From Brachyspira murdochii (GTDB lineage: Bacteria > Spirochaetota > JAAYUW01), in the NCBI GenBank assembly GCA_020722965.1, contig DYJT01000002.1, positions 116,242 through 180,241 on the forward strand: a stretch of DNA of 64,000 nt, given 5' to 3'. Shown piece by piece: positions 1-64,000 of this stretch; the first letter of the stretch is position 1, and each line of letters begins with the position of its first letter. A program made the translations under genes and the position numbers. The notes beneath the pieces are model-generated. The model was not told the origin of the DNA and ran no database searches. It was given only the letters and a program-made list of their open reading frames with translations.

Positions 1-2
1 TG

Positions 3-728
3 ATGAAAAAAAAAGCAGAAGAAGAAGCGAAGCAGATAATACAAAAAGCCGAAGATCTTGCATTTGCTAAGATTAAAGAATCGAAGGCTCAGGTAAATAT
101 CGAAGTCGAAAAAATAAAACAGGAGGCTCAAAAGGTTCTAGATGAGGCAAAATTAGAAGCTAAAGATATAATTGAAACAGCAGAAAGAAAAAGTTCAGAA
201 ATAATAGAAGAAAACAAGAAAAAAGGTTATGACCAAGGATATGAAGATGGCTTTAATAAAGGCTCTGGGGAGGTAAGTCGTCTAATCGAAAGATTACATA
301 AAATTATTTCTGAAGTTATTTCTAAAAGGCAAGAAATCATTGAAGGAACAGAGTATCAGATTGTATCAATAGTTCTATTAATTGTTAAAAAAATAATCAA
401 AATTATTACCGAAAACCAAAAAACAGTTATTATAAACAATGTAGTTGAAGCACTAAAAAAAGTAAAAGGCTCTAAAAATGTTACTATCAGGGTAAACCTT
501 GATGATATTGCTATGGCTACAAAACACAAAGAAGACTTTATTAGGATGATTGAAGGACTTGAAGGAATACAATTTCTCGAAGATTCTTCAATCGAAAGGG
601 GTGGTTGTATAATTGAAACAGATTTTGGAGAGATCGATGCTAGAATTTCATTGCAGCTGAAAGAGATTGAAGATAAAATTCTTGAACTGATGCCAATCAA
701 AAAAAGAATGATTGAGGAGTCAAAATAA
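3..728 (+). CDS. fliH: Flagellar assembly protein FliH (5' end possibly outside window)
   Basis: Long coiled-coil N-terminus, C-terminal FliH-like region, directly upstream of fliI; window begins at the putative start so the N-terminus may be truncated. Confidence 0.85.
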   Translation: MKKKAEEEAKQIIQKAEDLAFAKIKESKAQVNIEVEKIKQEAQKVLDEAKLEAKDIIETAERKSSEIIEENKKKGYDQGYEDGFNKGSGEVSRLIERLHKIISEVISKRQEIIEGTEYQIVSIVLLIVKKIIKIITENQKTVIINNVVEALKKVKGSKNVTIRVNLDDIAMATKHKEDFIRMIEGLEGIQFLEDSSIERGGCIIETDFGEIDARISLQLKEIEDKILELMPIKKRMIEESK

Positions 729-730
729 TA

Positions 731-2086
731 ATGTCGGTATATGATAAATATGAGCAAACTTTATTAACTATAGATCCAATTAAATATAGAGGAAAAGTAA
801 AGGAAGTTAAGGGTTTTTTAATAAAAGGCAAAGGTCCTCATGCACAGGTTGGAGAAATTTGTAAGATATTTCAAAATAAAGAGAATCCTAATGATTTCGA
901 GCATTATATATCTGCAGAGGTAGTTGGATTTAATGAAAAAGAGATGCTACTGATGCCACTTTCCGATATGGTTGGGATAGAACCTAATCAAATAATTATC
1001 GCTACCGGGGAGCCATTATCAATTCCAGTTTCTGATAAATTACTGGGTAGAGTTTTGAATGGTATGGGTATACCGATAGATAATCTTGGTGAAATATTTT
1101 CCCAAACAAGATATCCAATATTTAATAAAGCGCCATCATCTCTTCAGAGAAGTAGAATAAACTCAAGACTATCTACTGGTGTTAAGGCAATTGATATACC
1201 CTTAACTCTTGGTAAAGGTCAAAGGATTGGTATTTTCGCAGGTTCAGGGGTCGGTAAATCGACACTTTTGGGCATGATAGCACATTACACAGAGGCTGAT
1301 GTAAATGTCATATGTCTAATTGGGGAAAGAGGTAGAGAAGTTAAAGAATTTATAGAAGATATATTACAAAAAGAAGGTCTTGAAAGATCGGTAGTTGTCG
1401 TAGCTACTTCTGATGCATCTCCTCTCGAAAGGATACGATCAATTTATGTCGCACAGACAATAGCAGAATATTTTCGAGATCAAGGAAAAGATGTCTTATT
1501 GATGGTAGATAGTATCACAAGGTTTGCCTGGGCTCAAAGAGAGATTGGCCTATCTATAGGAGAACCACCTGCAACAAGAGGTTATCCAACCTCCGTCTTT
1601 ACACTTTTACCTAAAATATTTGAAAGGGCTGGTTGTTCTGATAGGGGGAGTATAACAGGAATTTATACCGTTTTGGTAGAAGGGGATGATGTAAATGAAC
1701 CAATCTCGGATACAGTTAGAGGTGTTTTAGATGGTCATATTGTTCTCTCTAGAAATATAGCTGAAAAGGGGCAATATCCCTCAATCGATATACTTAAATC
1801 TATTTCAAGGTTATTTAATGCTATATCATCGAAAGAGCAAAAAGAACTTGTAAAAAAATTAAGACAGATTTTATCAACTTATTTTGAAAATGAAGATCTA
1901 ATTTCAATTGGAGCATATCAAAGAGGTTCAAATCCAGATATCGACTATGCAATAGATAAAATCAAACAAATCCAATCTTTTCTTGCACAAGAAATTACAG
2001 AAGGGTACAGTTTTGATGAAAGCATGATCTTTTTGAATAAAGTCTTTTCTGATGAACAAGAAGAAAGTGAAGAAGGATATATTTAA
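731..2086 (+). CDS. fliI: Flagellum-specific ATP synthase FliI
   Basis: Walker A GIFAGSGVGKST, GERGREVKEF, SITRFAWAQREIGLSIGEPPATRGYPTSVF. Confidence 0.97.
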   Translation: MSVYDKYEQTLLTIDPIKYRGKVKEVKGFLIKGKGPHAQVGEICKIFQNKENPNDFEHYISAEVVGFNEKEMLLMPLSDMVGIEPNQIIIATGEPLSIPVSDKLLGRVLNGMGIPIDNLGEIFSQTRYPIFNKAPSSLQRSRINSRLSTGVKAIDIPLTLGKGQRIGIFAGSGVGKSTLLGMIAHYTEADVNVICLIGERGREVKEFIEDILQKEGLERSVVVVATSDASPLERIRSIYVAQTIAEYFRDQGKDVLLMVDSITRFAWAQREIGLSIGEPPATRGYPTSVFTLLPKIFERAGCSDRGSITGIYTVLVEGDDVNEPISDTVRGVLDGHIVLSRNIAEKGQYPSIDILKSISRLFNAISSKEQKELVKKLRQILSTYFENEDLISIGAYQRGSNPDIDYAIDKIKQIQSFLAQEITEGYSFDESMIFLNKVFSDEQEESEEGYI

Positions 2087-2103
2087 TTTTAAGGTAGTTT
2101 AAA

Positions 2104-2532
2104 GTGAAAAATTTTTCGTACAGATATGAAAAGATATTACATCTTAAGACTTTTATCAGAAAACAAAAAGAGTATGAATTTAGTGAGATTGCATTATTGA
2201 TTGAGAATATGAGAAATAAGATAAAAGAATATAAGGAATTTTTGGAAAATCCCCCTGCTGCTCAAGATGAACAACTTGAGCTACAGTATAGAAGATATTT
2301 TGATGCAATTGCTGCTGAAATTAAGTTTCTTGATGGTGAAATTGAAAAATTATTACCAGAGTATAATAGAAGAAGAGAAAAATACATAGCCGCAAAAAAA
2401 GAAGAAAGAATTTTAGAGAAACTAAAAGAAAAAAGATATAATAAATATATTTCAGATTTTTATCATGAAGAGAACAAAATACTCGATGAGATTTCTACTA
2501 ACAAATATCATGAAAAAGAATTTAATATTTAA
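2104..2532 (+). CDS. fliJ: FliJ-like flagellar export chaperone
   Basis: Short coiled-coil protein (GTG start) immediately after fliI. Confidence 0.75.
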   Translation: MKNFSYRYEKILHLKTFIRKQKEYEFSEIALLIENMRNKIKEYKEFLENPPAAQDEQLELQYRRYFDAIAAEIKFLDGEIEKLLPEYNRRREKYIAAKKEERILEKLKEKRYNKYISDFYHEENKILDEISTNKYHEKEFNI

Positions 2533-2541
2533 GGGTTAAAT

Positions 2542-3162
2542 ATGCAGGCAAAACATGGATTTACTGTAATGTTTTTACTGATATTATTGATAATTGTCTT
2601 ATTCGCAGTAGTCTATTGGTTTAACTACCTTGGTTTGGTTAATCTTCCAAGGGCTTATAGTAAAATAGCATCAAGAATACCAGTTATACCTTATGGTAAA
2701 GATATTGCAAATCCTTTTTTACTTGAAAAAGAATTTTACGATAAACTTAAACTATCCTATGAGTCGCAATTCGCACAAATAAAGCAATTAGAGAATTTAT
2801 TAAAAGACAAAGAAGATCAGGCAAATGAAAAAGAAAAGGCAATAGCCGAAGCAGAGAAGGCATTAAAAGAAAAAGAAGAAAATATTTATAGAAAATTAAA
2901 AGAATACGAAGATTATAAGGAGAATATCAGAAAAGAGGCAATTCAGTTTATTAACATGCCACCTAATGAAGCTGTTAAGATACTGAATAATATGGATATT
3001 CTTAAAGTTGTAGATATCCTTCGAGCTATGGATGAATATTTTGCTTCTAGAGGAGAAACATCACTTGTTCCTTATTTGGTAAGCTTGATGCCTCCTGAAA
3101 GAGCAGCAAAATTAAGTGAATACAAAGTCGAAGGAGCAACAACTTTTAGTCCAGCGCCATAA
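2542..3162 (+). CDS. flbB: FlbB / MotE-family periplasmic flagellar protein
   Basis: N-terminal TM, coiled coil, C-terminal MotE-like region (NMPPNEAVKILNNMDILKVVDILRAMDE...MPPERAAKL), fliJ-fliK context as in spirochaetes. Confidence 0.75.
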   Translation: MQAKHGFTVMFLLILLIIVLFAVVYWFNYLGLVNLPRAYSKIASRIPVIPYGKDIANPFLLEKEFYDKLKLSYESQFAQIKQLENLLKDKEDQANEKEKAIAEAEKALKEKEENIYRKLKEYEDYKENIRKEAIQFINMPPNEAVKILNNMDILKVVDILRAMDEYFASRGETSLVPYLVSLMPPERAAKLSEYKVEGATTFSPAP

Positions 3163-3183
3163 TAAGTCTAACAAGGAGGAAAT

Positions 3184-4458
3184 GTGAAACTTACTCTTCC
3201 CAACATTCAAAAGATGGATTTTGGGGAGGGAGATTCAATCCGCTTAAATGTTAAAAGTTCCAAAAAGGCAAAATCAAACAAAAATAGCAAATTATTCGAG
3301 GATTTGCTAAAGAATAAGGAAGATATCCAAAAGAAAAAACAAAAGCGGATCAAACAGGGAGAAAATTTTTTTGCATGGAAGAACAAAAGTGAGATTCAAA
3401 ATCAACAAGTTAGCTTAAGGCGCAAGGATGCGGTTTTAAATCCAAGGAAGGATACTAGTTCATTAAACATTTCTTTTAATAGTGATTCAAAAAGTAGGAT
3501 TACCGATTTAAAAAATTTAGGTTTGAAAGAAAGCCAGCTTAATTTTTCTAAAAAAGCCCAGATTAAGGATTTTGTCGAAAAAGGGCAAAAAACTTTTTCC
3601 AAAAGATTGAATTATATTCAAAAATCTGATTCAAAATCGGAAGTTTCTAAAATTAGATCAAATGATTCATTGAATTTTCGACAAAATGATAAGTTTGAAT
3701 CGATTGATATTAATTCAAACAAAGGTTTAAATGATCTAACTTTTTTTGATAACCTAAAGAATTTAAAAGAAAATTTTAAGGAAAATGAAGAACAAAATTC
3801 ATTAAAACCAGATGAATTTAATCTTGAAAATGGCAAAAGCTCGTCCTTGAATGATTTAATTATTAAAGGTAAAGCTCAAAACATCGATCAAACTCATTTT
3901 GACTTTGACTTAAATAATTTTACCTTAAATAATATTTTTTCAGATTCTTCTTTTAAAGATAGCAAATTTGTAAATCCAATACTAAGGCATTTAGCGAATA
4001 ACATCTCTCAAAATTATTCTTACTCGCTCGAACAAATTATGCATTCATTTGATTCTATTAGTTTTAAGAATCTTGAAAACGGATTTACTTTAAATATGAG
4101 ACTCTTTCCAGAAGAACTTGGTGAATTAAAGTTACATTTAAAAAAAGAAGGGCAAAATATCTCTTTAATTGCCTTTGTTATGAATGAAGAAGCAAAGCAG
4201 GTGATGCAACGAGATACAGAAAATTTATCTAATTTTCTTTTCAATCAAGGTTACAATCTTGAAAATTTAATGGTTGAAGTCAAAAATGAGGGAGAAAATA
4301 ATAATTTTGATAATTTTGGCAGATTTATAGCTGAAACAAGAAATTTTATTAAGTCAGAAGATTTTCAATCGAAATTAAATGAAACAAATAGCAAAAATCA
4401 ATTCCAAAAATACTTTTACTCAAAAGGAATTGGAAGATTGATAAATAAATCAATTTGA
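3184..4458 (+). CDS. fliK: Flagellar hook-length control protein FliK
   Basis: C-terminal Flg_hook-like LRLFPEELGELKLHLKKEGQNISLIAFVMNEEAKQVM; low-complexity N-terminus; upstream of flgD. GTG start after AAGGAGG. Confidence 0.8.
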   Translation: MKLTLPNIQKMDFGEGDSIRLNVKSSKKAKSNKNSKLFEDLLKNKEDIQKKKQKRIKQGENFFAWKNKSEIQNQQVSLRRKDAVLNPRKDTSSLNISFNSDSKSRITDLKNLGLKESQLNFSKKAQIKDFVEKGQKTFSKRLNYIQKSDSKSEVSKIRSNDSLNFRQNDKFESIDINSNKGLNDLTFFDNLKNLKENFKENEEQNSLKPDEFNLENGKSSSLNDLIIKGKAQNIDQTHFDFDLNNFTLNNIFSDSSFKDSKFVNPILRHLANNISQNYSYSLEQIMHSFDSISFKNLENGFTLNMRLFPEELGELKLHLKKEGQNISLIAFVMNEEAKQVMQRDTENLSNFLFNQGYNLENLMVEVKNEGENNNFDNFGRFIAETRNFIKSEDFQSKLNETNSKNQFQKYFYSKGIGRLINKSI

Positions 4459-4471
4459 TAAGAGGTATAAA

Positions 4472-5149
4472 ATGAGTGGAATAAATCCTGTAAACACATA
4501 TCAGACCAAAGAAGATTATGCTAAAACTCAGATGCTTGTTGAATCATTTAATAAATCTTTAATGGTTGAAGGCAAAGAGATAAAACATGAGTTAGGTAAG
4601 GATGATTTTTTAAAATTACTTATAGCTCAGCTTCAACATCAGGACCCTACTAAACCTTTAGAAGATAAAGAGTTTATCGCTCAAATGGCTCAATTTTCTA
4701 GTTTAGAGCAGATGAAACAGATGAATGATACCTTGGGTTTATTGAATCAGGGATTCTTAGTCAATCAAACACTTGCACTTCTTGGCACTGAAGTTAGTAT
4801 ACAAACTCCTTACGGGATTGATACTGGTATTGTAGATAATATAGTATTTGAAGCTGGTATTCCAAAGGTATCTGTAAATGGTGCACTTTATCCTACATCA
4901 TTTATCTTTTCGATTGGGTTACCTCCGATATATAAAACAGCCAATGACCCAAACATTATTTCAGACAATAATATGTCTAATATTGAACAAACCGATCAGA
5001 CACAAACTATTTCGGAATTTCCAGAAAATGATGGTAATTCAATAGAAGAGGTGTCGTCAGATAATGATTCACATCAATCTATAGAATCTGGGGCAGCTGA
5101 TGTAAATGATGATAATTCGCTTTCCAATTATGATGAAGATGAAAGATAA
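4472..5149 (+). CDS. flgD: Flagellar hook assembly protein FlgD
   Basis: LGKDDFLKLLIAQLQHQDPTKPLEDKEFIAQMAQFSSLEQM motif. Confidence 0.95.
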   Translation: MSGINPVNTYQTKEDYAKTQMLVESFNKSLMVEGKEIKHELGKDDFLKLLIAQLQHQDPTKPLEDKEFIAQMAQFSSLEQMKQMNDTLGLLNQGFLVNQTLALLGTEVSIQTPYGIDTGIVDNIVFEAGIPKVSVNGALYPTSFIFSIGLPPIYKTANDPNIISDNNMSNIEQTDQTQTISEFPENDGNSIEEVSSDNDSHQSIESGAADVNDDNSLSNYDEDER

Positions 5150-5167
5150 AAATAAAAGGAGTTAATT

Positions 5168-6550
5168 ATGATGCGATGTTTATATGCAGGAGTTGCAGGT
5201 TTACAAAACCATCAGGTTAGAATGGATGTTATAGGTAATAATGTTTCAAATGTCAACACATATGGTTTTAAGAAAAATAGGGTAAGTTTTCAAGATTTGC
5301 TTTATCAAAACATGTCTGGTGCAGCCGCACCAACAATTGAAGTTGGTGGAATAAATCCAAAACAAGTTGGTCTTGGTATGTCAATTGCTCAAATTGGTAC
5401 TATCTTTACCCAGGGAGCTTTGCAGACAACAGGTAGAAATCTTGATCTTGCTATTACTGGTGAAGGATTTTTCATATTAAAAAAGGGTGAAAATACATTC
5501 TATTCAAGAACCGGTGTTTTTGGTCTTGACAAAGATGGAGTTCTTGTAAATCCAGCTAATGGTTTTAGAGTGCAGGGGTGGAATGCTGAATTTATTGATG
5601 GCAAATATGTTATTAATACTGCAAACCCTATAGGTGAAATACAAATACCTGTAGGTGGAAAATCGCCTGCCAAGGCTACAACAAAAATTGATTATAAATC
5701 AAACTTAAATTCTGAAACAGTTCCCCTACCAACTGGCAGAGAACCAACTGCTGATGAATTAGCTGCTTCTGTTCATAAGACGTCTATAGATATTTATGAC
5801 TCAAAAGGGAACAAGCATCAGCTTCAACTTTCTTTTACAAGAGTTCCAGGAACTGTTAATCAGTGGACATGTCAGGCTACTTTATTGGATTTACCAGATG
5901 TCCAAATTCAATTAGATATTCCTGGTGATAATTTGAATGATTCGAATACAATTTCTTTGTTATTTAACAATGAAGGTGCCATAATAGGGGTACAAGACAA
6001 TCCTAATGAACCTGGTGCTCCAATAGATCTATCAAATGTAGGTAATTTAATTGCCAATGCTAGTTTTACTTTACCAGATGGGCAACAACAAGCTATTACA
6101 TTAAATCTTGGAACTAGTGGAGGATATGATGGTATAACACAGTTTGCATCGCCTACGACAACAAAAGCTATCGACCAGGATGGATATACAATGGGTTATC
6201 TCGAGACTTTTGTAATAGACAATCAGGGAGTAATTACTGGAATTTATTCAAATGGTGAAAAATTACCACTTGGACAGATAGCTCTTGCAACTTTCACAAA
6301 TCCAGAAGGGTTGCAAAAAGTTGGCGATAATGATTTCGCACAAACCATTAACTCCGGGACTGCAAATGTTTCTGCTGCAAATACAGCAGGTAAAGGCGCT
6401 CTTGTAGCAGGCGCACTTGAGATGAGTAATGTTGATTTATCAGAGGAATTTACAGATATGATTGTAACTCAAAGAGGATTTGAAGCGAACTCTAAGACCA
6501 TCCAAACAGCAGATCAGATGCTCCAGGTAATTATGGGATTGAAAAGATAA
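5168..6550 (+). CDS. flgE: Flagellar hook protein FlgE
   Basis: MMRCLYAGVAGLQNHQVRMDVIGNNVSNVNTYGFKK N-terminus; C-terminal EEFTDMIVTQRGFEANSKTIQTADQMLQ. Confidence 0.97.
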   Translation: MMRCLYAGVAGLQNHQVRMDVIGNNVSNVNTYGFKKNRVSFQDLLYQNMSGAAAPTIEVGGINPKQVGLGMSIAQIGTIFTQGALQTTGRNLDLAITGEGFFILKKGENTFYSRTGVFGLDKDGVLVNPANGFRVQGWNAEFIDGKYVINTANPIGEIQIPVGGKSPAKATTKIDYKSNLNSETVPLPTGREPTADELAASVHKTSIDIYDSKGNKHQLQLSFTRVPGTVNQWTCQATLLDLPDVQIQLDIPGDNLNDSNTISLLFNNEGAIIGVQDNPNEPGAPIDLSNVGNLIANASFTLPDGQQQAITLNLGTSGGYDGITQFASPTTTKAIDQDGYTMGYLETFVIDNQGVITGIYSNGEKLPLGQIALATFTNPEGLQKVGDNDFAQTINSGTANVSAANTAGKGALVAGALEMSNVDLSEEFTDMIVTQRGFEANSKTIQTADQMLQVIMGLKR

Positions 6551-6603
6551 AAAAGTACATTAAATAATTATTGACTAAAAATAGTTGTTTTATTAAATCA
6601 AAG

Positions 6604-6649
6604 AAAAGGGGGTTTTGCTTGAAAAAATGCATTGCTCCCTTTTATTATT
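6604..6649 (+). terminator. Hairpin between flgE and flbD, terminator- or attenuator-like
   Basis: AAAAGGGGGT (6604-6613) pairs with GCTCCCTTTT (6634-6643), including GU pairs, followed by a T-rich stretch. Confidence 0.5.
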
Positions 6650-6695
6650 ATTAAATGATTATTATTAAAGGATCAAAATGCTGAAAGAGGAAAGA

Positions 6696-6893
6696 ATGGT
6701 TAAATTAACTAGACTTAATGGAAAATCTTTTTATTTAAATCCTCATATAATTGAATATATTGAATCGGTCCCAGATACCTTAATTTCATTACTTAATGGT
6801 ACAACCTTGTATGTTAAAGAAAAACCTGAAGAAATTATAGATAAGATTGTAGATTATAGGAAAAGAATTGGATTATTTAAAAACGAATTATAA
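6696..6893 (+). CDS. flbD: FlbD family flagellar protein
   Basis: MVKLTRLNGKSFYLNPHIIEYIE...; ORF track starts at 6678 but ATG 6696 has an AGAGGA SD and gives the family-typical N-terminus. Confidence 0.9.
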   Translation: MVKLTRLNGKSFYLNPHIIEYIESVPDTLISLLNGTTLYVKEKPEEIIDKIVDYRKRIGLFKNEL

Positions 6894-6934
6894 AGAATAT
6901 TTGTATAACTTTTTTTATTATTGTAGGGGGAAAA

Positions 6935-7723
6935 ATGCTTGATTTAGCATCGTTAATAGGGGTAATAGCTGCATTTTTTTTAGTTATTTTGGGCATAATT
7001 ACAGCAGGGGGTCCTGGTTCACTTAGATTGTTTTTTGATCCAGCATCTATTTTAATTACATTTGGAGGAGGTTTAGCATGTACTTTAGCCTCTGTTCCTC
7101 TTTCTAGATTTTTATCTATTCCAAAATATTCAAAATTTGTATTTAAAATACCTGTATTTGATCCTAGTTCTATAATTAAGATGCTTATAACCTTTTCGGA
7201 AAAAGCAAGAAGAGAGGGTATCCTTGCTCTTGAAGATGATCTTGCAGAGCTTTCTGATCCATTTTTAAAAAAAGGCATTCAGCTTGTAGTAGATGGAACA
7301 GAGCCTGAAAAAATAAAGAATGTTTTACAAATAGAAATAGAGAAAATCCTTGAAAGACATGCTCAAAATCAACTAATTTTTGATAAATTAGATAACTTCT
7401 TTCCTGCTTTTGGAATGATCGGTACCTTAATCGGACTTGTATTGATGCTGACCCAGCTAACAAACAAAGAGGCTTTGGGTAAATCTTTAGCTACAGCTCT
7501 CATTACGACATTTTATGGTACTATAGGCGCTAATATTATCGCACATCCATTTAAAACAAAACTTGAAGATAGGGATACTCAGGAAGTGCTGATAAAAGAG
7601 ATTATGCTTGAGGGGATACTATCCATCCAGGCTGGTGAAAATCCAAGAATATTAAAAGATAAATTAGTGTCCTTTTTGTCCCCTGCCTTAAGAGAAGCTA
7701 TCAGTAAAGAAATGGGGGAATAA
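6935..7723 (+). CDS. motA: Flagellar motor stator protein MotA
   Basis: Four-TM MotA pattern, PAFGMIGTLIGLVLML, followed by motB. Confidence 0.96.
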   Translation: MLDLASLIGVIAAFFLVILGIITAGGPGSLRLFFDPASILITFGGGLACTLASVPLSRFLSIPKYSKFVFKIPVFDPSSIIKMLITFSEKARREGILALEDDLAELSDPFLKKGIQLVVDGTEPEKIKNVLQIEIEKILERHAQNQLIFDKLDNFFPAFGMIGTLIGLVLMLTQLTNKEALGKSLATALITTFYGTIGANIIAHPFKTKLEDRDTQEVLIKEIMLEGILSIQAGENPRILKDKLVSFLSPALREAISKEMGE

Positions 7724-7821
7724 TATTAAATTTGTTTACAGCAGTATTTTTAATAATTAGTTAGTTTATAATAGAGAAAAGATAGTAATAGTTTTATAAT
7801 TGTTAATATTTAGGAAATAAA

Positions 7822-8541
7822 ATGAGCAAAAAAGAAAAAGTTGCAAAAGCACCTTCATGGATCACTACTCTGTCAGATTTAAATAATTTATTGCTATGTT
7901 TTTTTATACTTCTGTATGTATTAACAGATGTTCAAGTAGAAAATATACCAAGATTTTTCCCCTCCCCTTTTAAAGGTGGACTTGGACCTATGTCTGGAGG
8001 AAATTCATTTGAACCCGGTCAACTTGCAGAAATGGGGTCTAAAGTAGAATCTTTACCTTCAAGTGAAAAGGGGCAGAGTCTTGCTAAGGCGGTGGAAAAG
8101 GCCGTATCTCTATTCCAACCGGAGATATTGGCTAAAAAAATGAAGATACAACTTGAGGAAAGGGGGATAGTTATAACTTTAGGTTCAGATTTTTATTTTA
8201 AGCCAGGTTCTGCAGATTTAAATCAAAATGGAATAGAAGTACTCCAAAGGATATATAAGGCTTTTGAATTTCTTTCAAATAAAATCAGAATAGAAGGTCA
8301 TACAGATAATACTGTAATCCCTTTTGGTAGCGAGTTATCAAAGCAATTTCCGACAAATTGGGATCTTTCTTCAAAAAGAGCCATTAATGTTTTACTATAT
8401 CTTGAGTTTTTGGGAATTCCAAGTAAAAGACTTTCTGCAGTCGCATATGGGGATACAAGGCCAATAGAAACAAATGAAACACCTGAAGGGAGAGCATATA
8501 ACCGTAGAGTAGAAATTGTAATATTAAGACAGGAAGATTAA
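7822..8541 (+). CDS. motB: Flagellar motor stator protein MotB
   Basis: N-terminal TM with conserved Asp (WITTLSDLNNLLLCFFILLYV) and OmpA-like C-terminus (IEGHTDNTVI...SSKRAINVLLYL...YGDTRPI...RAYNRRVEIVIL). Confidence 0.95.
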   Translation: MSKKEKVAKAPSWITTLSDLNNLLLCFFILLYVLTDVQVENIPRFFPSPFKGGLGPMSGGNSFEPGQLAEMGSKVESLPSSEKGQSLAKAVEKAVSLFQPEILAKKMKIQLEERGIVITLGSDFYFKPGSADLNQNGIEVLQRIYKAFEFLSNKIRIEGHTDNTVIPFGSELSKQFPTNWDLSSKRAINVLLYLEFLGIPSKRLSAVAYGDTRPIETNETPEGRAYNRRVEIVILRQED

Positions 8542-8557
8542 AATTTTTTATAAGATA

Positions 8558-8583
8558 TTGACATTGTAGCTATTTGTTATACT
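8558..8583 (+). promoter_or_regulatory. Possible extended -10 promoter for fliL operon segment
   Basis: TGTTATACT (TGn + TATACT, 8578-8583) with upstream TTGACA (8558-8563) at a short spacing of 14. Confidence 0.3.
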
Positions 8584-8647
8584 AATATAGTTAGTTAATT
8601 AATTTGTTATCTATAAATTAAATTGTTTTTATCTAAGGAGAAGCAGG

Positions 8648-9226
8648 ATGGGGGACAAGGATAAACTTGATGATTTAAATTTTGAAGATGAAGAACAGCT
8701 TAAGGAAACTGAGGCTGCTGGCGAAGAAGAAAAAAAAACATCGGAAAAGAAAGGATTTAAAGGTTTATCTTCTGGTATAGTTAAAATTCTACTTTATATA
8801 ATCGGGATTATTATATTAATAGCAATATCTGTAACTATATCTTATCTAGTTGCTTCCAAAACGGCCGAAAAACCTGATAAAATTAGTATAGAACAAACAT
8901 ATAAAAATGTCACGCCTCCATATGATACTTTGAGATTGGCAGATTTTACTATTAATACTGCCGATGTTGATGAACAGCATGTTATAAGAGTTACAATTGC
9001 TCTTGCTTATACTCAAAAAGATGCGGCAGTAAGTGCCGAATTGGCTCAAAGAGAAGCCCAAATAAGGGATATTATAAATAGAATTCTGAGTTCCAAAATG
9101 AAAGATGAGATGGATTCTATAGAAGGTAAAGAGAATTTAAAAAATGAAATAAAAAATGCCATAAATAATGTAATGGTTAATGGGAAAATAAAAGATGTAT
9201 ATTTTATAGACTTTTTTATTTCTTAA
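8648..9226 (+). CDS. fliL: Flagellar basal body-associated protein FliL
   Basis: Single TM, then FliL-type region; AAGGAG SD; between motB and fliM. Confidence 0.85.
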   Translation: MGDKDKLDDLNFEDEEQLKETEAAGEEEKKTSEKKGFKGLSSGIVKILLYIIGIIILIAISVTISYLVASKTAEKPDKISIEQTYKNVTPPYDTLRLADFTINTADVDEQHVIRVTIALAYTQKDAAVSAELAQREAQIRDIINRILSSKMKDEMDSIEGKENLKNEIKNAINNVMVNGKIKDVYFIDFFIS

Positions 9227-9250
9227 AATAGATTAAAAAATGAGGATTTT

Positions 9251-10276
9251 ATGACAGAAGTACTATCCCAGGATGAGATAGACCAATTACTTTCAGCTAT
9301 AAATGCTGGTGATACAACCTTAGAAGATGTTTCAAAAACAACAACCCAGAAGAAAATCAGAATCTACGATTTTAAACGTCCATCTAAGTTTTCTAAAGAC
9401 CAGCAAAGAGCCATAAGAATGATTTATGATTCTTTTGCCAGGTTATCTCAAACAACTTTATCTGCAATTTTAAGATCCCCTGTTCAGTTTCATGTAGCTT
9501 CTGTCGATGAACTCACATTTGAGGAATTCACAAGATCTATTCCGACTCCAACAACAATGGCTATTATAAATATGGATCCATTAAAAGGATCTGCGATTTT
9601 TGAAATAGATCCTGCTATTACATTCGCAATTATCGATAGAATATTTGGCGGAAAAGGGAAAACGACTCAAAAGATCACAAGAGAATTAACAGATATAGAA
9701 CAAGCTGTAATGGAAAATATAGTTGTTAAATTGCTATCGAATTTAAGGGAATCATGGGCTAATTATGTCGATTTAAGACCAAGACTTGGAACAATCGAAG
9801 TTAATCCTCAATTTGCAACAATTATTGCGCCAAATCAAATGACAACTCTTGTTACTCTGGAAACAAAAATCGGTGAAAACGAAGGGATGAGCAATTTCTG
9901 TATACCAGCATTAACCCTTGATCCAATAATAGGAAAGCTTACTCCAACTTACTGGTTTTCATCATATAGAAAAGGTAAGGGATCTGAATATTTTGTTTAT
10001 CTTAAAAAAAGAATTGAAGATATACCACTTACAATTAAAGCCGAATTAGGTTCTACAAATATTAGATTTGGAGACATAATAGATTTAAAAGTTAATGATA
10101 TTATAGCTTTTCAAAGTGTTAAAGTGACCGATGATATAAATATAAAAGTTGGAAATCATATAAAATTTTTAGGTAGACCCGGTATATTTGATTCAAAGCT
10201 ATCTGTTCAGATTACCAAAGTCCTGGAATCACCAACTTTTGAAGATATATTTGCCGAGGAGGAAGATAATGGGTGA
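9251..10276 (+). CDS. fliM: Flagellar motor switch protein FliM
   Basis: VLSQDEIDQLLSAI N-terminus (CheY-P binding), KIRIYDFKRPSKFSKDQQRAIRMIYDSFAR. Confidence 0.97.
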   Translation: MTEVLSQDEIDQLLSAINAGDTTLEDVSKTTTQKKIRIYDFKRPSKFSKDQQRAIRMIYDSFARLSQTTLSAILRSPVQFHVASVDELTFEEFTRSIPTPTTMAIINMDPLKGSAIFEIDPAITFAIIDRIFGGKGKTTQKITRELTDIEQAVMENIVVKLLSNLRESWANYVDLRPRLGTIEVNPQFATIIAPNQMTTLVTLETKIGENEGMSNFCIPALTLDPIIGKLTPTYWFSSYRKGKGSEYFVYLKKRIEDIPLTIKAELGSTNIRFGDIIDLKVNDIIAFQSVKVTDDINIKVGNHIKFLGRPGIFDSKLSVQITKVLESPTFEDIFAEEEDNG

Positions 10277-11324
10277 TGGTGCTCTTTCTCAGAGTGAAAT
10301 AGATGCTCTTTTACAAGGTACGGATAATTATGTAGACATGTCTATGGGAACAGAGTCTTCTGCATTAAATGATAATGATATTTCTGCATTAAAAGAAATT
10401 TTGTCTTCACTAATCGATATTCAAAGTTCTACTCTTAAAATTTCAACAAATGCTGATGTCTTAATCTCTAATCCCAAAATAGATATTATTGCGAAAGAAG
10501 GATTGGCTACACTCTTACCTTTTCCGGTTTTACAGGTTAGTTTACCCTTTGAAGATGAACTTCCTGGATTTAATTCATATATATATAAGACTCAAGATGC
10601 ACTTACTATTGGTTCAAAGATGATGGGGCAGGAAACCAAAGAGCTTACCGAGATGATTTCATCAGCTGTTTCTGAAGCAACATCTCAAATAATCGGTTCA
10701 TCGATAACATATTTTTCAAATACATTTAAGATTCATATTAATACTGGTTCTCCACAACATATTCAGGCTAATAGTTTTTCAGATTTATACTTACCTCCCG
10801 ATGATACATTTGTTTTTATAACATATAATTTTAAAATTGATAAAACTGTAACAACATTATATCATATAATTTCACTATCAATTGCACAGGTTTTATCTAG
10901 CTTAAAAACAGGTACAAAACCATATACGAAGTCTACTGAAAGAGCAGAAAGAGTAGAAACGAAAAGCTACGAAACATCTCAACCAGAAAGTCGACAAAAA
11001 GCCTCAAGATCTTTTCAACCTGCTGCATTCTCAAAACTAGAACCTGTTCTATCTGATGAAGAAAATAAAAATATTTCCTTGCTGTTAGATGTCGATATGG
11101 AAGTAACCGTTGAACTTGGTAAAACACAAAAAACAATTAAAGAGATTCTTTCAATGGGAGAAGGGACGATAATTACTCTTAATAGATTAGCAGGTGAAAC
11201 ATTGGATGTTTTAGTAAATGGAAAACCAATAGCAAAAGGTGAAGCTATAGTAATTGAGGAATATTTTGGTGTAAGAATTACCGAAATTTTAAGTAAAGAA
11301 GCCAGAATATCATCTCTTAAATGA
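10269..11324 (+). CDS. fliY: Flagellar motor switch protein FliY/FliN
   Basis: Starts MGDGALSQSEIDALLQG, CheC-like middle, C-terminal SpoA domain (LLDVDMEVTVELGKTQKTIKEILSMGEGTIITLNRLAGETLDVLVNGKPIAKGEAIVIEEYFGVRITEI). ATG 10269 overlaps fliM end by 8 nt. Confidence 0.93.
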   Translation: MGDGALSQSEIDALLQGTDNYVDMSMGTESSALNDNDISALKEILSSLIDIQSSTLKISTNADVLISNPKIDIIAKEGLATLLPFPVLQVSLPFEDELPGFNSYIYKTQDALTIGSKMMGQETKELTEMISSAVSEATSQIIGSSITYFSNTFKIHINTGSPQHIQANSFSDLYLPPDDTFVFITYNFKIDKTVTTLYHIISLSIAQVLSSLKTGTKPYTKSTERAERVETKSYETSQPESRQKASRSFQPAAFSKLEPVLSDEENKNISLLLDVDMEVTVELGKTQKTIKEILSMGEGTIITLNRLAGETLDVLVNGKPIAKGEAIVIEEYFGVRITEILSKEARISSLK

Positions 11325-11929
11325 TAAATTATATGACTAAAATAAAAATTAATTTAAAATCTATAAAATTTATAATATTTTTTTTTATCCTTGTTGTTTT
11401 AATCATTAATACTAATATAGATGCTCAACAAGATAATAGCGAAGAAAAAGATAATCTTAAAGTGATAAATGAAAATTTAACTACGCAGCCTCAGGATAAC
11501 AGGGAAAAAAATTCTAATTCTTTAACTTCTTTTTTTATTAGAACAGTTATTGTTTTGCTTATTTTAATTGTAATTTATCTATTTATAAAATTTCGATTTA
11601 GTAGATCGAGCCAAAGCGAAAACACGGATAAGCATTTTTCTATTTTGTTAAAGCAACAAATCAATAGAAATACCTCTTTGGCTGTCCTGGAATTTTTTGG
11701 TTCTTATTATATAATATCGATAGGTAATGATATTTCAATTTTAGAAAAAATTGAGAATCAAGAAACTATAGATGCCATAAAGATTCAGGCTGGCAAAGAA
11801 ATGCCAAAAAAAACATTTTTTGAATATCTTGGCCTTTCACAAAATAGATTAGAAAAAGTTGTTGTAATGAATAAGTTTAACGAATTAAAGGAAAAGCTAA
11901 ACAATATAAAAAAAGGCGACCCTAAATGA
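11321..11929 (+). CDS. fliO: FliO/FliZ-like flagellar biosynthesis protein
   Basis: Signal/TM, second TM, small basic C-terminal domain; ATGA overlap with fliY; position after fliN/Y. Confidence 0.65.
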   Translation: MINYMTKIKINLKSIKFIIFFFILVVLIINTNIDAQQDNSEEKDNLKVINENLTTQPQDNREKNSNSLTSFFIRTVIVLLILIVIYLFIKFRFSRSSQSENTDKHFSILLKQQINRNTSLAVLEFFGSYYIISIGNDISILEKIENQETIDAIKIQAGKEMPKKTFFEYLGLSQNRLEKVVVMNKFNELKEKLNNIKKGDPK

Positions 11930-13167
11930 GTGATAATGTAAAATTCCAAATTACAAGATATAATCCTAATGCAGTATTAATGATCAGTGGAGATATTAAC
12001 AACAAAGCATTTTTTATAATTCAGGAAGGTTCTGTAAAACTTACAAGCCCACTTTCAAAGATAATAGATGATGTAGATATAGATTTAACAAAGGGAGATT
12101 TTTTTGGTGTCGAATCCTGCATGGGAAATTTACCAAGAATTGAAGGAGCTATATCAACTTCACCTACTACTATAATTTCTATTCAAAGAGAACAATTCCC
12201 CGAATTGATAAAAAGATCACCAACAATACCGATAAAAATAATCAAATCATTCTCAGAAAAACTTAGAAAATATGATCATTTTTTTGTTTCTCTATCATTG
12301 AAAGTCAATAATCAATCTTCATCAAATGAAGAAGACATTCTTTATTCTAACGCCAAATATTATGAGCAGCGTTCTAAATTCATTTTTGCATATAAAATTT
12401 ATTTAACATATATCAAATTATTCCCAAATGGCAAATATATTAACGATATTAAGCAAAAGGCTGTTAATTTAAAGCCCTATTGTGTTGACGCTCAACTAGA
12501 AATCAAATCTTCTGGTTTAAATGCAAATGTGCCTAAAGATTTTTTGCTTTTTGCCGAAGGCGAACCTGGGGATAGGTTGTTTATTATCCAAAAAGGTAAA
12601 GTCAATATTACCAAGATTATGAATGATAAAGAGATTCTTATTGCTGTCTTAAAAGAAGGAGATATCTTCGGTGAGATGGCATTACTAGAGAATAAACCGA
12701 GAACGGCAAATGCAATAACATCAGAAGATTGCTCTTTTTTGATAGTAGAAAGAAAAAATTTCGATGCGATGGTTGTGACTCAACCAAGTTTGACTACAAA
12801 ATTAATTACATTACTCTCAGAAAGAACCTGGGTAGCATATCGGCAACTAGAAAATTCATTGTTAAGTGAACCTATCGCTAAGATGTGGGATACACTTCTT
12901 ATTCAGCTGCAGAAAAATAGAATTATTCCACAGGAAAATGCGTCATTTATATTTCCGTTTTCATTTACTGGTCTTGTGAAGATGGTTGGTCTTGCTGAAC
13001 ATGAAGCCCCAAGATACAAATCGGAATTTTTACAAACCAAAAAATTTGAAGAACACGAAGATAAAATTGTATGCAAAAGCACAATGTTTATTCAAAATCA
13101 AGTCGAATTCTATCAGAAGATGCTATTAAGAAAGGAAAAAATACAAAAACAAAAAGGTGAAAATTAA
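11926..13167 (+). CDS. Tandem cyclic-nucleotide-binding-domain protein with possible winged-helix C-terminus
   Basis: Two CNB domains; the second has a phosphate-binding cassette FGEMALLENKPRTANA; C-terminal LVKMVGLAEHEAPRYKSEFLQTKKFEEHEDKIV resembles a Crp-type wHTH. Confidence 0.85.
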   Translation: MSDNVKFQITRYNPNAVLMISGDINNKAFFIIQEGSVKLTSPLSKIIDDVDIDLTKGDFFGVESCMGNLPRIEGAISTSPTTIISIQREQFPELIKRSPTIPIKIIKSFSEKLRKYDHFFVSLSLKVNNQSSSNEEDILYSNAKYYEQRSKFIFAYKIYLTYIKLFPNGKYINDIKQKAVNLKPYCVDAQLEIKSSGLNANVPKDFLLFAEGEPGDRLFIIQKGKVNITKIMNDKEILIAVLKEGDIFGEMALLENKPRTANAITSEDCSFLIVERKNFDAMVVTQPSLTTKLITLLSERTWVAYRQLENSLLSEPIAKMWDTLLIQLQKNRIIPQENASFIFPFSFTGLVKMVGLAEHEAPRYKSEFLQTKKFEEHEDKIVCKSTMFIQNQVEFYQKMLLRKEKIQKQKGEN

Positions 13168-13187
13168 TAAGGGGAGGGTAATTTACT

Positions 13188-15695
13188 TTGTCTTTAATAT
13201 TAGATCCAAGAAAGGTTCAAAAAGATTTGGCTATACCGAAAGGAGCTACATTTTATTCTTATGAAGATGATTTCAATAAAATTAATTTGCTAGATTCGGG
13301 AAATATTCAATTTTTTATTCAGTTAGATAATCCAAAAATTGAAAGATCAATTCTTACAATTCAAAATAAAAGAATTATTTTACCATATTTATTACTTTTA
13401 GACAATAAAATACCCATTAAACTTTTGACTCTTAACGATTCAGTTATTCATTCCTACCCATTCATGCAAAACCCTTTATCGTTTTTTACTCAAAATATCC
13501 CAACAGCAAAATCCATAATGATTTCAATTCTTACAGATTTTAATGAAATATTAAATCAATACAAATCTTTCTTTTCATTCTACTCGGAGGTAAATAAATT
13601 TTTTGATAATCTTATATTATTTTTAACCTTAAGTAAATTAGATACAAATCTAGTAATTTATTCAGATGATTCCTTTAATTTATTTAAAATTTCTAAGGAA
13701 TATGAAACCCTTTTCAAAAATTATGATGGATTTTTCCCTGGATTGGATAATTTTACATTTTTTGAAACAGATAATTCTAGATTTATCAATAAAAACTATC
13801 AATTTCATATTGATAAAGAGATTGTTGACCAAGACCAGGTAAATTTAGCTTTTAGTTTTAAAAAAATCTCATCAGAAATTCAAGATAATCTCTTTAATAA
13901 AAATACAGATTTTGTCTATTTGATTGCAAAATCGATTAGTAAACAACTTAATAATTTAATTCTTCTTTTCAAAAATAAAATTATTGAAATCGATAATAAA
14001 TTAGACAGGATTTTTTCTAACTCAAATAACCTTGTATATATAACACTTAAATCTATAAATGACAAATATGGAAAAGAAAAGACAAGCGTATATTATAATT
14101 ATTTTTATAAATATTTTGAATCTTTTAGTGATAGATATAAATCAATTTTTCAATTAATATCGCTTCCTTTTAACTTAAACATTAAAAATGATCTTCTGTT
14201 TTTGACCGAGAAAAAAGTTAAACAACCAGAAATTACCAAAAATTTAGAAAATACAGGTTCTGTTGATTCAATTATTTCTGATTTAATTAATGACAGTTCA
14301 AGTGAAAGTTTTTCTCTTGATTCAATAATAATTAAAGACCAAAAAACATCAGTTCCCTCTTACCAATCGAAGATTTTTAATGAATTATGTTCTTTCGGGA
14401 AAATTTCATCTGACGATTCAACACTTTTAAGTAAAGCTTTAGATGCTTTTCTTAAATTAACTGATAAGACAGCTGACAATAATAATGTAAGAAAAATACA
14501 TAAAGCCATAAGAACAGTATATTTTAAATTTTATACTCAAATTTTTTTACAATATCTTGAGTCAAAAAATCTTCCAAAAGTTGTAGAAAAATTTTTAAAG
14601 TTTGGGGTTATAGATGAAAGGTTAATAACCCCAAATGATATGAATTTCATAATGGAATTTAAAGATCAATCCAAGGTTAATTATGAAATATATAATCCAA
14701 TTGATTGGTTTACAACTATTTATGATGAAAAGATTGAACCTTCCATAGACGAGCTCGGACAAAGCTTTACAGATATGCTAAGAGAAGAGGAGAAAAGATA
14801 TAAGAAGAGCGAAGAAAGTGATTTACCAATTAATTTAAGAAAATTAAAATTTGAAATTGAATCATTTTACCAAATAGCCTATAGAATATTGACATCCTCA
14901 CCTTTAACGGCCTTGCCAATCTTTTTTTCTGAAAATATTAGAGGGAATATAAATGAGATGATCCTTACAAAGGAAAAAATAGCAAATGAATTTGATTGGA
15001 TTAAAGATATAGATTATAGTCTATTTTTTAGAGAGGCAATTTATAGGCAAGAAGAGATTTATGATATATATAAAAAAGAGATATTACCATACATAATTAT
15101 TCTTCCTGGTATTGGCGATAGAGTAATAATGTGGCAAGATTGTGGTACAAATAAATACATGCCCGCAAGGTTTGTCTTTCCTTCTGTTTTTACTGGTTCG
15201 GATTTAAGAAAATCGATTGCCCAGGCATGCGCTACTTTTAGATGGGAAAGCAACAAGACAATGAAAGGTCCAGGTTGGGCGGACGCTACTTCTGGCGGAT
15301 TGACAGGTCTATATCTTGATTATTTGCAATTTTACCAAAAAAGCAACGATCTTTCTATTGAAGCTAAGCAACAATTAAAAGAATCCTTAAGCAAATACAG
15401 GACTGATAGAGAGAAATTTGCAAATGATTATATTCAATGGATATTTTTTGAATCACAGGGTATTTTAAAATTAAATGTTTTACTAAGAAGAATCTTTATT
15501 TTTGAAATACCATTTAAAAAAGATATATTATTAAAATTACAAAGACTTCCTGCATATGAAAAACTTGTGACAACCTTTATAAATAAAAGGAAGATAGAAT
15601 TAAGATCAAATATTTCTAGATATAAGAAATTTGAAGACGATGAAAGTAATCTTCCAGATGAGATTCAAGAGTATATGAATATGTTAAAAACTTAA
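13188..15695 (+). CDS. Large uncharacterised protein, 835 aa
   Basis: Long open frame, TTG start after GGGGAGGG SD, co-directional with the flagellar operon; no family recognised. Confidence 0.85.
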   Translation: MSLILDPRKVQKDLAIPKGATFYSYEDDFNKINLLDSGNIQFFIQLDNPKIERSILTIQNKRIILPYLLLLDNKIPIKLLTLNDSVIHSYPFMQNPLSFFTQNIPTAKSIMISILTDFNEILNQYKSFFSFYSEVNKFFDNLILFLTLSKLDTNLVIYSDDSFNLFKISKEYETLFKNYDGFFPGLDNFTFFETDNSRFINKNYQFHIDKEIVDQDQVNLAFSFKKISSEIQDNLFNKNTDFVYLIAKSISKQLNNLILLFKNKIIEIDNKLDRIFSNSNNLVYITLKSINDKYGKEKTSVYYNYFYKYFESFSDRYKSIFQLISLPFNLNIKNDLLFLTEKKVKQPEITKNLENTGSVDSIISDLINDSSSESFSLDSIIIKDQKTSVPSYQSKIFNELCSFGKISSDDSTLLSKALDAFLKLTDKTADNNNVRKIHKAIRTVYFKFYTQIFLQYLESKNLPKVVEKFLKFGVIDERLITPNDMNFIMEFKDQSKVNYEIYNPIDWFTTIYDEKIEPSIDELGQSFTDMLREEEKRYKKSEESDLPINLRKLKFEIESFYQIAYRILTSSPLTALPIFFSENIRGNINEMILTKEKIANEFDWIKDIDYSLFFREAIYRQEEIYDIYKKEILPYIIILPGIGDRVIMWQDCGTNKYMPARFVFPSVFTGSDLRKSIAQACATFRWESNKTMKGPGWADATSGGLTGLYLDYLQFYQKSNDLSIEAKQQLKESLSKYRTDREKFANDYIQWIFFESQGILKLNVLLRRIFIFEIPFKKDILLKLQRLPAYEKLVTTFINKRKIELRSNISRYKKFEDDESNLPDEIQEYMNMLKT

Positions 15696-15836
15696 TTCTT
15701 TTAATATTTTTTATTATTTTCCTTTTCATTATTTTTCCGATACTTTAATAAATAATTCAATTTAAATGTTGAAATTTATGAAATTGGTTATATTATAATA
15801 AATAGGATTGTCTTTAAGTCAAGGAGGGCTTAAAAG

Positions 15837-17720
15837 ATGGGTAAATTAACAATAAACAATCTTACAAATACTGGTATAGATGTTCAAGGTTTAATTGAAC
15901 AACTTATAAAGATAAAATCTCAACCAATAGAAAAATTAAACAGTCAAAATGAACTTTATAATCAGAAAATCACTAAATTAAACGAATTACTTGATCTAAT
16001 GAAAAAGCTTCAAGAATCTTCCAAATCATTACTCGATTATAGATCTCCTTTTGATGAAATGCTGGCAAAATCTTCAAACGAGGAATTTTTTACGGCTATT
16101 GCTACAAGAGGAGCCGATCTAGCTAAGCGAAAGATTGAAATATTGCAAACAGCTAAAAGTTATAGAATTTCGAGCGATCCAATTTCTGTTGATACAAAGA
16201 TAGGGAAGATCAACTTCAGCATTCAAGTAGGTGATACTATAAGAAGAATATCTTTTGAAGGTGGCACTATAATTGATCTTGTTAATGCCATAAAGGAACA
16301 GGCCAAAGATATAATTAATGTAAATTTGACTTATAAAGATAAAAATACGGTATATGTCTCTTTTGAAGCAAAAAAAGAAGGGAAAAACAGTTCTATAGTC
16401 TTTTCACAGGAAATACAACCTCTATTTGAGCAATTAGGCATTTTAGTTAAAGCTCAAAAATCCGAATCTATTTTATTAAAATCAGATCCTTTTTCATTAA
16501 CAAGTGGTCAACAGAATTTAATACAGATTCCAGAAGGAAACAAAGGTGAAAAACTTCTTATAAGTTTTAATGTAAATAAAAAGGATTTTGTTCCTCCATC
16601 TTTAGCTCAAGTACCTGTAAGCGATGAATCCGGAGGAGGTACACCTGTAACAATAGATCCTCAAACAGTTTATCCCGATCCAATTGTTGCAAACCAATTG
16701 CAGGATACTTCCAACATTTCTAATCAACCAATGCAGGTTAAAATAATTGGAAGCGACGGTGAGAAAATAATAGAGATAAATTCATCAACTCAAAATTTCA
16801 CAATTTCGAAAGAGGATTTGGGAATTGGTGAAATTAAATCGGTTGAATTTGTCAATAGTTCCAGCAATACCTATACAGTTTCAGATTTTACCGTTAAAAG
16901 TGTTCAAGAAAAGGAAGGATTTGTAGCTAAAAATTTGATCTCAGAAGGTAGAAATTCTATAATAAAAGTCGATGGAATAATTGTTGAGAAAGAATCAAAT
17001 GTAATAGATGATGTTATTAAAGGTGTCACATTGACACTAAAAAAGGAAACCAAACAGGAAGAGACTTTATCTATTGAACCAAATATTGATTATATGAAGG
17101 AAAAGGTGATTGAATGGGTTGGTCATTATAATAATATGATAGATTTTATAATTAAGGAAAGTAAAATTAATAATGAAGGTGGCGAAAACGGTACTTTTGC
17201 TGGAGATACATCATTCATGATGCTTCATAATACACTGCAAAGGATGATGCAATCAACATATGGAGAAGGACCATATAAGATGCTGGCTCAACTGGGAATT
17301 TCAACCGGAAAACCTGGAAATACTCCATCAGTAAAAGGAGGATATCTGGAAATTGATGAAACTATGTTAGATAAGGCTTTAAGAGATAATCCCCAAAAGG
17401 TTAAAGAACTATTTGGATTTGATAGTGATCATGATAAAATCCCTGACAGTGGTATAGGAGAAAAATTGTTTCAATATTTAAAAGGGATGACTAATTTTTC
17501 AGATGGAACAATTAAAAAAAGAGGTGATTATTTCTCAACTTTAATTATAGGTAATAAGAAAAGAATTGAGACACTGAATAGACAGCTTGAAATTTATAGA
17601 GATAGTCTAATTTACAAATTTGCAACGATGGAAAATTTAATCTCAAAACTTAAAAGTGATGGAAGTTATTTATCTTCATATATTGGGAATATGAATGCGA
17701 ATAATAGTGGTAAACAATAA
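15837..17720 (+). CDS. fliD: Flagellar filament capping protein FliD
   Basis: GIDVQGLIEQLIKIKSQPIEKLNSQNELYNQKI N-terminus; C-terminal FliD_C-like coiled region. Confidence 0.93.
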   Translation: MGKLTINNLTNTGIDVQGLIEQLIKIKSQPIEKLNSQNELYNQKITKLNELLDLMKKLQESSKSLLDYRSPFDEMLAKSSNEEFFTAIATRGADLAKRKIEILQTAKSYRISSDPISVDTKIGKINFSIQVGDTIRRISFEGGTIIDLVNAIKEQAKDIINVNLTYKDKNTVYVSFEAKKEGKNSSIVFSQEIQPLFEQLGILVKAQKSESILLKSDPFSLTSGQQNLIQIPEGNKGEKLLISFNVNKKDFVPPSLAQVPVSDESGGGTPVTIDPQTVYPDPIVANQLQDTSNISNQPMQVKIIGSDGEKIIEINSSTQNFTISKEDLGIGEIKSVEFVNSSSNTYTVSDFTVKSVQEKEGFVAKNLISEGRNSIIKVDGIIVEKESNVIDDVIKGVTLTLKKETKQEETLSIEPNIDYMKEKVIEWVGHYNNMIDFIIKESKINNEGGENGTFAGDTSFMMLHNTLQRMMQSTYGEGPYKMLAQLGISTGKPGNTPSVKGGYLEIDETMLDKALRDNPQKVKELFGFDSDHDKIPDSGIGEKLFQYLKGMTNFSDGTIKKRGDYFSTLIIGNKKRIETLNRQLEIYRDSLIYKFATMENLISKLKSDGSYLSSYIGNMNANNSGKQ

Positions 17721-18423
17721 CAGATTAATATCTATTGTATTTTCAATCTTCCTTGTAGTAATATTGACTTTTTTTTCATGTTCAACAAAAGAAGAGATGG
17801 AATTGTTTAAAGCTGGTCGGCTTGCTGGAAGTGTAGAAATTCAACCCAGATTACAAGCTTATGAGATATATCTAAGATATTCTTCTACTAATTCTCAAGC
17901 AAGAGAAGGGTTGTTAGCCGTATGCAAGAGTCTTGGGATATCTTACACGATCAATAGACAATTTAATGAAGGGATTAAATTTCTTTCCCAGGCTTTGGAA
18001 ATTGACCCAACTCAATATATAGCTCATTACTATATTGGGGTATGTTATGCAAATCTTTGGTCTATCGAATCAAATAGAGAATTAAAAGAAGAACTCAAAA
18101 ATAAAACTATTTTTCATTATAAAAGAGCCATAGAAATTGTGCCAAGTTTGACATCTGCACATTATGGTCTTGGCTTTTTTTATTATGAAGCTTTAAATGA
18201 TTTAAAAAAGGCAAAAGAAGAATTATTAATGGTTACTAAACTAGAACCAAAGTTTGCAAGAGCTTATTTTGTTCTGGCTCAAATTGCGTATATTGAAGGG
18301 GATTTAAATCTTGCAAGAGATTATTATGTTAAAATACTATCTTTAATTCCAAAATCAGATTCAAGAAGGCAAACTGTTTTAGATAATATCGCAAGAATTG
18401 ACGAAGAACTTGGTTCAAAATGA
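17695..18423 (+). CDS. TPR-containing lipoprotein
   Basis: Signal plus lipobox-like LTFFSCS; several TPR units (YIAHYYIGVCYANL, TSAHYGLGFFYYEAL, ARAYFVLAQIAYIEGDL). Confidence 0.8.
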   Translation: MRIIVVNNNRLISIVFSIFLVVILTFFSCSTKEEMELFKAGRLAGSVEIQPRLQAYEIYLRYSSTNSQAREGLLAVCKSLGISYTINRQFNEGIKFLSQALEIDPTQYIAHYYIGVCYANLWSIESNRELKEELKNKTIFHYKRAIEIVPSLTSAHYGLGFFYYEALNDLKKAKEELLMVTKLEPKFARAYFVLAQIAYIEGDLNLARDYYVKILSLIPKSDSRRQTVLDNIARIDEELGSK

Positions 18424-19601
18424 ATATTATTAAGTCAAACGATATAGAAGATATTTTGTCTTTTAGTTTAATCCCATTTGAAATACTAACCCATCTTCAA
18501 AAGGTTGAGTTATTAAATAGATACAATTTTGATATAAAAAAAATATTGCAATCAAATGAAAAAGATTTAATAAATTTAACTGGTAAGAATAATTTAAAAA
18601 ATCTTAATTTGGGCATTTATAAGGAACAAGCTAAGTTTTTACTAAAAAATAGGGTAAAATTTATTACTGCTGATTCAAATTATTTCCCATTTGATTGCTG
18701 GAAAGGGGATTCAGATAAAAATATTGATCAATGTAAATTACTCCCATTTTTACTTTTTTACGATGGAGATATTTCATTACTTAATTCGAAGAAAATAAGT
18801 ATTGTCGGTACAAGAAAGCCAAACATTATTTCAGAGAATTTTACTCATTATATTGTAAATGCCATTAAAAGAACGGTTGTTTCCGGTTTTGCCATGGGAA
18901 TAGATCATCATGCTCATCTTGCAGCTTTACAATCAAATATCCCTACAATAGCTGTTTTTGGTTGTGGGACAAATATTATTTATCCTAAAAGCAATTTAAT
19001 GCTTTATAAAAAGCTTATTTCAAAGGATTATCTATTATTGTCCGAGTTTCCTCCAGATACCTTGCCAAAAAATTATTATTTTCCTATAAGAAACAGAATA
19101 ATTGCTGCTTTATCCAATGAATTATTATGCATTCAGGCAGGCGAAAAATCGGGAGCTTTAATAACTACTGAATATGCTAAAAAACTTAATAGAAGAATAT
19201 TTGTCTTTTATCCAATTGATTTAGCAGGGTTTGAAGGAAATTTGAAACTTTATAATAATAATAAAGCCAAGTTAATTTATGGATTTTCGAAAGAGAAATT
19301 TTATATTAAAAGTAAAGAGATTCTAATAGAGGAATCTGATAGATTATCAGATGAAGTTTTTTTCGATTCGATTGATTTTTCTAACCTAAATAATGATCTT
19401 TCAAATGTCGAAATTGAACTATTAAAAATAATATATAAAAATCCATTTAATTCATTAGAATATTATACTCAAATTTTAAATTTACCCATCGGGGAAATTT
19501 TGAAATCATTTTATCAGCTTTTAGAAAAAAAGTATATCATAATCGATGATTTAAATCATATTTATCCAGATTATCTTAAAAATATATTTGAAATTATTTA
19601 A
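18420..19601 (+). CDS. dprA: DNA processing protein DprA/Smf
   Basis: Rossmann-like core: ISIVGTRKPN, VVSGFAMGIDHHAHLAAL, TIAVFGCGTNIIYPKSN, SEFPPDTLPKNYYFPIRNRIIAAL. Confidence 0.92.
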   Translation: MNIIKSNDIEDILSFSLIPFEILTHLQKVELLNRYNFDIKKILQSNEKDLINLTGKNNLKNLNLGIYKEQAKFLLKNRVKFITADSNYFPFDCWKGDSDKNIDQCKLLPFLLFYDGDISLLNSKKISIVGTRKPNIISENFTHYIVNAIKRTVVSGFAMGIDHHAHLAALQSNIPTIAVFGCGTNIIYPKSNLMLYKKLISKDYLLLSEFPPDTLPKNYYFPIRNRIIAALSNELLCIQAGEKSGALITTEYAKKLNRRIFVFYPIDLAGFEGNLKLYNNNKAKLIYGFSKEKFYIKSKEILIEESDRLSDEVFFDSIDFSNLNNDLSNVEIELLKIIYKNPFNSLEYYTQILNLPIGEILKSFYQLLEKKYIIIDDLNHIYPDYLKNIFEII

Positions 19602-19651
19602 TTTTCTTGACAAAAGAATTCTAAAATATAAAAAAAGCCATAGGACAAAAC

Positions 19652-21847
19652 ATGGCCCAAACAAATGCAAAAGTTAAAAAACAATCTGTAAATAAGAATA
19701 CAAAAAAGATATCCAAAAGTGAAAAAACAAAAATAGAAACAGAATCGAAGATTGAACCAAAAAAAGAAAATATAGACAAAAAGAATTTAATTATAGTTGA
19801 GAGTCCCACCAAGGTCAAAACAATAAAAGGTTATGTTGGCAAAGATTATGATGTAATTGCGACAAAAGGTCATATACGAGATCTTCCAAAGTTTACTCTT
19901 GGGATAGACATTAAAAATTCTTTTGATCCAAAATATGAAATTCCAAAAGATAAGAAAGAAATTGTTGATGATATTATCAAATCATCTTTTTACAAAGAAA
20001 ATATTTTTCTTGCATCAGATAATGATAGGGAAGGTGAAGCCATAGCCTATCATGTTGCACAAATTTTAAAAGATAAGGTTGCGAGTGATTTGAATCTTAA
20101 AAGAATAGTTTTTAATGAGATTACAAAATCAGCAATACTTAAAGCGCTTGAAAATCCCAAAGAGCTTGATTTACAAAAAGTTGATTCTCAAAAAGCCAGA
20201 AGGGTGCTAGATCGCCTTGTTGGTTATCAGGTGTCACCAATATTGTGGAAAAAAGTATTAAGAGGGATATCGGCGGGAAGAGTTCAAACAGTTGCGTTAA
20301 GATACATAGTCGAAAGAGAAGAGGAAAGAGATAATTTTAAACCTACTGCTTACTGGCCAATCAATGCGATTGTCGAAAATACATACAGATTTGAATTGAA
20401 AAAAATTGATGATAAGAATTATGATCCTAAAAATTTAAAACAGAAGGAAGAAGTTCTTTTGAGGATTAATCAACCAGAGAAATTGAAAGAAGGGATCATT
20501 AAATCTTTAAATATAACATCTTCGAGTTCAAAAAACTTACCCCCATTTATTACATCTACTTTACAACAATCCGCATTTAGATTGTTCAATTATTCACCTA
20601 AAAAAATAATGCAGATAGCTCAAAAATTGTATGAGGGGATTAGCATAGCAGGAGAAAACAAAGGTCTGATAACCTATATGCGAACCGATTCAGTCAGAGT
20701 TTCAGATATAGCAATTTCAGATGTCAAAGATTTTATAAAGCGTAATTTTGGTGAAAAATTAGTTTTAAACATATCAAATTATAATTCATCTGGTAAAAAT
20801 GTACAAGATGCTCATGAAGCAATTCGCCCTACCGATGTTAGCCTGACACCTGAAAGTATCAAGCAATATCTTTCTAAAGAGGAGTACAACATCTATAGCA
20901 TCATTTGGGAAAGATATGTGTCGGCATTCATGAAACCTCCGGTATATAAGAATCTGACCGTAAATATGGAGTCAAGAAATCTTGTTTTTGAGATCAAATT
21001 CAAATCTTTAGTCGAAAAAAATTCTCTTCAAATTTTAAATCTTTTAAAACCCGATACTAAAGACCAGGAATTTCCAGAATTTAAAGAAGGTGATAGAGTT
21101 AAAATAAATGAAATCGAAGTAATTGAGAAATTTACAGAACCACCACCAAGATATGATGAAGCTTTGCTTATAAAGAAATTAAAAGATGAAGGTATTGGAA
21201 GACCTTCAACCTATGCGACAATTCTTGATATCCTTTACAATAGAAATTATGTAATAAAAGAGAATAAAAAGATAATTCCAACAGAGATTGGAAAACTCAC
21301 GATAAATTTTCTTAAAAAATATTTCTCTGAAATATTTGATTATAAATTTACCGCTAAAATGGAAGAGAATCTGGACAAAATAGAAAATGGGCTGATGAAA
21401 TACATCGATGTTTTAGAAAATTTCTATTCAAAATTCTATCCTTTGATTCAATCTGTTGATACTATGGAATCTGTAAAAGACAAGCTTATTTTGAAAACAG
21501 GTTTAAAATGCGATAAATGTGGCAAAGATATGTTAATACGCCATTCTAAAAATGGACTATTTTTAGGTTGTTCGAATTATCCTGAATGTAAAAACACTAA
21601 ACCACTATCATATGGTATTTGTCCAAAATGTAATTTAGGTTTTGTTGTTAAAAGATATTATAAAAATAAATCTTTTTATGGATGCTCAAGATATCCGAAA
21701 TGTGATTTTGTATCATCTAAAAAGTTGGAATTACTCAAATGTCCAAAATGCGGTTCATTTATGTATAATGATATAGAATCGAATCAAATAGTATGTTTGA
21801 ATCCCGATTGTGATTATAAAATTACTTTAAATAAGGATAATTTATAA
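19652..21847 (+). CDS. topA: DNA topoisomerase I
   Basis: LIIVESPTKVKTIKGYVGKDYDVIATKGHIRDLP, GLITYMRTDSVRVS, three C-terminal zinc ribbons. Confidence 0.97.
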   Translation: MAQTNAKVKKQSVNKNTKKISKSEKTKIETESKIEPKKENIDKKNLIIVESPTKVKTIKGYVGKDYDVIATKGHIRDLPKFTLGIDIKNSFDPKYEIPKDKKEIVDDIIKSSFYKENIFLASDNDREGEAIAYHVAQILKDKVASDLNLKRIVFNEITKSAILKALENPKELDLQKVDSQKARRVLDRLVGYQVSPILWKKVLRGISAGRVQTVALRYIVEREEERDNFKPTAYWPINAIVENTYRFELKKIDDKNYDPKNLKQKEEVLLRINQPEKLKEGIIKSLNITSSSSKNLPPFITSTLQQSAFRLFNYSPKKIMQIAQKLYEGISIAGENKGLITYMRTDSVRVSDIAISDVKDFIKRNFGEKLVLNISNYNSSGKNVQDAHEAIRPTDVSLTPESIKQYLSKEEYNIYSIIWERYVSAFMKPPVYKNLTVNMESRNLVFEIKFKSLVEKNSLQILNLLKPDTKDQEFPEFKEGDRVKINEIEVIEKFTEPPPRYDEALLIKKLKDEGIGRPSTYATILDILYNRNYVIKENKKIIPTEIGKLTINFLKKYFSEIFDYKFTAKMEENLDKIENGLMKYIDVLENFYSKFYPLIQSVDTMESVKDKLILKTGLKCDKCGKDMLIRHSKNGLFLGCSNYPECKNTKPLSYGICPKCNLGFVVKRYYKNKSFYGCSRYPKCDFVSSKKLELLKCPKCGSFMYNDIESNQIVCLNPDCDYKITLNKDNL

Positions 21848-21863
21848 AAATTAAAATTGGCAG

Positions 21864-22766
21864 ATGAAAGAGATTAAAGTTGATGAAGCGATAGATGTTT
21901 TTTGTAATTATATTCAAAAAGTTAAACAATATTCATTTAATACATTTCAGAATTATTACAGTGATTTAAATGAATTTTCATCTTTTTTAAAGAAAAACTG
22001 GCAAATATCAAATATAAATGAGATTTCAGAAGATTCAATAAGATCATTTCTTTCAGAATTACGATTACTAAAAAGACAACCTACTACATTGATAAGAAAA
22101 AGATCTTCTATTCATTCATTTATAAGATTTTTAGAAAAAAGAAATTATATTAATAAAGGGTTAATAATTTTTCCTAAAGGATTTAAAGGAGAAAGAAAAT
22201 TACCAGAATTTTTTACAAAAAATCAGATTTCGGGCTTTTTAAATTATGTTAAGAGTAAGGTCGCTACGGATAATTATAATAGTTTGCGAGATTATATTAT
22301 TGTTGTTTTATTAACTTTTTGTGGAGTAAGAGCATCGGAACTCATAAATTTGAAAAAGGAAAATGTTGATCTTGGTCATGATATTATAAAAGTTACTGGT
22401 AAGGGTAAAAAGCAGAGGATTATTCCTTTTCCTTCTTCTTTTAAAAATGATTTCACTAATCTTCTTAAATTAGCAGAAATCAATGATTTTGAATATCTGT
22501 TTTGCGGGAATAGAAAAAATCAATTGACTAGAAGAGGTCTTTTTTATATATTATCTAAGAGGATGAGTGAATATGGAAGCCTATTAAATATTCATCCTCA
22601 TAAATTAAGACATACATTCGCTACCTTGCTTTTGGATAATGGAGCAGATATAAGGATGATACAAAAATTATTGGGTCATGAATCTATAGCAACCACAGAA
22701 AAATACACTCAATTGGATAAAGCAAGAAAAATTCAGATGTATAATAGATTTCATCCTCATGCTTAA
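21864..22766 (+). CDS. xerC: XerC/XerD-family tyrosine recombinase
   Basis: Catalytic motifs GVRASELINL, HPHKLRHTFATLLLDNGADIRMIQKLLGHESIATTEKYTQL. Confidence 0.92.
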   Translation: MKEIKVDEAIDVFCNYIQKVKQYSFNTFQNYYSDLNEFSSFLKKNWQISNINEISEDSIRSFLSELRLLKRQPTTLIRKRSSIHSFIRFLEKRNYINKGLIIFPKGFKGERKLPEFFTKNQISGFLNYVKSKVATDNYNSLRDYIIVVLLTFCGVRASELINLKKENVDLGHDIIKVTGKGKKQRIIPFPSSFKNDFTNLLKLAEINDFEYLFCGNRKNQLTRRGLFYILSKRMSEYGSLLNIHPHKLRHTFATLLLDNGADIRMIQKLLGHESIATTEKYTQLDKARKIQMYNRFHPHA

Positions 22767-22803
22767 TAAATATTGTTTCTATCAAAAAATTTAGGAAGGA
22801 TAT

Positions 22804-23337
22804 ATGGAAAAAATATATGGTACAACTATTTTATGTGTTAAGAAAGATGATTCTGTCTGTATGGCTGGTGATGGGCAGGTAACCTTAAGTAATATTGTAA
22901 TAAAACAGACCGCGAGAAAGATTCGAAAGATATATAAAGATTCTGTTATTGTTGGATTTGCTGGAGCTGTAGCAGATGCGTTTGCACTTTTAGAAAGATT
23001 TGAAGAAAAACTTAATAAATTCACCGGTGATCTTCAAAGAGCAAGTTATGAACTTGCAAAAGAATGGAGAACGGATAAGATATTAAGAAGATTGGAAGCG
23101 ATGATGATTGTAGCCGACAAGACAGATCTTTTTCTACTTTCTGGCTCAGGCGAAATTATCAAACCAGATGAGCCGATAGTTGCAATTGGTTCTGGAGGAG
23201 CTTATGCATATGCCGCTGCTAAAGCGTTATATAATCATACAGACCTTAATGCAAAGGAAATTTGTTCTAATTCTATGAAAATAGCTTCAGATATATGTAT
23301 CTATACTAATTCTAATATAGTTATAGAGGAGATTTAA
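22804..23337 (+). CDS. hslV: ATP-dependent protease subunit HslV
   Basis: [26 protein letters not shown]...ARKIRKIY...[18 protein letters not shown]; followed by hslU. Confidence 0.96.
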
Positions 23338-23338
23338 A

Positions 23339-24727
23339 GTGGAAAACAATAATTTATTACAAAATAAAATTAATTTGGATGATCTTATCCCAACTGAAAT
23401 AGTAAAGATGCTAGATAAATACATTATAGGTCAGGATAAAGCCAAAAAAGCTGTATCTATAGCATTAAGGAATAGAAGTAGAAGAAAAAAACTCCCAAAG
23501 GAAATTCGAGATGAAATTATCCCTAAAAATATAATATTAATAGGTCCAACAGGTGTAGGAAAGACTGAAATAGCTCGAAGGATTGCACAACTTACAGGTG
23601 CACCTTTTATCAAGGTTGAAGCCACAAAATATACAGAGATAGGTTATGTCGGAAGAAATGTTGAACAGATAATAAGAGACTTGATGTCAAATGCTGTTTC
23701 ATCTGTCATAAAAGAACAGATGGATCTTTTTAGAGAAAAAGCTAAAGATAAAGTGGAATCGACAATTTTAAGCAAACTAATGCCAACAGATGATGAACCT
23801 TATTCTTTGAAGGATGGTAAAATAGAAGTCGTTGGCGAAGCAAGTAAAAAGTCTAGTGTCACATTAGAAAAGATAAAAGAACTTTATAATCAAGGGAAGT
23901 TCGATGATAAAATAATAGAAATTGAGGTCAAAGAGCAGCAAAATTTTGGTGATATGCTAAATATCCCTGGAATGGAAGATATAGGTGTTGCAATTGGAGG
24001 AATTTTTCCTCCTTTTGGCCAGAAAAAAAAGAAAAGAAGAGTCAAGGTTTCAGAGGCAAAAAAAATTCTTGAAGAAATGGAACTCGAAAAAATGGTGGAT
24101 AAAGATCTTGCAAATGAAATTGCAAAAGATAGAGTTGAAAACATGGGTATTGTATTCATTGATGAGATAGATAAAATAATTGGGGGAAGATCTGAAAGCG
24201 GTCCAGATGTTTCGAGAGAAGGAGTTCAAAGAGATTTGCTCCCCATTATAGAAGGAACAACTGTAATGACAAGATATGGACCAATTAATTCAGATCATAT
24301 CCTTTTCATTGCTGCAGGTGCTTTTTCTTTTCATAAACCATCGGATTTAATACCTGAGCTACAGGGTAGATTTCCTATAAGAGTCGAGCTAAATCCTTTG
24401 ACTAAAGATGATTTTAAAAGAATTTTAATCGAACCTAAAAATGCTTTGATAAAGCAGTATCAAGCTCTATTAAAGACCGAAGATGTAGATCTTGAATTTA
24501 CAGAAGATTCAATAGATTATATCGCAGAAATATCTTCATCTGTTAACACAAAAACAGATAATATTGGAGCTAGAAGACTTCACACCATACTAGAACTTGT
24601 TCTTGAAGATTTGCTCTTCAAAGCAAACGAATATGCCGGACAAAAAGTTGTTGTTGATAAAAATTTTATTGAGTCAAAGGTCTCAGATGTTTTTGAAAAA
24701 AAGGATATCATGAAATATATTTTATAA
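23339..24727 (+). CDS. hslU: ATP-dependent protease ATPase subunit HslU
   Basis: LIGPTGVGKTEIARRIAQLTGAPFIKVEATKYTEIGYVGRNVEQIIRDL; VFIDEIDKI. Confidence 0.97.
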   Translation: MENNNLLQNKINLDDLIPTEIVKMLDKYIIGQDKAKKAVSIALRNRSRRKKLPKEIRDEIIPKNIILIGPTGVGKTEIARRIAQLTGAPFIKVEATKYTEIGYVGRNVEQIIRDLMSNAVSSVIKEQMDLFREKAKDKVESTILSKLMPTDDEPYSLKDGKIEVVGEASKKSSVTLEKIKELYNQGKFDDKIIEIEVKEQQNFGDMLNIPGMEDIGVAIGGIFPPFGQKKKKRRVKVSEAKKILEEMELEKMVDKDLANEIAKDRVENMGIVFIDEIDKIIGGRSESGPDVSREGVQRDLLPIIEGTTVMTRYGPINSDHILFIAAGAFSFHKPSDLIPELQGRFPIRVELNPLTKDDFKRILIEPKNALIKQYQALLKTEDVDLEFTEDSIDYIAEISSSVNTKTDNIGARRLHTILELVLEDLLFKANEYAGQKVVVDKNFIESKVSDVFEKKDIMKYIL

Positions 24728-24745
24728 AATCAAAAACCAAATTTT

Positions 24746-24773
24746 AAAAAATTTAATTCTATAAAGAATTAAA
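24746..24773 (-). terminator. AT-rich hairpin, probable terminator downstream of uppP (minus strand)
   Basis: TTTAATTCT/AGAATTAAA perfect 9-bp stem, loop ATAA; on the minus strand it is followed by TTTTTT. Confidence 0.5.
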
Positions 24774-24805
24774 CCCATAATAGAAATTTATTTTATAAAC
24801 AATTA

Positions 24806-24841
24806 GTTTTGTAAATAATTAACTAATTCTTTTTACAAAAC
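24806..24841. repeat. Inverted repeat at convergent hslU/uppP ends
   Basis: GTTTTGTAAA (24806-24815) and TTTACAAAAC (24832-24841), perfect 10-bp complement; nested AATTAGTT/AACTAATT alternative. Confidence 0.6.
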
Positions 24842-25660
24842 CAAGATTAAAATAACAACGATTGCTAAAATTATTCTATACCAACCAAATAAAGAAAAGT
24901 TATTTTTTTGAATGTATTTAATAAAAGATTTAATAACCAATAGAGCGATAAAAAAAGAAGAGACAAAACCGGTAAAAAGCATAATAATCTGTTCTAATGA
25001 TAGATCAATTTTAGCACTTAAAAGAGAAAATAATGATGCGCCAATTATTGTCGGGATGGCAAGGAAAAATGAAAATTCGGCTGCATCTTCCCTCGCCAGA
25101 CCAACTATAATCCCACCTATAATAGTTGCTGCAGAGCGCGAGGTTCCCGGAATCATCGCTAGAACTTGAAATAACCCTATTAATAATGCCTTCAGGAAAT
25201 TCAAATTAGAAATTTTAGTTGTAACCAATTCATCAGAATTATTTTTGAAATTCAATAAACCAGGTTTTTCAATTATTATTAGTATTAAGCCATATGTTAT
25301 CAATGTAATGCAAACAGTTAGAGGATTAAAAAGTTTTTCAGAAATAAAATCTTTAAAAAAGTAGCCAAATATTACCGCTGGAAGCGTTGCAATAATTATA
25401 AAAATCCAGAGATTTATTTTATCTTTATCAAATTTTAAATTCTTTTTAATTGGCCATAATCTGTAAAAATAAATAAAAATTACCGCTAAAATTGCACCAC
25501 TTTGGATAAAAACCTCGAATACATTTGTAAAATCTTTATTTTCTGAAATTTTTAAAAAGGTATTCAGAAGTATTAAATGCCCTGTACTGCTAATAGGCAA
25601 AAATTCTGTTAATCCTTCTATTATCCCAAACACAAGACTTTTCAAAATAGAAATAATCAT
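24833..25660 (-). CDS. uppP: Undecaprenyl-diphosphatase UppP (BacA)
   Basis: GIIEGLTEFLPISSTGHLIL and IPGTSRSAATIIGGIIVGL motifs. Confidence 0.96.
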   Translation of the reverse strand: MIISILKSLVFGIIEGLTEFLPISSTGHLILLNTFLKISENKDFTNVFEVFIQSGAILAVIFIYFYRLWPIKKNLKFDKDKINLWIFIIIATLPAVIFGYFFKDFISEKLFNPLTVCITLITYGLILIIIEKPGLLNFKNNSDELVTTKISNLNFLKALLIGLFQVLAMIPGTSRSAATIIGGIIVGLAREDAAEFSFFLAIPTIIGASLFSLLSAKIDLSLEQIIMLFTGFVSSFFIALLVIKSFIKYIQKNNFSLFGWYRIILAIVVILILVL

Positions 25661-25770
25661 AATCTTTTACCTTGTTAATTTTAATAACACTAACAAATAA
25701 AAATAATAAGTAAAATTATTTATTTTGTCTGTAATCATAAAAAAAATATTTAAATATAATTTAATAAACC

Positions 25771-25798
25771 TTGACAAATAATTAAAATTAAATAAATT
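25771..25798 (+). promoter_or_regulatory. Putative sigma-70-type promoter of ABC exporter leader
   Basis: TTGACA (25771-25776) and TAAATT (25793-25798), 16-nt spacing. Confidence 0.45.
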
Positions 25799-25832
25799 GA
25801 TTTTACGAATTTACAACATTTAGGAGAGCAAA

Positions 25833-25889
25833 ATGGTTAATTTAAAGAGAAACGATAGAGCTTATTTAATTGTAATAAACATGACATAA
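25833..25889 (+). CDS. 18-aa leader peptide MVNLKRNDRAYLIVINMT
   Basis: ATG 25833, stop TAA 25887-25889; AGGAGAG SD at ~25822; stop codon abuts the first pairing segment of the downstream attenuator. Confidence 0.65.
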   Translation: MVNLKRNDRAYLIVINMT

Positions 25890-26049
25890 TCCTGTTTCTC
25901 TTTGATATTCTTTAGCAAAAGATAAACAACAGATAAGAATATTAGATGAAACAGGATTTTGTAAAACTTGGTTAGATCCTGTTTCATTGATATTTTAAAT
26001 AATATTTTAAAACTATAAATCGCCTGGATCTAACCAGGCGATTTTTTTT
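25888..26049 (+). promoter_or_regulatory. Putative ribosome-mediated transcription attenuator (segments 1:2 / 2:3 / 3:4 / terminator)
   Basis: 1: ATCCTGTTTC 25889-25898; 2: GAAACAGGAT 25948-25957; 3: TGGTTAGATCC 25969-25979 overlapping ATCCTGTTTCAT 25976-25987; 4: GGATCTAACCA 26026-26036 inside the terminator hairpin. Confidence 0.8.
26017..26049 (+). terminator. Intrinsic terminator in leader of ABC exporter operon
   Basis: AAATCGCCTGG-ATCTAA-CCAGGCGATTT followed by an 8-T run (26042-26049), 20 nt before the ATG of the first ABC gene. Confidence 0.92.
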
Positions 26050-26068
26050 ATAATATAAGGAATATTTT

Positions 26069-27883
26069 ATGAGAACGGTAAAAGCACAAAAAATAATTTG
26101 CAAAATTATTAGTAAACATTGGTTAACATTATTGATCTCTATTTTGTTAATGATCGCAACAACTATAATTGGGATTTATCTTCCAGTCATAATTAAGCAT
26201 GCTATAGATGAAAACATTATGAAAAGAGATATCTTGGGGCTTGAAAAAGATACTTTTCTATTTTTTATACTTTTAGTAATTCTCTCATTTTTAACATTCT
26301 TAAGTATCTTTATAACCGAGCTTTTTGGGCAGAAATTTTTATTTGACTTAAAACAAACAATATTCTCACATATTCTTCACGCAAAAATTAAGATTTTTGA
26401 TACACATCCAGTCGGTAGATTGATCTCAAGGATTGAATCAGATGGAGAAAGCTTAAGAGAATTCTTTACAAATAGTGTAATATCGATATTATCAGATATT
26501 TTTATTTGCTTTGGCATGATAGCTATTTTATTAAAATTTTCATATCAACTTACACTTTTAATAATACCGGTTATAATACTTATATTTATCTTCTCTTTCT
26601 GGTATCAAAGATCTGTATCACCCTTTTGGGTTAATTTAAGAAAGATAAATTCTCAGTTATTCGGTTTTTTCTCTGATTTTTTGAAAGGCAATCAAATATT
26701 AAAGATTTTTCATAAAAAACCATGGGCATTTCAAAAAATAAATAAAAGTGTTGAAAAAAAATATAAAAATGAATTAAGAGGCGGTCTTTTCGATTCAATT
26801 TATAATAATTCGCTTCAAATATTCGAAGCAATAAGCATTTCTTTGATACTCTGGTTTGGAGGTTTGAAATCCTTATCTAACAAGATAACAATGGGCACTA
26901 TTATTCTCTTTGTGACATACATGAAACAATTTTTTGGTCCTATAAGAAATCTTTCTTCTCAATTCCAGATATTTCAAAAGGCAATTGCCTCTGTAAAAAG
27001 AATTAATGATGTTTTTCAAATGGAAATTGAAGAGATTGAAAAGGGAGAAAAAATAATTTTTACAAAAGATATTAAATTTAGCAATCTAAGTTTTGCTTAC
27101 AATTTAAAAATTGAAGAAGAAAAAGAGAAAAATAAAGATGAACAATTAGAATTAACTGATAATGAAAGTTACCAAACAAGAAAATTTGCCGTTGAAAATT
27201 TAAATTTTACCATAAATAAAGGAGAAAAAATTGGTATAGTCGGTAGAACAGGCTGTGGGAAAACGACTATTGCGTCTTTGTTGTTAAAGTTTTATGAAGA
27301 TTATGACGGAAGCATTCAAATAGATGGAAATGAACTTAAAAATATTTCGATAAATGCTATAAGATCGATGATAGGTGCGGTATTTCAGGATACTTTTTTG
27401 TTTGCTGATACTATATTAAACAATATAATACTGGATAAAAAACTATCTGAAACATTTGTCAATAAAGCAATAGAAGATCTTGGAGTATCATCTGTTTTTG
27501 AAAATTTTCCAGAGGGTTTAAAAACCATAATAAAAGAGGATGGGACAAATCTTTCCTCTGGTGAAAAGCAGGTAATAGCATTATTAAGGGTTTATATAAG
27601 GAATCCAGAGATTTTTCTTCTTGATGAAGCAACTTCATCTATTGATAATCGAACAGAAAATATTATTTATAAAGCTCTTGAAAAAATATTAGAAAATAGA
27701 ACTGCTATTATAATAGCACATAGATTATCTACCATAGAATTTTGTGATAGAATTTTATGTTTTCACGAAGGGAAACTAGTAGAAGAAGGAACAAAAGATG
27801 AATTAATAAATTCTAATGGATATTTTGCAAAACTTTACCAAAATTATAAAGATGAGCAAAGATTTTCGGCTTTTTTAGCTTAA
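26069..27883 (+). CDS. ABC exporter half-transporter, subunit 1 (consensus Walker B Glu and switch His; degenerate signature LSSGE)
   Basis: N-terminal TMD; GRTGCGKTT, NLSSGEKQVIALLRV, IFLLDEATSSID, IAHRLSTI. Confidence 0.95.
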   Translation: MRTVKAQKIICKIISKHWLTLLISILLMIATTIIGIYLPVIIKHAIDENIMKRDILGLEKDTFLFFILLVILSFLTFLSIFITELFGQKFLFDLKQTIFSHILHAKIKIFDTHPVGRLISRIESDGESLREFFTNSVISILSDIFICFGMIAILLKFSYQLTLLIIPVIILIFIFSFWYQRSVSPFWVNLRKINSQLFGFFSDFLKGNQILKIFHKKPWAFQKINKSVEKKYKNELRGGLFDSIYNNSLQIFEAISISLILWFGGLKSLSNKITMGTIILFVTYMKQFFGPIRNLSSQFQIFQKAIASVKRINDVFQMEIEEIEKGEKIIFTKDIKFSNLSFAYNLKIEEEKEKNKDEQLELTDNESYQTRKFAVENLNFTINKGEKIGIVGRTGCGKTTIASLLLKFYEDYDGSIQIDGNELKNISINAIRSMIGAVFQDTFLFADTILNNIILDKKLSETFVNKAIEDLGVSSVFENFPEGLKTIIKEDGTNLSSGEKQVIALLRVYIRNPEIFLLDEATSSIDNRTENIIYKALEKILENRTAIIIAHRLSTIEFCDRILCFHEGKLVEEGTKDELINSNGYFAKLYQNYKDEQRFSAFLA

Positions 27884-27907
27884 AATCTAGCAAATAAGGA
27901 AAAATAT

Positions 27908-29809
27908 ATGCAATCAAGAAAAATTAATAAAAGCCAAATCCCCATGAAATATAAGCTAAAATATATTGCAATCTTATGGGGTGAACATAAATCAAGAATT
28001 ATTTTACTTTTAATTCTTTCGTTAATAAATACCATTGCTAGCACAGCTTATCCAATTTTACTGAGATATATCATCGACAATCTTGCTAATCCAAATCAAA
28101 CAAGCATGGTTGCTAAAGCCATAGGATTGATAATTGCAACTGCTTCTGTCGCAGCAATTTTTTATACCATGCTTCAGATGAATAGAGTGTATACAAATCT
28201 TTCATTTCTCTGGAAAATAACATTGACTCTTTTTAATTGGAGTATGAGGAAGAATAAAGAATTTTATCATAAATTCACTCATGGAGAACTTTTAACAAGA
28301 TTAACCGATGATGTAGAAAAAGTTTCATGGATGCTCTGCTCTGGATTTTTTAGATTTTTTGATTCTCTTTCAATAATCACATTTTCTCTTATATTTATGT
28401 TTGGGTTTTCAGTAAAATTAACTATTTTCGTCGTTTTACCGATAGCGGTTGTCGTATTTATAATGGTTTTATTCGATCAAACATGGGAAAACCTTTTTGA
28501 AACATTGCAAGAGAAAATTTCTTCTGTTAATTCAAATATTGAAAAGACGTTTGCATCTATAAAAGTAGTAAAAAGTAATCAGATGGAGCAATTCGCAAAA
28601 AAAGAGTTTTATAATATTATGTCTTCAAGAAAAAATTCAGAGATGAGACTTTCTTTTTTTCACGGATTATGGCATTCTCTTGATTTGATAATAAATTATA
28701 GTGCTCTTCTTTTGATAATAATCTTCGGTGGGAAGCAGGTAATAAAAGAGCAGATTTCTTTAGGTACTTTTATTGCATTTTTACAATATTTTTACCTTAT
28801 GTTTGATTATCTGTATTCTTTTGCCTACTTTTTTGTTGAGTTTAAAAGGGCACTTGTTTCTATTGGAAGGCATTTAGAAATATTATTCTTTGGGAGTGAG
28901 AATAAAAAACTCGTATCCTTTTTCGATAGTAAATTAAAATATGATGATGATTATGATTCAGGTAAAACAAAAATAAATAAAATTGATAAGATAGAGTTAC
29001 AAGATATTAATTTGACTATAGAGGATAGAAAGATAATAAATTCTATATCTTGCTTATTTACAAAGGGTCAGATAATAGGAATTACGGGTGAAATAGGTTC
29101 AGGTAAATCGATATTAATGAATATATTATCCGGTCTTGAAAAAAGTTTTAGTGGAAAGATTTTTATAAACAATTTACCTTTGGAAAATATAGATTTAAAT
29201 TCATATCAAAATCAAATTGGTTTTGTTTTTCAAGAACCACAACTTTTTTCTGTTTCAGTTAAAGAAAATATAGTTCTTCCTCAAGATAATATTTCTCACT
29301 ATTTATTTGATCAATATTCAAATAGAAAATTTTTAAAATCATATTTACCATTAGAACCTGAGACAGAAAAATTTAATATAGAATATAACTATGATAAATC
29401 CCTTTTTTCTCATTCTATATCAATTGCTTGCCTTGATGATGATATTAAAACGCTCGTAAACGGTATTGATACTGAAGTCGGTCCAAGAGGATATACCCTT
29501 TCAGGAGGGCAAAGAGAAAGAATTACAATAGCAAGAGCAGTTTTTAAAAAACCATCATTATTTATTTTTGATGATTCGACAAGATCTTTAGATTATGAAA
29601 CAGAGCAAAGGGTTTTAAATTCTATAAGAACAAACAACAATGATGCAATAATATTGATAATTACACAAAGAATTAGATCTATTATTTTTGCAGATGAAAT
29701 CCTGGTATTTAAAGGTGGACAAATAGTTGGAAAGGGGGGACATAATAGTTTATTAGAAAAATGTGAAGAATATAGGCAGTTGTATGAAAAAGAGATTTCA
29801 TCCATATAG
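27908..29809 (+). CDS. ABC exporter half-transporter, subunit 2 (Walker B Asp, switch Gln; consensus LSGGQ)
   Basis: N-terminal TMD; GEIGSGKSI, TLSGGQRERITIARA, LFIFDDSTRSLD, ITQRIRSI. Confidence 0.95.
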   Translation: MQSRKINKSQIPMKYKLKYIAILWGEHKSRIILLLILSLINTIASTAYPILLRYIIDNLANPNQTSMVAKAIGLIIATASVAAIFYTMLQMNRVYTNLSFLWKITLTLFNWSMRKNKEFYHKFTHGELLTRLTDDVEKVSWMLCSGFFRFFDSLSIITFSLIFMFGFSVKLTIFVVLPIAVVVFIMVLFDQTWENLFETLQEKISSVNSNIEKTFASIKVVKSNQMEQFAKKEFYNIMSSRKNSEMRLSFFHGLWHSLDLIINYSALLLIIIFGGKQVIKEQISLGTFIAFLQYFYLMFDYLYSFAYFFVEFKRALVSIGRHLEILFFGSENKKLVSFFDSKLKYDDDYDSGKTKINKIDKIELQDINLTIEDRKIINSISCLFTKGQIIGITGEIGSGKSILMNILSGLEKSFSGKIFINNLPLENIDLNSYQNQIGFVFQEPQLFSVSVKENIVLPQDNISHYLFDQYSNRKFLKSYLPLEPETEKFNIEYNYDKSLFSHSISIACLDDDIKTLVNGIDTEVGPRGYTLSGGQRERITIARAVFKKPSLFIFDDSTRSLDYETEQRVLNSIRTNNNDAIILIITQRIRSIIFADEILVFKGGQIVGKGGHNSLLEKCEEYRQLYEKEISSI

Positions 29810-30015
29810 TACTAAAATTATAATTCCCATTTGCCAAGCTTTATTAAGTCAGATTTAGTATAAGATTTGTCTTAATATAGATGTTAGTAATGTAAATAGT
29901 CATGTAATTTTTATTGATTTTTATTAATTTTTTTTTAATATCTTAGTAGTTTTGGGATATTGTAGCATATATTTCATATCGTAATCTATTTTGAACTTAC
30001 TAACAAGGAAAAATT

Positions 30016-31878
30016 ATGAAAAAAATCTTAATTACAGATGTTACTTTAAGGGACGCGCATCAATCTCTTATAGCGACTAGACTAAAAACAGAGGATATGC
30101 TCCCTATATTATCTACTATGAACTCAGCTGGTTTCTTTTCGATGGAAGTTTGGGGAGGAGCCACATTTGATACTGCTATCAGATTCTTGAATGAAGATCC
30201 ATGGCAAAGATTAAAACAACTCAAAGCCTTTTTACCCAATACACCACTTCAGATGCTTTTAAGAGGGCAAAATCTTGTTGGTTATCGACATTATGCCGAT
30301 GACATTGTTGAAAATTTTATTTTTAAGGCAGCGGAATATGGTATAGATATTTTTAGAGTTTTTGATGCATTAAATGATTTAAGAAATCTTGAAAAAGCCA
30401 TAGAAACCATTAAAAAAGTCGGTAAACATGCTCAAGGGACAATATCTTATACTATCTCACCGGTTCATACAATTGAAAAATATGTTCAAAATGCAAAAGA
30501 TTTGAAGAATATGGGAGTTGATTCCATCTGCATAAAAGATATGGCTGGACTTTTGCTACCAGAACAAACTTATGAACTTATTAAAGCTATTAAAACCGAG
30601 GTTGATCTTCCTTTAGCACTTCATTCGCATGCTACTTCTGGTGTTAGTGTTGCAACGCTTTTAAAAGGAATAGAAGCAGGAGCAGATATAATCGATACGG
30701 CAATATCATCTATGTCTATGCAAACATCTCATTCACCAACCGAGGCTATGGTTGCTTGTTTAAAAGATTCACCTTACGATACAAAACTTGATCTTGAGCT
30801 ATTAAATGAAATTTCAAAATATTTTGCCAAGATTAGAGAAAAATATCATGAATATGAGACAAATACGGTAGTTGATACCAAGATTTTTCTTTATCAGGTT
30901 CCTGGTGGTATGCTATCCAATTTGGAAAGCCAGTTGAGGCAACAAAATGCATATGACAAATTTGAAGATGTTCTCCATGAGATTCCACAGGTAAGAAAAG
31001 ATTTTGGATATCCACCATTGGTTACTCCTACTTCGCAGATTGTGGGAACTCAAGCAGTTATTAATGTCATCTCTGGTGAAAGATATAAAACCTTAACAAA
31101 TGAGTCAAAGAATCTTTTGATTGGAAATTATGGTAAAACACCAGCGGAACCAGACCAAAATTTGGTTCAAAGGGCATTAAAAGAATTAGGACTTGAAAAA
31201 AGCGTTACAATGAGACCAGCCGATTTATTGAAACCCGAATTAGATTTAATGATAGAAAAAACTAAAGAAATTCAGAAAAAAACCCGAGTTACTTTGGAAG
31301 ATGTTCTTACTTATGCTCTTTTCCCTCATATTGCGCCTTCTTTTTTTGAAGCTAGAAATAATCCACCTGCTACCGAAAAAACGGAGAAAGAACCTATTAA
31401 AACAGCTGAAGAAAAAAGTAAAACAAGTAATCAAATTAAAGGATATATCGTTAATTTTGAAGGGCATGAATTTAAATTATTGGTCAAAGAGGTCGAACCA
31501 GAAGCTTTATCTATATCTACTATAACTACAGCTATAAATAGTTTAATAAAGCAACCTCAAGTTTCTGAAAATAAAGATATTGAGAAAAGCGCTGAAAAAC
31601 CGGTCGAAATCAAAGAGGATAAATCAACAATTACTGTCGAAAAAAAGACAGAATTAAAAGAGAAAGCAAAAGAAACTATAGTTTCTCCTGTAACAGGGAC
31701 AGTACTAAAAATTTTGAAATCGAATGATGAAAATGTAGAATCAGGAGAGGTTATATTAACTCTGGAAGCAATGAAAGTTGAGTTTGAAATTAAAGCTCAG
31801 CAATCAGGTAAGGTAAAAATCATGGTAACAAAAGGAGATGTTGTTCAATCCGAAGAAATTCTTTGTGAAATATATTAG
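30016..31878 (+). CDS. oadA: Pyruvate carboxylase subunit B / oxaloacetate decarboxylase alpha subunit with biotinyl domain
   Basis: DVTLRDAHQSLIATRLKTEDML carboxyltransferase N-terminus; C-terminal biotinyl domain LEAMKVEFEI. Confidence 0.93.
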   Translation: MKKILITDVTLRDAHQSLIATRLKTEDMLPILSTMNSAGFFSMEVWGGATFDTAIRFLNEDPWQRLKQLKAFLPNTPLQMLLRGQNLVGYRHYADDIVENFIFKAAEYGIDIFRVFDALNDLRNLEKAIETIKKVGKHAQGTISYTISPVHTIEKYVQNAKDLKNMGVDSICIKDMAGLLLPEQTYELIKAIKTEVDLPLALHSHATSGVSVATLLKGIEAGADIIDTAISSMSMQTSHSPTEAMVACLKDSPYDTKLDLELLNEISKYFAKIREKYHEYETNTVVDTKIFLYQVPGGMLSNLESQLRQQNAYDKFEDVLHEIPQVRKDFGYPPLVTPTSQIVGTQAVINVISGERYKTLTNESKNLLIGNYGKTPAEPDQNLVQRALKELGLEKSVTMRPADLLKPELDLMIEKTKEIQKKTRVTLEDVLTYALFPHIAPSFFEARNNPPATEKTEKEPIKTAEEKSKTSNQIKGYIVNFEGHEFKLLVKEVEPEALSISTITTAINSLIKQPQVSENKDIEKSAEKPVEIKEDKSTITVEKKTELKEKAKETIVSPVTGTVLKILKSNDENVESGEVILTLEAMKVEFEIKAQQSGKVKIMVTKGDVVQSEEILCEIY

Positions 31879-31913
31879 CAATTAGCATTTTAATTTATTA
31901 ATGAAATTACTAA

Positions 31914-33044
31914 TTACCTATTATCTTTAATATAGATAATTTAATAGAGGCAATTACGGGTAATAAAGAACTTAAATTTAAAGTATTACAAAAATTAAGA
32001 GAACCAGTATCTTATGTTGATAGTTTTAGCTATTCTGATATCGAAATAAGATTTAAAGTTAGCAGTGAAAAAGGCTTAGAATTTTTAAGTAATGGCTTAA
32101 ATTCAATTCATAAATTTGGTTTTAAAAAATGCTTTATTAAAGATAAAAATAAAAGTTTTGATATATTTTATCAATATTGGATAAGCGATCCAGATTTACC
32201 ATCAATATTATTCTTTCATGGAAATGCGGAGAATAGCTGTACTCATCCGAAATTTTTTTACCATTTAATATTAAATGGTTTCAATTTATTTTCCTTCGAT
32301 AATATAGGACATGGTAGTTCTTCGGGACTAAGAGGTTCTGTCGAAAGTTATTCTGATTATATAGATATTGCAAATCAAATGTTCGATTTTTTTCAGGATA
32401 ATTTAAGGTTTAACCAAAAATTAAAACAAAAATCAAAAAATAAAAAAGAAATTCCAGATCTATCCTGGGCAATTTTTGGTTTTTCTTTTGGTGGTTTAAT
32501 CGCCTCAGATTTTGCGCTTAGTTCAAGCAAAAATATAAAAGAAGTCTTTTTGTTCGCTCCATGGTTTTCAACACATAGGAGATTGATAAATAATTTTACT
32601 AAAATCTATCTTTTGTTATTCAGAAAGATTTTTAATTACGATTCCCTTATGAATTTAAATCTTCAACAAATGATATTTGAAGGTGATAATAAAATATATT
32701 TAAATCTATATAAAAATCTAACAGATAATGAAAAATTCTTGTTAACAAGAAGAAAAGATACCAGAATTTTTAGAGTATTATCAAAAAAAAGGCTTTCTGA
32801 AATATATTATAGACAAAGAAAAATCTTTAAGCTAGAAAATAAAAAAAGGATAAATTTTTATTCCTTTTTACCTGAAAAAGATAATATCGTAGATTCTGAA
32901 AAATCAATTCAGATAATTAAAAAATGGAATGGAAATTTTGAATTACTAAAGGATTGCTTTCATGATTTTTTGGATTACGAAGATCAAAGATGGCAAGATT
33001 TTGTTGTTCTATTAAAATATTATTTGACAAAAATAATTAAATAA
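31914..33044 (+). CDS. Alpha/beta hydrolase; open frame extends ~465 nt upstream of first in-frame ATG (32379); start codon unresolved
   Basis: Manual translation of 31914-32378 gives in-frame SILFFHGNAENS and FDNIGHGSSSGLRGS motifs, continuing into GFSFGGLIA nucleophile elbow. Exact 5' end unknown. Confidence 0.75.
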   Translation, partial: LPIIFNIDNLIEAITGNKELKFKVLQKLREPVSYVDSFSYSDIEIRFKVSSEKGLEFLSNGLNSIHKFGFKKCFIKDKNKSFDIFYQYWISDPDLPSILFFHGNAENSCTHPKFFYHLILNGFNLFSFDNIGHGSSSGLRGSVESYSDYIDIANQMFDFFQDNLRFNQKLKQKSKNKKEIPDLSWAIFGFSFGGLIASDFALSSSKNIKEVFLFAPWFSTHRRLINNFTKIYLLLFRKIFNYDSLMNLNLQQMIFEGDNKIYLNLYKNLTDNEKFLLTRRKDTRIFRVLSKKRLSEIYYRQRKIFKLENKKRINFYSFLPEKDNIVDSEKSIQIIKKWNGNFELLKDCFHDFLDYEDQRWQDFVVLLKYYLTKIIK

Positions 33045-33072
33045 TTACAAATAATTTGAAAAAGCTTTTTTA

Positions 33073-33564
33073 GTGGGAGTTATCAAGATGAATTTGAATG
33101 AAAATCACAAGAGTTATGATGAACTAAAATATTACATTGAAAAGGTTAAAGGAAATCAAGGTGTTCTTATAGGTGTACTTCATAAAGCTCAGGAAATTTT
33201 CGGTTACTTACCAGTCGAGGTACAAAAATTTGTTGCGTATCATTTAAATCTACCTTTTTCTCAAGTTTATGGTGTAGTTACTTTTTATAATTTCTTTTCT
33301 ATGAAACCAAAAGGTAAATATGTCGTCAATGTGTGTTTAGGCACAGCTTGTTATGTCAAAGGAGCAGAAAGAGTCGTTAGTGATTTCGAAGAAGCTCTGG
33401 GAATTAAATTAGGAGATACAACAGAAGATAAAAAGTTTACATTAACTTCCGCAAGATGTTTTGGTGCATGTGGTTTAGCTCCTGTAGTAATGGTTAATGA
33501 TGAAGTTTTTGGTAATGTCGATAAAAAAAAGATTGAGCAAATAATTAAAAAATACGGGGATTAA
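33073..33564 (+). CDS. nuoE: NuoE-like [2Fe-2S] NADH dehydrogenase/hydrogenase subunit
   Basis: YLPVEVQKFVAYHLNLPFSQVYGVVTFYNFFSMKPKGKYVVNVCLGTACYVKGAERV...CFGACGLAPVVMVNDEVFG. ATG 33088 is an alternative start. Confidence 0.93.
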   Translation: MGVIKMNLNENHKSYDELKYYIEKVKGNQGVLIGVLHKAQEIFGYLPVEVQKFVAYHLNLPFSQVYGVVTFYNFFSMKPKGKYVVNVCLGTACYVKGAERVVSDFEEALGIKLGDTTEDKKFTLTSARCFGACGLAPVVMVNDEVFGNVDKKKIEQIIKKYGD

Positions 33565-34130
33565 TGGAAGAACTCTCATTACATATATTAGATATTGTTG
33601 AAAATTCAGTAGCAGCTAATTCCTCAAAGATTATTATTGAAATAATTAGGAATGAGAAAGATAATTTTATTTCAATTTTTGTTAAGGATAATGGTAAGGG
33701 GATTGATAAGGAGATACTTAAAGAGATAGAATCTCCTTTTTATACCTCAAAAAAAGAAAGAAAAATAAAAGTTGGGTTAGGTATTCCACTTTTTAAATTT
33801 TCATCTTTACAAAGTGGTGGTTATTTTAATATTGACTCTAAAAAAGGAGAATACACTCAAATTTATGCGAGTTTTAAATTAGACAATATCGATAGACCTC
33901 CTTTAGGTAATCTTTACGATACCTTACTGGGTCTAATAATATCGCATCAAGATATCGATTTTGAGATAAAAATTGTGAATAATGAAAAAATCTTTATCTT
34001 TTCAACAGGAAAAATAAAGGAAGTTTTAGGAGAAATACCTTTTACTTATCCAGAAGTTTTTGAATATATATCTACTACATTGATGGAAGGTATATCTGAA
34101 ATTGGACTTAATCCAAAAAAAATATATTAG
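33564..34130 (+). CDS. Stand-alone GHKL/HATPase_c domain protein
   Basis: LHILDIVENSVAANSSKI N-box, DNGKGI G1 box; 1-nt overlap with nuoE-like gene. Confidence 0.85.
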   Translation: MEELSLHILDIVENSVAANSSKIIIEIIRNEKDNFISIFVKDNGKGIDKEILKEIESPFYTSKKERKIKVGLGIPLFKFSSLQSGGYFNIDSKKGEYTQIYASFKLDNIDRPPLGNLYDTLLGLIISHQDIDFEIKIVNNEKIFIFSTGKIKEVLGEIPFTYPEVFEYISTTLMEGISEIGLNPKKIY

Positions 34131-34167
34131 TTTGTTTTTATTTTTATTAATAAATTTGGAGGAAAAA

Positions 34168-34527
34168 ATGAAATCACTTGAAGATTTGAAAAAAATAAGA
34201 GAAAAAGCTCAACAGGATCTTGCGCTGAGAAATAAGAATGCTAAAGTTAAGATCATAGTCGGTATGGGTACATCTGGAATAGCAGCTGGTGCAAGAGAGA
34301 TATTAAAAGTATTTGTCGAAGAAATCACACAGAATAATCTTTCAGATGTTATAGTTACTCAGACCGGAGAAAAAGGATTTTCTTCCGCTGAACCTATTGT
34401 TGAAATTGAAGAGGAAGGGAAGAGTAAAGTTATATATGGTAATGTAACAGTTGATATAGCCAAACAAATTATTAAAGAACATATTATTGGCGGTAAGGTT
34501 TTAGTTCAGTATACAATTACAAAATAG
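34168..34527 (+). CDS. Thioredoxin-like [2Fe-2S] ferredoxin-fold protein
   Basis: VKIIVGMGTSGIAAGAREILKVF...VIVTQTGEKGFSSAEPIVEIEEEGKSKVIYGNVTVDIAKQIIKEHI; TTGGAGG SD before ATG 34168. The [2Fe-2S] Cys ligands look absent (GMGTSGIAAGA), so cluster binding is doubtful. Confidence 0.75.
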   Translation: MKSLEDLKKIREKAQQDLALRNKNAKVKIIVGMGTSGIAAGAREILKVFVEEITQNNLSDVIVTQTGEKGFSSAEPIVEIEEEGKSKVIYGNVTVDIAKQIIKEHIIGGKVLVQYTITK

Positions 34528-34555
34528 AATATATTAACAGTTTAAGGCAGGAAAT

Positions 34556-36415
34556 ATGGCTACAACTAGATTAAATGTTTTGGTATGCTCTGGTGCAGCT
34601 TGTTTATCGGCTAATTCCAGAGAAGTTAAAGAAGAGATGATTTCCCAATTGAAAAATCACAATCTTGAAGGCGAAGTTAAAATAATTGAAACTGGGTGTA
34701 TGGGTCCATGCGAAATGGGACCTATTGTTCTTGTCTATCCTGAAGGTACTTTCTATAAAAAGGTTAAAAAAGAAGATGTTTCAGAAATAGTTGAACAGCA
34801 TTTTCTTAAAGGAAGAGTCGTAAAAAGGTTACTTTATGAGACAGCCGATAGTAAAAAGGTTGTTGAATCACATAAAGAAGTAGAATTTTTCCAGAAACAG
34901 TACAAAATAGTTTTAAAAAACTGTGGCGTTATAAATCCAGAATCTTTAGAAGAATATATAGCTACAGATGGATATCAAGCTTTAGGAAAAGTTATTACTC
35001 AAATGAAACCAGAAGATGTGATTAACATAATTTCCGATTCAGGTCTTAGAGGAAGAGGTGGTGGTGGTTTCCCAACTGGTTTAAAATGGAAACTTACTGC
35101 TGCTGAAAAAGAACCTATTAAATATGTTGTTTGTAATGCAGACGAGGGTGATCCTGGCGCTTTTATGGATAGATCTGTTTTGGAAGGAGATCCTCATGCT
35201 ATAATAGAAGGGATGGCTATTTGCGCATATGCAATAGGTGCTAAAAAAGGTTATGTTTATGTTAGAGCAGAATATCCTTTAGCGATTAAAAGATTAGATT
35301 TCGCTATTAATCAGGCTCGTAAAGAGAATTTGTTAGGTGACAATATATTCGAAACTGATTTCTCTTTTGACATTGAAATTAGAATGGGTGCAGGTGCTTT
35401 TGTTTGTGGAGAGGAAACAGCTCTTTTAAGATCAATAGAGGGTTTTAGAGGAACACCAGTTCCAAAACCACCTTTCCCTGCTCAAAAAGGTTTATGGGGT
35501 AAACCTACTGTTATAAATAATGTTGAAACATTTGCAAATATTAGGCATATAATTTTGAATGGTTCTAACTGGTTCAAAAGCATTGGTACTGAAAAATCAA
35601 AAGGAACCAAGGTTTTTGCTTTATCTGGTAAGATAAAAAACTCCGGATTAGCCGAAGTCCCTATGGGAACTACAATAAGAGAACTTGTTTATGATATCGG
35701 TGGTGGGGTACCAAATGGCAAAAAATTGAAGGCCGTTCAATTTGGAGGACCATCAGGTGGTTGTATTAAAGCAGATTATCTAGACACACCAATAGATTAT
35801 GAATCATTAACATCATTAGGTGCCATGATGGGTTCTGGTGGATGTATTGTAATGGATGAAGACAACTGTATGGTTAATACAGCTAAATTTTTCCTCGAAT
35901 TTACATCTTTTGAATCCTGTGGTAAATGTGCGCCTTGTAGAATTGGAACAAAGCAGATGTATAACATTCTTGATAAAATAACAAAAGGAGAAGCCACATT
36001 AGAGGATTTAGATACCCTTGAAAAATTAGGTGAAGATATTAAAAAGGCAGCTCTTTGTGGCCTTGGACAAACTGCTCCAAATCCTGTTCTTTCGACTTTG
36101 AAGCATTTTAGAAAAGAATATGAAGACCACATATTACATGGGATTTGTGAGGCAAAAGTTTGTAAAGATCTCATATATTACGAAATAGATCCCCAAATTT
36201 GTAAAAAATGTGGATTATGTGCAAAAAAATGTCCTTCAAATTGCATAACAGGTGAAATCAGAAAAACACCTTTTGAAATTGTTCAAGAAGATTGTATAAA
36301 ATGTGGAACATGTTTTGAGGTTTGTCCTTTTGATGCAATTAGCAAAAAAACAGGCGTTAAAAAGAAAAAAGAAGAAATTGTTTCTTCTGAAAAAGAAAAT
36401 TATTACGAAATTTAA
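34556..36415 (+). CDS. nuoF: NuoF-like NADH/flavin subunit with C-terminal 2x[4Fe-4S] ferredoxin domain
   Basis: GLRGRGGGGFPTGLKWK, NADEGDPGAFMDRSVLEGDPHAIIEGM, SCGKCAPCRIGTKQM; C-terminal CKKCGLCAKKCP...CIKCGTCFEVCP. Confidence 0.95.
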   Translation: MATTRLNVLVCSGAACLSANSREVKEEMISQLKNHNLEGEVKIIETGCMGPCEMGPIVLVYPEGTFYKKVKKEDVSEIVEQHFLKGRVVKRLLYETADSKKVVESHKEVEFFQKQYKIVLKNCGVINPESLEEYIATDGYQALGKVITQMKPEDVINIISDSGLRGRGGGGFPTGLKWKLTAAEKEPIKYVVCNADEGDPGAFMDRSVLEGDPHAIIEGMAICAYAIGAKKGYVYVRAEYPLAIKRLDFAINQARKENLLGDNIFETDFSFDIEIRMGAGAFVCGEETALLRSIEGFRGTPVPKPPFPAQKGLWGKPTVINNVETFANIRHIILNGSNWFKSIGTEKSKGTKVFALSGKIKNSGLAEVPMGTTIRELVYDIGGGVPNGKKLKAVQFGGPSGGCIKADYLDTPIDYESLTSLGAMMGSGGCIVMDEDNCMVNTAKFFLEFTSFESCGKCAPCRIGTKQMYNILDKITKGEATLEDLDTLEKLGEDIKKAALCGLGQTAPNPVLSTLKHFRKEYEDHILHGICEAKVCKDLIYYEIDPQICKKCGLCAKKCPSNCITGEIRKTPFEIVQEDCIKCGTCFEVCPFDAISKKTGVKKKKEEIVSSEKENYYEI

Positions 36416-36455
36416 TTTATATTAATTTTAATATTCTTTTGATTTAAAAAATAAA

Positions 36456-36493
36456 AAGGGTTGTCTCAAAAATGATGCAACCCTTCTTATTTT
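36456..36493 (+). terminator. Intrinsic terminator of nuoEF-like operon
   Basis: AAGGGTTG (36456-36463)/CAACCCTT (36478-36485) then CTTATTTT. Confidence 0.65.
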
Positions 36494-36530
36494 AAAAAAT
36501 GAAATAAGTGCTTAAGCTATTGTGTAACCC

Positions 36531-36549
36531 CCTTTTTTATTAAAAAAGG
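36531..36549 (-). terminator. Hairpin at 3' end of minus-strand hypothetical gene
   Basis: CCTTTTTT/AAAAAAGG stem, loop ATT; located just downstream of the minus-strand stop codon. Confidence 0.45.
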
Positions 36550-36572
36550 AAAATAAAAATTTTATGGAAATC

Positions 36573-37517
36573 CTATAAGAATAGCAATAGAATAAACACT
36601 ATAAAAAGGAACCCAACAATACCTAAGAGAATATATATCAACGATGTTTGAGCTTTGGATACTTTTTTCTCTTTTTTCGTTGTTTCAGATTTAGCCTGAA
36701 CCTTAGCTGCATCAAACATCGCTACCTGCTCTGTAAACATCTTTATCTTTACTTTTTCTTCTTCTATGAGTTTGCCATATGTATTTTCATCCAATTTTAT
36801 CAGCAAGATATAATTATTATTTAAATCTATTCTCACTTCAATAACTTCACCTTTGATTGGAATTATCTTATCATCAGTAATAGCATTGAAGTATTTTATA
36901 TAATCTTTTGCTCTATCAAAAGCAGAATCTATATATACATAAATTAAATCTCCAGGAATAATTTCATATATTGGTTTGCCGGACACTGGTGCTAAGGCAG
37001 GTTTCAATGGTATTAAATTAACCCCAGCAGGAAGATCAAAATCTAGATTTTCATCAGTAGCTTCAAGCAAAGCATCTGTGTTAAAAGTTACAGTAGTTGT
37101 CGATTGGGTATCAAGATTATCTTCAAAGTATTTTATTATTTCAGCTTTACAATCACCATTTCCAAATGTTCGATTGATATTCTCTAAAAGTAGAGTTTGG
37201 AATTTTTCAAAATCATCATTTATTAAAGATATTAAATAGGATATATCTTCATTAAGGAAAAATTTTTCAATACCCGCAACTATGGATTTTGAATAGGTAG
37301 CAATATTTTTACCTTCAAAAGAAAGTTGTTGAATTTCGCTATGTACCTCTTGCCAGGATCTGGTTATAGAAGAATTATAAAATGTTGGTATCCTAGAGAC
37401 ATTAACATCACACTTCTCCATTATTTTTAGTTCTGAATCTAAAATTATAATAAAAACCCCATAGAAATTCATGTTTTCAGATTTTGTTCTACCTTTTAAA
37501 ACAATGAATCTGCCCAT
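36573..37517 (-). CDS. Uncharacterised protein with C-terminal TM (tail-anchor topology)
   Basis: Only ORF over this span; ends ...SKAQTSLIYILLGIVGFLFIVFILLLFL; flanked by terminator hairpins. Confidence 0.8.
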   Translation of the reverse strand: MGRFIVLKGRTKSENMNFYGVFIIILDSELKIMEKCDVNVSRIPTFYNSSITRSWQEVHSEIQQLSFEGKNIATYSKSIVAGIEKFFLNEDISYLISLINDDFEKFQTLLLENINRTFGNGDCKAEIIKYFEDNLDTQSTTTVTFNTDALLEATDENLDFDLPAGVNLIPLKPALAPVSGKPIYEIIPGDLIYVYIDSAFDRAKDYIKYFNAITDDKIIPIKGEVIEVRIDLNNNYILLIKLDENTYGKLIEEEKVKIKMFTEQVAMFDAAKVQAKSETTKKEKKVSKAQTSLIYILLGIVGFLFIVFILLLFL

Positions 37518-37653
37518 ATTTTTTTAACCTTTATAATTAAAAACTTTCTTTAAATCTTGTAACATATTTTTTTAAGTTGTCAAATAAAAAAGAGTAATTG
37601 ACAAATAATAAATTCATAGTGCATTTATCTTGTTAAAAGGAGTATTTTTATTG

Positions 37654-38982
37654 ATGAATCTTTTTTTCGAAATCTATGGTTGTGAGATGAATAAATCTCA
37701 GGCTTATTCTTTGCAACTATTTTTAAAAGATAATGGATATAATGTAGTTGAAAAATTAGAGAATGCCGACTTGATTTTTATATATACCTGTAGCGTTAGA
37801 TACACTGCAGAGCAAAGAGCTTATGGAAGATTGCAATATTTTAAATATTTAAAAAAAACTAAACCAAATTTAAAAGTAATTTTATTGGGTTGTCTTGTCG
37901 AGCAAGATTGGCAATATTTTCTTGAAAAAAAATTTGCTGATGTTGTTATTGGGACGGTAAATCAACAGGTAGTACTTCAATATTTAAATTCATTAGATTC
38001 TAATCAGAATATTAATCTTAATAAAGATCAGATAAGAGAATTTTATTTTAAAACTTCAAGTTCAAATAATAGAATGGAATTTATGAATTCATATATAGAT
38101 ATATCTCATCCATTTAAATCTTATGTAACCATAATACATGGTTGTTCAAATTTCTGTTCTTATTGTATAGTCCCATATTTGAGGGGGAAAGAGGTATCCA
38201 GAAGAAAAGATGAGATTATAAACGATATTAAAAACCTGGCTTCTAATGGTGTTAAAGAGATAATCTTACTAGGGCAAAATGTAAATGCCTATGGGATAGA
38301 TTCGAATGATTGTACTTTTGCTCACTTATTAAATGAAGTTTCAAAAATAGAAGGGATTGAACTTATCTCATTTTTATCTTCACATCCAAAGGATTTCACC
38401 GATGAATTGATTGATATAGTCGCTTTTAATCCCAAAGTATTTAAATTAGTACACCTTCCTTTGCAATCTGGTTCAAATGATGTTTTATATAAAATGAATA
38501 GAAAATATACTATAGAAAAATATTTATCTATAATCGAAAAACTAAAAAAGAAAAATTCAGATATTCAGTTTTCAACAGATATAATTGTTGGTTTCCCATA
38601 TGAAACAAAAGAAGATTTTGAACAAACATTAGATATAGTTAAATCTGTAAAGTATTTAGATATTTTTTCTTATAAATATTCTCAAAGGAAACTAAAGGTA
38701 TTAAAATATCCCGATAACATTGAAGAAGAATTAAAACTTCAAAGGTTATCAAAATTAATTGAAGTTAAAGAGGAGATTGGAAAATTTTTGAGAAAAGAAC
38801 AGATAAATAAAACAAAACAGGCTATTATTTTAGAAGATAGCAAATTGGATAAAAATAAAAAACTTTTTAAAACATTTGATGGTTTTCATGGTATAGTCGA
38901 ATCAAATGAAAAACCTGGTACAATAAAAATGGTTAATATTAAAGAATTTAAAGGCAATACTTTAATTGCAACAATAAATTAA
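37654..38982 (+). CDS. miaB: tRNA-2-methylthio-N6-dimethylallyladenosine synthase MiaB
   Basis: MNLFFEIYGCEMNKSQA; radical SAM CSNFCSYCIVPYLRGKEVSR; TRAM-like C-terminus. Track start (TTG 37630) less likely. Confidence 0.95.
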   Translation: MNLFFEIYGCEMNKSQAYSLQLFLKDNGYNVVEKLENADLIFIYTCSVRYTAEQRAYGRLQYFKYLKKTKPNLKVILLGCLVEQDWQYFLEKKFADVVIGTVNQQVVLQYLNSLDSNQNINLNKDQIREFYFKTSSSNNRMEFMNSYIDISHPFKSYVTIIHGCSNFCSYCIVPYLRGKEVSRRKDEIINDIKNLASNGVKEIILLGQNVNAYGIDSNDCTFAHLLNEVSKIEGIELISFLSSHPKDFTDELIDIVAFNPKVFKLVHLPLQSGSNDVLYKMNRKYTIEKYLSIIEKLKKKNSDIQFSTDIIVGFPYETKEDFEQTLDIVKSVKYLDIFSYKYSQRKLKVLKYPDNIEEELKLQRLSKLIEVKEEIGKFLRKEQINKTKQAIILEDSKLDKNKKLFKTFDGFHGIVESNEKPGTIKMVNIKEFKGNTLIATIN

Positions 38983-39001
38983 GTTATATGAATCAAATTA
39001 T

Positions 39002-40066
39002 ATGGGAAAAAAATATTTTAATTTAAAAAAGTCTTTCTATTTTTTACTATTCTTTGTTCTTTTATCGATTTTGGTTTTTCCACTAAGGTTAAATACTCAG
39101 ACTTCTGATGAAATAGAATTTAAATTGTTTTTAAAATATGTAATAAACAATTCTATTTGTGCGAAAGATGCGGGATATAATTTTATAAAGAAATATCCTA
39201 ATTCTAATTTTATACCAGATGTTCTTTATTATCTTTCATTCATTGAATCAGATTACTTTATGAATATTATTAATTTAAAAAAGGTTATCCTATATTACCC
39301 ATATTCCATCTGGCGAGAGTCATCATTGATAAGAATGTTGAACATTTATTTACTACACAACAATTTTATTCAATTCGATAATTGGTATAATTATTATTTA
39401 AATAACTTCACGATTAAAAATAGAAGATGGGAAGTTGAAATTTTAAATTTAAAAAATTTATTTAAGAATGATGATTTTGATAATTTAATGAGCTTTATTG
39501 AATTGCATCTAAAAAACGCAAATAATTATAATCTACTTTCGTATTGTATCTTTCTTAAATCTGTAATTTTACAGAAAAAAATTGATATTATAAATGCTAA
39601 AAAACAATTGTTAGTAGGCTTATCTATGTTTGAATTATCAAATATATATGAGTCTTATATCTACGAATTGTATAGAGTCTCTTTCAGAGAAGAAAAACCA
39701 TATTATGCTAGATTAATTTTAAATCTTAAAATATTCAGTACGCTAAATGATTCGGAAAAAGAAGAAATCATTAAAAATTCTAAAATAAAAACAGATTTTA
39801 AACCCAAATTGATGATAATCGATCAGTTGAAAAGAGATTATTATTATATATCTTTGGGTTACAGTTCGGATATCGATCAAGTCAATGAAATTAAAGATTC
39901 GATTGAAAAAATCGGTATAAAGGTTAGTATTAAAAAAATAAATGAGAGTATTTATCAAATATATATAGGTTATTTTCATTTTAAAAAAGAAGCTCAGGAT
40001 ATATTGAAAAAACTATCAGATTCTGGATTTACAGGCGAACTAGCTTTTATAGATTATTCTTATTAA
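39002..40066 (+). CDS. Secreted SPOR-domain protein
   Basis: N-terminal signal/TM; C-terminal YYISLGYSSDIDQVNEIKDSIEKIGIKVSIKKINESIYQIYIGYFHFKKEAQDILKKL, SPOR-like. Confidence 0.75.
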   Translation: MGKKYFNLKKSFYFLLFFVLLSILVFPLRLNTQTSDEIEFKLFLKYVINNSICAKDAGYNFIKKYPNSNFIPDVLYYLSFIESDYFMNIINLKKVILYYPYSIWRESSLIRMLNIYLLHNNFIQFDNWYNYYLNNFTIKNRRWEVEILNLKNLFKNDDFDNLMSFIELHLKNANNYNLLSYCIFLKSVILQKKIDIINAKKQLLVGLSMFELSNIYESYIYELYRVSFREEKPYYARLILNLKIFSTLNDSEKEEIIKNSKIKTDFKPKLMIIDQLKRDYYYISLGYSSDIDQVNEIKDSIEKIGIKVSIKKINESIYQIYIGYFHFKKEAQDILKKLSDSGFTGELAFIDYSY

Positions 40067-40085
40067 TAAACAAATAGAGATAAGG

Positions 40086-42131
40086 ATGCAACTTAGTGAT
40101 TCAGTTGATAATGTAAAAGGAATTGGTCAAGATACTAAACAATTATTATCTAAATTATCTATTTATACGGTATGGGATCTTATTACCTATTTTCCAAAAT
40201 CTTTTTTTAATTTTAAAATTAAGAATAGCCTTAATGATGACAATTTTGATTCGAAATTGCTTCTATTAAAAGTTATAAACAAGGAGTATAAAGGTAGAAA
40301 TGGTTCTGTTTTAACAATATATTGTCAGGATTCTGATGATAATTTTATAGAGCTATTATGTTTTAACAGGAAATTTTATGAACAATATGCAATTCCTGGT
40401 TCACAGATCTATGTATTTGGGAAATTTAAAAGAAAGCTATATAGCTCTCATTATCTTTCTTCTTCTTTTAAAATTATATCTTCAAAATTAGCAGAAGAGT
40501 TTGATTATTTTCCCAATTATAGGTTAACTAAAGGTTTATCTACATTTATACTGGCGAGATTTATTAAGATAGCCTTAAACCAATATAAAAATATTATAAA
40601 AGAGATCTTACCTAGACACATTCTTGAAAAATATAAATATCCATCACTATACGAAATAATATATAATTTACATTTTCCAAAATCTCTTGAATATTTTGAA
40701 GTAGCCAGAAAATTGTATGCTTATATCGAATTCTTTATATACATGATAAAAATTGTTCTTTTCAAAAGAAAAAGTAAGACTAAAGTTGAAAATCGTGAAT
40801 TGATAGATTTCACTTTTCAAAAAGATTTTATTAATAAATTGCCCTTTAATTTAACCGATGACCAAATAAAAGCCATAAACTATCTTAATTTACAGTATAA
40901 AGAGAAATTTCTTATAAATACATTAATACATGGAGATGTTGGTTCTGGTAAAACTGTGGTGGCATTCGCATTTCTGCTAAACTACATTGAAGCAGGATAT
41001 CAAGCTGCTTTTATGGCTCCTACAGAAATATTGGCAAGGCAACACTTTAATAATTTTTATAAACTATATCCAAAGATAGAGTCTTCCTTTTTATCTTCAT
41101 CACTTAAGAAAAAACAAAAAGAAAATATTTATAATGGAGTCAAATCAGGTAAAATAAAAGTGCTTTTTGGAACTCATTCAATAATTACCGACTCTGTTAA
41201 ATTTGACAAATTAAAAATAGCCATAATTGATGAACAGCAACAATTCGGGGTAAATCAAAGAATATTGTTAAGACAAAAGGGTGAAGATGTTGATCTTTTG
41301 GTTCTATCGGCAACTCCAATTCCAAGAACTATCTATCTAACATTATATGGCGATTTAAATGTTATTAGTATTAAACAGATGCCTGCAAATAGGAAGAAAG
41401 TGAAAACATACTTTTTTTATGAAGATGATAATTTAAAAATTAAAAAAATTGTTTATGAAGAATTAAAAAAAGGAAATACTGGGTTTTTTATATATCCGGT
41501 AATTAATGAGGATAATGAACTTGAATTAAAATCAGCGACTGAGATGTACGAAAAGATTAAAAAAGAATTTTCAGATTATGATGTAGAATTGATACATGGG
41601 CAGATGAAAGATAGCGAGATTGAAAAGATAATGAATGAATTTAAACAAAAAAAATTTCAAATTCTTGTTTCTACTACGATAATATCGGTTGGGATAGATA
41701 TCCCTCATGCTACTTTTATCGTTATTGAAGAATCACAAAGATTTGGTTTATCTACGCTTCATCAATTAAGAGGAAGGGTTGGAAGGAATGATAAAGAATC
41801 AGTATGTGTTTTGACAGCGCCAAACAATATTTCTGAAATAGCAAGAAATAGAATAAATAAATTATGTGAAACATCTGATGGCTTTGAAATTGCCGAGTTT
41901 GATTTGAAATTAAGAGGACCAGGAGAAGTTTTTGGGATTAAACAATCTGGCGAGGTAACATTTAAAATCGGGGATTTCGTAAAAGACCATAAAATTTTTA
42001 ATTTTGCATTCAGTGATGTAAAGAACCTTTTAGAGGATGATCCAAATTTAAGTAAAATTGAAAACAGATGCTTGAAAGACTATTTAAAAGATATTGAAAA
42101 TGTAAACGAGTTATTTTTATTGTCTGGTTAA
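40086..42131 (+). CDS. recG: ATP-dependent DNA helicase RecG
   Basis: LIHGDVGSGKTVVAFAF, AFMAPTEILARQHFNNF, DEQQQFGVNQR, LSATPIPRT, LHQLRGRVGRN. Confidence 0.96.
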   Translation: MQLSDSVDNVKGIGQDTKQLLSKLSIYTVWDLITYFPKSFFNFKIKNSLNDDNFDSKLLLLKVINKEYKGRNGSVLTIYCQDSDDNFIELLCFNRKFYEQYAIPGSQIYVFGKFKRKLYSSHYLSSSFKIISSKLAEEFDYFPNYRLTKGLSTFILARFIKIALNQYKNIIKEILPRHILEKYKYPSLYEIIYNLHFPKSLEYFEVARKLYAYIEFFIYMIKIVLFKRKSKTKVENRELIDFTFQKDFINKLPFNLTDDQIKAINYLNLQYKEKFLINTLIHGDVGSGKTVVAFAFLLNYIEAGYQAAFMAPTEILARQHFNNFYKLYPKIESSFLSSSLKKKQKENIYNGVKSGKIKVLFGTHSIITDSVKFDKLKIAIIDEQQQFGVNQRILLRQKGEDVDLLVLSATPIPRTIYLTLYGDLNVISIKQMPANRKKVKTYFFYEDDNLKIKKIVYEELKKGNTGFFIYPVINEDNELELKSATEMYEKIKKEFSDYDVELIHGQMKDSEIEKIMNEFKQKKFQILVSTTIISVGIDIPHATFIVIEESQRFGLSTLHQLRGRVGRNDKESVCVLTAPNNISEIARNRINKLCETSDGFEIAEFDLKLRGPGEVFGIKQSGEVTFKIGDFVKDHKIFNFAFSDVKNLLEDDPNLSKIENRCLKDYLKDIENVNELFLLSG

Positions 42132-42186
42132 ATTTGCATTTATTTTGTTATGTGTTATTATCAAAATAAGTAAGTGGGAGCTTTTT

Positions 42187-43509
42187 ATGAAAAATAAATT
42201 TAGCTTTATGATAATATTCTTATTTTTAGTTTTATTTTTCTTATCCGCAAATGGTTGTAAAACTACAGAACCAACTACAACTGATACACAACAAACCCAG
42301 CAAGATACAGAAGAAACTCAAGAAGAAACCAAAGAGGAAAATCAAGAAGAGACAAAACAAAGTGAAGAAACCGAAAAAACTCAGGAAGAGCAACAACCTG
42401 CTCCTGTTTTTGATGAAGAAGAAGCTTCTAAACTACTTGAAGAAGCAAAATTAGAAATAGCAAAGGCTCAACAGATGGGGGCAGAGGAATATTCATCAGA
42501 AAAATTTAGAGAAGCGATGGAGTTATTTTCTCAGGCAGAAAAAATTTATAATGAAAAAAAAGACTTTGAAGCGTATAAACAAATTATCGAAAAAGCCAGA
42601 GCCATGGCTAATTTAGCCCACCTTGAAGCAGCTGAAAAGAAATATCAGCAACAAAAAGAAGAAGTTTTGAAACTAAAAGATCTTATTTCTCCATTTTCAA
42701 ATCAAGAATATTACAAAGATGATTTGATAAATGCCGATTTACTACTTGCGCAAGCGGAAGAAGCAAAACAAAATAAAGATTATGTAACAGCTTTGAGTAA
42801 GATTAATGAAGCTAATTCTATGTATAAAAAAGTTTATGATTCTTATCAAACAGATAAAAATTATGTTTACACCGAGTTTCCAAAGTTGCTAAGCATACAA
42901 AATGAAATGATTGATAAAAAAATAAAAACAATCTATTTGGAAGATTATAATAAATTTATCCAGATGTTTAATCAACTCAAAAAATCTATTGATGATGGTG
43001 ATTTTAAATCGGCAAAAGAATTACTCCAAATGTCTTACATCCTTGGAAGAAATTTGATTGAAAGATATAATCAGGCTGTTTCAATAATTAATCAAACGGA
43101 AGCCAGCAGGTATCTGTTTCAGGCTAAACAAGCCTATGAGATAGCGAAAGAAAAAGAAAACTCTTTTAATGGTGAACAAAAAAAATTATTGTTAGAGATG
43201 GAAAATTTTATTAATAATGCTCAACAAGCATTGGATAATGAAAAATATTATGATACAATCTCTTATTCCAAAGAAGCAATAAAAATATATCTTAAATTAG
43301 TTCTACAAAATAATGAGCAATATAAAACCTATGTTGTAAGATTAATTCCAGAAAGAAGAGATTGCTTATGGCGAATTGCTGGATATCCATTTATATACAA
43401 TAATCCTTATCTATGGCCTTTAATATGGATAGCTAATTTAGACATTATCACAAATCCAGACTTAATTTTCCCGGGGCAAACTCTGATAATTCCACCACTT
43501 CCACAATAG
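42187..43509 (+). CDS. LysM-domain lipoprotein with acidic Q/E-rich linker
   Basis: Signal and lipobox LFFLSANGC; C-terminal LysM-like DCLWRIAGYPFIYNNPYLWPLIWIANLDIITNPDLIFPGQTLIIPPL. Confidence 0.85.
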   Translation: MKNKFSFMIIFLFLVLFFLSANGCKTTEPTTTDTQQTQQDTEETQEETKEENQEETKQSEETEKTQEEQQPAPVFDEEEASKLLEEAKLEIAKAQQMGAEEYSSEKFREAMELFSQAEKIYNEKKDFEAYKQIIEKARAMANLAHLEAAEKKYQQQKEEVLKLKDLISPFSNQEYYKDDLINADLLLAQAEEAKQNKDYVTALSKINEANSMYKKVYDSYQTDKNYVYTEFPKLLSIQNEMIDKKIKTIYLEDYNKFIQMFNQLKKSIDDGDFKSAKELLQMSYILGRNLIERYNQAVSIINQTEASRYLFQAKQAYEIAKEKENSFNGEQKKLLLEMENFINNAQQALDNEKYYDTISYSKEAIKIYLKLVLQNNEQYKTYVVRLIPERRDCLWRIAGYPFIYNNPYLWPLIWIANLDIITNPDLIFPGQTLIIPPLPQ

Positions 43510-43578
43510 AAAAACAAAAATAGGCAAGGTTTTTAAAGTAGATATTTTGAATTTATACTTACAAAGAAGGGAGGGGTC

Positions 43579-43806
43579 ATGAAAAAAAAAGATTCTTATA
43601 TCGAGGATTTGCTCCCTGAAACAAGCTTTCAGTATATTGAAAGCAGATTGAACGATTCAAGGATTAGATTAATCTGTAATAATTGTGGGTATAGATTTTT
43701 TTCCAAAAGGCAATATTCTTTTATAGACAATTTAGAAGGTTATGATGAACTTATTACTGGCGTTAAATGTCCAAATTGTGGTTCTGATGATGTAGAAGAA
43801 ATTTAA
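43579..43806 (+). CDS. Small zinc-ribbon protein (75 aa)
   Basis: CNNCGYRF...CPNCGSDDVEEI; strong GGAGGGG SD. Confidence 0.8.
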   Translation: MKKKDSYIEDLLPETSFQYIESRLNDSRIRLICNNCGYRFFSKRQYSFIDNLEGYDELITGVKCPNCGSDDVEEI

Positions 43807-43841
43807 TCAAGCCATTAATAAGTCTTGTAACCAGGAATCAT

Positions 43842-45140
43842 ATGAAAGTTACATTTTTTATCTCTTTAAGATATCTTTCGGGTAAAAAAGAAAAAGGAAT
43901 TTTCTCCTTTTTTTCAATCATGTCAATCATAGGAATTATACTTGGAGTTGCAGCTTTAATATCTGTTATTTCCGTAATGAATGGTTTTCAGGAAAATATG
44001 AAAGAAAAGACAATTTCTCTCCAATCATTTCATATCCATATTCATTCTTTTGATCCGCAGGGATTCAAATATTCAAGTCTAGCAGATGATTTTAAAAAAA
44101 TACCTCATGTTCAAGGTGTGTATCCTTTTATAGAAACAGCAGTTCTATTTTCGATAGGTGGATATACAAATGGGACTATATTAAGGGGATATGATAAAAG
44201 TTTTTTTTATTCCAGTACATATAGAAAAAATTCTATTATTACCGATGGTTCTTACGATGAAATCGATTCCAATAATTATCTTGCTATTGGAGAACAATTT
44301 GCCTATCTTTATGGAGCTAGAATCAATAGTAAAGTATTGCTAACAGTATTTACGGGTTCAATATTTCAACCTAAAATTAAGCTTTTTATGGTTAAGACTC
44401 TTTATAAGACAGGATTTTATCCTATAGATTCTTCTATACTTTATACAACTTTAGAGAATATCCAGCAAATGATGTCTATGGAAGATAAATGTACTTCTAT
44501 CGGCATAATAGTAGAAAATTTAAAATATGTTGATAAGGTTAAAAAAGAAATAGAAAAGATTGCACCATTCGAAAGAGTATATGTAAATACATGGTATGAA
44601 GAGAATAGAAATACTTATTTAGCCTTGAAAAACGAGAAAACTCTAATGTTTTTTATCGTTTTTATGATTATAATAGTATCTGCTTTTTATATTGTTTCTT
44701 CACAGATAATGACTGTAATGAATAAACAAAAAGAAATAGGTATTTTAAAAGCTATTGGCTTTACTCCTGATGATATAAAAAACATATTTTTATTAAATGG
44801 AATCATAATCGGGTTACTTGGCACTTTGCTTGGAACCACTTTGGGTTTTATCATATCTATGAATTTAGATTATATTTTCAATTTTATAGAAGATGTGCTA
44901 AATGGATTAATTTCTATGATATTTTTCTTTATAAATCTAGTGGATGATTCTATTTTGAAACCTAAATTTCAAATATTCTCTAAAGATGTCTATTATTTCG
45001 ATAAAGTACCAGTTGAGATTAGATTAACTGAACTAATTTTAATAAATATCTCCACCTTTTTCCTTGTGTTTTTATCATCATTGATTCCTGCAAAAAAAGC
45101 GGCAAATGTTAAACCAAAAGAGGTTATTCATAATGAGTGA
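43842..45140 (+). CDS. lolE: LolC/LolE-type lipoprotein ABC permease
   Basis: FISLRYLSGKKEKGIFSFFSIMSIIGIILGVAALISVISVMNGFQENMKEK; FtsX-like C-terminal TMs; adjacent LolD. Confidence 0.9.
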   Translation: MKVTFFISLRYLSGKKEKGIFSFFSIMSIIGIILGVAALISVISVMNGFQENMKEKTISLQSFHIHIHSFDPQGFKYSSLADDFKKIPHVQGVYPFIETAVLFSIGGYTNGTILRGYDKSFFYSSTYRKNSIITDGSYDEIDSNNYLAIGEQFAYLYGARINSKVLLTVFTGSIFQPKIKLFMVKTLYKTGFYPIDSSILYTTLENIQQMMSMEDKCTSIGIIVENLKYVDKVKKEIEKIAPFERVYVNTWYEENRNTYLALKNEKTLMFFIVFMIIIVSAFYIVSSQIMTVMNKQKEIGILKAIGFTPDDIKNIFLLNGIIIGLLGTLLGTTLGFIISMNLDYIFNFIEDVLNGLISMIFFFINLVDDSILKPKFQIFSKDVYYFDKVPVEIRLTELILINISTFFLVFLSSLIPAKKAANVKPKEVIHNE

Positions 45141-45810
45141 AATATTGGTTTTACAAAATGTGACTAAACATTATATAAATAATCAGGAAGAGATAGAAGT
45201 ACTCAATAATATTAATTTAAAAGTAAATAAAGGCGAAACAGTTTCAATCCAGGGAATATCTGGTGTTGGTAAGACAACATTACTAAACCTTATAGGTGGT
45301 TTTGACTCTCCAACAGATGGTAAAATTTTTATTGAAGATGAGGATATCACTATTATGGATGAGACTAATTTAGCCAAACTTAGAAACAGTAAAATTGGAT
45401 ATATTTTTCAATCATTTTATCTTTTGGAAGAATTGAATGTACTTGAAAACATTATTTTGCCTGCTTTAAAACTTGGCATTCCAAAAAACGAAGCTATAGA
45501 TAGGGCTTATAATTTAGCAAAAAAAATTGGTATAGAAAAAAGATTAAGATATTATCCTTCAGAAATTTCTGGAGGGGAAAGACAAAGAGTAGCAATCGCA
45601 AGGGCAATAATAAACAATCCCAAAATTATCTGTGCCGATGAACCCACGGGTAATCTTGATATAAAACATAAAAACTTAATTGCAGATCTTTTGTTTTCCT
45701 TAGTTGATGAAAGCCAGCAAAGTTTAATACTGGTTACACATGAAATTGATCTCGCCAGACGATGTTCAATAATGTATTTGATAAATAACTGCTCTTTAGT
45801 AAAGTTCTGA
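45133..45810 (+). CDS. lolD: LolD-type ABC ATPase
   Basis: Walker A GISGVGKTT, ISGGERQRVAIARA, CADEPTGNLD. ATG 45133 overlaps permease end by 8 nt. Confidence 0.92.
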   Translation: MSEILVLQNVTKHYINNQEEIEVLNNINLKVNKGETVSIQGISGVGKTTLLNLIGGFDSPTDGKIFIEDEDITIMDETNLAKLRNSKIGYIFQSFYLLEELNVLENIILPALKLGIPKNEAIDRAYNLAKKIGIEKRLRYYPSEISGGERQRVAIARAIINNPKIICADEPTGNLDIKHKNLIADLLFSLVDESQQSLILVTHEIDLARRCSIMYLINNCSLVKF

Positions 45811-45899
45811 TGTTGATTTTTCTCATCTTTTAGTTATATTAAATATATGAATGGGAAAATCTACTTAGCGAAATAAAATAAATAAATTTGTAGGAAATT

Positions 45900-48401
45900 A
45901 TGATTAAAGAAAAAGAAGGTTATTCAGATGAATTAAAAAAACTAATTGAAGAGATCGCCAAAAACATAGCAATTGAAATGAAATCACCGACAATTCAACC
46001 TGGTCATCTTCTTTTAGGTATGATAAGAGAAAAACTTGGATTATCCTATTTTATTATCTCTTATGTTGTAAAAGACAATATTTATCTTCTTGAACAAGAT
46101 ATCACCAATGCATTATTAAAAAATAGTTCTACTAATTTATCTATTTTCCCTTCGATCGACTTCTCAAATGTAACAAAGACATATTTGCAATATGCAAGAC
46201 AGATTATGGTTCAATTAAATGACTCTATTTTGAGAGTAGACCATCTTCTTTTAGCGATAGTAATGCACCTGCATACTACAGATCCTATATTAGACAATAT
46301 ATTACAAAATTATAATCTTACATTCCAAAATATTATGAAACTCATAGAGATATTTGGTGATAACCCTCTTCTTAAAATAAGAGTAAAACCAAAATCAACA
46401 TTACCAACACCGATAGCAGATAAATTTTGTAAAGATTTTACAGAACTTGCATGGAAAGGAGAACTGGACCCAATTATCGGTAGAGAGAATGAAATTTATA
46501 GATTAATGCAAGTTTTAATGAGAAAGATGAAAAACAACCCTGTACTTATAGGTTATCCTGGCGTTGGTAAGACGGCTATAGTAGAAGGACTCGCTCAATA
46601 TATAGTATCTCAACAGGTACCAGAAAGACTTAAAAATAAAAGAATTATTAAGATGGACATGGGATTTATAGTTGCTGGTACTAAATATAGAGGTGAATTT
46701 GAAGATAGATTGACAAAAATCCTTAAAGAAATAGAAAAAGCCGGAAACATCATACTTTTTATAGATGAAATTCATACTATAGTTGGTGCAGGTGGAGCAG
46801 AGGGTGCTATCGATGCATCAAATATTTTAAAACCTTTTTTAGCAAGAGGCTTAATACAAATAATAGGTGCTACAACTTTTGATGATTACAAAAAGCATAT
46901 TGAAAAAGACAAGGCATTAGAAAGAAGACTTCAACCAATTGTCATAGATGAACCTTCAATAGAAGAAACAGAGAAAATTCTATTAGGATTAAAATTAACC
47001 TATGAGTTACATCACAATGTAATTTATCAAGAATCATCTATTAAAAAGATAGTCGAACTTTCAAAAAAATATATTACCGGTAGATATTTACCAGACAAGG
47101 CAATTGATGTCATGGATGAATGTGGAGCTTCTGTTAATCTCGAAAGTGGTTTACCTCCTTCTATCTTAATTCAAACATCAAAAAAGTTGGAAAATTTGAT
47201 GAAAACTAAAGAATCTTACTTTTTATTAAATGATTTTCAGAAACTCCCTAAGGTCCAAAATGAAATAAATGATCTTTATAATCTCTATATTCATGAACAA
47301 GATAAATGGGAAAAATCACATACAACAACCATACCTACAATCGACGATGATATAGTACAACAGGTTGTCGCAAAAATGACAGGCATAAAAGTAGAAAAGA
47401 TGCAACAAGAAGAAGCTTCCAGATTAATATATATGGAACAAACACTTTCTAAAGTCATAATTGGTCAAAATGAAGCAATTTCTGCTATATCTAGATCTAT
47501 AAAAAGAGGTAGGCTAGGGATTAAAAAATCTAAAAAGCCTGTAGGCTCTTTTATGTTTTTGGGACCAACTGGTGTTGGGAAGACTGAAATAGCCAGAAGA
47601 TTAGCAGAATTTCTTTTTGGTTCTAAAGATGCTTTGATAAGAATTGATATGTCAGATTATATGGAAAGGCATACAATGTCAAGACTTGTTGGAGCACCTC
47701 CTGGTTATGTTGGATATGAAGAAGGTGGGATCCTTACAGATTTAGTTCGAAGAAAACCATATTCTATAATTCTTTTTGATGAAATAGAGAAGGCTCATCA
47801 TGATTTTTTCAACATGCTTTTACAAATTCTCGAAGAAGGTGAACTTGTCGATAATTTCGGCAATAAAGTGGATTTTAAAAATACTATAATTATAATGACT
47901 TCAAACATAGGATCAAAAGATATACTTCAATACAGAACTGCTGGTTTTGAATTAACTCCTCAAAAAGAACTTGATTTTGAAGATGTGAAGGAAAAGGTTA
48001 TTTATCAGGTTCAAAAGAATTTTAATCCAGAATTTTTAAATAGAATTGATGAAATTATAGTTTTTCATCCTCTTACTATGGATGATCTATATCAGATAAT
48101 CGATCTTATGATAATCGAAGTCAACGAATCTTTAAAAGATCATTTTATCAGTATTCAATTAGATACAAGTGCAAAAGAATATCTTATAAATAAAGGATTC
48201 GATAAAAAATATGGTGCAAGACCTTTAAGAAGAGTAATACAAAGGGAAATTGAAGATAAAATTACCGAGCTTATTTTAAATCAGCAGATTAAAGATAATG
48301 ATATAGTTGAAATATCCTGTACTGAAGGCGAAAATCTTGTATTTACAGTAAAATTAAAAGAAAAAATGGAGATGAATGAAGGATCTATTTCACATAAATA
48401 A
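45900..48401 (+). CDS. clpC: ClpC-type AAA+ chaperone
   Basis: Clp_N, NPVLIGYPGVGKTAIVEGLA, FMFLGPTGVGKTEIARRLAEFLFG, MERHTMSRLVGAPPGYVGYEEGG, RPLRRVIQREIED. Confidence 0.95.
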   Translation: MIKEKEGYSDELKKLIEEIAKNIAIEMKSPTIQPGHLLLGMIREKLGLSYFIISYVVKDNIYLLEQDITNALLKNSSTNLSIFPSIDFSNVTKTYLQYARQIMVQLNDSILRVDHLLLAIVMHLHTTDPILDNILQNYNLTFQNIMKLIEIFGDNPLLKIRVKPKSTLPTPIADKFCKDFTELAWKGELDPIIGRENEIYRLMQVLMRKMKNNPVLIGYPGVGKTAIVEGLAQYIVSQQVPERLKNKRIIKMDMGFIVAGTKYRGEFEDRLTKILKEIEKAGNIILFIDEIHTIVGAGGAEGAIDASNILKPFLARGLIQIIGATTFDDYKKHIEKDKALERRLQPIVIDEPSIEETEKILLGLKLTYELHHNVIYQESSIKKIVELSKKYITGRYLPDKAIDVMDECGASVNLESGLPPSILIQTSKKLENLMKTKESYFLLNDFQKLPKVQNEINDLYNLYIHEQDKWEKSHTTTIPTIDDDIVQQVVAKMTGIKVEKMQQEEASRLIYMEQTLSKVIIGQNEAISAISRSIKRGRLGIKKSKKPVGSFMFLGPTGVGKTEIARRLAEFLFGSKDALIRIDMSDYMERHTMSRLVGAPPGYVGYEEGGILTDLVRRKPYSIILFDEIEKAHHDFFNMLLQILEEGELVDNFGNKVDFKNTIIIMTSNIGSKDILQYRTAGFELTPQKELDFEDVKEKVIYQVQKNFNPEFLNRIDEIIVFHPLTMDDLYQIIDLMIIEVNESLKDHFISIQLDTSAKEYLINKGFDKKYGARPLRRVIQREIEDKITELILNQQIKDNDIVEISCTEGENLVFTVKLKEKMEMNEGSISHK

Positions 48402-51120
48402 ATTTGCAATATTGTTATTATTTTTTTCTTTTGTATTTATCCTATTTTTCTCAATACCATCTAGTGCTCAAGACTTTTATGAAATCGCAAATTGGGAAAA
48501 ATTATACAGTCATAACTTATACACCGCTACTATTTTTCAGATTAATAAAGTTACAGATATTCCCGACGACTTAAAAAATTATGTACTTGGCACTTGTTAT
48601 TATTATATTGGTAAATATGAACTAGCAGAGACCTTTTTCAAAAAAGTTTCTTCTACTTTATTTAGATATAAACACGATCCCGTTTCTTTTTACCTCGGTA
48701 TTATAGCTTTTCTTAAAAATGATTTTTTAGTGTCTGCTACATATTTTAATGAAATTGCTGGTATCTATAATGAACTTGAAGAATCCGGAAAATTTTTATA
48801 TTACTTTAGTCTTGCTCTTATAGAAATAGGTAAAACCGATCTTGCATTGAAATATTTAAATATAGGAATTGAAAGTGAATATCAGTTTTATAAACAATAT
48901 TATAGTTTTACAATAGCAAAAATTTATTATAATTTACATGATTTTAACAAGGCCTCAGTAGAATTTGAAAAATTCTTGTTTTTATATTCAGATTCTACCT
49001 TAGCAGATGATACTCTTTATTATCTTGGAAAATCTTACTATTATTTAAAAGATTATAAAAGCGCAAAAAGATCTTTTTCCTCAATAATAAACCTTTATAG
49101 AAACTCTGAATATTATTATTCATCACTTTACTATTTAGGTCAAATTACAGGGAATAAAATATATTTTGAAGAGATTATTTTAAAAAATCCAGGGTTCAAT
49201 CTTATTGATTATGTTTTATATTATCTGGCTAAAATATATTATAGTGACAACATGTATGAAAAAGCATTCGATTATTTTCTCGAGGCTTTTAATAGAACCG
49301 AAAATCAGTCATTGAAATATAACTGCATTATTTTTATGATTAAGATAAAAGGAGACATTTCATCGAGTTTTCTACAAAAATTAAATGAAGAACAACGAAA
49401 ACCTATACTTGAATATATTTTAAGTAACTATTTTTATTTTAACCAATTGGACAAGATCTTTAAGTATGAAAAAAGCATTTTTTATAATGAAATTCTATCA
49501 AACTATAAGACTTTAATAGTTTTAGCTAAAGCCTATTTAAAAATAGATGACTATAAAAAAAGTTTGAATCTCTTTTTAGATGCGCTAAAACTTAATCCAG
49601 CAGATTATAAATTATATTTTTTCATTGGTTATTGTTATTACAAGTTGAGTGATTTTGAAAATGCATTCAAAATGTTCAACAAGGTTATAATTGAAAGTAA
49701 TATTGAACTATATTATGGTTATTATTCTTATCTATATTTAGGTATTATAGAACTAAAACAAAATAACTTTAAAAATTCACAACAATATTTTGAGCAAATT
49801 ATCCTTAAATATCCTACATATAAAACTATTGGTGAAACATATTATTTCTTATCGATTGTTTTTTATAATTTAAAAGATTACCATAAATCTCTTTCAGCAA
49901 TAGAATTTTCCTATTCTTCAAATATATCGGGAATGATGAGACTCGCCGTTATATATCAATATGCCATAGTATCGATGAGATTCGATTTTGTAAAGACCGA
50001 AGAGCTTTTTAATGAATATAAAAATTTGTCTGAAGATAAAAAACAAATATTTTTACTAGCCATTAAGATTGCAGAATATTCATTTTCTTTAGGTAAATAT
50101 GATAGTGCAAAATTTTACTATGAAAAGGCATTACTATATACAGAAGACAATAAAGAAAAGATTGATTTACTCATTCAACTAGCTACGATAGACTATAACA
50201 CTAAAGATTATACTACCGCTTATTTGAAAATGCTCGAGCTAATAAACGACAAAATCGAATATAGATATAAGGATATTTTGTTTTTGTTTTTTAATTGCGC
50301 AATTCAACTTAAAAAATTCGATGCCGCAAAATATATTTTAAATATAAACCCAGAAATATTTAACGATTTTAATAATTTCTTTATCCAATTTATCAATATC
50401 TATAAAGAGCAAAGTTTATATGGGGATGCCATAAAATTTATAGATACAATAATCGAAAAATATTCTAATATTGATAATTCGATCAAATATAATTTGCTTC
50501 TCAACAAAGCTTTGATTTATTTTGAACAGAATAATTATGAGTTTGCATTGAAAGAATTTCAGGATTTATATCAGCAGTTTCCAGAAAAACAGAGAGATTT
50601 AGAATTATATATTATAGATTGCTCCTTAAGATATAAAGATTTTGAACTTTTAATCTCGAAAATACCTGTATTATTAAAATATAATGATGAAAATCTTTAT
50701 AACAATGCATTTTATCTAATACTTAAACTATATTTTATGGGTAAAATAGAGCAAAATTTTATAAAAGAATTGATAGATAGCGATCTATTAAAAGCAGAAG
50801 ACTTTAAAGTTAGTATCTTGCTTTTATATATAGAAAATAAGGGAAAATTAAAAGATTTTACTCAGAATATTAAAGAATATTTATCATCAAAAAATTCAGA
50901 AAATGCATACTGGTCGAGATTTTTTTACTCCATAGCACTTCTTGATGCAAAAAATTTTAAAAATTCAAGATTAATTCTTGAATCTTTGATAAATGTTTCA
51001 GACTATTTTCAAAAGGAATTTATATATTATTTCTTATACTTAATAGAGAAAACTGAAGGTAAGGAGAAAAAATATTGGGAATCTCTTTCAAAAGATTATC
51101 CTTTTTCTATATTTTTATGA
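48376..51120 (+). CDS. Large secreted TPR-repeat protein (914 aa)
   Basis: Signal peptide ending SSAQ; many TPR-like repeats rich in Tyr/Phe. Confidence 0.85.
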   Translation: MKDLFHINKFAILLLFFSFVFILFFSIPSSAQDFYEIANWEKLYSHNLYTATIFQINKVTDIPDDLKNYVLGTCYYYIGKYELAETFFKKVSSTLFRYKHDPVSFYLGIIAFLKNDFLVSATYFNEIAGIYNELEESGKFLYYFSLALIEIGKTDLALKYLNIGIESEYQFYKQYYSFTIAKIYYNLHDFNKASVEFEKFLFLYSDSTLADDTLYYLGKSYYYLKDYKSAKRSFSSIINLYRNSEYYYSSLYYLGQITGNKIYFEEIILKNPGFNLIDYVLYYLAKIYYSDNMYEKAFDYFLEAFNRTENQSLKYNCIIFMIKIKGDISSSFLQKLNEEQRKPILEYILSNYFYFNQLDKIFKYEKSIFYNEILSNYKTLIVLAKAYLKIDDYKKSLNLFLDALKLNPADYKLYFFIGYCYYKLSDFENAFKMFNKVIIESNIELYYGYYSYLYLGIIELKQNNFKNSQQYFEQIILKYPTYKTIGETYYFLSIVFYNLKDYHKSLSAIEFSYSSNISGMMRLAVIYQYAIVSMRFDFVKTEELFNEYKNLSEDKKQIFLLAIKIAEYSFSLGKYDSAKFYYEKALLYTEDNKEKIDLLIQLATIDYNTKDYTTAYLKMLELINDKIEYRYKDILFLFFNCAIQLKKFDAAKYILNINPEIFNDFNNFFIQFINIYKEQSLYGDAIKFIDTIIEKYSNIDNSIKYNLLLNKALIYFEQNNYEFALKEFQDLYQQFPEKQRDLELYIIDCSLRYKDFELLISKIPVLLKYNDENLYNNAFYLILKLYFMGKIEQNFIKELIDSDLLKAEDFKVSILLLYIENKGKLKDFTQNIKEYLSSKNSENAYWSRFFYSIALLDAKNFKNSRLILESLINVSDYFQKEFIYYFLYLIEKTEGKEKKYWESLSKDYPFSIFL

Positions 51121-52553
51121 TTTTTTTTACAATCTCTTTATTCTTTTGTCAACCTGCCATAATATTTGCACAAGATTCTGAATCCGTTTATGTAGAAACT
51201 ATTACAATTACCATGGATTCTCAGGAATTGCTGAGCATGGAACAAGAAATAGAAGAAATTCCGATAGATTATGAATTAATTACCCTATCTGAAAACTTTA
51301 TCATGTCTTATGAACAGCTAACATTGAATGTTATTGAATTTAAATATGATTTAAATTATTATTTTGCTAATTTTATTTACAACACCTTACTTGGATATAG
51401 TGCATTACTTTATTATTCTAAAAGCTATGGTTCTACCTTCTTTCAGGGATTTTATTTTTTCGAAGTTTATAGTTATTTACCATTTTCAGGATTTCATTTT
51501 TTTAAAAATAGCTTTGAACTTCAAAGAAATTTAGTCGATTGGAATCTTGAATATTCCCTTTCTTTTGAATCTTACAATCTTCCAGGAACTGAATCTCTCA
51601 GTGAGTATTCAAGCATTTTTTCCCATCAATTAATCAAAGGGATTAATGGTAATTTCGATTTTTTAATAGAATTAAAAACATTATCAATTGATAATCATTT
51701 TTCATTTTATTTTCTCGAAAATACTGTATTGAATTATAAACTAAGGCTAAATAGCAACATTTATTTAAAATTAACTTTTAAGCAATTTTACAATTATAAC
51801 CTTATATTAAAACCAGAAATTTCTCTTATATATGATTTTCCTACTCTAGATTTTACTTTAGCTTTTTCTTACAATATTTTTATGGATAATTTTAATGGAA
51901 TGGTAAATCTTTTATATGAAAATGAATCATTAAAATTTTCGATATTTGTGGAAAAAGGATTGGAGTTTGATCTATTAAATTATCAATATCTATATCTGGA
52001 TAATTATATATCTAATCTATTTTCGGATTTTGTAAAAACTAAAATCGCAGCTGAGTTTAAAAAAAATAATGTATTTCTTATTGGTTTAGATGGGGGATAT
52101 TATTATTATTGGAAAAATACCTTACTAAAATTTAATAATACCTATCAATCTTTCTATTTATCTTCAATCGAAGATAGCTGGATAGCTTTTTTTAAACTAT
52201 ATCTTGATTGGGAGATAAACGAAATAATAAAAACATCATTTCAAATTAATTTGAAACTACCTTCGTATTATGAATTTGATGATATTTGTGAAACTTTTTT
52301 TGGCTTATTAATATCTTTAAAATTCGATCTTACCGAATTTTCAAATTTAAGATTTTCTATTAATTCCGAAATTTTTAGATCTTTTCTTGGAATAAATGAT
52401 CCAATTTATAAAATTGAAATTGAATATAGATTAGAAAAAGCAGATTATGACATTTCTCTATTGCTAGCACTAAACTTAAATCAATACAATATATTACCAA
52501 ATATTATTGCAGATATAATCAATATTAAAATTTTTTCTCAGATCTTCTTTTAA
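51117..52553 (+). CDS. Putative outer-membrane beta-barrel protein
   Basis: Signal peptide MIFFTISLFFCQPAIIFAQ; aromatic-rich alternating strands; ATGA overlap with preceding TPR gene (track start 51075 less likely). Confidence 0.6.
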   Translation: MIFFTISLFFCQPAIIFAQDSESVYVETITITMDSQELLSMEQEIEEIPIDYELITLSENFIMSYEQLTLNVIEFKYDLNYYFANFIYNTLLGYSALLYYSKSYGSTFFQGFYFFEVYSYLPFSGFHFFKNSFELQRNLVDWNLEYSLSFESYNLPGTESLSEYSSIFSHQLIKGINGNFDFLIELKTLSIDNHFSFYFLENTVLNYKLRLNSNIYLKLTFKQFYNYNLILKPEISLIYDFPTLDFTLAFSYNIFMDNFNGMVNLLYENESLKFSIFVEKGLEFDLLNYQYLYLDNYISNLFSDFVKTKIAAEFKKNNVFLIGLDGGYYYYWKNTLLKFNNTYQSFYLSSIEDSWIAFFKLYLDWEINEIIKTSFQINLKLPSYYEFDDICETFFGLLISLKFDLTEFSNLRFSINSEIFRSFLGINDPIYKIEIEYRLEKADYDISLLLALNLNQYNILPNIIADIINIKIFSQIFF

Positions 52554-52585
52554 TAATTATATTACTGTAACTTTTAGGGGGTAAA

Positions 52586-53182
52586 ATGAACTTTAGCTTT
52601 TTAATAAAAGGTGGTCCTGTAATGATACCGCTAATACTGGTATCAATATTGGCTTTAACATTGATAATCGAAAGATATATGTTTTTTAAGAAGAATGATG
52701 ATTTTTCAGATAATGATTTTAAAGTTATTAAAGCTATGTTGATAGTTAAAAATTTTACTGAATCAAAAAATTATCTCGCCAAATTTAATTCACCAGTTGC
52801 TAAAATAATAGAAAAGCTTATAGATTCCTTTAATTTACCTAAGGATGATAGAGAACATCTTCTTGATATAGAGGGCATGAAACAAGAAAGAGTAATAAAC
52901 AAATTTTTACCAATTTTAAAGATATTGCCAAATTTATCGACACTACTAGGCTTACTCGGTACTGTAACGGGAATGATAAAAAACTTTATGATTGTGGCTC
53001 AAATAGGTACTGGTGATCCAACAGCTCTTGCAGCAGGCATTTCTGAAGCATTAATAACTACAGCAACAGGGCTTATAATCGCAATTCCGACAGTATTTTT
53101 CTACACTTTGTTAGATAATAAGGCTGATAATATGGAAAAAAGATTATATATTTTCGTTACAGAGATTAATAAGATCATGTAA
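52586..53182 (+). CDS. exbB: ExbB/TolQ-family proton channel subunit
   Basis: Three-TM MotA/TolQ/ExbB pattern, LLGTVTGMIKNFM...GISEALITTATGLIIAIPTVFFY. Confidence 0.92.
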   Translation: MNFSFLIKGGPVMIPLILVSILALTLIIERYMFFKKNDDFSDNDFKVIKAMLIVKNFTESKNYLAKFNSPVAKIIEKLIDSFNLPKDDREHLLDIEGMKQERVINKFLPILKILPNLSTLLGLLGTVTGMIKNFMIVAQIGTGDPTALAAGISEALITTATGLIIAIPTVFFYTLLDNKADNMEKRLYIFVTEINKIM

Positions 53183-53187
53183 AATTT

Positions 53188-54375
53188 ATGATTGGATTGA
53201 TTTTAGTTTTAACAATTTTACTTTCATTATCCGCTTTTTTTTCTTCGACTGAAACTATTTTTTATTTATCAGACGAAAAAATAAGAAATAAGTATATTAA
53301 AACAGATTATGATACATTTTTAGTCTTTATTTTGTTATCTAATACAATTGTAAATATTTTTATTGGAATAACCTCTGAAAAAATTTTCTCTGAAAATTTG
53401 ATTAAAGATAAATCGATTATTTTTTCTATTGTCATATCTACATCTATTCTACTATTTTTTGGCGAAATTATACCTAAAAGATTAGCTTTGATATTATATT
53501 CAGGAACAAATAATATTTTTCTTTTTTTAATGCAAAAATGGATAGATTTAATAAAATTTTTTGAAAAGCTAATTAACTTTTTTATTAAACCTATTAAGAA
53601 AATTGAAAATGAGGATAAGACTTTTTCTATTTTAGAGATAAAAAATGTATTATCAGATGGTATAATTAGAGGTTATTTCAATCCAGTTCAGGCTTCTTTA
53701 ATATCAAATTTGGTTTCTCAATCTTTTTCTACTATAAAAGATCATATAATTCATTATTCGGAGTTACCAGATATTAATGGCCAGGCTTCGATAGAGGATA
53801 TATTTAATGCTTTTAAAAATTGCAATTTGAAAAAACTGCCAGTCACATCGAAGAACAAAAAGACGATTTTTGGTTATATATCTAAGGGAGATTTTTTGAA
53901 TTCTATTATAGATAAAAGCGATGATAAATCATTTAACATTAAGAATATAATCAGACCTTTAAATATGATATATGAATATGAATCTATTGAGGTTGGGATT
54001 CATAGATTTATTGAGGCAGAAGAGACTATTTTGGGCGTTTATGATGAGCATTTTCAGTATTGTGGAATAATAGACTACTATAAACTAATAGATGACATGC
54101 TTTTCGATATTTCAATTGCATCCAATAAAAAATTACCTATCATTTTAAATGCAAATATTTCATGTAGATCACTTTTTTATAATTATAATATCAATATTCA
54201 AGAAAAAGATTTTGACTTAAAATTAGTCGAAATTGTATTAAATAAACTTGGTAAAATTCCAGAAGTAGGCGATTCGATTTCCTATTTGGGTTATAAAATT
54301 ACAATAGTTAAAATGAAAAATAAAAAAATTGTATCATTAAAAATAGATAAAGATTCAAATAAAGAGGATCAATAA
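53188..54375 (+). CDS. CNNM/CorC (HlyC) family membrane protein
   Basis: DUF21-type N-terminus (FFSSTETIFYLS..., FGEIIPKRLAL), CBS-like and CorC_HlyC-like C-terminus. Confidence 0.85.
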   Translation: MIGLILVLTILLSLSAFFSSTETIFYLSDEKIRNKYIKTDYDTFLVFILLSNTIVNIFIGITSEKIFSENLIKDKSIIFSIVISTSILLFFGEIIPKRLALILYSGTNNIFLFLMQKWIDLIKFFEKLINFFIKPIKKIENEDKTFSILEIKNVLSDGIIRGYFNPVQASLISNLVSQSFSTIKDHIIHYSELPDINGQASIEDIFNAFKNCNLKKLPVTSKNKKTIFGYISKGDFLNSIIDKSDDKSFNIKNIIRPLNMIYEYESIEVGIHRFIEAEETILGVYDEHFQYCGIIDYYKLIDDMLFDISIASNKKLPIILNANISCRSLFYNYNINIQEKDFDLKLVEIVLNKLGKIPEVGDSISYLGYKITIVKMKNKKIVSLKIDKDSNKEDQ

Positions 54376-54385
54376 AGAAAGAAAA

Positions 54386-55633
54386 ATGATTTCCTCATTA
54401 TTATTAGTTTTTTTATTAATTTTACTTACTGGCTTTTTTTCTGGGAGTGAAACGGCATTTTTATCTTTAGATCTTTTTTTTATAGAAATTAAGACTGAAA
54501 AAAAACATAAATTTTCATTACTTTATTATATACTTACAAAGCCTCATATTTTCATCACAACAATATTGATTGGCACGAATATAACATTAATAGCATCATC
54601 ACAAATACTTTCAAAATATTTAAATACTTCTAACCCTTTTTACAGGGCTTTTCTTTTTTTGGTTTTCCCTTTTATAACCTTAATTTTAGGGGAGATTTAT
54701 CCTAAAATTATTTTTGGAAAAAATTCTTACACTATTTCTAAAATTGCGGTCTATCCTTTTTTCTTATTTCAGATAATTTTGAGTCCAGTTGTTTTAGTTT
54801 TTAATCTGATTTCTAAGATAATTGAATTTATCTTTACAAAGAAAAATCAGAGTGCCAAAAAACGAAAAAATGAAGAAATTATAAATACTTTAGCAAAATC
54901 TATTAAAAAGAAAATTTTAAATATGGAATTATTTATCGAGGATGCAATAAAATTTGATGAGATATCTTTAAATGAGATTCAAAAACCTATTTTGTCTTTT
55001 CAATCGATAGATTATGGTGAGAATGAGTTTATCGATATCTCTAAAGTTTATGAGAATTGGCAGAGAAATTATCTAGTTTTCGATAAAAACGATAATTTTT
55101 TAGGTATAATTAATATTGATTCAATATTTGCTTCAAATAATATTAAAAAAGCATACAAAATCGACGAGTTGCCATTAATTAGAAATATTCCAGTTATCTA
55201 TGAAGGGAAAACGATATTAAATGCATTAGAACTTTTAAATGAATCTTCTTCTTCGGTTATATTAACTATAAATGAATTTGGGCAGCCTTCAGGACTGGTT
55301 ACAAAAGAGGACATATTTTCTCATGTTTCAAATACTATAGCCGAGAAAGAGGATTTATTCAAATATAATATAAAAAAATTAGGAGAAAATTCCTATATAA
55401 TTTCTGGGTTTGCTGAGATTTCAAATATAAAAAGAATTACAGGCATTTATTTAAATGATGATTATTATCATACTTTTAATGGTTATATAATACATAATCT
55501 TGGAAGAATACCGAAAGAAGGAGAAATATTTACTTTAAATAAACTTGAAATTAGAATAGTCAGCGCATCTAAAAGATTTGTTAAAAAAGCGATTGTTAAG
55601 ATATTAAAAGTAAATAATAACAAAAAAAAATGA
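54386..55633 (+). CDS. CNNM/CorC (HlyC) family membrane protein, second copy
   Basis: GFFSGSETAFLSLD, LGEIYPKIIFG, CBS-like VTKEDIFSHV, CorC-like C-terminus. Confidence 0.88.
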   Translation: MISSLLLVFLLILLTGFFSGSETAFLSLDLFFIEIKTEKKHKFSLLYYILTKPHIFITTILIGTNITLIASSQILSKYLNTSNPFYRAFLFLVFPFITLILGEIYPKIIFGKNSYTISKIAVYPFFLFQIILSPVVLVFNLISKIIEFIFTKKNQSAKKRKNEEIINTLAKSIKKKILNMELFIEDAIKFDEISLNEIQKPILSFQSIDYGENEFIDISKVYENWQRNYLVFDKNDNFLGIINIDSIFASNNIKKAYKIDELPLIRNIPVIYEGKTILNALELLNESSSSVILTINEFGQPSGLVTKEDIFSHVSNTIAEKEDLFKYNIKKLGENSYIISGFAEISNIKRITGIYLNDDYYHTFNGYIIHNLGRIPKEGEIFTLNKLEIRIVSASKRFVKKAIVKILKVNNNKKK

Positions 55634-57168
55634 ATATCGAAAAAGAGGATTATAAAGACAAAATTTTGGACCTCGATTTTAATGAAATTTTAAATAAATA
55701 TTGTATAAACAATGAATATAGCGAAGAAATCATCGATGAAATAAATAATTTTAAAAACTTCAAAATTCCAGAACAAGAATATAGAAATAGAAAAGATTTA
55801 AGAAATCTTTTTACGGTTACCATGGATAGTTTGACTGCAAAAGACTTCGATGATGCATATTCCCTTGAATTAATTGATGGGATTTTTAATTTATATGTCC
55901 ATATCGCAGATGTTTCCTATTTTGTTCAAAAAGATAGCCTTTTAGATAAAGATGCGCTTTCAAGGGGTAACTCATATTACCTTGGTCCATGGGTAGTTCA
56001 TATGCTACCACCAATTTTATCTGAAAATCTGTGTTCATTAAAAGAAAATGAAGATAGATTAACGATTACTTGCGAGTTAAAAATAGATAACCAAGGGAAA
56101 ATTATAAATTATGATATCTATAGATCAATTATAAATGTAGATAAAAGAATACCATACGAAATTGGAAATCAGATATTAAAAGAAAAAAAGGATGAAAATT
56201 ATGCTTTTTTAAAACTTTCAACAAAACTTCAAGAAATATTATACAAAAGCAGAATTAATAAAGGTTCTCTTCAATTTGATTTTCCAGATTATTATTTCAT
56301 ATTCAAAGATTCTTATATCGTACCATCTGAAATTGTAAGATATGAAAGAGGTATTTGTGAAAGAGTAATTGAAGAATTTATGTTATGTGCAAACAAGGTT
56401 ATTGCGATACAAGGAAGCAAACTCAAAAACTTTATTTATAGAATACATGACAAACCAGAAAAAAATAACTTTATGCATCAAAATTTTAATGAATTTAAAA
56501 ATGATTTTACACATAAACAATTAAATTATATTCTTTCCGCAGTTAAAAATACCGACAGACAATATGCCATAGAAAGTATGATATTAAAATCTTTAAAAAA
56601 GGCTAATTATGATAACAAAAACATAGGTCATTTTGGATTAAATTTTGAGAAATATACCCATTTTACATCTCCGATTAGAAGATATTCAGACCTTGTAGTT
56701 CACAGGTTAATTCTTAAAGAAAAATATTCTAATGATGAATTAAAAAAGATTTCGATTTTGACCTCATTAAAAGAGCAAATAGCTATTAAAGCCGAAGAAG
56801 ACTATAATAAGATTAAGAATGCACATTTTTTAAAAAAATTTTTATTAAAGAATTTCGATGTAATTGTTGTTGGGATAATACCTAAAGGGATTTTTTGCAG
56901 AATAGAAAAGTATGGTTGTGAAGGGCTATTATCTTCAAAAAAATTAAAAGAAAAAGGTTATTTATACAATAAAAAACTCAATTCTTTTGAATCTGGTGAA
57001 AAAAGAGATATAATCAAGATAGGCTCTCATTTAAACTTAATACTTATTAAAGCAGACCCTAAAAATGGTTTTATTGATTTTAGTTTTGATAACAAAATTA
57101 AAAGGATTAAAGGTGAGAAAAAGCAAAAAAAGAGAAGGTATTCAGGTAGACATGACACCATTGATTGA
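55630..57168 (+). CDS. RNase II/R-family exoribonuclease, short form
   Basis: RNB domain: TMDSLTAKDFDDAYSLELIDGIFNLYVHIADVSYFV, THFTSPIRRYSDLVVHR; ATGA overlap with preceding gene. Confidence 0.93.
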   Translation: MNIEKEDYKDKILDLDFNEILNKYCINNEYSEEIIDEINNFKNFKIPEQEYRNRKDLRNLFTVTMDSLTAKDFDDAYSLELIDGIFNLYVHIADVSYFVQKDSLLDKDALSRGNSYYLGPWVVHMLPPILSENLCSLKENEDRLTITCELKIDNQGKIINYDIYRSIINVDKRIPYEIGNQILKEKKDENYAFLKLSTKLQEILYKSRINKGSLQFDFPDYYFIFKDSYIVPSEIVRYERGICERVIEEFMLCANKVIAIQGSKLKNFIYRIHDKPEKNNFMHQNFNEFKNDFTHKQLNYILSAVKNTDRQYAIESMILKSLKKANYDNKNIGHFGLNFEKYTHFTSPIRRYSDLVVHRLILKEKYSNDELKKISILTSLKEQIAIKAEEDYNKIKNAHFLKKFLLKNFDVIVVGIIPKGIFCRIEKYGCEGLLSSKKLKEKGYLYNKKLNSFESGEKRDIIKIGSHLNLILIKADPKNGFIDFSFDNKIKRIKGEKKQKKRRYSGRHDTID

Positions 57169-57508
57169 TATGATGTTTTTATTAATCATATTTTTTTTAA
57201 TAGCAACAAGCTTTCAAACTTACAAGAAAATTGCAGTTACACTACCTGGTTCTGAAACAGGTGAAAATCCTGTTAATGAGCCTTTTGTGGTTACAGTATT
57301 AAAAGATGGCAATGTTTCTATAGATGAGCAAATATACTCTTTATCTAAGTTAGATATTTATATAAAGGAAAATTTAGCTAATTTATCTTCCAGGCAGATT
57401 TATATAAATGCCGACAGAGATGTAGCCTATGAGGTAATAATAAAGATATTGGATATATTTCGTAAAAATTCATTACAATCTATTTCTTTAGGAGTTAAAC
57501 CCTATTAA
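57113..57508 (+). CDS. exbD: ExbD/TolR-family protein
   Basis: GIQVDMTPLIDMMFLLIIFFLIATSF. GTG 57113 is a plausible start inside the 3' end of the RNase gene; ATG 57152 is an alternative. Confidence 0.88.
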   Translation: MRKSKKREGIQVDMTPLIDMMFLLIIFFLIATSFQTYKKIAVTLPGSETGENPVNEPFVVTVLKDGNVSIDEQIYSLSKLDIYIKENLANLSSRQIYINADRDVAYEVIIKILDIFRKNSLQSISLGVKPY

Positions 57509-57512
57509 GATT

Positions 57513-58250
57513 ATGGAAAAAGATCTTATAAAATCAATATTTTATTCTTCGGTTTTGCATTTGATAATCTTGTTAATATTTTCTATACTGGTAAATTTGC
57601 CATCTTTTGAGCAGAAAATTAATTTTGATCCAATAGAGATACAAATCCAGAATTCAAAAAATATTTCTCAATCCACAGAAGTCTTCAATGAAGGCAAAAA
57701 AATAGAAAATGTTCAATTAAAAGACAATGCTAATGAAGTTATAAAAACTAAAACCAATGAGAATGATAAAAAACAACAGGTATTGGAAAGTTCAAAAGAA
57801 ACGATAAAAACAGAATCTAAGGCAGAGGAAGTAGTAGAACCAATTATTACCGAAGATGATTCAAAAGCAAGTGGTTATAATAAATCTGATGAAGAAAATT
57901 CAGATGAGATTGTTCAACAAATCTTATCTTCGCAAATTGAAACAGGTAATTCCCAGAATAATTTAAAAGATAATATCCAGTGGAATTCTTCTGCAAATAG
58001 ATGGGTTATAAAAAAAATCAAACCTATTTTACCTTTGAAATATCAAAAAAAAGGTATTTCTATTACCTGCAAAATATATATAGAAATAAATAAATTTGGT
58101 TCAGTGATTTCGGCTATTATAGTTCAATCGACAGGTTATATAGATCTCGATCAATATATAATTTCAGTTATTAAAGATTGGAAATTTAATCAGGTCACCT
58201 ATGATAAGATAGATTCAGGTTATATAACATTTGTATTTTTAATTTCATAA
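57513..58250 (+). CDS. tonB: TonB-family energy transducer
   Basis: N-terminal TM, charged linker, C-terminal TonB_C-like domain (KIYIEINKFGSVISAIIVQSTGYIDLDQYIISVIKDWKF). Confidence 0.85.
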   Translation: MEKDLIKSIFYSSVLHLIILLIFSILVNLPSFEQKINFDPIEIQIQNSKNISQSTEVFNEGKKIENVQLKDNANEVIKTKTNENDKKQQVLESSKETIKTESKAEEVVEPIITEDDSKASGYNKSDEENSDEIVQQILSSQIETGNSQNNLKDNIQWNSSANRWVIKKIKPILPLKYQKKGISITCKIYIEINKFGSVISAIIVQSTGYIDLDQYIISVIKDWKFNQVTYDKIDSGYITFVFLIS

Positions 58251-58272
58251 AATCAATCAAAGTTGTTTTTAG

Positions 58273-58300
58273 TTGACTTTTCGCTATTTAGATGTAGATA
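58273..58300 (+). promoter_or_regulatory. Putative promoter of bamA gene cluster
   Basis: TTGACT (58273-58278) with a TAGATA-like -10 at ~16-nt spacing; tandem 11-bp repeats AGATGTAGATA/AGATGTAGAAA overlap it. Confidence 0.35.
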
Positions 58301-58338
58301 AGATGTAGAAAAGATATTTTCAATATAGGAGAAATTCG

Positions 58339-60789
58339 ATGTTTTCTTTTATAAAAAATTTAAAATTTATTTTAATGATTTTAATAATAATTTTTTTATT
58401 TAATATAAATGTTGAAGCTCAAACTTCAATCTCAATAGATAACTTTTTGGGAAAGACAATTTCACAAATTATAATTAATGGTTTAAATTCGGTAACGAAA
58501 GAGGAAATACTTTTTTTATTACCTGTAAAGGTTGGTGATACATTGACTCTTTCAAATTTAAATGATATAATCCCACTTCTATACAAGACTGAGTATTTCA
58601 AATCAATCAGTTTTGACCTATCATTTGATCTTGATGGTTCAGTGATAATAACTATAAATGTAATCGAAAGGGAGCTTGTAAATAAAATTATTATTCAGGG
58701 CAATAAAGCTATTTCAAAAGATAAAATTACAGAAGTATTGATATTACAACCTGGTGATTTTATATCGGAAATTAAAATAAAAAAAACAATAGAATTGATA
58801 AAAAATTTATATCAGGATGAAGGTTTTGAATCACCAGATATCGAATATGTTATTGAAAATAATCAAGAAGATAAAAGTGTTAATCTAACTATTAAAATAA
58901 CTGAAAAAAAGAGATATATAATCAAAAAAATAATATTTGAAGGTAATAAAATATATGATGAAAAAGAACTTTTAAAAGTAATGCAGACTAAAAAGCAATT
59001 TAAATTTATTTTTGAATTTAATAAAGGCATATTAAATCAGGGTAAACTCGATGAAGACTTAAAATCGATTGCAAGACTTTATTATGAAAAAGGTTATCTT
59101 GATGTTGAAGCTATAGTTAAAGATATTCAAATTGAAGAAACAGAAAAAGAAAAAAATATAACATTAATAATTTCCATAAATGAAGGTGAACAATACTTTT
59201 TGAATTCTTTTATATTAACCGGGAACAAACTATTTACTCTAACTGAATTTTTGAAACCAGAATTTACAAATCAAGGTGTTGTATATAATAAGGTCGCAAT
59301 AGAATCTATTTCAGAGCAAATACGGCAATACTATGGAAACTATGGTTACATATTTGCAAATGTTACCATTGAGGAAAAGATTAATTTTACTGATAAGAAA
59401 GTTGATATTATTATGACCGTTTCAGAAAATAAACGAGCCCATATTGAAAAAATTATTGTAAAAGGAAATACAAAAACTAAAGATTATGTAATTATAAGAG
59501 AATTAATGATTCAGGAAGGCGAAACCTTTAATGTAGAGAAGATTAGACAATCTATCTATAATCTATATAACACACAATATTTTAGCGCGGTTGATGTTCA
59601 ATTTCAGCCTGGTTCAGATGATACATTGATAAATTTAATAATTGCAGTCGAAGAAAAGAGTACAGGTCAATTTCAATTTGGTGCAACCTTTTCTCCTGGA
59701 GTAGCAAATAGTTTTGGATTAACTGGTAGCATAGCAGAACCCAATTTCCTTGGTTTAGGCTTACAAATTTCTGCTGAACTTTCTATTTATATGGATAATA
59801 AATATGTTCTTACCTTTTCATATCTGGATAGATGGTTTTTAGGAGAACCCATAACTTTTGGTGTTTCGCTATCTGGCTCAATAGTTCAGGATACATGTTA
59901 CATCGATAATGATTTAAATAATGAACCAGATCTCGATCCCGAGAATACCGATACTTACCTAACAATGAATTATTGGTTAGATAAATTTTCTTTATCTTTT
60001 TCATTTGGTAAAAGATGGAGACCATATTTTTCAATTTTAGGATATATTTCCTTCGGTTTACAAAGATATCATAGTGTTTCTGGTGTAACCGATCTTCCGT
60101 ATGTTTCTCCATACGCGTTTATACCATTTACCGAATTTGCAAGTGGTAATGATGATTATTGGTCATATAACTCATCAATATCTTTAATAGCTAAATATGA
60201 TACAAGAGATTATTATCTTCTCCCGACAAAAGGATTCTTCATTAAGGGAATGATTGGTTATTATGGGGGATTCTTATCTGGAGATTCACAATTTATAAAA
60301 TTGAATTTAGGATTTAATATAAACCAAAGCCTATTCTGGAAATTTGTTCTTTCTTTTAATTCGTCACTAGATTTTATAATGCCTCAACTTGATGGACGAA
60401 TTAGCATAGCACCCGAAGATTTGCTTTATATTAATGGATATACCGATGTAAGAGGTTGGAAAGTTACTCTTGATCCTTATTATGGTAGGGCAAAAGGGAT
60501 ATTTTCATTAGAATTACAAAGGGAAATTCTGTCTCAGATTCTTTCTTTTACCGCATTTATAGATTTAGGGTATTTATTACCGACTCCAGAGAGTATATTA
60601 AATTTAAGTATTGGTAATTTTTTTGGAACTATAGGTTTTGGGATAAAAATACAGATTCCACAATTACCTTTAAGATTTTATTTAACCCATCCATTTTTTA
60701 TTACAAGTTATGGACAGATTGATTTTATCAAAACATCTTTCTGGCAATGGGACCTTACCTTTACTGTTGGTGATATATTTACCTTCTGA
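58339..60789 (+). CDS. bamA: Outer membrane protein assembly factor BamA (Omp85)
   Basis: Signal, five POTRA-like repeats (I.I.GN....I...), barrel with terminal ...FTVGDIFTF. Confidence 0.92.
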   Translation: MFSFIKNLKFILMILIIIFLFNINVEAQTSISIDNFLGKTISQIIINGLNSVTKEEILFLLPVKVGDTLTLSNLNDIIPLLYKTEYFKSISFDLSFDLDGSVIITINVIERELVNKIIIQGNKAISKDKITEVLILQPGDFISEIKIKKTIELIKNLYQDEGFESPDIEYVIENNQEDKSVNLTIKITEKKRYIIKKIIFEGNKIYDEKELLKVMQTKKQFKFIFEFNKGILNQGKLDEDLKSIARLYYEKGYLDVEAIVKDIQIEETEKEKNITLIISINEGEQYFLNSFILTGNKLFTLTEFLKPEFTNQGVVYNKVAIESISEQIRQYYGNYGYIFANVTIEEKINFTDKKVDIIMTVSENKRAHIEKIIVKGNTKTKDYVIIRELMIQEGETFNVEKIRQSIYNLYNTQYFSAVDVQFQPGSDDTLINLIIAVEEKSTGQFQFGATFSPGVANSFGLTGSIAEPNFLGLGLQISAELSIYMDNKYVLTFSYLDRWFLGEPITFGVSLSGSIVQDTCYIDNDLNNEPDLDPENTDTYLTMNYWLDKFSLSFSFGKRWRPYFSILGYISFGLQRYHSVSGVTDLPYVSPYAFIPFTEFASGNDDYWSYNSSISLIAKYDTRDYYLLPTKGFFIKGMIGYYGGFLSGDSQFIKLNLGFNINQSLFWKFVLSFNSSLDFIMPQLDGRISIAPEDLLYINGYTDVRGWKVTLDPYYGRAKGIFSLELQREILSQILSFTAFIDLGYLLPTPESILNLSIGNFFGTIGFGIKIQIPQLPLRFYLTHPFFITSYGQIDFIKTSFWQWDLTFTVGDIFTF

Positions 60790-60818
60790 AAAAATAGGGA
60801 AAATAAAAAGGGGGAAGA

Positions 60819-61394
60819 ATGAGACATAAATTAATTCCTCTTTTAATTTTTGTCTTTGCAAGTTTTTTGCTATTTTCTGCTGATTTTATAAAAATAGCAA
60901 TCGTTAATATGGAATTTATTTTAAAGGAATATAAGGTAACACTTGTTGATATCAAAAGGCAATTTTATATTGATGAGATGACAACAAAATTTGAAAAAAT
61001 AAAAGCAGATATTGATTCTATTAACCAAAAGCTTGCTAATCCAAACTTAACAGCTGATGAAAAAGCTAAATTAGAGCAAGCGAAACAAGATAAATTGAAT
61101 GAAGCTATTAAACTCAGGGATTATTATAAAAAATTAGATGAAGATCTTCAACAAAATAGGCAAAAATATATTATAGAAGACATAAATTATGCTATTAAAA
61201 AAGTATGCGAGAAAAAAGGTTATGCTTTAGCTCTCGATTCAAAGATGGAAGGGATATTATATTACGCTGATTATATCGATATTTCAAAAGATGTTATTGA
61301 ATATCTATTTTCTATGATAATAAAATTTTTAAAAGATAATAATGTTACCAACCCTGAAAAATATGGAATAGACCCAAATCTATATAATAATTAA
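60819..61394 (+). CDS. skp: OmpH/Skp-family periplasmic chaperone
   Basis: Signal peptide, KIAIVNMEFILKEY, coiled coil; between bamA and lpxD. Confidence 0.85.
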   Translation: MRHKLIPLLIFVFASFLLFSADFIKIAIVNMEFILKEYKVTLVDIKRQFYIDEMTTKFEKIKADIDSINQKLANPNLTADEKAKLEQAKQDKLNEAIKLRDYYKKLDEDLQQNRQKYIIEDINYAIKKVCEKKGYALALDSKMEGILYYADYIDISKDVIEYLFSMIIKFLKDNNVTNPEKYGIDPNLYNN

Positions 61395-61417
61395 ATTGGA
61401 AATAATAATTAAAAAAG

Positions 61418-62518
61418 ATGGTAGAATATCAGAAAAGAAATTTTTCAATCTCTGATCTTTTAATTTTTGGCAAATTTTTAGTATTGGGCGATGATAAAAG
61501 TATTTTTTCTTCTGTTTCAAACCTGGAAGATATAAAAGATAATTCTTTGATTTATATAACTGAAATTAAATTCCTGGAAAAGGCAGTTCAATCTAGTGCC
61601 TCAGTAGTAATTGCTCCATATAGTTTAGAAAAAGATTTAAGGCAAATTATCGAAAAGGGTACTACTAAGACTTTTATTCTATGTGAAAATCCAAAATTAC
61701 TTTTTGCCTATGCAACAAGTTTGTTTAAAAAAAGAAAAATAAATCATGGTATAGACAACACAGTTAAAAGTAAGACTAATTTAAATGATAAAAAGGTTGA
61801 AATTGAACCTTATGTGACTATCGGAGCGAATGTTTCGATAGGTAATGATGTTTTTATCGGTTCTTTTGTTAGTATTGGTGACAACTGCAAAATTGGGGAT
61901 GGAACAATAATCTTTTCTGGGGTAAAAATCTACGAAAATGTTGAGATCGGGAATGAATGTATTATTCACGCAAATGCTGTGATTGGAGCTGATGGATTCG
62001 GATATGTCTTCAATAGTGCGAATTATCAAAAGATCGAACATTTAGGCAAAATAATTATAGAAGATAGGGTTGAGATAGGAGCAAACAGCTGTATAGATAG
62101 AGCAACTATAGGTGAAACAAGAATTAAAAAAGGCACTAAGATCGATAATCTTGTGCAGATTGCTCATAATGTGGAAATTGGCGAAAATAATGTCATATGT
62201 TCACAAGTGGGAATCGCCGGTGGTGCAAAACTCGGTAATTTTGTGACATGTGCAGGACAGGTAGGAATTTCTGATCATGCTATTTTGGAAGATAATATAA
62301 TAGTTGGTGCACAAACAGGATTGACTCCAAAAAGATATAGCAAAAATTCCTTTTTACTAGGTACACCAGCAATGGATGCCACCTCTTTTAAAAAATCTTT
62401 TGTTTATTTTTCTAAATTACCAGAATTAGTAAATAAAATTTATTATTTAAATTCCTCACTAGAAAAAATAAACAAAATACTTGGAAACAAAGATCAAAAG
62501 GAAAACAAAAATGAATAA
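61418..62518 (+). CDS. lpxD: UDP-3-O-acylglucosamine N-acyltransferase LpxD
   Basis: Hexapeptide repeats; [14 protein letters not shown]...[53 protein letters not shown]. Confidence 0.95.
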
Positions 62519-63314
62519 ATTTGGAGAAAATACCAAAATTTCTAGTGATTTGCGAATAGGAGAAAATAATTCTATTGGGTCAAATGTTATAATTAAAGAA
62601 GGCTGCATTATTGGAAGCGATAATGTGATAGAGGATAATGCTATAATCGGTCCGAATGTTATTATTGGAAATAATAATGAGATAGGACACTTTGCTTATA
62701 TCGGAGGGGAACCGCAAGATCATGATTTTGTTAAAGGCATTATTTCATATGTTGAAATTGGAAATAACAATAAAATTAGAGAATTTGTCACAATTCATAG
62801 GGGGACAAAACCAGATTCAAAAACATCTTTGAAAGATAACAATTTTTTAATGGCTTATACTCATTTTGGACATAATGTGAATGTAGGGAGTAACTGTATC
62901 TTTACGAATTTAGTACAACTAGCAGGTTATGTGGAAGTTGAAGATAATGTGGTAATGGGCGGGGTTTCAGGAGCTCATCAATTTTGTAGGATTGGTTCAT
63001 ATTCTATGATTGGTGCAAAAGCTTACATTAACAAAGATATTATACCTTATTCTCTCGTTTTTGGAATCCCGGCGCAGATTATTGGTATCAATTTTGTTGG
63101 ATTAAGAAGATATGGTATAAATCAAGAGGATAGAGACTTAATTAAAAATTTATTTCATATAATATATAATAGTGGGCTTCCATTTTCAAAAGCAATAGAA
63201 AAAATTTCAAATGAATACAAAAATAATATATATGCCGAAAAAATACTAAACTTTGTCAAGGAATGTAAAAGGGGTATAGCTTCTTTTGGATATAAAAAAT
63301 CTATAAATGAATGA
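62511..63314 (+). CDS. lpxA: Acyl-[ACP]-UDP-N-acetylglucosamine O-acyltransferase LpxA
   Basis: Hexapeptide repeats; [58 protein letters not shown] 62511 overlaps lpxD by 8 nt. Confidence 0.94.
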
Positions 63315-63771
63315 AAAAACAATAATAAAAAGGTATTTAGCAATTGACTGGGGGAAAAAGAAGTTAGGAATAGCTTTATCTGATCCGTATAATGAATATG
63401 CAATACCAACAAAACCAATAGAAAATAACGATAATGCAATTAAAAGTTTAATAAAATTAATTAAAGAAAAGAATATAAATGAAATTATAATAGGCTATCC
63501 ACTATTAGAGAATAATGAAATTTCTTCTATCTGTAAAATAATTGATAATTTTACTGAAAAATTAAAAGATGAAATTAAAAAAGAAGGATTAGATATAAAC
63601 TTTTCATATTATAATGAGTATTACACTACAAAACAGGCAAAGAGTAATATTGAAGTTTACGATAAAAAAAAGAAGAGCTGGAAATTATATAAGGACTCTT
63701 ATGCTGCTCAGGTTATCCTCGAAGACTATCTATTTAATAAAAATAACAAAAGCAAAGATAATACTAGTTGA
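63307..63771 (+). CDS. ruvX: YqgF/RuvX-family Holliday-junction-resolvase-like protein
   Basis: RYLAIDWGKKKLGIALSDPYNEYAIPTKPI, IIIGYPL, C-terminal DSYAAQVILEDYL. Confidence 0.88.
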   Translation: MNEKTIIKRYLAIDWGKKKLGIALSDPYNEYAIPTKPIENNDNAIKSLIKLIKEKNINEIIIGYPLLENNEISSICKIIDNFTEKLKDEIKKEGLDINFSYYNEYYTTKQAKSNIEVYDKKKKSWKLYKDSYAAQVILEDYLFNKNNKSKDNTS

Positions 63772-63812
63772 AAAATTTATACATCAGTGTGAATTTTTAT
63801 AACAATTTTTTA
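63771..63812 (+). terminator. Intrinsic terminator after lpxA-ruvX
   Basis: AAAAATTTATAC (63771-63782)/GTGTGAATTTTT (63787-63798), loop ATCA, followed by ATAACAATTTTTT. Confidence 0.6.
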
Positions 63813-63864
63813 AATCTTAGTGTCTATTTTGCTTAACAATACTATGTTTAAAGACAATTTTTTT

Positions 63865-63880
63865 TTGGCATAATAATTGC
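63865..63880 (+). promoter_or_regulatory. Putative sigma-54 -24/-12 promoter upstream of lpxC
   Basis: TTGGCATAATAATTGC: GG (63867-63868), 10 nt, GC (63879-63880). Confidence 0.5.
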
Positions 63881-63891
63881 AACATTTTGTG

Positions 63892-64000
63892 ATGATGAAA
63901 AGAAAAACAATTAAAAAACCTATAACGAGAAAAGGGATATCAATCCATAGTGGAAAAATCAATTCTATAACCTGCAAACCTTCCTATTATAATAAAGGTA
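63892..64000 (+). CDS. lpxC: N-terminus of UDP-3-O-acyl-N-acetylglucosamine deacetylase LpxC (3' truncated by window)
   Basis: Translation MMKRKTIKKPITRKGISIHSGKINSITCKPSYYNKG matches the LpxC start pattern (GxGLHSG...xxxPAxxNxG). Not in the ORF track. Confidence 0.8.
   Translation, partial: MMKRKTIKKPITRKGISIHSGKINSITCKPSYYNKG

Follow-up and report, generated by a model that had tools for sequence, protein, structure and literature searches.

The flgE locus and its genomic setting

The window under study, a stretch of DNA of 64,000 nucleotides, belongs to the genome of an Exilispira-like spirochete (2.07 Mb in 41 contigs, 96% complete), the close relatives of which are labelled Exilispira sp. 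(L048) and Spirochaetales bacterium (L049). The flagellar operon at flgE is complete and in the usual spirochete order, namely fliH, fliI, fliJ, a gene at the flbB position, fliK, flgD, flgE, flbD, motA, motB, a frame at the fliL position and fliM. The open reading frame between fliJ and fliK (2542–3162) has no Pfam match and, judged by its position, is presumably the spirochete flbB; inspection of the flgE operon neighbourhood for inserted or extra genes revealed none.

The assignment of the gene product to FlgE, made originally from the nucleotide sequence, was borne out by the presence of all four FlgE Pfam domains with scores over the curated cut-off (FlgE_D2, 79.5 bits; Flg_bbr_C; LlgE_F_G_D1; Flg_bb_rod) and by the best PDB match, which is Treponema denticola FlgE (6ndx, E 3e-78); the context is likewise that of a hook operon, with fliK and flgD upstream and flbD, motA and motB downstream. 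T. denticola residue numbers were assigned through L029, a FlgE that matches the T. denticola PDB chains over this region. With this reference, T. denticola Lys165, Cys178, Asn179, Thr334 and Lys336 correspond to Lys165, Ser178, Asn179, Thr331 and Lys333 of the window protein, with no gap between positions 165 and 179 (table 1). Specifically, the Cys178 of the Treponema/Borreliella/Brachyspira type is absent, and a TCA-encoded Ser is found in its place. The original prediction had described precisely this replacement, with Lys165 and Asn179 kept, and both the translation and the gap-free alignment agree with it; the span given for the site (5660–5701) does include Lys165 and Ser178, but it stops one codon before Asn179. 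The prospect that an alignment would place a conserved Cys at the equivalent position did not materialize, as the Ser falls exactly on T. denticola Cys178. A sequencing error at this codon can also be rejected, since this Ser is shared by all sampled members of the genus and the order, represented by independent metagenome-assembled genomes of the same genus (FlgE identity to the window protein, 94% for L004 and L049, 88% for L005 and L048) and by L006 (74%), which stands for a second family of the same order, with TCA as the codon in the rows checked among these relatives. The only cysteines of the protein are Cys4 and Cys235, the latter in the WTCQ motif, as had been stated.

Table 1. Position of flgE and of the residues discussed in the text within the window.
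Feature	Position	Strand	Basis
flgE, flagellar hook protein, 460 aa	5168..6550	+	Pfam domains and PDB match
Cys4, in N-terminal rod/D0 motif	5177..5179	+	translation
Lys165 (AAA), lysinoalanine acceptor position	5660..5662	+	translation; invariant in 148/148 spirochete FlgEs
Ser178 (TCA), site of the dehydroalanine donor (Cys178)	5699..5701	+	gap-free alignment to T. denticola Cys178
Asn179 (AAC), structural Asn of the site	5702..5704	+	present in all aligned FlgEs, including non-spirochetes
Cys235 (WTCQ)	5870..5872	+	translation
Thr331 to Lys333, counterparts of T. denticola Thr334 and Lys336	6158..6166	+	alignment

Position 178 in spirochete FlgE proteins

The window FlgE was aligned with loci from genome collections, for a total of 191 rows, which were thinned at 92% identity to 151 sequences, 148 of them from spirochetes and three from Bacillota; the sample is largely metagenome-assembled, and none of its sequences could be assigned to Leptospira. 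Position 178 is occupied by Cys in 80 of the 148 non-redundant spirochete FlgEs, by Ser in 67 (about 45%) and by Gly in one. No mixed group was found at either taxonomic level: by family code, 30 are Ser-only and 21 Cys-only, and by genus the corresponding figures are 52 and 43. When column 178 is left out of the FlgE tree (a quick single-gene tree), the Cys/Ser label requires 11 changes by parsimony, and six of these are forced by well-supported branches; these counts are independent of the root, so that the ancestral state (Cys or Ser) lies outside their scope. The Ser178 codon is of the TCN type in 41 rows and of the AGY type in 26, with TCA being used in the order of the window and AGY in the neighbouring clade (L007–L011, L033, L034). 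Because a single substitution cannot turn TCN into AGY, while both TCY and AGY lie a single base away from a Cys codon, it is possible that more switches took place than parsimony counts, the alternative being double substitutions. The repeated interchange of Cys and Ser, along with the use of both Ser codon boxes, is what would be expected if the two residues act interchangeably as donors, and not if a single loss had been passed on.

The exception is L088 (Spirochaetota bacterium USST_metabat.101_sub), the sole spirochete FlgE surveyed in which position 178 is occupied by a residue other than Cys or Ser; here Gly (GGC) accompanies conserved Lys165 and Asn179 in a protein devoid of cysteine. 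Unless this stems from an assembly error, L088 is a candidate for a naturally occurring hook that lacks the Lys165–178 cross-link. A symbiont FlgE, that of the Olavius algarvensis spirochete endosymbiont (L099), is also of the Ser178 type. Raw differences between Ser- and Cys-type proteins are strong at positions 181, 182, 183, 177 and others, but the search for residues correlated with the Ser or Cys state was abandoned, as the phylogeny-corrected results listed gave no support, with only six independent pairs.

Conserved and variable residues of the site

Lys165, Thr171 and Asn179 are invariant in the 148 spirochete FlgEs, and Lys165 is equally fixed in the Ser-type (67/67) and in the Cys-type (80/80) proteins. 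On the same tree no change is found at Lys165, while the nearby columns 164, 166, 167 and 169 undergo 24–53 changes each. Outside spirochetes the column of Lys165 contains Ser in two of the Bacillota, Thr in the third and His in PDB chain 5jxl, which we take to be Campylobacter FlgE and in which residue 178 is Ala. Asn179, instead, is present in both the Campylobacter chain and the Bacillota proteins, and the former also has Leu180. Thus, Asn179, described originally as kept, is uninformative on cross-linking and was dropped as support; it is Lys165 that is informative. At column 333 (T. denticola Lys336) Lys is found in 125 of the 148 spirochete proteins. Column 331 (T. denticola Thr334), which contains Ser in 77 and Thr in 71 of the 148 with approximately 20 switches on the tree, is a further two-state hydroxyl site, and the published logo highlights it as well.

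Outside position 178, FlgE almost never contains cysteine: 63 of the 67 Ser-type proteins have none, and 78 of the 80 of the Cys-type have one only. The Ser-type proteins with any Cys are, in the non-redundant set, those of the window, L005, L006 and L007. The order of Exilispira departs from this pattern. Cys4 is confined, among the 191 rows, to Exilispira and to the same-order relative (L004, L005, L006, L048, L049 and the window), so that it is kept in both sampled families of the order, and Ser is found at this position in 177 rows. A Cys at column 235 is present in six of the 191 rows; where Cys positions were listed, it is found in the window, L004, L005, L048 and L049, and it is absent from L006 and L007.

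Serine 178 as the probable lysinoalanine donor

In FlgE of Leptospira interrogans Ser replaces the donor Cys, yet lysinoalanine forms both in the recombinant protein and in wild-type flagella (PMC10691653). The residue, Ser179, links to Lys166 and to Lys145 and/or Lys148 (PMC10691653, Lynch et al. 2023). The recombinant protein cross-links alone, at high pH only (pH 10–11 in vitro), in a reaction that is slower, Ser being much less reactive in vitro than Cys; furthermore, the C178S variant of the Treponema protein forms lysinoalanine in vitro (PMC10691653). Ser was counted here as a dehydroalanine-capable residue at position 178 on the strength of this work, and the window FlgE contains both the acceptor Lys165 and such a residue. 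With Ser being a demonstrated donor in L. interrogans and in Treponema C178S, the original proposal that this FlgE lacks the cross-linking residue is unsupported. The substitution in the window is of a known type, the consequence of which was measured in another order (Leptospira).

On these grounds, we regard it as probable that the window FlgE is an ordinary spirochete hook protein of the Ser178 type, in which Ser178 is the donor of the normal link with Lys165. In the proposed mechanism, secretion and hook assembly would precede the reaction; beta-elimination would then convert Ser178 to dehydroalanine, with release of water rather than H2S, and Lys165 from an adjacent FlgE subunit would add to the dehydroalanine. 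The product would be the same lysinoalanine cross-link that is obtained from Cys178 in Treponema and Borreliella. The present analysis shows which residues occupy the site, in what register and how well conserved, as well as the repeated interchange of Cys and Ser, and the literature on other species shows Ser acting as a donor; from their combination we infer that the reaction occurs in this organism. Retention of the cross-link is probable, as Lys165, which the non-spirochete FlgEs examined lack, never changes while its neighbours do, in proteins of both types, and as position 178 switches almost exclusively between Cys and Ser, both of which can form dehydroalanine; the complete, normally ordered flgE operon also speaks for this reading. 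Since the Ser-type protein is much less reactive in vitro, a helper, or a lower cross-link density, is possible in Ser-type hooks.

Loss of the cross-link in the lineage of the window is probably a wrong conclusion. That the hook is not cross-linked, with Ser178 being vestigial or purely structural, is unlikely, although it is the alternative that fares best: Ser leaves less readily than Cys and reacts poorly in vitro (PMC10691653), the evidence gathered here is that of sequences, and the conserved Lys165 and Ser could in principle make a non-covalent contact. However, Lys165 is retained in every Ser-type protein, neither Ala nor Thr occurs at position 178 in the spirochete proteins surveyed, the Cys-to-Ala mutant of Borreliella is non-motile (PMC10691653), and the published Ser-type FlgE does cross-link.

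A dedicated enzyme that activates Ser178, for example by phosphorylation followed by elimination as in lanthipeptide dehydratases, is improbable. Its attraction lies in the suggestion that the low reactivity of Ser may be offset by factors in the cell (PMC10691653). On the other hand, recombinant Leptospira FlgE needs no partner, and the flgE operon contains no extra gene. The search of this genome for LanM-type (PF13575) and LanB-type (PF04738) dehydratases gave no match, which argues only weakly against such an enzyme as the controls gave none either. Thus, of the earlier idea that Ser is dehydrated by another route, the Ser-derived dehydroalanine stands as a possibility, while a different route is in principle needless given the behaviour of the recombinant protein at high pH. 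The takeover by another Cys, also put forward originally, is the least probable of all: the presence of cysteines in so few Ser-type proteins, with Cys4 kept order-wide and Cys235 within the genus, may hint at Cys4 or Cys235 as the donor in Exilispira, but the 63 Ser-type proteins devoid of Cys imply that these hooks need none, Cys4 belongs to the N-terminal rod/D0 motif and is thus distant from Lys165 in the sequence, L006 lacks Cys235, and the Lys165–Ser178 pair is present anyway.

Implications and comparison with known systems

Ser178 as the donor in the window protein would be one case of a broader pattern. We find it reasonably probable that the donor switched repeatedly between Cys and Ser across Spirochaetota, that Ser is the commoner at the family level (30 versus 21 codes), and that the picture of a conserved cysteine with Leptospira as the exception reflects study bias. 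If so, most spirochete hooks would be welded through serine. The survey adds that the two residues are similar in frequency, that they interchanged repeatedly and that each sampled family is of one type; that the Ser-type is about as common as the Cys-type across the phylum is absent from PMC10691653 and may be new. It also opens to experiment the question of how elimination proceeds at physiological pH from a residue that leaves poorly. Finally, the cross-link has been proposed as a target for antimicrobials, and a cysteine-dependent approach would miss the Ser-type species.

Among the known systems, T. denticola FlgE (Lys165–Cys178; PDB 6ndx, 6ndt, 6ndv, 6ndw) shares with the window protein the family, the numbering, Lys165 and Asn179, but its donor is Cys; chain 6ndt_B of this set has Ser at 178. 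Brevinema andersonii FlgE (A0A1I1E638; Lys165, Ser178, Thr328), already noted for its Lys165 and Ser178 (PMC10691653), has the same pair as the window protein, although it belongs to another lineage, and its cross-link is likewise predicted. Leptospira interrogans FlgE resembles the window protein in having Ser at the donor site with the acceptor Lys kept, but it belongs to a different order and uses Lys145/Lys148 too; Lys146 of the window protein lies near the position of the conserved Leptospira Lys148 but is no certain counterpart of it, as placed in an alignment without an identified Leptospira sequence. In Leptospira the cross-link was measured, whereas the window protein is known from its sequence.
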